Positions 1 through 46,249 of a DNA stretch of 46,249 bases are shown piece after piece. Both the position numbers and the translations under genes were made by a program. Origin of the DNA: Methanolobus sp. (GTDB lineage: Archaea; Halobacteriota; Methanosarcinia; Methanosarcinales; Methanosarcinaceae); assembly GCA_021767785.1 (NCBI GenBank), contig JAASSR010000007.1, forward strand, positions 1 through 46,249, in the 5' to 3' direction. Below the pieces are notes generated by a model. That model made no database searches. It saw only the letters and a program-made list of their open reading frames with translations, and was not told the DNA's origin. Position 1 is the first letter of the stretch, and each line of letters starts with the position of its first letter.

Positions 1-223
1 TAAATTATATTTGTTTAACTTTCAACCATATCTGTCAAAAGCTTAAATTCTGAATTATTATGAGTTCTCTTTTCAGAGAAAAATTACAGCTAATAAATAT
101 TACAGATAGTATATTTAGAAATGCTATATGTAACTTCTCTTTTGATACTTAGAAAATATCTGGAATGGTAAGCAGAAAAATAAAAACATGCATATACAGA
201 TTTAGGGCTTAACAAAACGATAG

Positions 224-240
224 AAAAATAAAAAAACAAA
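224..240 (-). terminator. T-tract terminator after tRNA-Pro
   Basis: On the minus strand, about 40 nt past the tRNA-Pro 3' end, there are two runs of T (seven and five) separated by one A. T-tracts downstream of stable RNA genes are the usual archaeal termination signal. The remaining DNA at 1-223 is very AT-rich, and I see no gene in it. Confidence 0.45.
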
Positions 241-276
241 TCCAATAGGAAACAAAAATTAACAAACTGGTTAAAT

Positions 277-354
277 TGGTGGGATCGCGGAGATTTGAAC
301 TCCAGTCGCTAGACCCCCAGCCTAACAGGATGGACCAGGCTACCCTACGATCCC
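277..354 (-). tRNA. tRNA-Pro(GGG)
   Basis: The minus strand folds into a full cloverleaf. The 7-bp acceptor stem pairs GGGATCG with CGATCCC. The anticodon loop CTGGGGG gives anticodon GGG (proline). The T-arm carries TTCAAAT between TGGAG and CTCCG. The discriminator A at 280 is followed by an encoded CCA (277-279), which the other two tRNA genes in this window lack. A TATA-like sequence at about 369-379, between this gene and the end of ribB, could be its promoter. Confidence 0.93.
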
Positions 355-387
355 GCGGGATTGTAACTAGATATACATTACAGTATT

Positions 388-1140
388 TTAGTTTTTCCGA
401 GATTTTGAGCCCAGCCAGATATCATAAGCTTCAACTACTTCCTCACCCTCAACAAATACAAGATCATGCTTTTTGCCATATTGTTTAGCATCATTCTTTT
501 CAAGAGCCCTGCCGGTCTCATCATCAAGCATTTCACAGACCACCATTGCAGGAGTTATACCGGCGATCTTTGCAAGAGTTATAGAAAGTTCGGTCTGACC
601 CATGCGCTCATGGACAAGGCCCTTTGCGGCACGCAGGGTTGCAACATGTCCAGGAGTTCTGAATTCGCTTCCGAAATGGACATCCTCACCATCGAGTGTC
701 TTCTCAATGATCTCACCAAGTTGATTTATGGTGAGTGCCCTGTCATTATCAGGAATTCCTGTCCTTGTATCCCTGTGATTTACCCAGATGGAAAATGAAG
801 AACGTGAGTCATATTTGAGATCTCCGCCTTTTTCCACGATCTTGTGAAGTGGTGAACCGGGATTGCTTGCATCTTTAATTATATCTGCCATTAACGGAAG
901 ACCCAGCTCCTCCGATGCTTCAGGATCAAGGGCTACACAGATCAGTCCGCCTGCATCCTTACGCATCGATCTGACAGCAGCAGGTGTAACAGCATTTGCA
1001 GCAATGGTGAAGTCAGTTTCAGCTTCACGACCTTCAAGGTCGAAAAGCAGGATCATCTCACCATTCTGAAGAGCTTTGATAGCTCTCTGTATATTCTCAC
1101 TATAAGCGTTTACACCTGAATCAATATTATCATTCATCAC
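388..1140 (-). CDS. ribB: 3,4-dihydroxy-2-butanone 4-phosphate synthase
   Basis: Converts ribulose 5-phosphate to 3,4-dihydroxy-2-butanone 4-phosphate and formate, supplying the four-carbon unit for lumazine and riboflavin synthesis in the cytoplasm. The 250-residue protein shows the family's acidic metal/substrate motif (DLEGREAETDF), the GLICVAL strand, the HRDTRTGIPDNDRALTI segment, and the later TPGHV...ERMGQTE region. It lies 16 nt downstream of rbkR on the same strand and is probably co-transcribed with it, so the flavin pathway gene sits under the riboflavin-responsive regulator. Two consecutive ATG codons at the start leave a one-residue ambiguity. Length and motifs fit a single-domain archaeal RibB with no GTP cyclohydrolase fusion. 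Confidence 0.95.
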   Translation of the reverse strand: MMNDNIDSGVNAYSENIQRAIKALQNGEMILLFDLEGREAETDFTIAANAVTPAAVRSMRKDAGGLICVALDPEASEELGLPLMADIIKDASNPGSPLHKIVEKGGDLKYDSRSSFSIWVNHRDTRTGIPDNDRALTINQLGEIIEKTLDGEDVHFGSEFRTPGHVATLRAAKGLVHERMGQTELSITLAKIAGITPAMVVCEMLDDETGRALEKNDAKQYGKKHDLVFVEGEEVVEAYDIWLGSKSRKN

Positions 1141-1156
1141 TGATACTTCCCGATCA

Positions 1157-1828
1157 TCACTTGCATTTATGAGGATTTTTTACCACTATCTTTACTTCAT
1201 CGCCGTCTTTTATCCTGAGTGCTTCACGCAGTTTTACAGGTGCGATTATCTCAAGAAGATCTTCCGGATAGTGTGTCCTGTCAGGTATGATAACAGCACT
1301 CTTTATTCCGTCGATCTCTACAGGATAACATTTGCCACCACCGAAACTACGCTCACCATCATTGAATCCGTGGATTATGAGAGGGTGTATCATACCCATA
1401 TCGTCACGCATCTGTGCACTCTCATCATTGAGACGGACATTGAGAGTTCCAGGGAATGGCTTGAAATCAAGTTTGTCCCGGAACTGGGACATATAACCTT
1501 CTTTTGATATGTAGTATTGTCCTTCTCCAAGACCGGTGATGACCTCTCCGTAAAGTTCAAGATCAGGATGCTCTTTGCAGAATATCTGCTGGTAATCTGA
1601 ATACTCCTTTTTGAGAAGACCGACGCCTTCTTCGGTCAGGTGGACAAGCTGTCCTCCCGCAACAAGTTGCCTTGATATATAACCCTCCTCTTCAAGTTGC
1701 TTAAGCACCCTCGCAGCAGTCTTGGAACTGGCGGAAATATGATGCATGAACTCCGTAGAGGATAACTTCACAGATTTTTCGATGGCACCGAGAAGTGCCA
1801 GTTCTTTGAGGGAGGTTATTGTGTACAT
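1157..1828 (-). CDS. rbkR: bifunctional riboflavin-responsive regulator / CTP-dependent riboflavin kinase
   Basis: A 223-residue two-domain protein. Residues 1-85 form a winged helix (SSTEFMHHISASSKTAARVL recognition region). Residues 90-220 are the archaeal CTP-dependent riboflavin kinase fold, with GLGEGQYYIS, a PFPGTLNVRL motif and a GGGKCYPVEIDG segment. The kinase makes FMN from riboflavin using CTP. The HTH-kinase fusion is the architecture known as RbkR in Euryarchaeota, an autoregulated repressor of riboflavin genes. It is first in an operon with ribB. Two tandem palindromes at 1843-1878, just upstream of its start, are the likely operator. Fusion and family are visible in the sequence; ligand response is inferred from the family. 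Confidence 0.92.
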   Translation of the reverse strand: MYTITSLKELALLGAIEKSVKLSSTEFMHHISASSKTAARVLKQLEEEGYISRQLVAGGQLVHLTEEGVGLLKKEYSDYQQIFCKEHPDLELYGEVITGLGEGQYYISKEGYMSQFRDKLDFKPFPGTLNVRLNDESAQMRDDMGMIHPLIIHGFNDGERSFGGGKCYPVEIDGIKSAVIIPDRTHYPEDLLEIIAPVKLREALRIKDGDEVKIVVKNPHKCK

Positions 1829-1842
1829 TTATCTACCACATT

Positions 1843-1878
1843 AATCTCATGTATGAGTAGTATCTCATTTATGAGATA
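1843..1878. promoter_or_regulatory. tandem palindromic operator upstream of rbkR
   Basis: 1861-1878 is a perfect 18-bp inverted repeat (TATCTCAT, 2-nt centre, ATGAGATA). 1846-1857 is a second palindrome of the same core (CTCAT, GT, ATGAG). Their centres are 18 bp apart, so they lie roughly on the same DNA face. They sit 15-50 nt before the rbkR start, next to TATA-like sequence on the minus strand (about 1890-1907). This layout fits autorepression. Confidence 0.7.
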
Positions 1879-1933
1879 TGGACAGATAAAGGTTTTGATA
1901 AAAAGGAGATGTATTGCCCAGGAATTCAATTCC

Positions 1934-2090
1934 CTAAACAAATCCTCTATTCTCAAGTACCCTGACCACAGCATACTGAGTCTTTGTGACTTCAATAAGA
2001 TCATCGACCGAACAGTCACTTACAAATCTTCTGCTGCTTCATGGCATTATAGATATCCTGTACATAGTCTTTTATGCCCCGAATACTAAC
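1934..2090 (-). pseudogene. decayed HEPN-domain partner of MntA (frameshifted remnant)
   Basis: Directly after the nucleotidyltransferase stop, and in its frame, the minus strand reads SIRGIKDYVQDIYNAMKQQK, a typical start of a HEPN (HepT-like) protein. That frame then stops, and a neighbouring frame continues with RFVSDCSVDDLIEVTKTQY and AVVRVLENRGFV before a stop at 1934. Together these resemble the first 50-60 residues of HEPN proteins. There is at least one frameshift, no ATG/GTG/TTG start in frame, and no trace of the downstream half with the RX4-6H RNase motif. I read it as a dead toxin gene whose truncated end now abuts the rbkR promoter region. Confidence 0.7.
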
Positions 2091-2093
2091 ACC

Positions 2094-2402
2094 TCAAACA
2101 GCTTCAACTTCGTTTAGTATGTACTTCCTTATATTCGGTTTTAATGCATCTTTCATGACAAGATCAACTTTAAATGCAAGAGAATCTGAAAGATGGTTCT
2201 CAAGATGAGCAAATCTAAAAATAGTCGGTGTCTTGCTAAAATCCACCAGCACATCAAGGTCGCTTTCCGGAGTGTGCTCTCCACTTACATAAGAACCGAA
2301 CAATCCTATGTAACTGATATTATATTCTTCTTCAGGCTCCGGCAGCATTTCATGGTGCTTTTTCCTGTAACTTTCAATATCATTTTTGACTGGCATTTTC
2401 AT
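2094..2402 (-). CDS. mntA: MntA-type minimal nucleotidyltransferase (antitoxin)
   Basis: A 102-residue member of the minimal nucleotidyltransferase (MNT) group. It carries the polymerase-beta signature GSX10DXD (GSYVSGEHTPESDLD), followed by the third acidic residue in the FKVDLVMKD region. MntA proteins typically neutralise a HEPN RNase toxin by AMPylating or oligoadenylating it. Here the expected downstream HEPN gene is only a remnant (1934-2090), so this may be a surviving orphan antitoxin. The start could be ATG 2402 or ATG 2396. No flanking mobile element is visible. Confidence 0.85.
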   Translation of the reverse strand: MKMPVKNDIESYRKKHHEMLPEPEEEYNISYIGLFGSYVSGEHTPESDLDVLVDFSKTPTIFRFAHLENHLSDSLAFKVDLVMKDALKPNIRKYILNEVEAV

Positions 2403-2499
2403 CTCGAAAAGTTCTTTTCAGTCATATATTATTTTAATAGGTATAAGTTCTCTGTTAATTTCAATACTGTTTTATTTCTTGAAACTGTTTTGATGAGAT

Positions 2500-3195
2500 C
2501 TAATCCTCTTCATCCACAAAAATCTGGGCCACAAGACCCAGATGATCCTCATGGAATGGATCAAGCTCTTTTCTTTCCAGAACCTCGAACTCAATGTCAA
2601 AGCCACTTTCCAGTTTGCGGACCTCTTCCTTGAATATCTTTTTCGGGCTGGCTACGGTGTCTATGCTCCTTGACTTGATGGAGAGCATCAGGTGACCGTG
2701 TTCTTCTAAGAAGTATTTGGAGTTGATAGCTGCAATCTCAGCCTGATTGGGCTGGGCAACATCCTGAAAGATCATATCCACTTTTTCCACGATGTGAGCG
2801 TAAGACTGAGGTTTGTTGGCATCTGCAAGGATAGGGATGATGTTAGGGCGCTGGTCGCAGAGCTGGATAAGATCACGCATGGTACGCGGAGAGAATTCCA
2901 CTGCGTAGATAAGTCCGTCCATGAGAATGTCGGATATGTGGCTTACTGTTGTTCCCGAAGCTGCACCTAGATAGAGTACCGTGGAATCCGCATCAAGAGG
3001 GATATCGAAATTCCTGAGTACCATGGCTCCCAGTTTACTTCTGCAGGGATCCCACTGACGATATTCTATTCCGTCATCGGAAATTAGACGTTCACCATAA
3101 ACACTCGTGCCGGGTATCATGTTCTTTGTTGCAAGTATTTTCCTGTCATCGATATCCAGTTCATAGATACCACTGTGCAATTCTTTAACCGGCAT
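2500..3195 (-). CDS. flpA: fibrillarin-like rRNA/tRNA 2'-O-methyltransferase
   Basis: The 231-residue catalytic subunit of the C/D box RNP, which methylates ribose 2'-OH groups of rRNA and tRNA using AdoMet at sites chosen by guide RNAs. The sequence shows the fibrillarin motifs YRQWDPCRSKLGA, VLYLGAASGTTVSH (AdoMet loop), YAVEFSPRTMRDL and DMIFQDVAQPNQ. Its ATG overlaps the nop5 stop codon by one base (TGATG), so the two are translationally coupled. Length is normal for archaeal FlpA, which lacks the eukaryotic GAR domain. Confidence 0.96.
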   Translation of the reverse strand: MPVKELHSGIYELDIDDRKILATKNMIPGTSVYGERLISDDGIEYRQWDPCRSKLGAMVLRNFDIPLDADSTVLYLGAASGTTVSHISDILMDGLIYAVEFSPRTMRDLIQLCDQRPNIIPILADANKPQSYAHIVEKVDMIFQDVAQPNQAEIAAINSKYFLEEHGHLMLSIKSRSIDTVASPKKIFKEEVRKLESGFDIEFEVLERKELDPFHEDHLGLVAQIFVDEED

Positions 3196-4244
3196 CAGCG
3201 TTTACCCCCACTCTTCTTGCTTCTGTTCTTTCCTCCACTTTTACGCTTACCACCTTTACCATGTGGCTTTTTCTTTGGAGGATTCGGGTTTGCCTGCCTG
3301 ATGCTTTCAAGTTTTTTGTCAAGGGAATCTTTGATTGACTGATCCAGTTCACCCGAATAGAAATCTGTCCTTGCAGCCAGACTGATCTTTGATGCAAGCG
3401 CCCTTGAAAGTTTGCCTCGCTGCCACCAGGGTGCATTCTTGATAACAGGATTGTTGAAGATAATACCGTGTTTCGGAGATGGAGCTTTGGAACGCAGATG
3501 CTTGAAAAGTGCCCTGTTGGCGCCGATAACCTGCACCGTACTGGAAGGGAAAGCAGCTAACTTTTCCAGACTTCCTGCCATGCTCATAAGGCGGGCACCA
3601 AGTGAAGCACCTGCAATCTCGCAGAGGTTTGGTGCAACGGAACCCATGCTATTATTAATATAGTTCTCGATATACCTGCGTGTATCATACAAACTGCAGA
3701 TATTGTTCGCAAAAGCCCTCAGAAGTTCTTCGTCAGCAAATGAAAGTTCAGCACCCATTGATTTTGATGCTTTCTCAAACAGCTCATGTCCTTCAGGAAT
3801 ATTTGTCCTTGAACCATAGGCAGAAACAAATCCTGCAAGTTCCTCGCCTGTCATTTCAAGCTCGGGGAAATATCTGCCATACCACTCGAAAAGTCGCTCA
3901 CTGAGTTCATTCACATTTTTATCGATATCATCCAGGGCTTCAACAGCCTGTATGATTCTTGAATCATCGGAATCTGTCCGGGATATCTGACTCTTTGCCG
4001 CTCTTATACACACTTCCCGCAGAAGTACATCGTAATCCTCATCAAGCTCAACAAAACTACATTCAATAGCAGCATCCCTTAGATCAGTCCTTTTTAATGG
4101 AACAGCCTGTGAATTCTCCTGCAATTCAACCACAAGTTCTGCAAGTTTTTCGGGATTCCCATCAAACAGATCGCAGTCCTGCACCTCTCCCTGCGAATCC
4201 AGTTTTAGCTTCCCGAACCATGCAGTGAATTCCGTAATAGTCAG
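3195..4244 (-). CDS. Nop5 (Nop56/58-like) C/D box RNP scaffold protein
   Basis: About 349 residues. It bridges L7Ae-bound C/D guide RNA and fibrillarin. The NOP domain is clear (GSVAPNLCEIAGASLGARL, PSSTVQVIGANRALFKHL, PKHGIIFNNPVI), preceded by a coiled coil, and the tail is Lys/Gly-rich. Start choice is unusual: the frame has no ATG, GTG or TTG near the gene boundary. A strong GGAGG Shine-Dalgarno sits 7 nt before a CTG at 4242-4244, just past the mptG stop. The first ATG in frame (4304) would run 59 nt into mptG and add about 20 atypical residues. I favour CTG. It is the middle gene of mptG-nop5-flpA. Confidence 0.93.
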   Translation of the reverse strand: MTITEFTAWFGKLKLDSQGEVQDCDLFDGNPEKLAELVVELQENSQAVPLKRTDLRDAAIECSFVELDEDYDVLLREVCIRAAKSQISRTDSDDSRIIQAVEALDDIDKNVNELSERLFEWYGRYFPELEMTGEELAGFVSAYGSRTNIPEGHELFEKASKSMGAELSFADEELLRAFANNICSLYDTRRYIENYINNSMGSVAPNLCEIAGASLGARLMSMAGSLEKLAAFPSSTVQVIGANRALFKHLRSKAPSPKHGIIFNNPVIKNAPWWQRGKLSRALASKISLAARTDFYSGELDQSIKDSLDKKLESIRQANPNPPKKKPHGKGGKRKSGGKNRSKKSGGKR

Positions 4245-4245
4245 T

Positions 4246-5205
4246 TCAGACCCTCCTGATCTCAGCACCGGTGTTGTTTGCCTTTGTAACCAGAACCCTG
4301 CCACCTATTGTATTATCAAGGAGTTCCTGTATATCTTCCTTCAGATAGGCAGCATCTTCATGATTATCCACAATACCATATACTGCCGGCCCGAATGAGC
4401 TCATACCCGCACCGTAGGCTCCGTTATCCTGCATAAGAGTCATGACATCCCTAACTGCCTGATGCTGAAGGCTTACTTCCCGTTTTTTAAAACCAATATT
4501 CTGTATGTGATTTATACAATAACCAAAAGCCTCGATATCCTTTTCAACAATGGCAGGCATCATTTTCATAAGAATGATATGAGAGAGTTCCTGAACCTCA
4601 TTGATTGGGATCGGGCACTCATTCTGGAAGATATTCACTTCTTTTGCATCATGAGCACCTGTGGTATCAGGTAGTGCAAGCACTATATCCCATTCAGGAA
4701 AATCATGTCTGAAAAGAACCGGAGCCGGATCTGCTCTGCTTGCAGATGAAGGTGAGAACGAACCTTTGTCACTGAATCTGTGACCGCCATCAATAATGAA
4801 ACCTCCCATCTCAAATGAAGCAACACCGATACCTGATGTACCGCCACGGCCTACTGCTATGGCAAGTTCCCTTACGCTCTTACCCAGATCATATAATTCA
4901 TTCACTGCCGCAGCCGCAGACAATGCAGCCTGCGTACCTGAACCAAAACCAACATGTGCAAGCATATCCTCTTCTATTTTAAGACAAATGCCCTCACCTT
5001 CTGGAAGAACCTGCTTTACTGCATTAAGCATCCTTTCAGCCAGGAATGAATCTCCCATCACTTCAATCCGATCTGACCTCTCTGCGGAAATGGAAACATG
5101 AGGCAATTCAATGGAAATGCCTGCGCCTCCATCCACTCTGCCCATTTCTGCATTCAGATCAATAAGAGTCAGATGAAGTCTTGATGGGGACTTAATAGTA
5201 ATCAT
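4246..5205 (-). CDS. mptG: beta-ribofuranosylaminobenzene 5'-phosphate synthase
   Basis: A GHMP-kinase superfamily protein of 319 residues. It condenses 4-hydroxybenzoate or 4-aminobenzoate with phosphoribosyl pyrophosphate, the committed step of tetrahydromethanopterin/sarcinapterin synthesis. Family marks visible: N-terminal SPSRLHLTLIDLN, the glycine-rich VGFGSGTQAALSAA loop at about residue 90, and the RFAP-synthase segment GVASFEMGGFIIDGGHRFS. GHMP homologues elsewhere bind ATP in this loop; the RFAP enzymes use PRPP instead. Its stop lies 1 nt before the proposed nop5 CTG start, so a one-carbon coenzyme gene is transcribed with the rRNA methylation machinery. Confidence 0.93.
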   Translation of the reverse strand: MITIKSPSRLHLTLIDLNAEMGRVDGGAGISIELPHVSISAERSDRIEVMGDSFLAERMLNAVKQVLPEGEGICLKIEEDMLAHVGFGSGTQAALSAAAAVNELYDLGKSVRELAIAVGRGGTSGIGVASFEMGGFIIDGGHRFSDKGSFSPSSASRADPAPVLFRHDFPEWDIVLALPDTTGAHDAKEVNIFQNECPIPINEVQELSHIILMKMMPAIVEKDIEAFGYCINHIQNIGFKKREVSLQHQAVRDVMTLMQDNGAYGAGMSSFGPAVYGIVDNHEDAAYLKEDIQELLDNTIGGRVLVTKANNTGAEIRRV

Positions 5206-5245
5206 GTCATGGATTATCAGTGACCCATACTATTAAAAATTAACA

Positions 5246-5947
5246 CTAAAAATCAATATCCGGTTTTTTTAACTTCTTTTTTATAAAGAAATTCCATGAA
5301 AAACGTATTACACTCCAATTCAATATGAACAAAATCACCACCGCAATTAAGCGATACAACCTGATACTGACCTTGCCAGATATGTCAAGGTCCATCCTGC
5401 TATCAGTAAAATCTGGTTCAAGCTGGAGTTTCAGATTCTCAAAATTGCAGGCAAGATAACCTTTCAATGCATGAGAATAACCACATGCAACTCCGGTGTA
5501 TGCCGGATCAGGAAAGCCATATACTGCATTTATCCTTGCATATGGTATCTTTATTGCATGAATAAGCCCTTTTAACATTCTTATAACAGGAGATCTCAAT
5601 TGTCTGAAAGCCTGTATTATTTCGGAAAATGACATATCCACAGACCTTTTTTTCTTTTTATCCCTTTTCTTCCCCTTTGATGTTTCAAAGTAACCTGTTA
5701 CTTTCTCAGTTACGAACTTTTCAGCATCTTTTACATCTTCAGGATCTCCATGACCTTTTTCTTCATGTATTTCATTATCCTCTGCAGGACTTACCTGCCT
5801 GGAGAAGAACAGCCAGTGAACAGCAACATTATGTTCTACTGAAATACCGGAACCCTTTACCTCAAAAACAACATCTATAGCAGCAAACAGCACTAACAGA
5901 ACTGTAATTGCAAGAAGAAGCAGTATTACTGTTAGAACTGATAGCAT
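5246..5947 (-). CDS. DUF2953 membrane protein
   Basis: A 233-residue protein with an N-terminal membrane segment (residues 2-24, LSVLTVILLLLAITVLLVLF), a charged Lys-rich linker (about 80-105), a soluble region ending in a beta-rich DUF2953-like part (PYARINAVYGFPDPAYTG), and a second hydrophobic stretch near the C terminus (about 200-220). DUF2953 proteins in Firmicutes (YtfI) are encoded beside GerW-family YtfJ. The same pairing occurs here, 37 nt downstream of the gerW-like gene. The function in archaea is unknown. The C-terminal KKKLKK tail is consistent with a cytoplasmic end. Confidence 0.8.
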   Translation of the reverse strand: MLSVLTVILLLLAITVLLVLFAAIDVVFEVKGSGISVEHNVAVHWLFFSRQVSPAEDNEIHEEKGHGDPEDVKDAEKFVTEKVTGYFETSKGKKRDKKKKRSVDMSFSEIIQAFRQLRSPVIRMLKGLIHAIKIPYARINAVYGFPDPAYTGVACGYSHALKGYLACNFENLKLQLEPDFTDSRMDLDISGKVSIRLYRLIAVVILFILNWSVIRFSWNFFIKKKLKKPDIDF

Positions 5948-5984
5948 AGCTGCTCCTGGTCAGGCTATCAACAAAAAATAAAGA

Positions 5985-6398
5985 TCAGTCTTCTGAAGAC
6001 TTTTCCGTTTCTTCGCCGGGTTCGGAATCATCTCCGGAACTTTCACCTTTCTTTGACTTCTTCATGGCTTTGATTTTTTCAATCAGTTCCGGAACAGATT
6101 CAAGTATTTTGCCGAAATCAGTCTGACCTGTTAAAGTCATCATTTTTGTGCCTTCTGGTGAAATTACGATGAATGCAACAGGTTCGATCTTTGCACCTGC
6201 ACCGCCACCACCACCAAAACCCTCTTCTTCACCCATTTTCTTCCCTTCACCGCCACCGCTTCCGAATCCGAATGAAACTTTGGTAACAGGGACAATGGTG
6301 GTATCGCCTACAACCATAGCCTCTCCTACGACTGTCTTGGTGCTCACAAGTCTTTCAAGCTCTCCTGATATTTCTTTCATCAGATCTTCTAATGCCAT
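5985..6398 (-). CDS. GerW (YtfJ) family protein
   Basis: 137 residues. The domain is recognisable from LERLVSTKTVVGEAMVVGDT, the central GFGSGGGEGK and GGGGGAGAKIEPVAFIVI segments, and an acidic disordered tail (residues 115-137). In Bacillus the homologue YtfJ/GerW is a sporulation and germination protein; methanogens do not sporulate, so the role must differ. I chose ATG 6398 because an AGGGGT ribosome site lies 5-6 nt before it; the longer frame from 6449 crosses AT-rich promoter-like DNA. It is first in a two-gene operon with the DUF2953 gene. An envelope role is inference only. Confidence 0.85.
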   Translation of the reverse strand: MALEDLMKEISGELERLVSTKTVVGEAMVVGDTTIVPVTKVSFGFGSGGGEGKKMGEEEGFGGGGGAGAKIEPVAFIVISPEGTKMMTLTGQTDFGKILESVPELIEKIKAMKKSKKGESSGDDSEPGEETEKSSED

Positions 6399-6581
6399 AT
6401 TTTGACCCCTAAATAATAATGGAACTTTATTATTAATATTAATGACCAATCCATTACCTTATACTGTGTACTTATATTCAGAAGAACTTCCGAGCATAAA
6501 GAAGTATCTATATAGAAATAGAAGTGCTGTTTTTACTACTGAAAATATACCATTCTATAGAAAATGGTGATTTTGCCGTTA

Positions 6582-8759
6582 CTATGCATTATCCTGGAAG
6601 AAATTCATAAGAGAATATTTTACTTTTTCAGGCTCCACATCAATGAACTCATCCCTCTCATCAGGAGGGAATATCTCGAATACTGAGAATTTGCCGAAAT
6701 TATTGGGAGCTTCAGTTGTAAATCTGCCATCAAGAAGTATTCTTGCACCGTAATCATCAGGAGAACGTACAACCCTTCCCATGGCCTGACGTATCTTACG
6801 AATTGTTGGTATCTGGACTGCATATTCCCATCCGGCTCCATAGCCGAACATGTGATCATATGCTGATTCAACCGCATTCATCCTGTCATTGAGAGCCGGA
6901 TAACCCACACCTACTATAATAACTGTTCTACCCCTGCCATCGCGATAGTCTATCCCTTCGCTGAGAGTACCCCATAGATAAGAAACAAGAACGGCTTTCC
7001 CGCCTGACTCACCTATCCTGAAAAAGTCTTCCCTTACCTCCTGGGATGAAACACCTACTTCATCAAGGAAAACAGGCACTTCCACCCGGGATTCCAGCTT
7101 ATTATAGTACCTTTTCGCCTCGAAAGAGCTCTGGAAAAAGATAATAACGGTACCTTTTGTCTGCTCCACTGCATCAAAAAGAACCTCCTCGATCACCTGC
7201 AGAGTTTGAGGATCATCCCTTGTCCTTGAAAACAAAGGAGGGACTGAAACCGAAAGAGTGAGACGTTTTTCCTCCGGGAAGGATGTACCATAAGAGAGTT
7301 CACATGTAGGTCTTCCGATTCCCAGAGTTGATTTTACCATATCAAAGGGACGCAGGGTTGCCGACATCAATACGGCTGAGAAAACCGAATCAAATAGCGG
7401 CTCTGTTACATTTTTGGGAATACATGTGAAAAGTTCCACACGTCCGTATATCTCATTATTGAGATCCCTTCTTACATTCAGAACCGGATAATAATTCAGA
7501 TTATGAGAAAGTACCAGATACGAAGAGAGAAAATCCGCTGCATACCTTATATGGGAGCGCTTCAGAACACCTGTCAGACCTTTTTTGTATTGCTCACGAT
7601 AATTTTCATCCAGCATGGCTCCGAACTCGCTGGCTTCAAGAAGCAACTTCTGTATATCTGCCATTTCCCCAAAACCCGATTCCTTTGCAAACCTGAGGAA
7701 TTTACCCCGGACCATATCGTTGCGTTCGTACGGATCACTTATACGCATATCATACCAGTGCCTTCCGACCCTTTCACGTTCACCGAACTTAAAACGTGAA
7801 TTGTAAATTTCTCTTATGACATTAAGTAATATCTTCAGCAGGTTATGAATTCCGCCATCAGGCATCTGATCAATATTTGCCTCAATCTCAGCTATCGCTT
7901 TTTCCACGGTATGTTCCGTAATAGTAATAGATGAATGAGATCTTGCAGCTGACTCGATATTATGTGCCTCATCAAAGATAGCAATAACATCCTGCGGCTC
8001 TTTTTCAAGCCAGTTGAGCACTGTCATGAATATATCAGAGTTAAGAACATGATGAAAATTACATATTACCAGATCCGCATTCTTAAGTTCGCGTTTCAGT
8101 AACTCATAACCGCACATGCCCTTTTTAAGAGCATATTCATTTACTTCTTCCGGAGTACGCACATCTTCGAAAAGCCATTGCCTGAAAGCCTCACCATCAT
8201 ATCGGAGAACTTCATAAAGCTGGTCACATGATCTTTTCCTGAGTTCTTTTGATTTTTCCTCTGCAACATCCAGTTCCTTGGAAAGAGCATCACGCAGAGC
8301 CACAAGTGCAGGATCCTTTGAACGTTTGTAATTCTCAAAAGCAGATTTCATTTCCTGTTTTTTCAGAATTATCTCTCTTTCAGTTTCCAGAAGATCAAAT
8401 GTATTCTCACGTTTAAGTCTGCACTCCTCGTAATCCGTCTCATTCGGACACATTGCAGACTTACCCTTTAATACCACAGCTTTGAGATCGTTAGTCTGTT
8501 TGATATCACGGGCCTCATTGATGAACTGCACCATCTGCTGGTGAACATTTGTGGCAATAATTACTGTTTTCTGGAATTGTTTTGCAACATTAAGAGAAGG
8601 TGCCAGGGCACTCAGGGTCTTACCGGTACCGCATGCTCCTTCAAAAAGTATTATCTCTTTATTAATGAGAGAAGCATGGATCTTATCCATTGCATCCTGC
8701 TGATTTGGATAACAGGTTTCCTTTGGGAAATATTTCATGTATCCGCTTTTGCCGCTCAT
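6582..8759 (-). CDS. XPD/Rad3-like superfamily 2 DNA helicase
   Basis: A 725-residue ATP-dependent 5'-3' DNA helicase of the Rad3/XPD/DinG group. Walker A is GACGTGKT (about residue 41) and Walker B/DEAH is AIFDEAHNIES (about residue 263). Between them lies an inserted region with four spaced cysteines (SAMCPN, EECRLK, KRSCDQ, GMCGYE), as expected for the [4Fe-4S] cluster domain. Helicase motif III (VLMSATLR) and motif VI (QAMGRVVRSPDDYG) follow. Likely roles are nucleotide excision repair or processing of stalled DNA structures. Its own promoter should lie in the 58-nt gap before the pilin-like gene. No truncation is seen. Confidence 0.93.
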   Translation of the reverse strand: MSGKSGYMKYFPKETCYPNQQDAMDKIHASLINKEIILFEGACGTGKTLSALAPSLNVAKQFQKTVIIATNVHQQMVQFINEARDIKQTNDLKAVVLKGKSAMCPNETDYEECRLKRENTFDLLETEREIILKKQEMKSAFENYKRSKDPALVALRDALSKELDVAEEKSKELRKRSCDQLYEVLRYDGEAFRQWLFEDVRTPEEVNEYALKKGMCGYELLKRELKNADLVICNFHHVLNSDIFMTVLNWLEKEPQDVIAIFDEAHNIESAARSHSSITITEHTVEKAIAEIEANIDQMPDGGIHNLLKILLNVIREIYNSRFKFGERERVGRHWYDMRISDPYERNDMVRGKFLRFAKESGFGEMADIQKLLLEASEFGAMLDENYREQYKKGLTGVLKRSHIRYAADFLSSYLVLSHNLNYYPVLNVRRDLNNEIYGRVELFTCIPKNVTEPLFDSVFSAVLMSATLRPFDMVKSTLGIGRPTCELSYGTSFPEEKRLTLSVSVPPLFSRTRDDPQTLQVIEEVLFDAVEQTKGTVIIFFQSSFEAKRYYNKLESRVEVPVFLDEVGVSSQEVREDFFRIGESGGKAVLVSYLWGTLSEGIDYRDGRGRTVIIVGVGYPALNDRMNAVESAYDHMFGYGAGWEYAVQIPTIRKIRQAMGRVVRSPDDYGARILLDGRFTTEAPNNFGKFSVFEIFPPDERDEFIDVEPEKVKYSLMNFFQDNA

Positions 8760-8817
8760 CGCACTACCTATGACCTCACATTACTTAAACGGTTTTGATA
8801 ACCTGATTTTGTGATTT

Positions 8818-9435
8818 TCATTCCGCCTGCATGACAATACATTCACTTTCTGAAATTATAGTATCACTTTCTACATCAAATACTTTGATAGTAATTGTAC
8901 TATCTCTTTTCAGGCCATAATTGTTGGATGTACCAGTGATACCATCAATACCCACAGATACTGAAGAACATACACTGCCATTTATACTATCCTCTCCGTT
9001 CAAAACTATTTTTTCACCTGCCGACCAGATACCGTCAGACAGAGCAGGATTCCTTGAAGCAAACTGAGTGATTTTACCATCAAACATCAGGTTATTGTAG
9101 CTGATCAAAATGTCTCCATAGTGTCGCGTACCACATGGTACAACTCCTGCATAGGCACTTCCTTCACCTGATATGACTATTTTTGTGGAGTCTGTCATCA
9201 AAGGGTCTCCACTTCTATGTATAAGATAAATATAGTTCTCATCATACCTGACAGCGTTCGGTACACCACCTTCCACACATTCCACTTCAACAGAAGCCAT
9301 AGGAGACTTCTGCAAAGATGAAAATCCATCTCCTCCGTATACCGCTGAAACGGTGATGCCTGCCAGTAGAATGGTTAGCATTAGCATCAATAAAATACCT
9401 ATTACCGGAGACATACCTTCCTGGTTATATTTCAT
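8818..9435 (-). CDS. type IV pilin-like secreted protein
   Basis: About 205 residues. The N terminus is a class III (prepilin) signal: a short polar leader (MKYNQEG), then MSPVIGILLMLMLTILLAG. The archaeal prepilin peptidase would cut after the Gly, exposing the hydrophobic helix. The rest is a beta-rich extracellular domain with a few cysteines (VECVEG, VPCGTRH, GSVCSS, ESECIV) that could form disulfides. I chose ATG 9435; a TTG at 9441 is less likely. Archaeal pilins of this DUF1628-like type act in adhesion. The gene stands alone, upstream of the helicase gene on the same strand. Confidence 0.8.
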   Translation of the reverse strand: MKYNQEGMSPVIGILLMLMLTILLAGITVSAVYGGDGFSSLQKSPMASVEVECVEGGVPNAVRYDENYIYLIHRSGDPLMTDSTKIVISGEGSAYAGVVPCGTRHYGDILISYNNLMFDGKITQFASRNPALSDGIWSAGEKIVLNGEDSINGSVCSSVSVGIDGITGTSNNYGLKRDSTITIKVFDVESDTIISESECIVMQAE

Positions 9436-9484
9436 ATTCAAAACTTATTTTACCTCAGCCTCAATTTTAAAAACAACTATATAA

Positions 9485-9505
9485 ATTAATCTTAATAAGA
9501 TTAAT
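9485..9505. promoter_or_regulatory. perfect 21-bp inverted repeat upstream of the pilin gene
   Basis: ATTAATCTTA, a single A, then TAAGATTAAT: ten perfect base pairs around one base. It abuts the minus-strand TATA box of the pilin gene (about 9478-9486), about 50 nt before its start. Position suggests a repressor or activator site. The rest of 9442-9728 is AT-rich. Plus-strand TATA-like DNA at about 9659-9670 and an AAGGAG ribosome site at 9712-9717 serve the ferredoxin gene. Confidence 0.5.
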
Positions 9506-9728
9506 ATATCCACTATAGGTATAAAAAAAATCAAATTGGAAACGAAATAACTAAACAAACATCGGACTATCAAAGCATTAAATGTATATATTTTCCCGCA
9601 TTAAGTGGACAACGATAACTTTTTATCTCACTTCTGTTATGATAGAATGTAGACTTCTACTAATATATCGTAGATAAATATACAATGGCAATGGCCCTTG
9701 TATACAACTTTAAGGAGCGTAAAACAAA

Positions 9729-9905
9729 ATGGTAGCAATTATTACTGTCGATGAATGTGTTGGTTGCGGAACATGTGTAGATGAATGCCCTGCAGAGGCA
9801 ATTGAACTTAATGGTGACAACATTGCAATCGTAGATGCGGACGAATGTCTGGACTGCGCTGCATGTGTCGACGTGTGTCCGACAGACGCAATTACAATGG
9901 AATAA
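9729..9905 (+). CDS. 2[4Fe-4S] ferredoxin
   Basis: A 58-residue ferredoxin. It has two complete clusters of the CxxCxxCxxxCP type ([12 protein letters not shown] and [12 protein letters not shown]) in pseudo-twofold symmetry and nothing else, so it is a minimal clostridial-type low-potential electron carrier. An AAGGAG ribosome site lies 11 nt before the ATG. It stands 60 nt upstream of asd on the same strand and may share a transcript. The redox partner cannot be named from sequence. In methanogens such ferredoxins serve CO dehydrogenase, heterodisulfide reductase and biosynthetic reductions. Confidence 0.95.
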
Positions 9906-9965
9906 GAGAAGCTCTTTATTCCATATTCTTTACTTTTCGGTTCTTTTTTATTCCAGAGGGAAATT

Positions 9966-10997
9966 ATGTCAGAGCTTATCAAAGCAGGTATTTTGGGGGC
10001 AACCGGTGCTGTTGGCCAGAGATTCATAGAGGCACTTGAAAATCATCCATGGTTTGAGATCACATCACTTGCAGCATCTGAAAGAAGTGCCGGTAAGAAA
10101 TATGAAAAAGCTGCCAACTGGAGACTTGAAAGTAGACTTCCGGACTCTGTAAAGGATATGGAAGTTGTTCCTGTGGACCCAAAAAAGGTTGAAGCAGATG
10201 TAGTATTCTCGGCACTCCCTTCCGGATTCGCAATGACAGTTGAAGCTGACTTTGCAAAAGAAGGATTTGCTGTGGCAAGTAATGCATCCGCATACAGGAT
10301 GGAAAAAGATGTACCACTTGTGATTCCTGAAGTAAACTCAGATCATCTCGGACTTATAGATGTACAGCAGGATAATCGTGGATGGGACGGCTATATTGTC
10401 ACAAACCCTAACTGTTCAACCATTGTAATGGTCCCTACACTTAAACCACTCATGCAGTTTGGACTTGAATCTGTAACTGTGGCAACTATGCAGGCAATAT
10501 CCGGCGCAGGATATAATGGAATAGCCTCAATGGCAATACTTGATAACGTAGTCCCTTATATCGGCGGGGAAGAAGAGAAAGTTGAAACCGAACCATTGAA
10601 ACTTCTCGGAGAGTTTGATGGCACAGAAATTATTGATGCGGACATTGATATCAGTGCTTCATGTAACAGAGTTCCTGTGATGGACGGACACACAGAGAAC
10701 ATATGGGCAAAGATGAGCCAGGATCCAACTCCTGAACAGGTCAAAGAAGCATTCCTTAATTTCAACCCGGGGCTCGGGGATCTGCCTACAGAACCTGATC
10801 CTGTGATCACTGTAAGGAATGAGCCGGACAGACCACAACCACGTCTTGACAGGAATATGGGTAAAGGAATGGGAATATCAGTAGGACGTATAAGAGAAGG
10901 TATCCGTTACACTGCAATGGGCCACAACACAGTTCGTGGAGCTGCAGGTGCCAGTGTTCTCAATGCAGAATTACTCCATAAGATAGGAAAACTCTGA
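9966..10997 (+). CDS. asd: aspartate-semialdehyde dehydrogenase
   Basis: 343 residues. Makes L-aspartate 4-semialdehyde from aspartyl phosphate with NADPH, feeding lysine, threonine, methionine and, in methanogens, aromatic amino acid precursors. The N-terminal dinucleotide fold is [15 protein letters not shown]; the catalytic cysteine is in [11 protein letters not shown]; the substrate loop and catalytic His follow ([16 protein letters not shown]). This is the archaeal/fungal-type ASADH, not the enterobacterial form. The ribosome site GAGGG lies 5 nt before the ATG. The small ferredoxin gene is immediately upstream. Confidence 0.96.
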
Positions 10998-11034
10998 AAT
11001 CATACTCAAAACAAGTATTATTTAGGTGATACAT

Positions 11035-11778
11035 ATGCAAAAAGGCAGTGCAAATAAGATAGGGACTATATTTATGGCAATACTATTGCTCAGCTGTACT
11101 GCCACCCATGCATATGCATCGATGTTCGAACTTGAAAAAGTGCCAATTTCCAAAATAAATGAAGATCCGACTGTTTATGACAGTACCATGGCCTATAGAA
11201 AGATAAGTGTCATAGGCAATATTACAGAAATGAACAAACAATCCGTAATCCTCAGTGATGGTCCGGATTCATTGAATGTCGATACAACTAAAATGGAGCT
11301 TTTTGAAGGATTCAATGTGAGTGACCGGGCTCTAATAACCGGTGAATACAGATATGACCCCATAGAAGAGAGTATTTTAATACCCACCTATGTCATTCAT
11401 CATCCTTCTGAAGACATGGGACTTGTAAACATAAGTAATATTGTTACAGATACGGCGAGCTATAATGGAAAATATATTACAGTAACAGGAAATCTGAGTA
11501 GTCTTGTTACGAACATGGGTAGATATACTGCCACCATAGAAGATGAACATAACAATGTTTTGAAGGTGTTCTATTATGGTTCCACAGAACTTGAAACAGG
11601 AGATCAGGTCAAAGTAACAGGACTTTATAATGGAAGAATTCTGCATAGTGAAAATATGAGACTGGATAGGTCTCCATTATCTGTATCAACACTCGTTCCG
11701 GGATTTTCATCCATAATAGGAATTATAGCTATTTTATCTATAGCGTTACTTTTAAAATCAAAACAGCTTAACGACTAG
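11035..11778 (+). CDS. exported OB-fold-like protein with C-terminal membrane anchor
   Basis: About 247 residues. It has an N-terminal signal peptide (IGTIFMAILLLSCTATHAYA), two tandem beta-rich OB-like modules (about 45-115 and 125-205; second one GKYITVTGNLSS ... LETGDQVKVTGLYNGRIL), and a C-terminal membrane helix (IIGIIAILSIALLLK) followed by Lys-containing residues. This orientation places the OB modules outside the cell. I prefer ATG 11035 with an AGGTGAT ribosome site; a GTG at 11026 would add three residues. Similar proteins in methanogens are annotated only as OB-fold or predicted nucleic-acid-binding. I do not assign a function. It precedes pyrH by 8 nt. Confidence 0.75.
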   Translation: MQKGSANKIGTIFMAILLLSCTATHAYASMFELEKVPISKINEDPTVYDSTMAYRKISVIGNITEMNKQSVILSDGPDSLNVDTTKMELFEGFNVSDRALITGEYRYDPIEESILIPTYVIHHPSEDMGLVNISNIVTDTASYNGKYITVTGNLSSLVTNMGRYTATIEDEHNNVLKVFYYGSTELETGDQVKVTGLYNGRILHSENMRLDRSPLSVSTLVPGFSSIIGIIAILSIALLLKSKQLND

Positions 11779-11786
11779 AGATCATT

Positions 11787-12491
11787 ATGTTAATCGTATT
11801 ATCAGTCGGTGGATCCATACTGGCAAAAGAACTTAAACCGGATAGCTTTCAGGGATATGCTGATGTACTGAAAGAACTCTCAAAAGAACATGATATAATA
11901 GTCGTCACAGGAGGCGGAGTTGCAGCAAGGGATTACATCAATGTTGCCCGCAGTACAGGAGCAAACGAGGTGGATTGCGACTTCATAGGCATAGATATAA
12001 CCCGCCTCAATGCAAAGCTTCTCATATCAGCACTTGGAGATGCAGCCTACCACGAACCTCCAAAAGATTACAAAGAAGCACAGAGTGTCCTTTCATCAGG
12101 CAAGATAATCATAATGGGAGGAGTCATCCCGGGTCAGACCACAGATGCGGTTGCAGCCATCCTCACAGAGTACCTTGGAGCTGATCTGCTTGTAATATCC
12201 ACAGCTGTTGACGGAGTTTATTCTGCGGATCCGCGTAAGGATCCGAAGGCTGTCAAATATGAAACAATGACAGCAAAGCAACTGGTCGATACAGTAATGA
12301 AAAATGAAATGAAAGCAGGATCAAAATCACCCGTGGATCCCCTTGCAGCAAAGATTATTGAACGTTGCAATATTGAAACCATAGTAATGGAAGGCAGTGA
12401 TCCACAGAATGTTCTCAAGGTCATTATGCAGGAAAAAAAGAATGATCAGAAAAGGAAGAGTGTGGATCTGGGAACACGTATAGTGAACTAG
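11787..12491 (+). CDS. pyrH: UMP kinase (archaeal type)
   Basis: A 234-residue amino acid kinase-family enzyme that phosphorylates UMP to UDP with ATP. Visible motifs: VLSVGGSILAK (phosphate loop), IIVVTGGGVAARDYI, IMGGVIPGQTTDAVAAILTEY and VDGVYSADPRKDP. Length and sequence match the archaeal subgroup, which differs from bacterial PyrH in regulation. It follows the OB-fold protein gene by 8 nt and converges on the coiled-coil gene at 12554. Confidence 0.94.
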   Translation: MLIVLSVGGSILAKELKPDSFQGYADVLKELSKEHDIIVVTGGGVAARDYINVARSTGANEVDCDFIGIDITRLNAKLLISALGDAAYHEPPKDYKEAQSVLSSGKIIIMGGVIPGQTTDAVAAILTEYLGADLLVISTAVDGVYSADPRKDPKAVKYETMTAKQLVDTVMKNEMKAGSKSPVDPLAAKIIERCNIETIVMEGSDPQNVLKVIMQEKKNDQKRKSVDLGTRIVN

Positions 12492-12553
12492 TTCCTGTCC
12501 TTATTTGAAATAAATTTTATTATATGTGATCAGTGGCTTGTTAATTAGGAGAC

Positions 12554-12853
12554 TTAATTGTAGGCCACAAGATATTCATCAGGTTCTTTTTTTGAAGAAG
12601 CTGTCTCTTTAAGCTTATCACTGGACTTCTTGAGAGCTTCAATTGTTTTCTCGAACTTTTCCATTTTCTCTTTTGCCTTTCGAACCTTTTCGTTTTCAAC
12701 TTCCAGTCTTTCCATCAGAACCTGACGTTGCTCTTCTGGTATGTCTGCATTATTGATCTGTTTTTGATAATTTAAAGAGAGTTTTACGTATTTACGAAAC
12801 ATCTCATTCATAATATCAAGGTCATTTTCCAGTTCTTCAATTGATTTTGCCAT
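12554..12853 (-). CDS. small coiled-coil protein of unknown function
   Basis: About 99 residues, almost entirely charged helix with heptad-like spacing (LENDLDIMNEMFRKYVKL ... EKVRKAKEKMEKFEKTIEAL), rich in Lys and Glu, with no membrane segment. It would form a soluble coiled coil. The start is ambiguous: ATG 12853 is 13 nt after AAAGGAG, whereas GTG 12865 nearly touches it. I recognise no family. A perfect 14-bp palindrome lies just upstream (12872-12885). Confidence 0.7.
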   Translation of the reverse strand: MAKSIEELENDLDIMNEMFRKYVKLSLNYQKQINNADIPEEQRQVLMERLEVENEKVRKAKEKMEKFEKTIEALKKSSDKLKETASSKKEPDEYLVAYN

Positions 12854-12871
12854 GAGAGTATTCACACTCCT

Positions 12872-12885
12872 TTAAGTTAACTTAA
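12872..12885. promoter_or_regulatory. 14-bp perfect palindrome upstream of the coiled-coil gene
   Basis: TTAAGTTAACTTAA is self-complementary and lies just upstream of the AAAGGAG ribosome site of the coiled-coil gene. It may be an operator, but short AT-rich palindromes also arise by chance. The rest of 12886-13106 shows no gene. Confidence 0.3.
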
Positions 12886-13106
12886 GGTTAAAGGTCCGTT
12901 GTTCTTATTTTAACTCTACAGGCCCGCTACACCACAAGTTCCACTTAGAACTGTTTGGACAAAGCTATAAAAGTATATCCATCCTATAGAATATAATTAC
13001 CATTATTATTATGATATAAACCGGAAAGAAAAATAAAGAGCAAATAGTCCAGATAATAGAAAAGAAGTAAAATAAGACGCATCCATATTGGATGCATTTG
13101 AGATTC

Positions 13107-14234
13107 TTACTTTCCAAGGATTATTCTTGCGATATCGTCACCAACATCGGAAGTACCTGCAGAGCCACCCATATCATAGGTTTGGACCTTTGCTTCGCTT
13201 ATGTTGGTCTCGATGGCAGAAACAATAGCCTCCGATGCTTCCTTTTCACCGAGCTGCTCTATCATCATTGCTCCCGCCCATATAGTAGCGATAGGATTTA
13301 CCTTATTCTGCCCTTTATACTTCGGTGCTGAACCGTGGATCGGTTCGAACATACTGGTACCCTCAGGATTGATATTTCCTCCGGGTGCAAGTCCCAGCCC
13401 TCCCTGAACCATTGCTCCGAGGTCAGTTATAATGTCACCGAACATGTTCGGGGTTACAACAACATCGAACCATTCAGGATTCTTGACAAACCACATGGTT
13501 ATAGCATCAACAAAGTTGAAATCGGTGGTCACATCAGGATGTTTGTCTGCGACATTCTCGAACTCTTCTCTCCAGAAACCGTATATATCTGAGAGTACAT
13601 TTGCCTTGTCAACTGATGAAACATGTTTTTTCCTGCTTTCTGCAAGGTCGAATGCATAATTGATAACCCTCTGTGTACCTTCTTTTGAGATCATACCTAT
13701 CTGGTAACCAATTTCCTCACTATCTGTTTCGATGTCAAGTCCAAACTTTGCAGAGTAAAGTGCTCTTGACACTTCAAGAAGATCCTTGCTCTCACCTTTC
13801 TTTGCACGTCCTCCGATGCCGATGTAGAAGTCCTCGGTGTTCTCCCTTACAACTGTAAAGTCAATATCTGCAGGGGTCTTGTCCTTTATGGGTGTCCAGA
13901 CACCTTCAAGGAGCTTGATCGGACGAAGGTTCACATACTGGTCGAAGTAGAACCTTGCAGCAAGCAGCACACCCTTTTCAAGTACACCAGGTGCGACCCT
14001 TGGATCACCGATAGAACCAAGATATATCCCTTTATAACCAGAGAGCTCTTTCAGAGAGTCTTCAGATATCAGCTCCCCTGTTTCAAGATAATGGTCTGCT
14101 CCGTGTGGATACTCTATCCACTCAACATCGAATCCGAACTTTTCACCTGCAGCATCAATTACCTTACGGCCTTCAGCAATGATCTCAGGTCCTATACCGT
14201 CTCCTGGAATTACAGGTATTTTATACTGTGTCAT
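13107..14234 (-). CDS. leuB: 3-isopropylmalate dehydrogenase family protein
   Basis: A 375-residue beta-decarboxylating dehydrogenase. Family motifs: [13 protein letters not shown] at the N terminus, [16 protein letters not shown] substrate loop, [12 protein letters not shown], and the metal-binding [18 protein letters not shown]; the nucleotide region is [15 protein letters not shown]. It oxidises and decarboxylates 3-isopropylmalate in leucine synthesis. Methanogens also carry a close paralogue (AksF) for homoisocitrate in coenzyme B synthesis, and sequence alone does not fully separate the two. The adjacent leuD favours LeuB. It lies 46 nt downstream of leuD in one transcription unit. Confidence 0.88.
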
Positions 14235-14280
14235 GATTGCTCCTAAAATATGGTCTTAATTCAATAATTTTAAATCGCTA

Positions 14281-14760
14281 TCAGATGATCTGCCTTGTGT
14301 ATTCTATAAGTCCGCCTGCATCCATGATACCTCTTACGAACTCAGGGAGAGGTGTCGCCTGGTACTGCTCATCCTTTGTGATGTTCTTAATGACACCTGT
14401 TGCAAAATCTACCTCTAATCGATCACCATCATCTATTCTGTCTGTATCAGGACATTCGAGAAGTGCAACACCAATATTTATCGAGTTCCTGAAAAAAATG
14501 CGTGCGAATGATTTTGCGATAACACAACTGATCTTTGTTCCCTTAAGTGCTATCGGAGCATGTTCCCTTGAAGAACCGCATCCGAAATTGTTTCCGGCGA
14601 CTATGATGTCACCTTCTTTTACCTCTTTAGGGAATTCAGGCCTTACACCCTCAAAAGCATGCTCTGCAAGTTCTCCAGGGGTATTCATGATCAAATATCT
14701 CCCCGGAATTACAGCATCCGTATCAATGTCATCTCCGAATTTCCAGACTCTTCCGCTCAT
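14281..14760 (-). CDS. leuD: 3-isopropylmalate dehydratase small subunit
   Basis: A 159-residue swivelling-domain subunit of the aconitase family. It pairs with a large Fe-S subunit (not in this window) to isomerise 2- to 3-isopropylmalate. Motifs: WKFGDDIDTDAVIPGRYL, the AGNNFGCGSSREHAPIALKG anion-binding loop, and ARIFFRNSINIG. The specificity loop reads YLIM; methanogen homoaconitases carry YLRT at this point as I recall, so isopropylmalate is the likelier substrate. First gene of leuD-leuB; its promoter is in the 186-nt region shared with the divergent Lrp-family gene. Confidence 0.9.
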   Translation of the reverse strand: MSGRVWKFGDDIDTDAVIPGRYLIMNTPGELAEHAFEGVRPEFPKEVKEGDIIVAGNNFGCGSSREHAPIALKGTKISCVIAKSFARIFFRNSINIGVALLECPDTDRIDDGDRLEVDFATGVIKNITKDEQYQATPLPEFVRGIMDAGGLIEYTRQII

Positions 14761-14946
14761 ATTTCCACCTGATTAATGTTAATTTGTAAGTATCATTACT
14801 AAAATGAAGCTATAACTTAGATATCATCATACTAAATAATACTACTGCCAAACAAGAATGTCTTTAAAATGATTGCAGCGTGATCATAAATAGAACAACA
14901 TTAACTAAGAGAAACAATTAATAAGTACAAATCCAAATTTAAACAA

Positions 14947-15390
14947 ATGGTCAGCAAAAAAGATGAACTCATAATATCAATACTGCAGGACAGAGCCCGA
15001 ACACCAATATCAGAGATTGCAAAGAAAATAGGTCTCAGCGAGAATGGAGTAAGATACAGAATAGAAAAGCTAGAGAAACAGGGATATATCAAAAATTATA
15101 CTGTATTGCTGGATCCGAAAAAATTCGGGAAAAGTACCTTTGCCATATTCAATCTGGAGATGGAACCAAAAAGAACAAAAGATAGTATTGAAAAGCTTAT
15201 GCAAATAGATGAGTTTATAAAAATATACCAGACAACAGGTCAATACTCAATAAAAGCTTTAGGCCTTTTTAAAGATGAAGAAGAACTGACCACTTTCATA
15301 AACAACCATCTTCTATATGAGATCCCCATCAGAAATTACAGCGTCGAGATAATAACGAAGAGCATTAAGGACAGCATCTACCATATATGA
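14947..15390 (+). CDS. Lrp/AsnC-family transcriptional regulator
   Basis: 147 residues. An N-terminal winged HTH (residues 5-50: LIISILQDRARTPISEIAKK then SENGVRYRIEKLEKQGYI) is joined to a RAM/AsnC ligand-binding domain (about 60-140: IFNLEMEPKRT, YQTTGQYSIKALGLF). Members bind amino acids and form octamers on DNA. It is divergent from leuD-leuB and convergent with ablB, with stop codons back to back at 15390/15391. Leucine or lysine response is a reasonable guess from position only. A TATA-like AATTAATAAG about 26 bp before the ATG suggests a leaderless mRNA. Confidence 0.9.
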   Translation: MVSKKDELIISILQDRARTPISEIAKKIGLSENGVRYRIEKLEKQGYIKNYTVLLDPKKFGKSTFAIFNLEMEPKRTKDSIEKLMQIDEFIKIYQTTGQYSIKALGLFKDEEELTTFINNHLLYEIPIRNYSVEIITKSIKDSIYHI

Positions 15391-16224
15391 TCAAAGTTTT
15401 TTATACCAGATGTTCATACTCTCGATATTCCCTGAAATATTAGTGTTGTTTACAAGGGTTCCGGCATACAGATAAGTATTACGTGAGAAAACCGTATTCA
15501 TACCATATGATCTTGATCTTGCAATTGTATATGCTGTCACGACTCCCCTGGAACGCATTTCCTCTTCCATTTTTATCAGCAGGTAATAAGAATAACCTCT
15601 CCCCCGAAGCTCAGGTAACGTTGCAAAATCAGTCATCTCAACGTTACTGTTTTCAACATCCATCTCACAGGATGCAAGCGCCACCAGTTCCCCTTTTTTC
15701 CTTATGCCGAAATAAACCACATTCTCAAGCATTGTCTCCAGCAAATAAGAAGCATTTTGTATAGGAAAAGGATAGCTTGGAAAGACCTTGCTATAAAGGT
15801 CTGCCATTTCATTTACGTCTTTTTCGGTACAATGAACAAACTCCTCATCCTCTGAAAGAATTACATCCTTAGGGGCATTGAATTTAGCGAGTGCTGACTT
15901 CAGAACTGAAGCCTTTTCCTTAGGAGTCTGCTCCTGAATACGTTCCTCTGAAAGAAATTTGCCCATAAAGCTGGCATCTTCCACCCCATTGTAAAAACCA
16001 GGCACATTAGCTTCTTCAACGTGCCCTCTTTTAAGGAATTCTTGTTTTGCTGATAACGGTATCTTGGAAAATATCTTCGAATAATTGTTTTCCCTGGCTA
16101 TATCTTCAACAGCTTCGGGAACATCATCAATATCATGAGGTGCAAGTTTCATAAGATAAACACGGTCATTGAAGGGACCATGCTGCAGCACAGAGTCACC
16201 GATCTTTACTATCTTATCACTCAA
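15391..16224 (-). CDS. ablB: beta-lysine N-acetyltransferase
   Basis: A 277-residue GNAT-family enzyme that acetylates beta-lysine to N-epsilon-acetyl-beta-lysine, a compatible solute of methanogens. The GNAT core is in the C-terminal half: acetyl-CoA loop [16 protein letters not shown], then [20 protein letters not shown]. The long N-terminal extension is typical of AblB. Its start overlaps the end of ablA by 8 nt, so the pair is translationally coupled. Accumulation of this solute is tied to salt stress, supporting a marine or saline habitat. Confidence 0.94.
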
Positions 16225-17530
16225 CGTTCCTTCTCTCCATACGTTCTGTGTCTTCTGGTATAAGGCTCAATGATTCATCATAATCCGCAAGTAACTTTGC
16301 AATTCCAACGGATCTGAATTCCTGTGCCTCGTCCAGTTTCAGATGCAGTTTACAATCATCGCATTTGCGATCACAGTAAACCGGTTCGTATGAATCTGGC
16401 TCTTTATAAGAAGTAATAACACCTTCATAGTTCCTCAGAATAACCTTGTTGGTTGACCAGGAAATAAGGTAATTTGGCATTATAGGTATCTTTCCTCCCC
16501 CGCCGGGAGCATCTATCACATAGGAAGGGACCGCAAAACCACTGGTATGTCCTATGAGATGTTCCATGATCTCGATACCCTTACCAACAGAAGTCCTGAA
16601 ATGTGTAAGACCCTCTGAAAGATCACACTGATACAGATAATATGGTCTTACCCTGTTCTCTACCAACTTATGGAAGAGTTTTTTCAGTATTCTGTAACAA
16701 TCATTCACACCTGCCAGCAGGACAGTCTGATTACCCAGAGGGATACCTGCGTCTGCAAGTTTTTTCAATGCCTCTTTTGAAGATCTGGTTACTTCACGCG
16801 GATGGTTAAAATGAGTGTTCACCCATATAGGATGGTGTTTCTTCAATACATTAACAAGATTATCGGTAATACGATATGGAAGGACAACAGGCATTCTGCT
16901 ACCTATCCTTATAACTTCCACATGAGGGATGGCCCTGAGTTCCGTGAGAATCCAGTCCAGATATTCATCTGAAAGCATGAATGGATCCCCACCCGAGAGC
17001 AGCACATCCCTGACTTCCGGAGTGTTTGCTATATACTCTATACCTTTAAGCACTTCATCTTTGTTGGGTATGGAATCTACATCTCCGACCTTTCTCTTCC
17101 TGGTACAATGCCTGCAGTACATGGAACAAACATTACTTATGTGGAAAAGTACCCTGTCAGGATACCTGTGTGTTATACCCGGAACAGGACTATCATGGTC
17201 CTCACTAAGAGGGTCCGCCATCTCATCACAGGATACTATAAGCTCAGAGGGGGAAGGAAAAGACTGCATGAATATAGGATCATTCCTGAAGTCTTCCACC
17301 TCTATCAGAGATAGATAGTAAGGAGTTATGGAAAGCGGAAACTTTTGAAGTGTTTCTTCGAGTTCCTTTCGTTCTTCATCTTCAAATTCAATATCCAGAA
17401 GAGTTTCAAAGGTATCAATATCATTGACTGAATGTCTTAATTGCCATTTCCAGTCACTCCACTTTGCAAGAGCTTCATCAGAGTCTATTCTATCTACAAT
17501 GCTTTGTTGCCTGCTTTCGTATGATTTCAT
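16217..17530 (-). CDS. ablA: lysine 2,3-aminomutase
   Basis: About 437 residues. A radical SAM, PLP-dependent enzyme converting L-lysine to L-beta-lysine, the first step to the osmolyte N-epsilon-acetyl-beta-lysine. The radical SAM motif [11 protein letters not shown] (CX3CX2C) is clear; other marks are [27 protein letters not shown], the PLP-lysine region [13 protein letters not shown] and zinc-binding cysteines near the C terminus ([11 protein letters not shown]). I chose ATG 17530 over the upstream GTG 17539, which forms part of the ribosome site. A minus-strand TATA box (TTTTTATAATC, about 17572-17585) is the likely promoter. The other DNA at 17600-17803 is AT-rich, with a T-run ending the HerA transcript and no gene. 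Confidence 0.95.
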
Positions 17531-17803
17531 CAAAATCACTTATATTAGATAACGGCTTGATTATTATTTAGAGAAGATTATAAAAACAGAATATCACTAA
17601 AAAACTTCTGTCTATGCAAAACATAAAAATTATCAGAAATCAATAATCCATGATCTATCTTCTTATTAAATATACAGTTCAAATTCAGTTTAAAGAGGAT
17701 TTTTTTAGATATAAAGATTGTTTTCATATTCCACTGAAAAACAAGTTGTTTTTTGCAGATAATTAAAAAACTATCTTGTTAACATGTTTGCTTGATATAA
17801 AAT

Positions 17804-19060
17804 TCACTTAATAACAGTCGGATCATCACCACCATGCCAGCTAAGTCGTGGTCTTATCCGTATTATATGAGACTCTTCCGTATTATCATCAACAACAAAT
17901 GCAACCCCTTTCTGAGAACCCATTTTTCTGATCGAATCACTAAAATTATCTTTCATATAAGTGGGTCTTACAGATTCAAGAACACTTATATCATCCCGGG
18001 AAGTAAGCCGATGACATATTATTACATCCGATTGTGAAAGAACATCCGGATGGATAGAAGACGGTCGCTGTGTTGCAAGAATAAGTGAAAGCCCTGGCTG
18101 ACGCCCCTGTTTCAGCCATTCGTTCAAAAGAACATCCGAAGCGAGTGAACCACCCTCAGGAGGAAGGAATTGCTGAGCTTCATCGATGAACATCCATACC
18201 ATAGGAATACCTTTTTCAACATCTTCATCACCCATCATCCTCCTTTCATATGACCTTCTGGCCTCAAGTCTTAAAAGATATATATTTCCGGCAATCGAGC
18301 TTACAAGTGCGGATCTGACAGCTTCACTTTTAATTGTACTGATATCAATAACTGAAACAGATCCTCCTTTAACCATTTCTTCAATACCTTCACCCTTCTC
18401 AGAGAATATTCCCCATGAAGCAGCGGTCCTGAAATGGTTTTCCACAGCACCTTTTGTAACCATATCCGAACGATCGTCTTCAAACACCGAATTAATAATG
18501 TCATCAAAGGAAAACATAGAATGATCCTTCATTCTTTCAATAACCCTGATTATAAGTACACCTGCAGGAGACAGGGAATCTATTCCAAATAATTTACACC
18601 ATTCATAACCATCCATCTGTGAAACAGAAATGGACAGTGGCTTTACATCGATGTGTCGTTCTTCATAATTTTTCAGATTACCGGAAGGTACGAAAACATC
18701 TATATCGAACCCTTCAGCTTCAAATCCCCATTCATGAACAAGGGATGTCTGCATCTCATTGCTTTTTGCAAGGGTCCAGAAGATTCCCATGGTATCTATG
18801 ACAACAGATGAAATCTTGTATTTAACAGAATCAGGAAGCATCATCAAACCTTCCATAATAACTGCCATTGTGTAAGATTTACCATAACCCCTTTTTCCTG
18901 CAATGAACAGAGCATGAGGGTGATTCACATCCAGAGAAATATGTGAACCTGAAGACATGTCCCTTGCAAGATACCTGCCAAGATAAAGAGGAATGCTCTC
19001 ATCATTACCACCGAGAATATACTGCTGTCCGGAAATACCTGCATTTGAATAAATTTTCAT
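17804..19060 (-). CDS. HerA-like/DUF87 ATP-binding protein
   Basis: A 418-residue RecA-fold ATPase of the FtsK-HerA group. An N-terminal beta-barrel-like part (YLGRYLARD) precedes Walker A (IAGKRGYGKSYTM, about residue 55). Walker B is PMVWMFIDEAQQFL (about residue 285), followed by the sensor/arginine region LILATQRPSSIHPDVL. HerA usually works with NurA nuclease in end resection or as a DNA-pumping motor. No nurA, mre11 or rad50 gene is adjacent, so this may be a stand-alone relative. It is monocistronic. Confidence 0.87.
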   Translation of the reverse strand: MKIYSNAGISGQQYILGGNDESIPLYLGRYLARDMSSGSHISLDVNHPHALFIAGKRGYGKSYTMAVIMEGLMMLPDSVKYKISSVVIDTMGIFWTLAKSNEMQTSLVHEWGFEAEGFDIDVFVPSGNLKNYEERHIDVKPLSISVSQMDGYEWCKLFGIDSLSPAGVLIIRVIERMKDHSMFSFDDIINSVFEDDRSDMVTKGAVENHFRTAASWGIFSEKGEGIEEMVKGGSVSVIDISTIKSEAVRSALVSSIAGNIYLLRLEARRSYERRMMGDEDVEKGIPMVWMFIDEAQQFLPPEGGSLASDVLLNEWLKQGRQPGLSLILATQRPSSIHPDVLSQSDVIICHRLTSRDDISVLESVRPTYMKDNFSDSIRKMGSQKGVAFVVDDNTEESHIIRIRPRLSWHGGDDPTVIK

Positions 19061-19190
19061 AGTCTAAAGAAAGATAATGTTACAATATATAGTATTTTTT
19101 ATTTTAGCGCAAAATATCATCACTTTTTTCATCAAAATATCAAAATGGTAATCATCCGACCTTATAAAATAAAAACAAAAACAAATTGGG

Positions 19191-19204
19191 AAAATATATA
19201 TAGG
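19191..19204 (+). promoter_or_regulatory. TATA box of the candidate small RNA
   Basis: AAAATATATATAGG is a strong archaeal TATA element with a purine-rich stretch before it. It lies about 25 bp before the G-run that begins the predicted hairpin at 19219. It overlaps a 7+4+7 inverted repeat (ATATAGG, CCTA, CCTATAT; 19198-19215), which could be an operator. Confidence 0.45.
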
Positions 19205-19218
19205 CCTACCTATATTTA

Positions 19219-19276
19219 GGGGAAAGAGGAATCTCCGTCATCACATCATTCCCCTCTGATGCATTAATTCTTTTTT
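19219..19276 (+). ncRNA. candidate small structured RNA with T6 terminator
   Basis: No protein gene occupies 19061-19351. On the plus strand a TATA box (19191-19204) is followed at the right distance by a stem of AGGGGAA (19218-19224) with TTCCCCT (19249-19255). The stem encloses a smaller GAG/CTC hairpin (19226-19235), and a T6 run follows at 19271-19276. Promoter, fold and terminator together suggest a transcript of about 55-60 nt. I cannot assign a family, and no start codon with a ribosome site exists inside. Only sequence logic supports transcription. Confidence 0.45.
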
Positions 19277-19351
19277 AAAAATGTATCATACCCCAAACTT
19301 CACCCAAACCATCATTATGCGAGATTCCTCATTACTTTCTTTTATCACAAT

Positions 19352-20722
19352 TCATTCTTTTATCTGTATAATCTGTGAAAGGATTCCCCTTGCAGCAAGT
19401 ATGCCGGTAGCAGAAGAATTAATAAGGTCACGTGAGAGACCGGCACCGTCTCCTGCAACAAAAAGATCGCGTATATTTGTCTGCATATTTCTGTCGACAT
19501 CTATCCTGAGAGAGTAGAATTTAACTTCGGGAGCATACAAAAGTGTACAATCCGAATCCACACCTGGAATAATTTCACTCAGCACCTCCAGACCTTCTAT
19601 AATATCCATTACAATCCTGTGAGGCATTGCCATGGAAATATCCCCGGGAGTTATATCCTTAAGAGTGTTATTGACAGCATTGCGGGAAAGATGTTCTCCT
19701 GTAGAACGCCTGCCCCTTCTAAGGTCCCCAAGTCTTTGCAGAACAGGCCTGCCACCACCAATTGTGGTTGCAAGTTTTGCCACTGATCTTGCATATTTGA
19801 TGGTATTTTCCATGGGCTTTGTCAGTTCTACATGTACAAGGAATGCAAAATTGGTATTCTCAGACTCTTTGCTGTGCATGGAATGCCCATTGGTAGCCAC
19901 AAAGCCCTCATATTCTTCCTTTACAACAAAACCATGCTCATTGGTACAGAAAGTCCTGATAAAATCATCATATCTCCGGGTATATATATGGAATTTGGGG
20001 TCATGGTTTATGCAGGTAACAGGGTCCATGATTATAGAAGGTACTTCTACACGGACACCTATATCGACTCCGCTATAGGAATATTTAATTAAATGACGGT
20101 TTACAAGACAGTTCATCCATTCATAGCCCACTCTTCCAGGAGCAAGTAAAGTGTATCTGCCACGTATCTCTCTGTTCTCAAGAAGCACACCATTGCATTT
20201 ACCCCCTTCATCCACAAGAATATTTTTTACCTTTGATTCAAGAAGAAAATATATACCACCGGCCTCCAGATCCTTTTTCATAGAAGAGATCAGAGCAATG
20301 GAATTGTCCGAACCAATATGGCGCTGTTTTATATCTATGAATCTGGCACCTGCAGAAGCTGCTCTGCGTTTTAAAGTCTCTGCATCATCACCCGATGCAG
20401 AGTATGCTTTTGAGGGAGCACCGTATTTGAGATATACACGATCAACATAGTCCACAAGTTCCCAGGCACTATTATTATCACCGGTCAGATCTGCCAGATT
20501 ACCACCGATATCAGGCCTAAGATTCAGAGTTCCGTCGGAATATGCACCCGCTCCACCCACACCACAAAGTATGGAGCAAGGAGTACAATGATCACAGGTA
20601 GAATCATCAGACATCCTACAATGTCTGTCCTCAATATTCCTGCCCGCATCTACAACAATTACGCTCAGCCCCTTACCTGCAAGCTCATGGGCTGCAAAGA
20701 GACCTGCAGGACCCGCACCCAC
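19352..20722 (-). CDS. FAD-dependent dehydrogenase (COG2509-like)
   Basis: A flavoprotein of at least 456 residues. The ADP-binding fold GAGPAGLFAAHELAGKGLSV is at the N terminus, followed by a cysteine-rich stretch (CDHCTPCSILCGVGGAGAYS) and, near the C terminus, LFVAGDGAGLSRDLINSSATG. The substrate is unknown. The start is a problem. GTG 20722 cuts off the first beta strand, which is clearly encoded just upstream in the same frame (DNGDIFDVVIV), yet that upstream stretch back to the stop at 20780-20782 has no ATG, GTG, TTG or CTG. Either a rare start (ATT 20758 or ATA 20740) is used, or a frameshift separates the gene from ATG 20772. Confidence 0.85.
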   Translation of the reverse strand: MGAGPAGLFAAHELAGKGLSVIVVDAGRNIEDRHCRMSDDSTCDHCTPCSILCGVGGAGAYSDGTLNLRPDIGGNLADLTGDNNSAWELVDYVDRVYLKYGAPSKAYSASGDDAETLKRRAASAGARFIDIKQRHIGSDNSIALISSMKKDLEAGGIYFLLESKVKNILVDEGGKCNGVLLENREIRGRYTLLAPGRVGYEWMNCLVNRHLIKYSYSGVDIGVRVEVPSIIMDPVTCINHDPKFHIYTRRYDDFIRTFCTNEHGFVVKEEYEGFVATNGHSMHSKESENTNFAFLVHVELTKPMENTIKYARSVAKLATTIGGGRPVLQRLGDLRRGRRSTGEHLSRNAVNNTLKDITPGDISMAMPHRIVMDIIEGLEVLSEIIPGVDSDCTLLYAPEVKFYSLRIDVDRNMQTNIRDLFVAGDGAGLSRDLINSSATGILAARGILSQIIQIKE

Positions 20723-20769
20723 GATTACAACATCAAATATATCGCCATTATCAGGAATAAGACCACACC

Positions 20770-20796
20770 CATGGTTCTCTCAAAAAAAGAACCATG
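20770..20796 (-). terminator. hairpin with T-run between purP and the FAD gene
   Basis: CATGGTTCT (20770-20778) pairs perfectly with AGAACCATG (20788-20796) around a 9-nt loop. On the minus strand the T7 tract lies at the loop edge, 15-40 nt past the purP stop codon. It could end the purP transcript. It also covers the only nearby ATG for the next gene, so a translational control role is possible. Confidence 0.4.
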
Positions 20797-20811
20797 ACAA
20801 TATTAGGACTA

Positions 20812-21879
20812 TTAGGATAAAATCTTATCCAGTTGTCTGGTTGAACTTGCTATCCTTATTTCCTGAGCTATCCTGCTCCCGGTGGAAAGGTTCGGTTCGA
20901 TCAGGTCGGAATATGGTGAACCTGAAAGGTAGATATTAGTACCGGCAACGATACGTGCTGATATCTCGAACACCTTGATATCAAGTTTGTCAGTAACCAC
21001 GGTCTCAAGACAGAAAGGACCTATCATACCTCCAAACTGCTCAAGAGATTGTTCAACTACTTTTTCACCCAGCGTGAATATTTTTGGCAGAAGTGATTCC
21101 CTTGCTACAAGTGGTACATTTCCGGTCACAACATATGTAGGAATTATATCTGCTTTTTCAAGTTCTTTAGGAGAACCAAGCCTGAATATCTCATCTGCAT
21201 TGGATTCTACCCTGCGGTCCATACTGAGCATTTCAAGGACACCGGTACTGAGTTTGTAACCTTCCTCCCTGAGAGGGGAATAGAAGAAATGGAAATAATA
21301 TCTTGTGCCTACAATGAACTCCTGGACCGTGAACTTTTCATTCGGATCCACCTTTTCTTTGAACTCCTCGTAGTTCTTGGCTACAAAGAAGCCACGACCT
21401 CCTTTTGCACCATGGTACTTGACCATAACGGGGCCATTGATATCCTCCGGATTGATCTTCCCCGGCATCTCAATGCCGGCAGCTTCCAGCCACTCTCGCT
21501 CCTTCTCCCGATCAGATTCCCATTCAAGAACACTCCTGTTACCAAAGGTAGGGATCTCAAGATCCGCAAAAGCATCGCCACCCATATATTCCACAAAAGA
21601 CCCATGTGGAATTACAACCGCATTCTTTGCCCTTAGCTCATCAAGAATATCAGGTATTTCCTTGTAACTATCGACAACAATAAACTCGTCAGGTCTGGCC
21701 AGAGGGAAAGCATCATAAAACTTAGGAGGTTCTTTTACACAGATACCAATCGTCCTGAAACCTTCCTTCCGTGCTCCGTAAAAGATCTGAAGGCTCGAAT
21801 GAGAACAAACAGTGGCAATGCTCAGATTATCCAGATCATAGTTATCAACAATTTCCATTATTCGTTCTTTAGTTATCAT
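20812..21879 (-). CDS. purP: FAICAR synthetase (formate-AICAR ligase)
   Basis: About 355 residues. An ATP-grasp enzyme that formylates AICAR with free formate and ATP, the archaeal replacement for folate-dependent PurH transformylase. Recognisable parts: ATVCSHSSLQIFYGARKEGF at the N terminus, VIPHGSFVEYMG, VMVKYHGAKGGRGFFVAKN (ATP loop), QEFIVGTRYYFHFFYSPL and FEISARIVAGTNIYL. I chose ATG 21879, preceded by AGGGGC at about 9 nt; the longer frame to 21948 would add residues not expected in the family. It is transcribed alone. Confidence 0.95.
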   Translation of the reverse strand: MITKERIMEIVDNYDLDNLSIATVCSHSSLQIFYGARKEGFRTIGICVKEPPKFYDAFPLARPDEFIVVDSYKEIPDILDELRAKNAVVIPHGSFVEYMGGDAFADLEIPTFGNRSVLEWESDREKEREWLEAAGIEMPGKINPEDINGPVMVKYHGAKGGRGFFVAKNYEEFKEKVDPNEKFTVQEFIVGTRYYFHFFYSPLREEGYKLSTGVLEMLSMDRRVESNADEIFRLGSPKELEKADIIPTYVVTGNVPLVARESLLPKIFTLGEKVVEQSLEQFGGMIGPFCLETVVTDKLDIKVFEISARIVAGTNIYLSGSPYSDLIEPNLSTGSRIAQEIRIASSTRQLDKILS

Positions 21880-22041
21880 AGTGTAATAGCCCCTAGAATT
21901 TACCCCATATTGTTCTGTCTGTTCTTTAACCTTACGAATCATAACCATAAAATAAAAAAATATGGGAACTGAGATTCAAGACTTCAAACAGAACTGAAGT
22001 TAAAGGAAACAATATAAGTTACTGTTCATATAAACCATCCT

Positions 22042-23046
22042 ATGGAAGACGCCGAAGAAAGTCAGGGTTCCGAAAAAGTTCTCATCCTGCCCTTAAGCGA
22101 GAACTCGAAAAAGATCACTCAGATACTTTCCAATGAAAAAGCAATGAAAATGCTTGAAGTACTTGCAGACAGACCCATGTCTGCCAGTGATGTTGCCGAT
22201 AAACTGGAAATTCCATTAACAACTGTCAAATATAACCTTGACGGACTCATTGAAGCGGAACTTATCAAAGTTAAAGAGACAAAATGGAGCCGTAAAGGGA
22301 GAGAAGTAAAGATATACGAGCCTGTTCAAAAATTCATTGTAGTTGCTCCCGGAAGCATGAAAAATGACAGGTCCTCTGTTCTGAGTATGCTCAAAAAATA
22401 TCTGGTGCTGGTTGCAGGTGCTCTATTTGCCGCAACAGGACTTGAAGCTATCACAAGAAGTCTTATGGGTGCTGCACCCTTAATGACACAGGACACCAAC
22501 ACTGCTCCATTACCTGATGAGAATGGACCAATGGCGGCAACGACAAAAGATGCTTCAGTGGAAAATACTTCCGGCGAGGCATTTACCGCAAGTAAAAGAG
22601 CAGAAGCGGATTTTGCTCCAATGAACGAAGCAGAAAGAATTCCTGAGACAGATCCCCGGGAATTTGCGGGATATGAGTATCCTGTAGAAGATGGAAGCTC
22701 AAATGTTACCTTTGATGAACAAACATTGGCGGAGAACATCTCTGGAATGGATGTACATGCAGAAGAAAAGAGTCCTGACATGCTTGCATCCTCTACTCCA
22801 AACGGAACAGATTCAGGAGCCGATGCATTAAGAGAAGGAATGAGTGCAGCTACCGGGAATCAGACAGATACTACATCGGTGTCACAGATGGCTAACGATA
22901 ACATGAGTACTGTCATAGAACCTGCTTCCGGAATATTTCAGCAAGGGCTGCTTTCCCACATCAGCGTTTGGTTCTTTTTCGGATGTCTTTTTGTGATCAC
23001 TTTGCTGTTTATAAGAGAAATATATAATAGAAACAAGAACATATGA
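22042..23046 (+). CDS. membrane-anchored ArsR-like HTH regulator
   Basis: 334 residues. The N terminus carries a winged HTH (residues 30-95: MKMLEVLADRPMSASDVADK then LTTVKYNLDGLIEAELIKVK). A membrane helix follows (about 119-141, KYLVLVAGALFAATGLEAI), then about 160 acidic, low-complexity residues, then a second membrane helix (about 303-325, WFFFGCLFVITLLFI) and a short basic tail. With the HTH in the cytoplasm, the acidic region lies outside. It could be a membrane-bound one-component regulator sensing envelope or osmotic state; this is inference. TATA-like AATATAAG about 27 bp before the ATG implies a leaderless mRNA. truA follows by 16 nt. Confidence 0.82.
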   Translation: MEDAEESQGSEKVLILPLSENSKKITQILSNEKAMKMLEVLADRPMSASDVADKLEIPLTTVKYNLDGLIEAELIKVKETKWSRKGREVKIYEPVQKFIVVAPGSMKNDRSSVLSMLKKYLVLVAGALFAATGLEAITRSLMGAAPLMTQDTNTAPLPDENGPMAATTKDASVENTSGEAFTASKRAEADFAPMNEAERIPETDPREFAGYEYPVEDGSSNVTFDEQTLAENISGMDVHAEEKSPDMLASSTPNGTDSGADALREGMSAATGNQTDTTSVSQMANDNMSTVIEPASGIFQQGLLSHISVWFFFGCLFVITLLFIREIYNRNKNI

Positions 23047-23062
23047 TGCCTGAGTGAATGGT

Positions 23063-23872
23063 ATGAGAGTTGCTCTTAAAATAGCATACGTAGGCACAGG
23101 CTATCATGGATCCCAGGTGCAACCGGATGTTGCTACCATTGAAGGTGAGCTGTTCAATGCACTTAACCAGCTTGAGATAATAGAGGATCCTAGATCCGCA
23201 CGTTTTTCAAGTTCAGGAAGAACGGATGCCGGGGTGCATGCCAGAGAACAGGTAGTTGCATTTGACACGGAAAAACCAAACCTTGCTATCCCAAGAGTAA
23301 TCAATTCCGAACTACCCAATTCAATATGGGCCTGGGCACATGCAGAAGTTCCTGACGACTTTGATCCGAGAAGAAAGGCTGTCAGTCGTAAGTACAGATA
23401 CATAATGAGTGGAGAGGAATATGATATATCCAGGATAAGGGCTGCTTCGAAAATACTTGTGGGAGAGCATGATTTCGCAAATTTTTGTACCAAAGACGGC
23501 GATAAGAGTACTATTCGCAATGTTGAAAGGATAGATGTGCGTGTTAGCGGAACTCTGACAAAGATCGATATACAGGCAAACAGTTTCCTCTGGAACATGG
23601 TAAGAAAGATCGTTACTGCACTCAACATGGTCGGAAGTGGTGTCAGGGACGAGGACTGGCTGATACAGATGCTGGATCCTGAATCTTATGAAGAGGGACT
23701 GGAACCCTCCGTAGCTTACGGTTTAACCCTCATGGAAGTAGAATATGCAGAGCCAATTGACTGGTGCGAGGATGGTTATGCCATCAGAAGAGCGAATGAG
23801 AACGTACATGACTATATGGTACGTCACCGTGTGATGGCAGAGGTTATGGACCATCTAGTACCGTACGAATGA
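23063..23872 (+). CDS. truA: tRNA pseudouridine synthase A
   Basis: About 269 residues. Isomerises uridines at positions 38-40 of the tRNA anticodon stem. The catalytic aspartate is in FSSSGRTDAGVHAREQV; other conserved parts are RKYRYIMSG, HDFANFCTKDG and SFLWNMVRKIV. I chose ATG 23063, with GAGTG as the ribosome site; GTG 23054 would add three residues. It follows the membrane HTH gene and precedes the metallopeptidase gene on the same strand. Confidence 0.94.
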   Translation: MRVALKIAYVGTGYHGSQVQPDVATIEGELFNALNQLEIIEDPRSARFSSSGRTDAGVHAREQVVAFDTEKPNLAIPRVINSELPNSIWAWAHAEVPDDFDPRRKAVSRKYRYIMSGEEYDISRIRAASKILVGEHDFANFCTKDGDKSTIRNVERIDVRVSGTLTKIDIQANSFLWNMVRKIVTALNMVGSGVRDEDWLIQMLDPESYEEGLEPSVAYGLTLMEVEYAEPIDWCEDGYAIRRANENVHDYMVRHRVMAEVMDHLVPYE

Positions 23873-23890
23873 TTTTTTGCGGAACCGGGA

Positions 23891-24475
23891 ATGCACTGTA
23901 AGGCAAGTATTCGGGACATAGTCATAGATTATGAGCTTATTCGGAGAAATGTGAAAAATCCAAGACTGGAATTTAGAAACAATGAACTGTATCTTATAGT
24001 TCCCCATTCCCACAGGAACCACGAAAGGATAATCCACAGGCACAGAAGATGGATCTACAATCGTTATTCCAGAATGCTTCTGGTCAAAGAGATTGCTTCG
24101 GATCTGGAACTTGTTAATTGCAGGCCTATAGAAGAACTTAAAGAACTGGTAAACTCTTTTGTAATAAACATAGGGAAAGAACTTTGTGTTAAACCTCGAA
24201 GAATAAAGTTCAGGAAGATGAGAACTAAGTGGGGAAGCTGCAGTTCAAAGGGAAACCTGAATTTTAACAGTCACATGAGGTATTTGCCTGATAAGATGAT
24301 AGAATACATTGTATTCCATGAAATGGTTCACCTTATAGAGCTTAACCACAGTAAGAGATTCTGGAGCCATATCAAAAAACGTTTTCCGGACCACAGCAAA
24401 TATGAGAATATGCTAACTGCATACTGGTCCCTCATACACAGGAAGTATGTTGTCAATCCTTGCAGAGAACAGTAA
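23891..24475 (+). CDS. YgjP-like (DUF45/SprT-like) zinc metallopeptidase
   Basis: 194 residues. It has the zinc site HEMVH (residues 143-147) with a third His six residues on (LNHSKRFW), the HExxHxxxxxH pattern of the YgjP family. The preceding RTKWGSCSSKGNLNFN is also a family hallmark. No signal peptide, so cytoplasmic. Substrates of this family are largely unknown. In some genomes it is linked to type I restriction genes, but not here. It converges on the tRNA methyltransferase gene with a 23-nt overlap of the 3' ends. Confidence 0.9.
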   Translation: MHCKASIRDIVIDYELIRRNVKNPRLEFRNNELYLIVPHSHRNHERIIHRHRRWIYNRYSRMLLVKEIASDLELVNCRPIEELKELVNSFVINIGKELCVKPRRIKFRKMRTKWGSCSSKGNLNFNSHMRYLPDKMIEYIVFHEMVHLIELNHSKRFWSHIKKRFPDHSKYENMLTAYWSLIHRKYVVNPCREQ

Positions 24476-25484
24476 ACGTCCTTGTGAGACTCCTGTGAAC
24501 TTTCTGGGTAAATATATCAACTATCGAAAAACCAGCTTTTTCAGCAAAAACCTCTACTTTGATTTCGGAAACCACCACTGCGAGTTTTCCCGGTTTGAGC
24601 ACTCTGTACATCTCTGCAAATGAATCTGAATAGAGATGGCCCAGTGATTCGGCCTTGATGGCTGCAGAACGCCCATAAGGCGGATCTGTAACGATCGCAT
24701 CAACACAGCAACCTTTGAGCGGAACACGGCAGGCATCACCTACCAGCAGAGAATAGTCAGCATCGTACTCATCAAGGTTCATCCTGGCACCGTTGGAGAT
24801 CATCTGACGCACTTCGATACCGACCACATGGGCACCGACAAGTCCACCCTCTACAAGAATACCTGCCGTACCACTGAAAGGATCAAAAAGAACCTCATCA
24901 GACCTTATTCGGGATATGTTCACAAGCGTCCTGGCAATCCTGGGCATGAGGACACCTGGATAGAAGAAGGGTTTTTTATGAGGCGCCCTGTGTTCATATT
25001 CACTTCTTTCCACCGAAGCCACAATCGAACCAAAAACAGCCTTATTGCTCATGATCAAACGGAAAGTAACATCAGGATCATTCAAATTTGCCCTGAAACC
25101 CTTACGAAAGATACTGCCGCCAAGCCGACCTTCAATCGATTCCCTATTAATATCTCCGTAGTGCTTTACCCTTCTGGCACGTACTACATAAGTCTGACCC
25201 CGTGACAAATGCCCGGAGATATCCGACCTTTCACACATTTCAATAATTGACTCATCGATCAGATCACATATTCCGACTATTTTCAGTATATGGTGGGACA
25301 TTGCAAGTCTGCCGGCAACAGAAGCAAGTTTTTCATCCACTGATTCGCCTTCTATGTCAACTACAAGACAGTGGTCAAGATGAGAATGTTCTCTGTATTC
25401 AAGATCTTCCATTGAAAGGCATGCATAGACCTCTTTTACAGGAAGGACAGCGTGCTCTCCGGATAACTCAAAAGCATAAAGCAT
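24453..25484 (-). CDS. trmG10: tRNA (guanine(10)-N2)-methyltransferase, THUMP type
   Basis: 343 residues. An N-terminal THUMP RNA-binding region (about 50-160) is followed by a Rossmann methyltransferase domain. AdoMet motif: DEVLFDPFSGTAGILVEGGL. Catalytic motif: AIVTDPPYGRSAA, the N6/N2-type D-P-P-Y. Archaeal Trm-G10 makes m2G or m2,2G at tRNA position 10. Length and domain order match. Monocistronic and overlapping the metallopeptidase gene tail to tail. Confidence 0.9.
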   Translation of the reverse strand: MLYAFELSGEHAVLPVKEVYACLSMEDLEYREHSHLDHCLVVDIEGESVDEKLASVAGRLAMSHHILKIVGICDLIDESIIEMCERSDISGHLSRGQTYVVRARRVKHYGDINRESIEGRLGGSIFRKGFRANLNDPDVTFRLIMSNKAVFGSIVASVERSEYEHRAPHKKPFFYPGVLMPRIARTLVNISRIRSDEVLFDPFSGTAGILVEGGLVGAHVVGIEVRQMISNGARMNLDEYDADYSLLVGDACRVPLKGCCVDAIVTDPPYGRSAAIKAESLGHLYSDSFAEMYRVLKPGKLAVVVSEIKVEVFAEKAGFSIVDIFTQKVHRSLTRTFTVLCKD

Positions 25485-25574
25485 AATAGCTGCAATAGAG
25501 AACAGAAGTAGTATTTAAAGAGTTTCAATGAGGAAAAGAATCAAAAGAAAAGTAAAGATGTGAAATCTAAGATG

Positions 25575-25862
25575 TCAGAACATGAGTTCCAGTGCTTCTT
25601 TTCCGGTCATGCTCACCTTTATGCCCAGATCAATAGCCTGCTGAGTAGCACCGACAACCGGTGCCTTAAGTACATCTTCAAAGGTATTGACACCTTTCAC
25701 TTTAACAGCAACATCCCCGATAGCACCAGCGGTATCCATATCCAGATAACCGCACATCACAAAACCCTTGTCAGCACGGATAACAATCAGCGGAGCATTC
25801 TGCATACTGAAACTCAGGGCCATTGCCGAACCGTTATCAAGTTCTATTTTTTCCACAAGCAT
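25575..25862 (-). CDS. DUF1805 family protein
   Basis: About 95 residues. Recognised from the pattern APLIVIRADKGFVMCGYLDM followed by AIGDVAVKVKGVNTFED, which is typical of the small alpha/beta DUF1805 proteins of archaea and some bacteria. No catalytic role is established. I chose ATG 25862 with a GTGAT ribosome site; the GTG inside that site (25871) is the alternative start. Confidence 0.8.
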   Translation of the reverse strand: MLVEKIELDNGSAMALSFSMQNAPLIVIRADKGFVMCGYLDMDTAGAIGDVAVKVKGVNTFEDVLKAPVVGATQQAIDLGIKVSMTGKEALELMF

Positions 25863-25900
25863 AAGTATCACTGAATCTTTATCACTGAAACCTTAGTGTT

Positions 25901-26668
25901 TTAATAAATATTAAACCTATCAGAGTTTAGTTTTTCAATCAACTCATCACTGTTTCCGGGAAACAGTTTATCGAGCAGATCTTCTATCCTTGTAGTCACT
26001 ACAGGAGTTGAAGATACTTCTGTTGTATTCTCTTGCTGTATCTTAGCAGGCTCCTGTACCATCTCGAAATGTATAACCGCTTCACCCGAAAAGTCAAACT
26101 CACCTTTTATCCTGTCTCCTTCTGGATCATCCTTTAACGACCAGTTATCAATTCCTTCAACGGAAACAAGATTCATATCAGCAGGAAGATTTATTGTAAC
26201 ATCGGTTTCCGGTTCACCCTGGAACCACATATTGGAGCCTGATTCTGTGAGTGGTGTTTTGAAATCATAGAATACCTTGTACCTGTTGACTATGTCACTT
26301 TCCTCATCCACACTACCGATAAGTTCACGGGACATTTCTGTTTCAACTCTCAAAAGGGTCACATTCCTTGATGAGTTGTCGATCTCAACATCCATGTTGT
26401 TTTCAATACTCTTTAAAAATGATTTGCTGGTCTCTACATCAGTCTTCAGTAATTCCCATGCACTGACAAAATCATTATTATCCCCGAATTCCATATCGAT
26501 GAGCTTTTTGAATACAATGGACCTTTCGCCGGAATATTTTTCAGTGTATTCCCATGTCATCCTGTCAGTATCTATAGTGATATTGTTATCCCATTCATAT
26601 GCCGCACTAGCAGGAAGGACTAACATCGACAGCAGGACGATCAACAATAAGATACTCTCAATTCTCAA
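25901..26668 (-). CDS. exported protein of unknown function
   Basis: 255 residues with a clear signal peptide (IESILLLIVLLSMLVLPASA, cut after ASA-AYEW) and no C-terminal anchor. The body is acidic, consistent with an extracellular protein in a saline habitat. It contains a beta-rich part (VTINLPADMNLVSVEGID) and a Thr-rich linker (TTEVSSTPVVTTR) before a short helix. I recognise no family. It lies 20 nt downstream of map and may be co-transcribed with it. Confidence 0.75.
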   Translation of the reverse strand: MRIESILLLIVLLSMLVLPASAAYEWDNNITIDTDRMTWEYTEKYSGERSIVFKKLIDMEFGDNNDFVSAWELLKTDVETSKSFLKSIENNMDVEIDNSSRNVTLLRVETEMSRELIGSVDEESDIVNRYKVFYDFKTPLTESGSNMWFQGEPETDVTINLPADMNLVSVEGIDNWSLKDDPEGDRIKGEFDFSGEAVIHFEMVQEPAKIQQENTTEVSSTPVVTTRIEDLLDKLFPGNSDELIEKLNSDRFNIY

Positions 26669-26688
26669 TCTGAACTCAACCCTTCACA

Positions 26689-27585
26689 TTATTTAGTTGT
26701 TACTTCACACCCGTCATCTGTCACTATAAGTGTATGCTCTTTCTGAGAGACCATCCCCCCGGCTACTTCCCTGAGCACAGGATATGAGTGTATTATTCCT
26801 GCCTTTTCAAGCTGCAGGAGGGAAAAGTCAAGTTGTGGGGACCTGAGCCATCTTTTTGCGAAAGGAAGGGTCCTGTATTGTTTGAGTTCCTTTAGAAGAA
26901 CCCTTGCAGCAGGCAAACGAACCGGTTTTTTCTTAACTACCTGAAAGATCTCGGTAAGCGTGCCGTCAACGACCTTTCCGGCGCCATCTGTTGCAAATGG
27001 TTCTATAGCTATCATATCACCTGTCCGAAGCACAGAACCATTACTTACTCTCCTGTTGGGTATACTTGGAGGAGCATGCGGAATATATTGAGCAAGACCA
27101 TGACCCGTTAGATTTCCTACTGGTTTCAGATCGTGTGCCAGAATTGCATCCTCAATGGCCGCGGCTATCTCGGCAGTGTTCACACCGTTTTTTACGGTAT
27201 CAATTGCAGCATTTAATCCGTCTTCGGATGCTTTTACAAGATCCGTGTATTTACCGGAAAGATCGATGGTAATGGCAGAATCGGCAATATAGCCGTCTAC
27301 GTGAACGCCAAGATCGAGTTTTACCACATCTTCATCAAAGACTGTCGGATCATCTGCTAGAGGAGTTGCATGTGCTGCTTCATCATTACGGGATATGTTG
27401 CAGGGAAATGCAGAACCGTCAGCTCCCAGTTCTATCGCCCTGTTCTCCACGAATTCCGCAACTTCAAGAAGTCTTACACCAACCCTGATCCTGTCCTTTG
27501 CCTCACTTCTTACCTGTGAGAGTATCTTACCTGCTTTGATATATTTGTCAATGATCTCTTCGATCTCCTGAACTTTGTCCGCCAT
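26689..27585 (-). CDS. map: methionine aminopeptidase, type II
   Basis: 298 residues. Removes N-terminal methionine from new proteins. The five metal ligands of the pita-bread fold can be placed: the two Asp in DLGVHVDGYIADSAITIDLS, His in NLTGHGLAQYIPH, Glu in MIAIEPFATDG, and the C-terminal Glu in the KEHTLIV region. The helical insertion between the last two ligands marks type II, as in all archaea. Second M24-family gene in a row after the Xaa-Pro dipeptidase-like gene, 32 nt apart. Confidence 0.95.
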   Translation of the reverse strand: MADKVQEIEEIIDKYIKAGKILSQVRSEAKDRIRVGVRLLEVAEFVENRAIELGADGSAFPCNISRNDEAAHATPLADDPTVFDEDVVKLDLGVHVDGYIADSAITIDLSGKYTDLVKASEDGLNAAIDTVKNGVNTAEIAAAIEDAILAHDLKPVGNLTGHGLAQYIPHAPPSIPNRRVSNGSVLRTGDMIAIEPFATDGAGKVVDGTLTEIFQVVKKKPVRLPAARVLLKELKQYRTLPFAKRWLRSPQLDFSLLQLEKAGIIHSYPVLREVAGGMVSQKEHTLIVTDDGCEVTTK

Positions 27586-27617
27586 TTAAAATCTCCTCTA
27601 AGCACTAATGTTCCGAA

Positions 27618-28793
27618 TCAGTATACGAATTTCTTTTCCATTTCCGTAAGGTTCTCATGACCATTGGAGGTTACTAGTATAAGATCTTCAAGACGTATAC
27701 CACCAGCATCCGGATAATAAAGTCCCGGTTCTATAGTAATGATATTTCCTTCTTCAAGTTCAACTTCACTATCCCCTACAAAAGGAAGCTCATGTATCTC
27801 CAGTCCTACACCATGTCCGGTGGAATGAATGAAACCGACATTCGAGCCGTCTCTTATCGTATCATAACCTTTTTCCTTGAATATATCGCAAACCCTGTTG
27901 TGTATTTCACTGCATTTTACACCAGGTTTCACCATTTCGATGGCTGCTTTCTGAGCCTCAAGGACTGCATCATACATATCAATAAGTTTTTCAGATGGCT
28001 CCCCTTTAAGCACTGTACGAGTCATATCAGCAAAATATCTTTCTCTTTTACTTCGCGGGAATATATCAATGACCACCGGTTCATTGGCTTTGAGAGAACC
28101 GCTTCCTTCCCAGTGAGGATTTGCAGAGCCTTTTCCTGCAGCAACTATCGTACTGTCAGACTCACATCCATGTTCGAGAAGGGTCATATCTATTTCCTTA
28201 CGTATCATCTCTGATGTGAGGGCAAAGCCCCTATAGTTGAGAACACCTTCCACCTCCTCGGACCTGTGGATCATCTCTACTGCAGCTTTCATTGCAGTGT
28301 TGCACGCATCCTGAACTTTCCTGACCATTTTAATTTCTGATTCATCCTTTCGGGCTCTGAGAAGGGCAAAAGGACTTTTTACGGCAACGATGGTGAAACC
28401 CTCTTCTTTGAGGGTCTGGGCAATATGATAGGGAAAATCACGGGGTACTGCAATATGTCTTGCACCATCCTTCTGAAGTATTTCCGCAATGCAATCACAA
28501 TATGCAAGTGCAGGATCCTTCCTTTCATGTACTTTAGACCGGTAATCACAACCCTGTAAGGTGCGAATATCAGATATCCTTGACTCTATTTCAGCTCTTC
28601 CTTTTTCCATGTCAGAGATCAGCAGGGTCTCAGCACCATTCTTTGTATGAAAGTATGCGAACCTGTCCGAGGCAGAGAACCTGGTTGCATAATAGATGTC
28701 CGCATTATCTGAATTCCCTACCATCAAATATGCATCTGAATTGTGCTTTTCCAGCATGTTGGAAATATCAATAGGAGATGTTGATGAAGTCAT
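27618..28793 (-). CDS. Xaa-Pro aminopeptidase/dipeptidase (M24B)
   Basis: 391 residues. An N-terminal creatinase-type domain (SDNADIYYATRFSASDRFAY) is followed by the M24 catalytic domain. Ligand motifs: VVIDIFPRSKRERYFADMTRT, FIHSTGHGVGLEIHELPFVG, IITIEPGLYYPDAGGIRLED. It hydrolyses X-Pro bonds in peptides. The first ligand motif reads DIFPR, as in archaeal members. Probably first in an operon with map and the exported protein. Divergent from the plus-strand membrane gene at 29008. Confidence 0.9.
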   Translation of the reverse strand: MTSSTSPIDISNMLEKHNSDAYLMVGNSDNADIYYATRFSASDRFAYFHTKNGAETLLISDMEKGRAEIESRISDIRTLQGCDYRSKVHERKDPALAYCDCIAEILQKDGARHIAVPRDFPYHIAQTLKEEGFTIVAVKSPFALLRARKDESEIKMVRKVQDACNTAMKAAVEMIHRSEEVEGVLNYRGFALTSEMIRKEIDMTLLEHGCESDSTIVAAGKGSANPHWEGSGSLKANEPVVIDIFPRSKRERYFADMTRTVLKGEPSEKLIDMYDAVLEAQKAAIEMVKPGVKCSEIHNRVCDIFKEKGYDTIRDGSNVGFIHSTGHGVGLEIHELPFVGDSEVELEEGNIITIEPGLYYPDAGGIRLEDLILVTSNGHENLTEMEKKFVY

Positions 28794-29007
28794 AGTATTA
28801 TCTAGTAGTTACTAGTACAAAATTGTTATCGAATGTACAAAAGGAAAAGGAGAACATGAAATACGTGAATTTTTTGCTATAAGAATATTTGGTATTCTAC
28901 ATGTGCATGGAACTGGAAGATTCAATACATGAACATTCCAATCGTGTACACAAAAATACAATATATCCACATTTCGATTATATATAACTCCATGAAAAGT
29001 AATTATT

Positions 29008-29394
29008 ATGCACAACACGAACCAATACGTTTCACAATTTGCAGATATCCCCGATTTCATCAGGGATATAAAATACATCATTGTGTTCTACGTAATTGGC
29101 GATTTCCTTACAACTGCCCATGCTCTTAACTACGGATTCGAGGAGAACGCATTTCTGGCAGTGGTTATGCAGAATTACGGTGTTGGTTCTTTGCTGGTCC
29201 TGAAGATATTGTTCCTTGCAATAGTGTACTGGAACTATGTCATGCTGAAAGATACCGATTCGAAATGGACGGATCTTTTGTGGACACTGGCCAGAAAAGG
29301 CATTGCAGCAGGAGGTATGTTCCTGGTGGTAAACAACCTGATGGTAATATTCATGGAATGCAGTCTTGTGCAGATACTGCATACAGTAGTATAA
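29008..29394 (+). CDS. small integral membrane protein (DUF5658-like)
   Basis: 128 residues with about three membrane helices (YIIVFYVIGDFLTTAHA, GSLLVLKILFLAIVYW, and GIAAGGMFLVVNNLMVIF). The D-LTT...G-EEN...LLVLKIL pattern resembles DUF5658 proteins, whose function is unknown. TATA (TTATATATAA, centre about 28983) is 25 bp before the ATG and there is no ribosome site, so the mRNA is probably leaderless. A T6 run at 29463-29468 may end the transcript. Confidence 0.75.
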   Translation: MHNTNQYVSQFADIPDFIRDIKYIIVFYVIGDFLTTAHALNYGFEENAFLAVVMQNYGVGSLLVLKILFLAIVYWNYVMLKDTDSKWTDLLWTLARKGIAAGGMFLVVNNLMVIFMECSLVQILHTVV

Positions 29395-29484
29395 TGATAA
29401 AATAATGGATCATGATGATAAAAACGGAAAAACGTTCCAAAAACGGCAAATCCACCACTCAATTTTTTACTTGTCCGAAAAATC

Positions 29485-29526
29485 GTTATCCAAACCTTAT
29501 ATCAGGTTATCCAAACCTTATATCAG
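29485..29526. repeat. perfect tandem duplication of a 21-bp unit
   Basis: 29485-29505 and 29506-29526 are identical 21-bp copies. The second copy contains the stop codon (29523-29525) of the first microprotein, so the duplication sits exactly at its 3' end. This looks like a recent slippage event or a short protein-binding array. Confidence 0.85.
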
Positions 29527-29636
29527 GGAGCCATAATTCCCGCCAGCATACCTATTGATATTATCATCAGAACATAAAGCATTATGACAAAGAGTATCTT
29601 CATTGTTGGAAGATCGCCCTTATTATTCATATTCAT
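29523..29636 (-). CDS. 37-residue single-helix membrane microprotein, copy 1
   Basis: Reads MNMNNKGDLPTMKILFVIML followed by YVLMIISIGMLAGIMAP and a TGA stop. A polar, Asn-rich start leads into one membrane helix of about 22 residues. It shares NN--D, the (M/V)-(K/R)-IL core, YV--MI, a Gly and A-M with the 35-residue frame at 29723-29830, in the same order, so the two are paralogues. That argues strongly that both are real genes. TATA-like AT-rich DNA on the minus strand (about 29664-29677) is about 30 bp upstream; there is no ribosome site. Function unknown. Confidence 0.65.
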   Translation of the reverse strand: MNMNNKGDLPTMKILFVIMLYVLMIISIGMLAGIMAP

Positions 29637-29722
29637 GCATACCATAATACATTATTAGCTCAGAAAAATAAGTAATTATGGATAATGATCTGCTTTCCAA
29701 AAACTAAAAGAAACAGCATCTG

Positions 29723-29830
29723 TCATCTGATCATTGCTGAGAACAACCCCACAGCGATCATAAGAAAAACATATACGGATATTAAAAGGAGAATTCTTAC
29801 TTTGACGGAGTTGTCGGAATTATTGAACAT
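29723..29830 (-). CDS. 35-residue single-helix membrane microprotein, copy 2
   Basis: Reads MFNNSDNSVKVRILLLISVY followed by VFLMIAVGLFSAMIR and a TGA stop. Same plan as the copy at 29523-29636: Asn-rich head, a Lys/Arg before the helix, one membrane helix. A good minus-strand TATA box (TTTATAATATATAG, about 29850-29864) is centred about 27 bp before the ATG, so the mRNA is probably leaderless with its own promoter. About 90 nt separate the two copies. Small single-pass proteins often act as subunits or modulators of larger membrane complexes; no partner can be named. Confidence 0.65.
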   Translation of the reverse strand: MFNNSDNSVKVRILLLISVYVFLMIAVGLFSAMIR

Positions 29831-30003
29831 AACAGTCTGCAAAAACAACTATATATTATAAATAGATTCCTGAATCATTCAATTATAAACAGGATTTAGG
29901 CTGGTTGATGAAACACCATCAGATGTAAAGAAAAATAAAATCCAAACTAATATCTTTTGACAAAATAAGAAAAAAGCCCGGTCAGACCGGGATGTAATTT
30001 TAG

Positions 30004-30076
30004 CGCCCGAACCGGGATTCGAACCCGGGTCGGAGCCTCGACAGGGCTCCATGATAGGCCTCTACACTATTCGGAC
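30004..30076 (-). tRNA. tRNA-Asp(GTC)
   Basis: Complete cloverleaf on the minus strand. The acceptor stem is GTCCGAA with TTCGGGC, the anticodon stem GAGCC with GGCTC encloses CTGTCGA, giving anticodon GTC, and the T-arm has CCGGG-TTCGAAT-CCCGG. The discriminator is G and CCA is not encoded. A TATA box (TTTATATATG on the minus strand, about 30120-30130) lies between it and tRNA-Tyr, so it can be transcribed separately. Confidence 0.95.
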
Positions 30077-30149
30077 ACTTTACGATTTTCGCTTGTGAGC
30101 AACCCTAAAAGGTCGCTCTCATATATAAAGCTTTTCTTGATTTTGTAAG

Positions 30150-30260
30150 TCCCGCCTCCCAGACTCGAACCGGGGGCATCGCGGTGCCTGCGCGGAATTT
30201 GTGAACGTGTCACATGAACCATACTACAGCCGCGCACTCTACCAACTGAGTTAAGGCGGG
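30150..30260 (-). tRNA. tRNA-Tyr(GTA) with intron
   Basis: Minus-strand cloverleaf interrupted by an intron. The acceptor is CCCGCCT with AGGCGGG, so C1-G72 with discriminator A, the archaeal tRNA-Tyr identity set. Exon 1 ends CGCGG-CTGTAG (anticodon GTA); exon 2 resumes A-CCGCG-ATGCC and the T-arm CCCGG-TTCGAGT-CTGGG. The mature length is 73 nt. The 38-nt intron at 30186-30223 sits between positions 37 and 38, the canonical archaeal site. CCA is not encoded. Confidence 0.95.
30186..30223 (-). other. tRNA-Tyr intron (38 nt)
   Basis: Removed by the archaeal splicing endonuclease at a bulge-helix-bulge. It contains CCGCGC, which is complementary to the 5' anticodon stem GCGCGG of exon 1 and could compete with the true partner CCGCG of exon 2. 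Confidence 0.85.
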
Positions 30261-30424
30261 TCTAACAAATCATGCTTCAGCACGTCATTGCCGTACGATG
30301 CAACACTCCAATACGCACAATAATACTTATCTCTTTCGCCGTAATGCACAGATGTCCGGGATAGTATATAAAGAAAAATACATAATGAGCACAGCTTTGG
30401 AAAGAAAGCCATAGAATGAACAAA

Positions 30425-30480
30425 ATAAGAAAGAAAAACAGAAAGAATACAAAACCACCCTGAACGATCATTCAGGACGG
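30425..30480 (-). terminator. hairpin plus T-rich terminator after the AdoMet synthetase gene
   Basis: On the minus strand, about 30 nt past the stop codon, CCTGAA pairs with TTCAGG (30459-30476), extended by an outer GC pairing, and a T-rich stretch follows (TTTTG, TTTCTG, TTTTTC). Upstream of tRNA-Tyr, 30261-30424 otherwise holds only a minus-strand TATA-like TTTATATAC at about 30363-30372. Confidence 0.6.
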
Positions 30481-30509
30481 TGATATTTATAATATTTGTG
30501 AGATTTGCC

Positions 30510-31706
30510 TCAGAAAGTTTCCAGCTCGCCACTGATAACCATCTTTGTTATCTTTGTAATATCAGCAAGCCACTCATCCATAACTACTTCTGCCTCAGCT
30601 CTGACAGAAGCAAAGTTCGCACCTTCCTGCGGAATTATCTGTGCACTTGCCACCAGTGGCTGATCTATTGGCTGGCCGATCTGAGAAAGGAGTTTGATAT
30701 ATACATCCTGAACTTCAGGAACAGCTTTAACAACATCTCTTGCCATCTGAGTGGAAAGCAGGTTGTAGATCTTACCTATATGATTGATAGGATTCTTACC
30801 ACTAGTTGCTTCCATACTCATCGGCCTATTAGGAGTAATAAGACCATTACAGCGATTTCCACGTCCTACAGAACCGTCATCTCCCATCTCAGCAGAAGTA
30901 CCTGTCACCGTGAGGAACACTGATCCGCACTTTACGTCATCTGCAGCATTGATAAAGGTCTTAACATTCCTGTCCGTACGTTTTACAGCGAGATCTGTCA
31001 CATAATCTTCCATCTCTTCCTTAATATTGAGATAATGATCCATATCATCAACATGCCTTCCAACCATACCACAGCATATTGTAAGGTTGATATCATCATT
31101 GTCCCTCAGACCCATAACCTTGATATCAGTACCTATTCCCGGAATCTTCTTTTTAAGGTCTGTAATCAGTTTTCTCTCAGACTCATGGACTATCTGCTCA
31201 AGTTCAGAGAAGGGAGCATGGCCCACTCCAAAAGAAGTATCGTTAGCCACTGGAATCCTGTCCCTCTTGAAAACATCCCTCAGATCAGATGAACCTGTAC
31301 CGAGTTTGCAATCGACTATAATATCACTTTCAAGGTCTATATCCACAATGGTTTTCCTGAGGTAATCCCTGGCAGCCTTTAAAGCGACTGATTCAGCAGG
31401 GATCTCAACACCTTCGAATTCTTTTGTAGCCCTGCCAACAAGCAGAGTATAGATGGGCTGAATTACCTCTCCTCCACCAAACTGCGGATTGGATCTTCCT
31501 GCCACTATCTGGGTCTCATCTGTATTATGGTGAAGAACCGCACCACATTTATCAACATATTCATTACACAATGCGCGGCTTACTGCCTCTGCAAGACCGT
31601 CAGAGATACTGTCAGGGTGACCTACACCCTTCCTCTCAACAAGCTCGATCTGCTGTTTTTCCACCGGCGTTTCCATCAGGTGTTCGACTTTGATGTTTCG
31701 CATCAT
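30510..31706 (-). CDS. mat: S-adenosylmethionine synthetase (archaeal type)
   Basis: 398 residues. Makes AdoMet from methionine and ATP. This is the archaeal class, distant from bacterial MetK but with recognisable motifs: [40 protein letters not shown], and [20 protein letters not shown], then [20 protein letters not shown] ribosome site lies 6 nt before the first of two ATG codons. Divergent from hisG with a 249-nt intergenic region; monocistronic with a hairpin terminator. AdoMet feeds the radical SAM enzymes and methyltransferases elsewhere in this window. Confidence 0.96.
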
Positions 31707-31955
31707 ATTAATCCTCTAGAAATCAATTAAAAGCAAATGAAAGAAGATAACTCAGGTTCATTATGTATTCTTCGCTATATCAAGAGTGCATTAGATATTT
31801 AATATTTCCTATAAAATAATATAACCATGAGTAATACAAATGTGTATGTTAGATTAACAAACAAAAATTAGAAATCAGCGTGAGATCTATATGCTATAAA
31901 TGTCTTTCAGAGAACATTCAATTGACACTGATCATAATTTCACAGAAGGCTCCAG

Positions 31956-32810
31956 ATGATACGTATTGCAATACCCAATAAAGGACGTTTACATGACCCC
32001 ACCGTTACCCTCCTTAAAAAGGCAGGATTGCCTGTACTCGAAGGTGGGACAAGGAAACTTTTTGCCAAAACCACTGATCCAGAAATAACTTATCTCTTCG
32101 CAAGGGCTGCTGACATACCTGAATATGTCCAGGATGGTGCCGCAGATGTAGGTATAACAGGTCTGGATCTGATACATGAAACCGGTTCAAATGTAGAGAT
32201 AATGCTTGATCTGGATTTCGGCGGCGCAAATCTTGTACTTGCCGTTCCCGAAGAATCAAACATAAGTTCTTCAAAAGAATTGGAAGGTATGCGTGTTGCC
32301 ACGGAATTCCCCAATATCACTGCCAAATACTTCGATAACCTTGGTATCGATATAGAAGTTATAAAGGTAAGTGGTGCATGTGAGATGACACCTCATGTAG
32401 GGATTGCCGACGCTATTGTAGATATTTCAAGTTCAGGTACTACTCTGGTAACCAATCATCTGAAAATGATAGAAAAGGTGTTCACATCATCAGTATGCCT
32501 TATAGCCAACAAAAAAACTCAAGCAAGTAACGACAAGATAGGGCAGATTCAGACAGCTGTGGAAAGTGTTTTAAGAGCAAAGGGAAAGCGCTACCTTATG
32601 ATGAACGTACCTGAAGAATCACTGGCAACAGTTAAAGAAGTCCTCCCCGGTATGGCAGGACCAACTGTTATGAAAGTGGAATCGAGCAATTCCACACTTG
32701 CAGTTCATGCAGTTGTGGATGCTTCATGCATCTTTGCCACCGTCGGAGAACTTAAAAAAGCAGGTGCTAAGGATATACTTGTAGTACCTATTGAAAGAAT
32801 GATGCCTTGA
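31956..32810 (+). CDS. hisG: ATP phosphoribosyltransferase (long form)
   Basis: 284 residues, the long form with a C-terminal ACT-like regulatory domain (about 210-284, LMMNVPEESLATVKEVLPGM) that gives histidine feedback without HisZ. The catalytic part shows IAIPNKGRLHDPTV, ADVGITGLDLIHETG and the PRPP loop DAIVDISSSGTTLV. First step of histidine synthesis. First gene of hisG-hisA-hisB; a plus-strand TATA-like CTATAAATG lies near 31895. hisA begins 9 nt after its stop. Confidence 0.96.
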   Translation: MIRIAIPNKGRLHDPTVTLLKKAGLPVLEGGTRKLFAKTTDPEITYLFARAADIPEYVQDGAADVGITGLDLIHETGSNVEIMLDLDFGGANLVLAVPEESNISSSKELEGMRVATEFPNITAKYFDNLGIDIEVIKVSGACEMTPHVGIADAIVDISSSGTTLVTNHLKMIEKVFTSSVCLIANKKTQASNDKIGQIQTAVESVLRAKGKRYLMMNVPEESLATVKEVLPGMAGPTVMKVESSNSTLAVHAVVDASCIFATVGELKKAGAKDILVVPIERMMP

Positions 32811-32819
32811 GGATGTCCT

Positions 32820-33560
32820 ATGGTTTTTGAAGTGATCCCTGCCGTAGACATGAAAAACGGCAAATGTGTGCAACTTGTGCAGGGTGTGCCCGGCAGTGAG
32901 ATGATCTCTCTTGACGATCCAGTGTCCGTAGCCAGAGACTGGGTAACACAGGGAGCAAGAACGTTACATCTTATAGACCTAGACGGAGCTATAGATGGTA
33001 AACGCAAAAATGCCCCTACAATCAAGAGAATAGTCAGGGAATGCAAACCTCTTGGAATGGAGATACAGGTTGGCGGTGGAATTCGCTCCTATGAGAATGC
33101 AGCCGAACTTCTTAAAATGGGAGTTGACAGAGTGATACTCAGTACAGCAGCCATCAATAATCCTCAGCTTGTAAAAGAACTTGCTGATGCGTTCGGAAGC
33201 AAGCACATCAATGTTGCTCTTGACTCAAAAAACGGAAAGATTTCCATCGAAGGATGGAAAAAACAATCAGAATTCACAGCAGTGGAAATGGGGATCAGAT
33301 TTGAAGAACTCGGGGCTGGAAGTATTCTTTTCACTAATATCGATAACGAAGGATTACTAAAAGGAGTCAACACTGAACCTACAGAAGAACTTGTGAGATC
33401 TGTGAACATCCCTGTTATTGCTTCTGGTGGCGTTACAGGTCTTGATGACCTGCTTGCTCTGAAAAAGACAGGAGCAAAAGCAGTTGTTGTGGGTAGTGCT
33501 TTATACACCGGAAAATTTACACTTCCAGAAGCAATAAATATTATCAGTGAAAATTTATAA
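32820..33560 (+). CDS. hisA: ProFAR isomerase (HisA)
   Basis: A 246-residue TIM-barrel isomerase acting on ProFAR in histidine synthesis. N-terminal catalytic Asp in [35 protein letters not shown]; phosphate-binding IQVGGGIRS and the second half [26 protein letters not shown]. The twofold repeat of the barrel is intact. Between hisG and hisB in one operon. Confidence 0.96.
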
Positions 33561-33591
33561 AACATCAGAATTGTCAAAACCGGGTGCATCC

Positions 33592-34167
33592 ATGAGAAAA
33601 GCAGAAATATCACGCAAAACCAGTGAAACAGACATAATGATCGAGCTGAATCTTGAAGGAAAAGGGATTGCAAACATCACAACAGGAATTGGTTTTTTCG
33701 ATCATATGCTAACTGCTTTCACAAAACATGGAAATTTTGATCTTACTGTAAAAGCAACCGGTGATCTCATAGTTGATGACCACCACCTGATAGAGGATAC
33801 AGGCATAGTCCTAGGACAGGTGATTTCAAAAGCGCTTGGTGAAAAGGCAGGAATCGCAAGATTCGGTGAAGCTCGTATACCAATGGATGAGGCCCTGGCA
33901 ACCGTTGCCCTCGATCTTGGAGGTCGCAGTTATATGGTAATGGATGCAGATTTCAGGGCTCCTAAAGTAGGTGAGTTCAGTACCCAGATGGTAGAACATT
34001 TCTTTGAAGCCGTTGCCCAGAACTCAAAGATGAATCTGCACGCTCATGTATACGGTGAAAACGACCACCACAAGATAGAAGCACTTTTCAAGGCTGTTGC
34101 CTATGCTCTCAGAAGAGCTGTGGTGGTGGAAGGAGAAGGAATCAAAAGCACCAAAGGAGTGCTTTAA
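33592..34167 (+). CDS. hisB: imidazoleglycerol-phosphate dehydratase
   Basis: 191 residues, single-domain HisB without the phosphatase fusion found in enterobacteria. Manganese-binding motifs: [35 protein letters not shown] and [14 protein letters not shown] chose ATG 33592 with GGGTG 5 nt upstream. The longer frame from 33547 would overlap the end of hisA and add 15 residues not expected in the family. Confidence 0.95.
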
Positions 34168-34215
34168 TACTTCCATCCAAAGCCTGATATGAGTATCGTG
34201 GTTCCGGATTTGATT

Positions 34216-36330
34216 TTAAAGGAACTTGTTCCTTAATTTATCATAGAAAGCCTGTTCGTTTCCATCTGTTTTCTTTGAAAGTCTTTCCACTATCAACTCA
34301 GGGGTGCTTTTGGCAACATAATTATAACGCGGACTTCTCTCAACTATTAGATTGAGATCCGAATCCAGACCACTGGCCTCTATCCCGTCAACCCTGATTG
34401 GACAATTTATATTTTCCATTATCTGCTCGGAAAGATGAGAAACAAATACAGACATTGTTCTTTCATTCTCCATCAGAACTTCAAGAATACCCGCCATTAT
34501 CTTTGCAGAAGCTCCAGGTTCTGTAATCGATTCCAGTTCATCGGCAAGAACGAACTTTGATGAGCCGTCAGATATGACCGAAAACTCAGTAAGGGTTGTT
34601 TCAAATGCACCTGCATCCAGGGTGCCCTTTGATTTGGCAAAATAATACATGGATTCAGTAAATGATAGTTCCATATACTCAGCAGGAACCGGAAATCCCA
34701 TATGGGCAAGTATTATACTCTGTGCAAGAAATTCCAGAAGAGATGTCTTGCCACCGGAATTCACACCACTTAGAAGCACAACACGACTTGTATCATTTTC
34801 CGGTCCGAGACCATTCTCACCAACCGAATAATCTATGGGTATCACATCACCGTGTTTCGATAGAAGGAAAAGGTTCCTTCCTTCCCTGAAACCAATGCCT
34901 GCCTTTTCAATGATCTCAGGCATGACAAGATCATATTCCCTGGCAAAAGAACCTATTGCAAATCCTACATCAAAATCGAGTACTTCCCGAACCATTTCCC
35001 TGACCGGTTCTCTGTAAGAAGACAATAGCCGGGATACTTCACGTTTATGGTTGAATTTCCTCTTTTCTGCCTTTTTGCTGAGATGTTGCTTCAAAGATTT
35101 GATAAGTTCCACATCAGCTTCTACCGGGTGCATGATATCGTCGGGAAAGAGGGATTCTACTATTATTCTTTCCTTTTTCTCCAGATGAAGGTCATTGCAT
35201 ATCCTGTCAGTACCTTCCCTGATAATTGAATAATAGCTCTTATGTAGTTTTTTTCCAAGCATCTCTTTCAGTTCGATGGAACCATTCATGACCTTCAGCA
35301 TATCCTGTCCGCTGAGGGTCATCTGACATTTTTCAAGGCAGGAATCTATTTTTTTATTCATGGAATGAACGATATTAGTAATCAACGGCTCAAGATTATT
35401 CATCGCATCTGTAATCCTGTCTATCTCTTCATCAGTCCCATGAACTATGTCCCCTTTATCATCTATCAAAGCCAGAGTGGATGCAAGCAGTTCAATGGAA
35501 TCACCATCCATTTTGTCAAAGAAACGAATACCTTTTGAACGCAAGGATCTTACAACATTGATCGAAGCTTCAAGAGACCTTAAGTTCCGGGAAAAAAGGA
35601 ATATTTCCTTTTCAGGTACAACTTTATAAGCATCAATCACCTGAATATCGGAAATGAACTCCGGATCTATATCTTCCGGAAGATCAAATGCCAGCAGGTC
35701 ATCCCCTACAGCAATTACATGAGAAAAGCCTCTTGACAGATCAATGAATTCTGAAACCGAATTCACTAAATGGACATCAATGAGTCCTGAAAATCGTTTT
35801 TTTGCACATTCATAGCTATTCTGATCAGATGTGATCACAACCCTGTCACGAATTTTAGGACATTGGCATCTGAAGTCTGGTTGACTAACCATGGACAGAA
35901 GATCATCTATTGTTCCATCTTCTCCAATTATTTTGGCAATACCCATATAATAAGATACAGATTCACGCACCTGCATAATCTTTTCAGCTTTAGTGGAAGG
36001 GTATGGGAAGAATACATGCATTTTATGCCTGGAATAACGGGTATGAGCAAATTCCTTTATAAGATCAAGCAGTTTTTCGTAAACATCCATTGCTTCTGTT
36101 GTTTTTAGGAAATCGGTTACTCTAACCCCTTCTAATCTTGAAGCCACATCCTGTATAAGAGATATGGCATAACGCTGCCCTATACCTTCTACTTCTGAAA
36201 TACTGGCAACATCGCCTGTCAATATTGCATCCAATGCCTGGGTTTCACTACCGAAATGCTCCACGAAGCGTTTTGACATCTTGTCCCCTATACGGGGAAT
36301 ATCCTGTAAAGTTCTGACATCAGTTAACAT
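34216..36330 (-). CDS. MutS-related ATPase with N-terminal HhH motifs (archaeal MutS2/MutS5-like)
   Basis: About 704 residues. An N-terminal helix-hairpin-helix pair (LQDIPRIGDKMSKRFVEHFG and SISEVEGIGQRYAISLIQDV) is followed by a long middle region with coiled coil and the MutS ATPase domain: Walker A VVLLSGVNSGGKTSLLEFLA, Walker B SSKFVLADELESITEPG, and the MSVFVSHL segment. There is no MutS mismatch-binding domain I. Members are thought to act on branched DNA or recombination rather than mismatch repair. I chose ATG 36330, preceded by AGGGAT, just past the DUF4130 stop; the longer frame from 36387 would overlap that gene by 50 nt. Third gene of a tight operon. Confidence 0.88.
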   Translation of the reverse strand: MLTDVRTLQDIPRIGDKMSKRFVEHFGSETQALDAILTGDVASISEVEGIGQRYAISLIQDVASRLEGVRVTDFLKTTEAMDVYEKLLDLIKEFAHTRYSRHKMHVFFPYPSTKAEKIMQVRESVSYYMGIAKIIGEDGTIDDLLSMVSQPDFRCQCPKIRDRVVITSDQNSYECAKKRFSGLIDVHLVNSVSEFIDLSRGFSHVIAVGDDLLAFDLPEDIDPEFISDIQVIDAYKVVPEKEIFLFSRNLRSLEASINVVRSLRSKGIRFFDKMDGDSIELLASTLALIDDKGDIVHGTDEEIDRITDAMNNLEPLITNIVHSMNKKIDSCLEKCQMTLSGQDMLKVMNGSIELKEMLGKKLHKSYYSIIREGTDRICNDLHLEKKERIIVESLFPDDIMHPVEADVELIKSLKQHLSKKAEKRKFNHKREVSRLLSSYREPVREMVREVLDFDVGFAIGSFAREYDLVMPEIIEKAGIGFREGRNLFLLSKHGDVIPIDYSVGENGLGPENDTSRVVLLSGVNSGGKTSLLEFLAQSIILAHMGFPVPAEYMELSFTESMYYFAKSKGTLDAGAFETTLTEFSVISDGSSKFVLADELESITEPGASAKIMAGILEVLMENERTMSVFVSHLSEQIMENINCPIRVDGIEASGLDSDLNLIVERSPRYNYVAKSTPELIVERLSKKTDGNEQAFYDKLRNKFL

Positions 36331-36337
36331 TCTATCC

Positions 36338-37174
36338 CTATCCGGATGTGAAGTTGTCAAGAGTGTAGTTTGAAATTCCTCTTTCAACCTTATATCTATC
36401 TCTTTCCGCCATCTTGCTCATGGATGCAGAAAGCTTTGGTTGTAGTTGTTTTGCATGAGTTTTGTTTCTTCTCTTTTGAATTATCTGGGAATCATAATAC
36501 ATATCCCACATGTCATCGACTTCATCGCAGGCTTCTGAGAACTCCAGACTGCCTGCCAGTGAAGAAGGGACCTTAGTGAAATGTTCAAGTCCTACATGAT
36601 TTCCGTTGCCAATCCAGGCAATATCTCCTTCGATAACAGAAACCGGCACATCAGGGTTCTTTCGTGCAAGCCAGCGACAGAACATATCCCCTATCTGATG
36701 AGGGGATTCAACTTTCACAGAAAGCACACCATTTGCAAGATAAGGTCGTGCAAACATGCACATACGATGATATGAGCGACTCACGTCACGCATACAATTA
36801 TAGTATTTCTTTCCGATATTGCTTTTTCCGGAATACAGTAATTCAACATTTCCCTGGCATGAAACAAGAAAACGAACCAATTCTATGGCTCTCGAACTTC
36901 GATGCCTCAGTACCATAGCTATATATCCTTCCACATCAGGATCACGCTGGAACATCCGTGACCTTTTATTTCCAAAAAGATTACTTACGATTTTTGTGGT
37001 ATCAGTGCTACCTCTGAAACCCAGTGTTTTTACATCTTCAATTCCGGTAAACTCCATCTTTTGTTTCAATTCAGCCCTTCCTTTTGCGCTAAGAAGATCA
37101 CAATCCGGATTTTCTATAAGTTCCTTACACGCCAGCAGAACACCATCTACGTTTTCCCTGAATGCCACTATCAT
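36338..37174 (-). CDS. DUF4130 (TIGR03915-type) putative DNA metabolism protein
   Basis: 278 residues. Recognised from FLVSCQGNVELLYSGKSNIG, VSRSYHRMCMFARPYLANGV, YYNCMRD, and the later HQIGDMFCRWLARKNPDVPV and GDIAWIG. The domain is known as the constant genomic partner of a radical SAM protein (TIGR03916), with uracil-DNA glycosylase linked in some bacteria; the biochemical role is not established. Start overlaps the radical SAM stop by 4 nt (ATGA). The C terminus is basic. Confidence 0.85.
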   Translation of the reverse strand: MIVAFRENVDGVLLACKELIENPDCDLLSAKGRAELKQKMEFTGIEDVKTLGFRGSTDTTKIVSNLFGNKRSRMFQRDPDVEGYIAMVLRHRSSRAIELVRFLVSCQGNVELLYSGKSNIGKKYYNCMRDVSRSYHRMCMFARPYLANGVLSVKVESPHQIGDMFCRWLARKNPDVPVSVIEGDIAWIGNGNHVGLEHFTKVPSSLAGSLEFSEACDEVDDMWDMYYDSQIIQKRRNKTHAKQLQPKLSASMSKMAERDRYKVERGISNYTLDNFTSG

Positions 37175-38316
37175 GCTCCCACACCTGCAAATGAGAAAAG
37201 ATTGGTCTGTCTTTTTCCGTTTATTTCAACAAATGGTCTTGCACGACTAAGTACTACACCCATGCGGGAAAGTTCCTTTTCGGAATTTATAGGCCGGGAA
37301 CTGACGATCCTGTTAGCACCCACAGGCCCTATTCCCGGAACTCTCAGAAGATCTTCCCTGGTGGCAGAATTTACATCCACGGGGAACAGCTCAGGATTAC
37401 ATGAAGCGAGGAGCATCTTAGGATCATTATCAGGAAGGAATCCATTATCATCGAGAACATTATCCAGATCATTTGCTGTCATTCCATAGTCCTTCAACAG
37501 ATATGAGGTCTGATATAACCTGATCTCTCTCCATAAAGGAGAAGGATCGTTGTTCTCGAGGGGTGTGAACGGAACCGGATCAAAACTCATGAAATAAGGC
37601 CTCCTGAGTTCGTACCTGTCCATGAATTTCTCCACGGTACCAATAATTTCCCTGTCAGATTCCTGTACGGCACCTACCACGAACTGAGTATCATTGGCGC
37701 CGATGATGCGTCCCCTCTTACCAGCTTCACGGCGTTTTCTGTTGATGAGATCACGTGTCCATTTCAAACGCTGTAGAACATCACTATTATAATGGAAATT
37801 CGGACATATTTCCGAATAATTGATCGAGCTTGTGGTTTCTGCGTTGACACCGAACTTGTTTGCACAATCGGAGATCTCTTCCAGAAGATATTTCGGAGTT
37901 CCGGGCATTACACGTATGTGAATATAACCCGCGAAGCCCTGAGTTCTCAGAAGCCTGGCAACTTCAAGCTGTTGTTCGGCTGTTTTTTCGGCATCTCCTA
38001 TGACACCGGAAGAGAGAAACAGACCCTCTACGGCATTTCTGCGATAGAAGGACCAGGTAATTTTAACAATCTCCTCCGGACTCAATGTTGCCTTCACAGA
38101 ATCACGACCGCACCTGTTGGGACAATAAGTACACTCCCCGCAGCACGCATTGGTCATCAATGTCTTATATAGCTGTATACAACGCCCATCAGGTCCGAAA
38201 GCATGACACACAGCACTCTGGTTACAACTGTCGTACTTGGTACCTTCAGATAATACTCTCATCCTTTCCATAAGCGTCATATGGTGCTCATTAACAGGAT
38301 TTCTGCGGGTCATCAT
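37171..38316 (-). CDS. radical SAM protein with C-terminal HhH (putative DNA modification/repair)
   Basis: 381 residues. The cluster motif is CCGECTYC (C58, C62, C65: CX3CX2C) and an extra conserved cysteine follows (PNRC). Further motifs are EGLFLSSGVIGDAEKT, GYIHIRVMPGTPKYLLEEI and FGVNAETTSSINY. Residues about 325-355 form a helix-hairpin-helix DNA-binding unit (TREDLLRVPGIGPVGANRI). This is the TIGR03916 type, called putative DNA modification/repair radical SAM protein. It leads an operon with DUF4130 and a MutS-like ATPase. The DNA-linked role is inferred from HhH and neighbours. The reaction is unknown. Confidence 0.88.
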   Translation of the reverse strand: MMTRRNPVNEHHMTLMERMRVLSEGTKYDSCNQSAVCHAFGPDGRCIQLYKTLMTNACCGECTYCPNRCGRDSVKATLSPEEIVKITWSFYRRNAVEGLFLSSGVIGDAEKTAEQQLEVARLLRTQGFAGYIHIRVMPGTPKYLLEEISDCANKFGVNAETTSSINYSEICPNFHYNSDVLQRLKWTRDLINRKRREAGKRGRIIGANDTQFVVGAVQESDREIIGTVEKFMDRYELRRPYFMSFDPVPFTPLENNDPSPLWREIRLYQTSYLLKDYGMTANDLDNVLDDNGFLPDNDPKMLLASCNPELFPVDVNSATREDLLRVPGIGPVGANRIVSSRPINSEKELSRMGVVLSRARPFVEINGKRQTNLFSFAGVGA

Positions 38317-38523
38317 TGAAGCATATGTCAGCCATACTTATAAGTCACAGGTAAGCAGGGTGAAAGTATTATACATGAGGCACAAAAAGAGAATGATACT
38401 AAAATAATCCCGAGCATAAAGCATGATCATTTCCAGAAAATGAAAGCTTATGAATAATCAGACATATAAAGCGTTAAGAAGGATAAAAAACCTTTGAAAA
38501 TACCTCTAAAGAGATCTTCAGAT

Positions 38524-39078
38524 TTATTCTCCTTTCAGTTTAACTTTCACTTTCAGAATGCTTATGGGTTCAAGCTTTTTCCACATTACAGTGGAATCAT
38601 GATCAAATGTATATTCATTTACGTTCTTGTCGGAGAATACACCATCTACCTCATAGACAAAAAAACCTTCTTCACCGTTAGTAGAAACAATATTATCCTG
38701 GCCATGCACATCTTTCACTTCAACAACTGCAGCCTTCTTGAGAGCTTCAAGGAGAGTGGCCCCTTTTTCAACCTCAACGGTTCTGGAGGGTGCAAATATA
38801 TCGAGCGCATGGAAAATGTTCTTGTTGTTCAGTTCCAGAACATGGGTCTTACCATAGACCTTACGAAGTATCAGATCCGCGTCTTCCAGTATGTTCGCAT
38901 GCTTTGCAGCAACAGGAACCGATATACCTAATTCTCTGGCAAGTTCGGATATATGCATTTCACCCTCAGTCAGCTTTTGAAGCATCCTGAGTCTGGTCTC
39001 ACTTCCAAGAGCACTGAACAGTTTCAAACGATCTGTATGCTCTTGATTCTCGGAGTCTTTGTTATCGAGAGTGCTCAT
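38524..39078 (-). CDS. ArsR-family regulator with C-terminal DUF4430/transcobalamin-like domain
   Basis: 184 residues. Residues 17-90 are a winged HTH (RLKLFSALGSETRLRMLQKL, ISVPVAAKHANILEDADLIL). Residues about 100-184 do not belong to ArsR proteins. Their pattern (VEVEKGATLLEALKKA, GFFVYEVDGVFSDKNVNEY, then D-STVMWKKL) follows the beta-grasp DUF4430 domain, which is the C-terminal domain of transcobalamin-like corrinoid-binding proteins. A TATA box (CAATATATAG, 39101-39110) about 27 bp before the ATG indicates a leaderless mRNA, and an 11-bp direct repeat lies just above it. The same-strand genes upstream are a TIM-barrel gene and cbiZ. Corrinoid sensing is inference. Confidence 0.82.
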   Translation of the reverse strand: MSTLDNKDSENQEHTDRLKLFSALGSETRLRMLQKLTEGEMHISELARELGISVPVAAKHANILEDADLILRKVYGKTHVLELNNKNIFHALDIFAPSRTVEVEKGATLLEALKKAAVVEVKDVHGQDNIVSTNGEEGFFVYEVDGVFSDKNVNEYTFDHDSTVMWKKLEPISILKVKVKLKGE

Positions 39079-39120
39079 AATTAGAAGTAATTAGCGTGTT
39101 CAATATATAGTTTTCTACAC

Positions 39121-39143
39121 AAACAGTTCATTAAACAGTTCAT
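39121..39143. promoter_or_regulatory. 11-bp direct repeat upstream of the arsR-type gene
   Basis: AAACAGTTCAT occurs at 39121-39131 and again at 39133-39143, a 12-bp period. It begins about 11 bp above the TATA box of the arsR-type gene. Placement fits a dimer-binding activator or repressor site. Confidence 0.5.
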
Positions 39144-39216
39144 GAATGCAAAAAATAAATAATTATTAATACAAAATAAATGAATAAATAATATACTTCA
39201 ATTAGAAAATATCAGG

Positions 39217-40197
39217 TTACCCGCGAAGTGCACGTTTCTGGATGTTCAGCTTTTCATCAAGAATAAGCAGATCAGTTGAAACAAATTCATGTGTAAGAAA
39301 ATCAGGAGATACCATATCAACTAGTCGGGAACAGCTCTCACTTGTGAAAGGCATATGCTGGTCCATCTGTTCAAGTATCTCCATCACAGACATAAGTCTG
39401 TCTTGGAAAGGCCTGTCGTCAAATCCTTCAGGAGCTTCCATTCCCAATGAACTGCGCATGAACTCACCTGAAAGACTGCAATGGAAATGCATCCCTTCAA
39501 TGCGCCTGAGAATATCCTCAGAATGGTTGGAAAGCAGATCAAGCACCACATTTACAGAGCATTCTTCATCATCACATTTCATAGTGGCATTCATAAGATG
39601 GCCTGTATCAAGAACAAAAGCCCAGTTATCAAAATCAAGAAGGGATCCAAAATACTCAACATTCATAGGATCAAGAAAAGTAAGGCCGGGCCACCAGAGA
39701 TTCTCAAAAAAGAGCCTGACCGGTGGTTCACCTCCTGGATATACAGAAACTGCTTCATTAAGGAACTCTGAGGTAGTTTCAAGGACATCATAATCAGTAC
39801 AGTCAAAACAGCGAGTAAAGACCTGTTCCATTTCAGCATATGATACATGAAAAACCGCATATGAAGCATCGAGAACATGAGCATTTTCAAGTGACCTTCT
39901 GAAATTATCGATCACTTCCCCGCGGCTGCCACCACCAAAAACGTAGATCTTTTCGAACTCCTCCATATCCTGATCAAAAGCAGAAGGATCAACCCATGCC
40001 CTGTGCCGTCCCATCCAGTAAGGTAAATGCACACCCTCTATAATATCAACAGGGACTTCGGGAAGAGGAGATGAATCCACAAAAAGTTCCAGTCCGTCCA
40101 GATCATGCCTTACAAGAAAATTCCTGATCCTGCCCCAATCGGATCCGAACATATTCATATCATTTTCATAAAGAGAGAAATTCATCAGCTCTTTCAT
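39217..40197 (-). CDS. TIM-barrel protein of the xylose isomerase-like/AP endonuclease 2 superfamily
   Basis: About 326 residues. Barrel strands with metal-site residues in family positions: LDGLELFVDS, EGVHLPYWMG, AVFHVSYAEM, RLFFENLWWPG, AFVLDTGHLMN, GMHFHCSLSG and a final FTSESCSRLV. Such proteins isomerise, epimerise or cleave sugars and sugar phosphates, or cut DNA at abasic sites; the substrate here is unknown. I chose ATG 40197, which has AAAGGAG 7-8 nt upstream, over ATG 40203. It begins 26 nt after cbiZ on the same strand, so a role near corrinoid or ribose-phosphate metabolism is possible. Confidence 0.78.
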   Translation of the reverse strand: MKELMNFSLYENDMNMFGSDWGRIRNFLVRHDLDGLELFVDSSPLPEVPVDIIEGVHLPYWMGRHRAWVDPSAFDQDMEEFEKIYVFGGGSRGEVIDNFRRSLENAHVLDASYAVFHVSYAEMEQVFTRCFDCTDYDVLETTSEFLNEAVSVYPGGEPPVRLFFENLWWPGLTFLDPMNVEYFGSLLDFDNWAFVLDTGHLMNATMKCDDEECSVNVVLDLLSNHSEDILRRIEGMHFHCSLSGEFMRSSLGMEAPEGFDDRPFQDRLMSVMEILEQMDQHMPFTSESCSRLVDMVSPDFLTHEFVSTDLLILDEKLNIQKRALRG

Positions 40198-40222
40198 AAC
40201 CATTCTCCTTTCCGGGAGTCAT

Positions 40223-41410
40223 TCATGAATTGCAAATTCCTTCAAGGTTGCAGTTCTTTGCCATCCATGCAGTAACACGAACCCAGTTCTCGATAATGGA
40301 ATCTTTTTCGTCTGTCAGTTCTTCAAAAGGTATAAAAGCCTCCATACCAAGCATTTCCGGCAAGCCCTTCATAACGGACAAAGCTACCTTCCTTCCTGCA
40401 ATCTCCGGGATCAGACCCCATGATATCTCATCCACCATGTGTAAAACCGAAGCTGTTGCCCCTACCAGAGCAGGATTCTTTGACAGTTCCCTCAATACTT
40501 TGAAAAAAGCCGCCTTACGGTTATCACCGGCCATATGTGATGCTTCTTTCCAGTAATCCTTTTCATCTATTCCGAAACGTTCCAATCTCACAAGCATATC
40601 TCTCTGGGAAAGTACTGTCAGATCCGATTGAAACTCAAGAGCTTTATGAGTACATTCAAGGACAGTTTTACCAATAAGCTCGCCAAGTTTGGAATGCTGT
40701 CCTGCATCTGTAAGCAAAAGAGGGCTTGTGCCATCCGCAACCACAGCTACCATATCCGTGCCTGAACCAGTAGCTATTCCTGTGGAATATCGACTTGGTG
40801 CCATCAGTTGCTGTAAAGCGGCAGTCTTTGCTTCTGTTGCGGTAATAACAGTCCTTGTCATAGTATATTGGGGAAGATTGGCACCTATTATCAATATGAG
40901 ATTAATGGTACCCTGGATGAACTGATGAGAGCCGTTCTCCTGATAGTATGAAGCGGGATCACCTACTCGCCCTCCATTGACTTCGATCCCGGCAGTCATA
41001 ATAGCCGTTACCTCAACACCACGGAAAGATTTCGTTACAATTGAAACATTATCCATGTTTGCAGCTGTCAGCAATCCCGTAGAAGCTTTCGGATCTGCCC
41101 CCAGTCTTTTTGCAATGATCTCAAGATAAGCAGGAATGCTGCCTCCATCAAGATCTTTGGCAGCATGTTTGTTCTTTGGAACATGATAGTTGAAAATTGT
41201 CCTTATGCCCTCCCTGTAACCGCCATTCAACCAGGAAGTTGTAAGTGTCCTTCTGCCTTCAGGAAGGGTTACAAGGATAGAATCTGGATGTCTGTAAATC
41301 TTTTCCTTGCCTGTGGTCTCAAAAAGCAGCACAATTTTCTCATTGGTATTACTATCTGAGATTTCAGGTTCATTTTCCTGATCTTTTACTTTCCCGGATC
41401 TGCTTGCCAT
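40223..41410 (-). CDS. cbiZ: adenosylcobinamide amidohydrolase with C-terminal extension
   Basis: About 395 residues. CbiZ removes the aminopropanol tail from adenosylcobinamide (and pseudocobalamin in some species) to give adenosylcobyric acid, allowing corrinoid salvage, which matters for methyl-corrinoid methanogenesis. The CbiZ domain spans about 40-270: TTSWLNGGYREGIRTIFNYH, IMTAGIEVNGGRVGD, GTINLILIIGANLP, TATEAKTAALQQLM and GIATGSGTDMVAVVAD. Residues about 280-395 form an extra, mostly helical region (VLHMVDEISWGLIPEIAGRK) that I cannot assign. I chose ATG 41410, with GGAG 6 nt upstream, over ATG 41422 and 41443. Confidence 0.9.
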   Translation of the reverse strand: MASRSGKVKDQENEPEISDSNTNEKIVLLFETTGKEKIYRHPDSILVTLPEGRRTLTTSWLNGGYREGIRTIFNYHVPKNKHAAKDLDGGSIPAYLEIIAKRLGADPKASTGLLTAANMDNVSIVTKSFRGVEVTAIMTAGIEVNGGRVGDPASYYQENGSHQFIQGTINLILIIGANLPQYTMTRTVITATEAKTAALQQLMAPSRYSTGIATGSGTDMVAVVADGTSPLLLTDAGQHSKLGELIGKTVLECTHKALEFQSDLTVLSQRDMLVRLERFGIDEKDYWKEASHMAGDNRKAAFFKVLRELSKNPALVGATASVLHMVDEISWGLIPEIAGRKVALSVMKGLPEMLGMEAFIPFEELTDEKDSIIENWVRVTAWMAKNCNLEGICNS

Positions 41411-41550
41411 GAAGAACTCCATATAAATGATCGAGCCTGACACATTTTTATTTAAATGTGAAATATAAGGATCGCCAATGAATATAACCCGGTGTGCGAT
41501 AAATATCTTTTGAATTTGCTTTTAAGTCATTTTGAGTTGGTTTTTTGTAA

Positions 41551-41570
41551 GCAGACACAGATGTGTCTGC
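41551..41570. repeat. perfect 20-bp inverted repeat between MATE and cbiZ
   Basis: GCAGACACA, GA, TGTGTCTGC: nine perfect pairs around two bases. It lies just past the MATE stop and about 110 nt before cbiZ, both on the minus strand. No T-run follows on the minus strand (a T6 run precedes it on the plus strand), so a simple terminator is unlikely. An RNA processing or operator site is possible. Confidence 0.6.
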
Positions 41571-41579
41571 AGTCAGATT

Positions 41580-43031
41580 TCAGACCTTTAGTTCTTCATT
41601 CTCAGGAAATTTATGAGAAGAGTCCATCTTTGTCTTTGATTTTAATAATTTTAACACATAAAGTCTGGCCCATCCGAAAATGAACAGGGAACCCATGATA
41701 TTTCCTACAACTATTCCCCACCAGACACCGGTAAGTCCCATATCAAGATAGAATGCCAGTACGAACGCGAACAATGGTACGAAAATCAAAGCACGAAGAA
41801 TTGAAGCAAAAAGTGCATTCATGCCTTTACCAACACCCTGGAACAGAGAGGATGAGAGTAGTCCGAGTGATACTGTGGGATAGAACAAACAGATTATCCG
41901 AAGGAATACTGTCAGGTCATTAGTTATGTGGGAAGCACTCTCAGATAGTGTGAATACATAAGCGATCTGGGGAGCAAGAGCAAAGGTCATAATTGCGATG
42001 ATGGTCTCTACAACAAGACCGGCTTTCATCGAATAGATATGGGTGAAAGAGACCTTGTCATATGAACCTTCACCATATGAGAATCCTGATAGTGTTACAA
42101 CGGCTGTGGCAATCCCAATCAAAGGAGCAATGGCAATTGTCACAACACGCCATCCCACAGTATAAACAGCCACACCATCGGTATTATTAACGGCAATTAT
42201 AATGACATTTATCACAAGCATCATAAGTGCCATGGAAGTCTGTTGTACCGATGCCGGAATCCCTACCCTGAAAATATCCCGGAGTATGTCCTTTTCAAAA
42301 TTGAAATCCTTGAAATCAAAGGAAAGATAGGTATCTTTTTTAAAGAAAAGCCAGCCGGACATGATAACAGCGGTTATTCCCATTGACACCACCGTAGCCC
42401 AGGCAGCACCTGCAACACCCAGGTTTAACGGATAAATGAAGATAGGATCCAGAACTATATTCAGCACAGAACCGAATACCATAGCATACATAGCCCTTTT
42501 AGTGTCACCTTCACTACGCAGAATAGCATTTGCAACGTTTGTAAAGAACAGGAGAATACTGCCACCAAAGATAACACGTCCATAAGAAGTGGCCATTGCA
42601 GTTGTTTTGCCTGCACCTATCATAATGAATATCTGCTCTGCAAAGGTGAACAATGTCAACGTAAAAGCAGCAGACAACAGTATCATCAGTATCATTGAGT
42701 GAACAGCAACGTTGTCAGCACCTTTTTTGTCGCTTGAACCAAGTCTTCGGGATATAGCCGAACCGGCACCTATACCCAAACCGTTCGAGAGGGCAATAAT
42801 TACGAAGAAGAACGGAAATACAAAACCAACTGCAGCAAGCGCATCAGCTCCCAGACCTGAGACCCAGAAAGTATCCACCAGATTGTACAGGGTCTGAATA
42901 GACATCCCGAGCATCATTGGCAATGCCAGCTTTATCATTGCTTTTTTAGGATCACCGAGGAGAGTTTTCATGCCCGAAGTTGTCCGGGAACATGGCGCTG
43001 CTTCTTCACTGTCAGATTCAGTATCAATCAT
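41580..43031 (-). CDS. MATE-family multidrug efflux transporter
   Basis: 483 residues with about twelve membrane helices in two six-helix halves, each opened by related motifs (PMMLGMSIQTLYNLVDTFWV and VGIPASVQQTSMALMMLVIN). It exports cationic compounds using a sodium or proton gradient. The polar 30-residue N terminus and charged C-terminal tail are cytoplasmic. Its start overlaps the end of the MarR gene by 8 nt, so pump and regulator are co-translated, the classic drug-inducible arrangement. Confidence 0.93.
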   Translation of the reverse strand: MIDTESDSEEAAPCSRTTSGMKTLLGDPKKAMIKLALPMMLGMSIQTLYNLVDTFWVSGLGADALAAVGFVFPFFFVIIALSNGLGIGAGSAISRRLGSSDKKGADNVAVHSMILMILLSAAFTLTLFTFAEQIFIMIGAGKTTAMATSYGRVIFGGSILLFFTNVANAILRSEGDTKRAMYAMVFGSVLNIVLDPIFIYPLNLGVAGAAWATVVSMGITAVIMSGWLFFKKDTYLSFDFKDFNFEKDILRDIFRVGIPASVQQTSMALMMLVINVIIIAVNNTDGVAVYTVGWRVVTIAIAPLIGIATAVVTLSGFSYGEGSYDKVSFTHIYSMKAGLVVETIIAIMTFALAPQIAYVFTLSESASHITNDLTVFLRIICLFYPTVSLGLLSSSLFQGVGKGMNALFASILRALIFVPLFAFVLAFYLDMGLTGVWWGIVVGNIMGSLFIFGWARLYVLKLLKSKTKMDSSHKFPENEELKV

Positions 43032-43521
43032 TTGAAGCTTTCCTCATTTCGTTTTCATGTGCGATGTTACGGGCAGCCCTTTCCACCATGGATAAGAACA
43101 TCGTTTTTTCTTCATCACTAAAACCACGAAGGATCACATCGTTCAGTTGCTTACTGATCTTTATGAAAAGAACTTTCATCTCACGTCCCCTGTCAGTAAG
43201 ATGAACACAATAAGCTCTTTTGTCAGCAGGATCCTTTTTGCGTATGACATAACCCATCTCTTCAAGCTTGTTAAGCGAGCGGGTAATCGTTGCCCTGTCA
43301 TACCTCAGTGCGTTTGCAAGTGTTTCCTGGCTGACACCATCATGATAAAGCAACCTCATGAAAAAAGGAAACTGCCCACTTCCGATACCATAAGGCTCCA
43401 GCTCTTTTGACAAATAGATGTTTATTGATCTGAAAATGTGCGAAATATCCCTTCCTATGGATTCATGCTTGCTGATGTAACATGTATTTTCGGATTCTGT
43501 GGAATTTGTCCTGTATGTCAT
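43024..43521 (-). CDS. MarR-family transcriptional regulator
   Basis: 165 residues. Dimerisation helices flank a winged HTH: QFPFFMRLLYHDGVSQETLA, RYDRATITRSLNKLEEMGYV and the wing RKKDPADKRAYCVHLTDRG, which is diagnostic of MarR. Likely represses its own operon with the MATE pump and releases DNA on binding a ligand. A compact array of GCAAC/GTTGC half-sites at 43569-43588, next to the TATA box (TTTATATATTAG on the minus strand, about 43588-43599), is the probable operator. Confidence 0.93.
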   Translation of the reverse strand: MTYRTNSTESENTCYISKHESIGRDISHIFRSINIYLSKELEPYGIGSGQFPFFMRLLYHDGVSQETLANALRYDRATITRSLNKLEEMGYVIRKKDPADKRAYCVHLTDRGREMKVLFIKISKQLNDVILRGFSDEEKTMFLSMVERAARNIAHENEMRKASND

Positions 43522-43568
43522 GTTAAATTAATCACCTGAGGATTGTCATAAATAAAATACTTGCACTC

Positions 43569-43588
43569 GCAACTGTTGCGTATGCAAC
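43569..43588. promoter_or_regulatory. overlapping palindromes, probable MarR operator
   Basis: GCAACTGTTGCGTATGCAAC contains two interlocked palindromes: GCAAC-T-GTTGC (43569-43579) and GTTGC-GTAT-GCAAC (43575-43588), sharing the middle half-site. It lies just downstream of the TATA box of the marR-MATE operon, around the expected transcription start, where a repressor would block polymerase. Confidence 0.65.
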
Positions 43589-43699
43589 TAATATATAAAA
43601 AAGTATCCTGCAGAAATCAGGATATTAAAAAACAAAGCAAAAATCGGTTCTGCAGAAATTCTCTAAGTCAATATAAACCACATATGTGAATAAACGCTA

Positions 43700-43766
43700 T
43701 CTGTGCATCTGCGTTACCTGCCAAACGCATGCCTAGCAGGCACTCAACTCAGTAGGAGGTGAGTGT
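43700..43766 (+). ncRNA. candidate structured RNA in the 300-nt gap before the ABC ATPase gene
   Basis: The gap 43522-43823 has no protein gene. Its lower part holds the marR promoter and operator. The upper part, on the plus strand, has a TATA-like CAATATAAAC (about 43669-43678), then three adjacent hairpins: TGCGTT/AACGCA (43710-43729), TGCC/GGCA (43730-43742), and CACTCA/TGAGTG (43741-43765, sharing two bases with the second). The last loop carries AGGAGG, a full anti-16S complement. No terminator T-run follows, so the 3' end is unknown. GC content is above the surrounding AT-rich DNA. Confidence 0.3.
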
Positions 43767-43823
43767 ATCTGCGGCTATGTATGAAAAGTCTTTGACAATC
43801 TGGATTTCTACAGAGCCCAAAGA

Positions 43824-44738
43824 TCAGTCAACGAAAAGCTCAACATCCATCAGTTCAAGGAATATCTCTTCAAGAGAAGGGACAATTGTCCGCATTTCAA
43901 CTATATCCCCTTCACGGGAAGCAACCCATTTAGTTGTGCGGTTCACAATATCGATATCATTGGTGATCACTACATAATTACCATCTACTTCTCTGACATC
44001 CGATATCGTATACTCCTCGATATCTTTCACCCTGAATTCAAGACGATACTGGATCTTACCGTATTCCTTTCTTATTTCCTCGGCAGTACCAAGTGTCACC
44101 AGCTTTCCGCCCTTAAGTATGAGAATCCTGTCACAAAGGCTTTCCACCTGGTAGAGATTGTGAGCACTGAATATGATGGTCTTTCCGGATCGCTTTAATG
44201 AACGGACATAATCCGTAATATACCTGGATGTCATGGGATCCAGACCTGATGCCGGTTCATCATATATCAGGATATCCGGGTCATTGATAAGTGAACGTGC
44301 TATGGCAACCTTACGCTTCATACCCTTGGAAAGATCGCCTATCTTTTTTCCGTCAGGATTGAGAGCAAGATCAAAAAGAAGTTCACGGATCCTTTTCTTT
44401 GCAAGGTCCCCCGGAACACAATATAATTCTGAAAAGAACATAAGATAATCTTCAACTTCCATGCCCTCATAAAGGGGAGACTCTTCAGGAAGAAATCCGA
44501 GGAATGACTTAATTTCAACGGCATCAGAACCAATGTCCAGACCTTTCATATAAATAGTTCCTGAAGTCGGCCGGATAAGACTGGAGAGCATTTTTAAAGT
44601 TGTTGTCTTGCCGGCACCATTAGGACCTACTATGCCGAATATTTGTCCTTTACCTACTGAAAAAGAAAGTTCATCTACAGCTACGAAATCACCGTATTCT
44701 TTCGTCAGTCCGTTAATTTCAATTATTCCGGGTTCCAC
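43824..44738 (-). CDS. ABC transporter ATP-binding protein
   Basis: 304 residues. Walker A GPNGAGKTTTLKML (about 38-51), signature DLSKGMKRKVAIARSL (about 133), Walker B DILIYDEPASGLDP and the switch His in IIFSAHNLYQVE. The C-terminal 80 residues (EYTISDVREVDGNYVVITND ... SLEEIFLELMD) are the regulatory tail of the ABC-2/NatA-like export group. The start is GTG 44738 with no ribosome site; the TATA box centre at about 44763 is 25 bp upstream, so translation is probably leaderless. The likely permease begins at 45772 on the other strand, past mscS. Confidence 0.92.
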   Translation of the reverse strand: MEPGIIEINGLTKEYGDFVAVDELSFSVGKGQIFGIVGPNGAGKTTTLKMLSSLIRPTSGTIYMKGLDIGSDAVEIKSFLGFLPEESPLYEGMEVEDYLMFFSELYCVPGDLAKKRIRELLFDLALNPDGKKIGDLSKGMKRKVAIARSLINDPDILIYDEPASGLDPMTSRYITDYVRSLKRSGKTIIFSAHNLYQVESLCDRILILKGGKLVTLGTAEEIRKEYGKIQYRLEFRVKDIEEYTISDVREVDGNYVVITNDIDIVNRTTKWVASREGDIVEMRTIVPSLEEIFLELMDVELFVD

Positions 44739-44743
44739 AATAC

Positions 44744-44753
44744 GACTATAGTC
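44744..44753. promoter_or_regulatory. 10-bp palindrome between TATA box and GTG start of the ABC ATPase gene
   Basis: GACTATAGTC is self-complementary and lies between the TATA box (44758-44768) and the proposed leaderless start at 44738. A repressor here would block initiation. Confidence 0.35.
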
Positions 44754-44789
44754 ATAACTATATATAAATGATGTTATAAAATAGATAAA

Positions 44790-44811
44790 GCATAGTTAAA
44801 GATAACTATGC
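44790..44811 (-). terminator. perfect hairpin between mscS and the ABC ATPase gene
   Basis: GCATAGTTA (44790-44798) pairs with TAACTATGC (44803-44811) around a 4-nt loop. It starts 20 nt past the mscS stop codon on the same strand. The flanking T content on the minus strand is modest, so a terminator is likely but not certain; ATAACTAT also recurs near 44753-44760. Confidence 0.4.
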
Positions 44812-44830
44812 CAAAGATCATTTACCCGCA

Positions 44831-45637
44831 TCATTCGACCATATGTACATCCAGCTGTGGGAATGGGATCTCAATATCTTCCTTTCCGTATCTTGCATGT
44901 ATGGCTATTGTAAGATCGTTCTTGAGCGCCCAGAAATCAGCGGTCTTTGTCCAGGCACGCATCTGCAGGTTAACCGAAGAGTCCGCAAGAGCAGTTGTAA
45001 CAACTGCCGGTGCAGGGTCATCCAGCACACGGGAATCCTCTTTTATGACATCCAGAGCTATCTGAATAGCTTTCGGAATATCCGTACCGTAAGCCACACC
45101 AACATCTACTCCAACCCTGCGTGTTGGCATACGTGTGTAATTCACAATCGGATTATCCCACACAAGATTATTGGGAATTGTAATGAACTGGTTATCCGGT
45201 GTCAACAGTTCCGTTGCCATAATACCGACTGCGTCCACTGTACCTGATAGACCGTTCACAGTTACGTATTCTCCTTTGTCCAGAGGTCTTAAAGTGGCTA
45301 TCCATACGCCTGCAGCGATATTGTTCAAAGTATCCTGCATACCAAAACCCAGAACCAGACCTATTACTGCGGAAAGTCCGACAACCACGGAACTTACATC
45401 AACTCCCAGTGCAGCCACAAAAGCAATTAACACTGCAACATAGAGCAGAGCACGCACAAAACGTGCAAGGAATTCCCTTACAAGTTCGGGAAGTTTTGTC
45501 TTTTTAAGACTGTTCTTGAACATACCTGAAAGGATACCTGAGACAATAATACCTGCAACCAGAACAATTAATGCAAACACAACATCTGCCAGTGTCATTT
45601 CCGTGTAAGGTATGGTTTGAGATAAAATACCTGCCAT
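44831..45637 (-). CDS. mscS: MscS-family mechanosensitive channel
   Basis: 268 residues. Three N-terminal membrane helices (LADVVFALIVLVAGIIVSGI, FVRALLYVAVLIAFVAALGV, and the pore helix SAVIGLVLGFGMQDTLNNIA with AAGVWI) are followed by the cytoplasmic beta domain (DKGEYVTVNGLSGTVDAVGI, ELLTPDNQFITIPNN). It releases solutes on hypo-osmotic shock. This complements the osmolyte synthesis genes ablA-ablB elsewhere in the window. Length is normal for the short MscS form. Confidence 0.93.
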   Translation of the reverse strand: MAGILSQTIPYTEMTLADVVFALIVLVAGIIVSGILSGMFKNSLKKTKLPELVREFLARFVRALLYVAVLIAFVAALGVDVSSVVVGLSAVIGLVLGFGMQDTLNNIAAGVWIATLRPLDKGEYVTVNGLSGTVDAVGIMATELLTPDNQFITIPNNLVWDNPIVNYTRMPTRRVGVDVGVAYGTDIPKAIQIALDVIKEDSRVLDDPAPAVVTTALADSSVNLQMRAWTKTADFWALKNDLTIAIHARYGKEDIEIPFPQLDVHMVE

Positions 45638-45771
45638 TATACCACTCCATAATTTGATTATATCAATCTAAGAATGTTCAGCTACCTGCATATAATCTTT
45701 TTTAATCAATCTATTTTAATAAAAATATGATTTATGAAATACATATTAATATAATAAGTTACTAATAAAAA

Positions 45772-46249
45772 ATGATGTCAGGCTGGTTCACTATTGCAAA
45801 ATGGGAGTTCTTAAGATCTAAGCTTAAGTTCGATGCCCGATCAATGATAATGCTCATAGTATCCCTCATACTGGTAATAGCAGCATCCTATGCAGCATCC
45901 CAGACAGGAATGAGTATGAATCAGAAAATATATTTTGCAGCCGTCTCGCAGCCCGGAGTCCAGCCCATAATAGAGACAGACCAGAGATTTGACTATGAAC
46001 TTGTAGACAGATTTACGGCAAGCAGATATTATGAATATGGTGCAGATGTGTCAGTCATAGGAAACAATGTATACCTTGCAGACACTCGTAAAGCTGCCGC
46101 GGCCGGAGATGCACTGGAAAATACCTTCAAAACATACCGTGAGATAGTTCTCAGCTCCTACAATGATGTCAATAACAGCCATCCTGTATGGGTTACGGTA
46201 CATGACCTGGAAAGACCACAGAACTTCCAGCTTGCCGGAGCTGAAGAAA
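45772..46249 (+). CDS. ABC-2 type permease, 5' part (runs off the window)
   Basis: An open frame of 159 residues from ATG 45772 to the window edge, with no stop. It begins MMSGWFTIAKWEFLRSKLKF, the usual cytoplasmic start of ABC-2 permeases, followed by a membrane helix (SMIMLIVSLILVIAASYA) and a long extracytoplasmic stretch (VDRFTASRYYEYGADVSVIG). It is the likely partner of the ATPase at 43824-44738, although mscS and a strand switch separate them. TATA-like TTAATATAATAAG about 22-25 bp before the ATG and no ribosome site suggest a leaderless mRNA. Confidence 0.8.
   Translation, partial: MMSGWFTIAKWEFLRSKLKFDARSMIMLIVSLILVIAASYAASQTGMSMNQKIYFAAVSQPGVQPIIETDQRFDYELVDRFTASRYYEYGADVSVIGNNVYLADTRKAAAAGDALENTFKTYREIVLSSYNDVNNSHPVWVTVHDLERPQNFQLAGAEE

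Follow-up and report, generated by a model that had tools for sequence, protein, structure and literature searches.

The locus

The window analysed here, a 46,249-nucleotide stretch of a Methanolobus sp. genome (contig JAASSR010000007.1), carries a group of genes that are transcribed from the minus strand in the order cbiZ, a TIM-barrel gene, an ArsR-type regulator and a radical SAM/UDG-linked/MutS-like block, and all features given below lie on that strand. The regulator gene (38524 to 39078), delimited by its open reading frame, Pfam matches and a family-wide alignment (A1), encodes a protein of 184 residues in which an ArsR-type winged helix (residues 19-94; 38797 to 39024) is followed by a putative transcobalamin-like beta-grasp (DUF4430/SLBB) domain (residues 106-167; 38578 to 38763). 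Both this reading frame and the arrangement in which cbiZ lies two genes upstream on the same strand, with the TIM-barrel gene between, are present as the preliminary description had them. Downstream of the regulator, the block at 34216 to 38316 comprises genes for an rSAM_link_UDG-type radical SAM protein (37171-38316), a UDG-linked DUF4130 protein (36338-37174) and a MutS-V protein with HhH (34216-36387).

The cbiZ gene (40223 to about 41410) encodes an adenosylcobinamide amidohydrolase with a C-terminal extension, and its product belongs to the CbiZ family (PF01955, 196 bits against a cut-off of 27, E 7e-58). The start proposed at 41410 held up, the ATG there being conserved in 12 Methanolobus species, and the GTG at 41443 that had been listed as the start was set aside in its favour. 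Only 19 bp separate cbiZ from the TIM-barrel gene in the window (median 11 bp, n = 28 loci), and because of this short gap the two genes probably form one operon; the gap between the TIM-barrel gene and the regulator is 138 bp (median 131 bp, n = 30 loci).

The TIM-barrel gene (39217 to 40203), characterized by profiles, conserved residues, predicted fold and its gap to cbiZ, encodes a protein of the AP-endonuclease-2 type. It scores 29.2 bits against AP_endonuc_2 (cut-off 31.1), its AlphaFold2 model (pLDDT 95) has endonuclease IV as the nearest PDB fold, and alignment A2 has H119, D199, H202, H239 and H241 invariant with E167 nearly so, which gives an AP-endonuclease-2 fold with conserved His, Asp and Glu metal residues. 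Against the NCBIfam CbiR model NF041277 the window protein reached 16.9 bits (E 0.0035), while shorter relatives of 239-241 residues, which take the corresponding place immediately before the regulator gene in genera g3, g5, g6 and g8, reached 48.5 bits (E 7.5e-13). Because all of these scores fall below the equivalog cut-off of 105, the protein is on profile evidence best called distantly CbiR-like and not CbiR. A repair-linked endonuclease IV was also considered and rejected, as CbiR is the better match of the two for the relatives. CbiR of Akkermansia muciniphila hydrolyses cobamides and thereby starts their remodelling (PMC7733943); the TIM-barrel protein shares its AP-endonuclease-2 superfamily and conserved His, Asp and Glu but lies far below the CbiR model cut-off. 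Because this CbiR-like protein adjoins a cobinamide amidohydrolase, it is plausible that the two would act as a salvage or remodelling pair. The suggestion that the TIM-barrel protein may work in the same pathway as cbiZ is supported by the CbiR-like relationship, and the family found beside cbiZ and the regulator is a candidate archaeal cobamide-remodelling enzyme.

An ArsR winged helix fused to a transcobalamin-like domain

The N-terminal half of the regulator is an ArsR winged helix, scoring 36.6 bits (E 4e-9) with the HTH_5 model PF01022, whose cut-off is 22. All 52 members of alignment A1 match this model at E <= 0.01, and the best PDB and Foldseek matches of the regulator are ArsR structures. 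Within the family alignment the recognition helix is almost constant (S53, P55, V56, H60) and H42, H60 and H79 are nearly invariant. The protein is therefore a member of the ArsR/SmtB winged-helix family that lacks the Cys (or Cys/His) motif of the ArsR/SmtB metal sensors: the family alignment shows neither a conserved Cys nor a canonical ArsR (alpha-3 Cys) metal motif, and the window protein contains no Cys at all. Its nearest matches come from Methanolobus, with 93% identity across the whole protein, and Methanomethylovorans comes next among the genera.

The C-terminal half had been assigned to DUF4430, a transcobalamin-like domain related to the domain of the animal vitamin B12 carrier. Residues 106-167 of the window protein align with positions 1-69 of the 72 in the PF14478 profile at a score below the curated cut-off of 23.8 bits, both in the whole protein (19.2 bits, E 1.7e-3) and in the C-terminal half alone (21.7 bits, E 2.9e-4). 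The same model is matched at E <= 0.01 by 29 of the 52 aligned members (best 9e-9), and its cut-off is passed at nine ArsR-fused places, namely G079 (3.3e-9), G091 (4.2e-9), G088, G034, G087, G022, G075, G090 and G086. Because the region is conserved in full-length orthologues across Methanosarcinales, several of them above the PF14478 cut-off, the match in the window protein is, judged from sequence, not due to chance, and the DUF4430 assignment is borne out although it is sub-threshold here. In the domain G106, G135, G138, K167 and L169 are invariant, L169 standing just past the PF14478 match, and Y142, E143, G146 and W166 are nearly so; the family alignment has no conserved His or Cys in this domain.

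AlphaFold2 predicts for the C-terminal domain a helix (109-116) and four strands (119-124, 127-133, 139-144 and 164-169), an order of elements that fits a beta-grasp whose helix is followed by an inserted beta-hairpin, at the moderate confidence of a model with a mean pLDDT of 77.7. The matches listed in a PDB fold search with the whole model are ArsR folds only, the ArsR half dominating the comparison, and those listed by Foldseek likewise concern only the ArsR half of the regulator. Profile-profile comparison with ten local DUF4430 domains gave nothing significant, which is probably due to the small size and shallow depth of that set. A beta-grasp fold is therefore suggested by the sequence of the domain and, weakly, by its predicted structure.

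Full-length members were found only in Methanosarcinales, where they occur in four families (f1, f2, f4 and f5); none was seen in f3 or in the other families of the class, whose scores stayed at the ArsR level (E about 1e-10 or weaker). The genome of the window has one full-length copy and some relatives have two or three. Second cbiZ copies are preceded by short ArsR relatives that lack DUF4430, which means that a link to cbiZ can exist without the domain. We also considered the Methanosarcina mazei ArsR regulator MM2441, which is linked to methyltransferase genes (PMC3510493), and its membership in the ArsR-DUF4430 family could not be shown.

Promoters, operators and riboswitches

A TATA-like element lies about 30 nt upstream of the regulator ATG (39103 to 39110), and such a sequence starts 30-33 nt upstream of the ATG in 49 of 104 orthologues. 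The regulator is therefore probably transcribed from a promoter of its own, and its transcript is probably leaderless. Next to this TATA box is a direct repeat with a 12-bp period (39121 to 39143), made of two copies of the 11-bp sequence AAACAGTTCAT as read on the plus strand (39121-39131 and 39133-39143). The repeat, pointed out in the preliminary description, is real and can be recognized in most aligned Methanolobus relatives, where it immediately precedes the TATA box. It is a candidate autoregulatory site, and it was found neither outside Methanolobus nor at other corrinoid promoters.

Upstream of cbiZ, the promoter element at 41469 to 41511 is a diverged copy of a conserved 45-nt Methanolobus block that covers the TATA-like region. 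Of 27 Methanolobus genomes, 10 have this block, each in one copy (reversed control, 0), a single-copy pattern on which we discarded it as a multi-site operator. The regulator repeat and this block had no tested motif in common, a dyad scan covering the promoters of 56 genus/context groups did not rise above shuffled sequence, and a guessed shared half-site, TTMATGNNCYGTKNR, was dropped because it occurs about as often as its reversed control. No operator common to the ArsR-DUF4430 family emerged from these promoter searches.

The cobalamin riboswitch (RF00174) was found neither in the window nor in any of 60 relatives and was present in 8 of 14 control genomes. The earlier idea of a protein acting in place of a riboswitch is thus upheld in the part that concerns riboswitch absence.

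Gene neighbourhoods across Methanosarcinales

As the preliminary description had proposed, we surveyed gene neighbourhoods, 108 of them in 19 genera, with recurring neighbours annotated by Pfam and NCBIfam. A strict cobalt/corrinoid marker was present within 5.5 kb of the regulator in 73 of the 108 loci, spread over 13 of the 19 genera, counts in which the markers were picked after the neighbours had been seen, though confined to cobalt/corrinoid families, and in which loci of one genus are not independent. The remaining 35 loci comprised 24 with none and 11 with the TIM-barrel gene only. In complete Methanolobus genomes CbiZ, CbiM/CbiD and CobN occupy some four to six distinct places. By our estimate, which omits rarer markers, a random position would therefore fall within 5.5 kb of such a place in only a few per cent of cases.

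Partner sets varied by lineage, and included CbiZ, BtuFCD-CbiZ, CobN with DUF2162/ExbB/DUF2149, CbiMNQO, CbtA, NicO and CbiD/E. CbiZ and a TIM-barrel gene adjoin the regulator in Methanolobus, Methanomethylovorans and genus g5, and in g5 the regulator is also found upstream of a CbiM/CbiQ/CbiO set. The regulator is directly upstream of BtuFCD-CbiZ in genus g21, follows BtuFCD-CbiZ in g12, and is divergent from DUF2162-ExbB-DUF2149, usually accompanied by CobN, in g2, g4, g7 and g11. In g19 it either immediately precedes CbiMNQO or diverges from CbtA, in g6 it has a link to CbiD-CbiE, and the second Methanolobus paralogue lies near NicO and CbiMNQO-CbiE-CbiD. Overall, corrinoid genes (CbiZ, BtuFCD, CbiR-like) were at least as frequent among the neighbours as metal-transport genes. 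Followed along a tree of 58 proteins, the context class switches 19 times, so the cobalt/corrinoid association is not one inherited cluster.

Loci without a strict marker included nine of Methanolobus paralogues, several of them beside pilus-type genes. Where corrinoid neighbours are missing, the larger group of proteins is a clade specific to Methanolobus, and most other lineages have cobalt/corrinoid links. As a control, none of 11 loci of more distant ArsR proteins without DUF4430 had a strict marker; the initial control set also took in nine close ArsR relatives, often near Btu-like or CobN genes and in two cases with strict markers, and only the eleven more distant loci make up the clean control. 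ArsR-DUF4430 fusions are linked to corrinoid or cobalt genes repeatedly, in separate lineages and through differing sets of genes.

A proposed corrinoid-responsive regulator and its alternatives

Methylotrophic methanogens rely heavily on corrinoids, and our literature search found no paper that names a corrinoid regulator of these methanogens. On balance we lean towards reading ArsR-DUF4430 as a one-component factor of Methanosarcinales that senses corrinoid status and controls local genes of cobalt and corrinoid supply; in this reading we infer which ligand is sensed, in which direction control runs and which genes are targets. The ArsR winged helix would bind promoter DNA as a dimer, and the transcobalamin-like beta-grasp domain would act as the corrinoid sensor. 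Most likely a corrinoid would bind to this domain and alter the DNA affinity of the dimer, with repression the likely outcome under ample corrinoid and release under shortage. Targets would be local genes of cobalt uptake or of corrinoid uptake, salvage or synthesis, which in the window would mean the cbiZ-TIM operon and probably the regulator's own gene.

Several lines of evidence count towards this corrinoid-sensing reading: the changing cobalt/corrinoid partners across lineages, the full-length orthologues in several families with several above the PF14478 cut-off, the absence of RF00174 from the relatives, and the lack of strict markers around distant ArsR proteins that lack the domain. 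Counting against it are the 35 loci without a strict marker, the nine of Methanolobus paralogues among them, the short ArsR proteins upstream of second cbiZ copies, the lack of a shared operator and of conserved His or Cys in the domain, and fold searches whose listed matches are ArsR folds only. The original proposal of a corrinoid-sensing system is partly supported, in its domain assignment and gene link, whereas a common operator did not emerge; the underlying observation is real and well supported by gene context.

The strongest rival, which we nevertheless think unlikely, is an ArsR/SmtB-type sensor of Co2+ (or of cobalt and nickel) that acts on the same target genes and whose C-terminal domain just stabilizes or couples the dimer. 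Pure metal transporters (CbiMNQO, CbtA, NicO) among the neighbours, the three nearly invariant histidines and the domain-less relatives that also precede cbiZ would all suit such a sensor, but the family has neither a conserved Cys nor the alpha-3 motif, corrinoid genes are no rarer than metal-transport genes around it, and the fused domain has been kept at full length with invariant residues across the order. The soluble ligand of the DUF4430-like domain might instead be one linked to one-carbon or cell-surface metabolism, with only some paralogues serving corrinoid genes. Burroughs et al. conceded, in their treatment of the HTH-fused versions, that these may bind other ligands (PMC1796856), and several paralogues do lie beside pilus-type or other unrelated genes; the confinement of the larger corrinoid-free group to one Methanolobus clade, when most other lineages have cobalt/corrinoid links, makes this improbable as an account of the family.

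Least probable, to our minds, is that the regulator belongs to the radical SAM-UDG-MutS-like block and has cbiZ as an incidental neighbour. These DNA-repair-like genes are the most constant neighbours in family f1, where the block directly adjoins the regulator downstream in 45 loci, MutS-MutL follow the regulator gene at two other loci, L063 and L068, and the TIM barrel is closest in fold to endonuclease IV. Yet the block is not beside the regulator in other families or in the CobN-linked genera, where cobalt/corrinoid genes recur in varied forms, and MutS-MutL at L063 and L068 are themselves followed by CbiD-CbiE. The probable promoter of the regulator and the median gap of 105 bp to the block also speak against this reading, and the block is probably a separate transcription unit.

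Relation to known systems and significance

The corrinoid-sensing reading has a precedent, as ArsR-SLBB fusions of Methanosarcina (for example gi:72395507) were described by Burroughs, Balaji, Iyer and Aravind (2007), who took them for probable one-component factors that respond to B12, to B12 precursors or to a different ligand and who softened the B12 claim after review (PMC1796856). The Methanosarcina proteins share with ours the architecture, the archaeal order and the proposed kind of function; the passages of that paper on the HTH-fused form hold no order-wide neighbourhood evidence, which is documented here in 19 genera. A B12-responsive ArsR-SLBB factor is thus already known as a 2007 prediction (PMC1796856), to which the order-wide gene context adds support.

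Among bacteria, the regulon of the cobalamin riboswitch covers B12 synthesis, B12 transport and cobalt transport (PMC3766115) and so resembles the neighbours of ArsR-DUF4430, with their corrinoid synthesis, uptake and salvage and cobalt transport. This resemblance also counts for corrinoid sensing, although the riboswitch is an RNA whereas ArsR-DUF4430 is a protein. Comparable protein regulators are the bacterial MerR-type CoaR and CarH, which have tetrapyrrole- or B12-related effector domains (precorrin-isomerase-like and methylcobalamin-binding, respectively). Like ArsR-DUF4430 they fuse a DNA-binding domain to a domain drawn from corrinoid biology, and they differ from it in being MerR-type, in their effector domains and in being bacterial.

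The survey turns the 2007 prediction into a concrete, testable regulon by naming candidate genes lineage by lineage, and the genetically tractable Methanosarcina should carry an orthologue beside its CobN cluster. The wider proposition, that a riboswitch-less archaeal order controls cobalt and corrinoid uptake, salvage and synthesis through a dedicated protein sensor built from ArsR and a transcobalamin-type domain, is one that we hold tentatively, as a serious possibility somewhat short of probable. If true, these methanogens would have a protein counterpart of the B12 riboswitch, with a ligand-binding domain of a lineage shared with the B12 carriers of animals.

Short ArsR proteins before second cbiZ copies

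Second copies of cbiZ, the adenosylcobinamide amidohydrolase gene, are preceded on the same strand in five Methanolobus genomes by a short ArsR protein of 98-117 aa (short ArsR and second cbiZ at L219:1805-3569, L220:2087-4217, L221:1782-3606, L222:2168-3955 and L223:1629-3425, in each locus's own coordinates). These proteins share the HTH family of the regulator, the ArsR-DUF4430 fusion, lack DUF4430 and have a conserved C-terminal tail resembling ELYILDNLFLI. With cbiZ they form another, DUF4430-free ArsR-cbiZ pairing.

Genes around cbiZ and the regulator

The cbiZ promoter in the window holds a diverged copy (41469-41511, minus strand) of a 45-nt block, AAAGRTATTTAA...ATATATTCATTAATGTCCTGTG, that is single-copy and strongly conserved in Methanolobus. 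Also upstream of cbiZ, at 41580-43521, are genes for a MATE efflux protein and for a regulator of the MarR type (BilQ-like, below the cut-off), both kept in Methanolobus and Methanomethylovorans.

In this family, 45 loci have a tightly packed block immediately 3' of the regulator (34216-38316 in the window, minus strand). The block encodes a radical SAM protein (TIGR03916-like), a DUF4130 protein of the UDG-linked kind and a protein with MutS-V and HhH, and possibly serves DNA repair. The regulator of the CobN-linked genera is flanked by the CobN cluster on one side and fibrillarin/Nop genes on the other (L054, L055, L062, L086). Corrinoid synthesis genes adjoin mismatch repair genes in genus g6, where MutS and MutL come after a paralogue of the regulator, with CbiD and CbiE next in line (L063:7032 region; L068:7027-12127).

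In Methanolobus, a third AP_endonuc_2 TIM barrel of 278 aa lies close to NicO and the second regulator paralogue (L031:4353-5189; also L033, L039 and L040). Several genomes of this genus additionally encode DUF4430 proteins with no ArsR fusion (L138, L140, L143, L148), and these may scavenge corrinoids.
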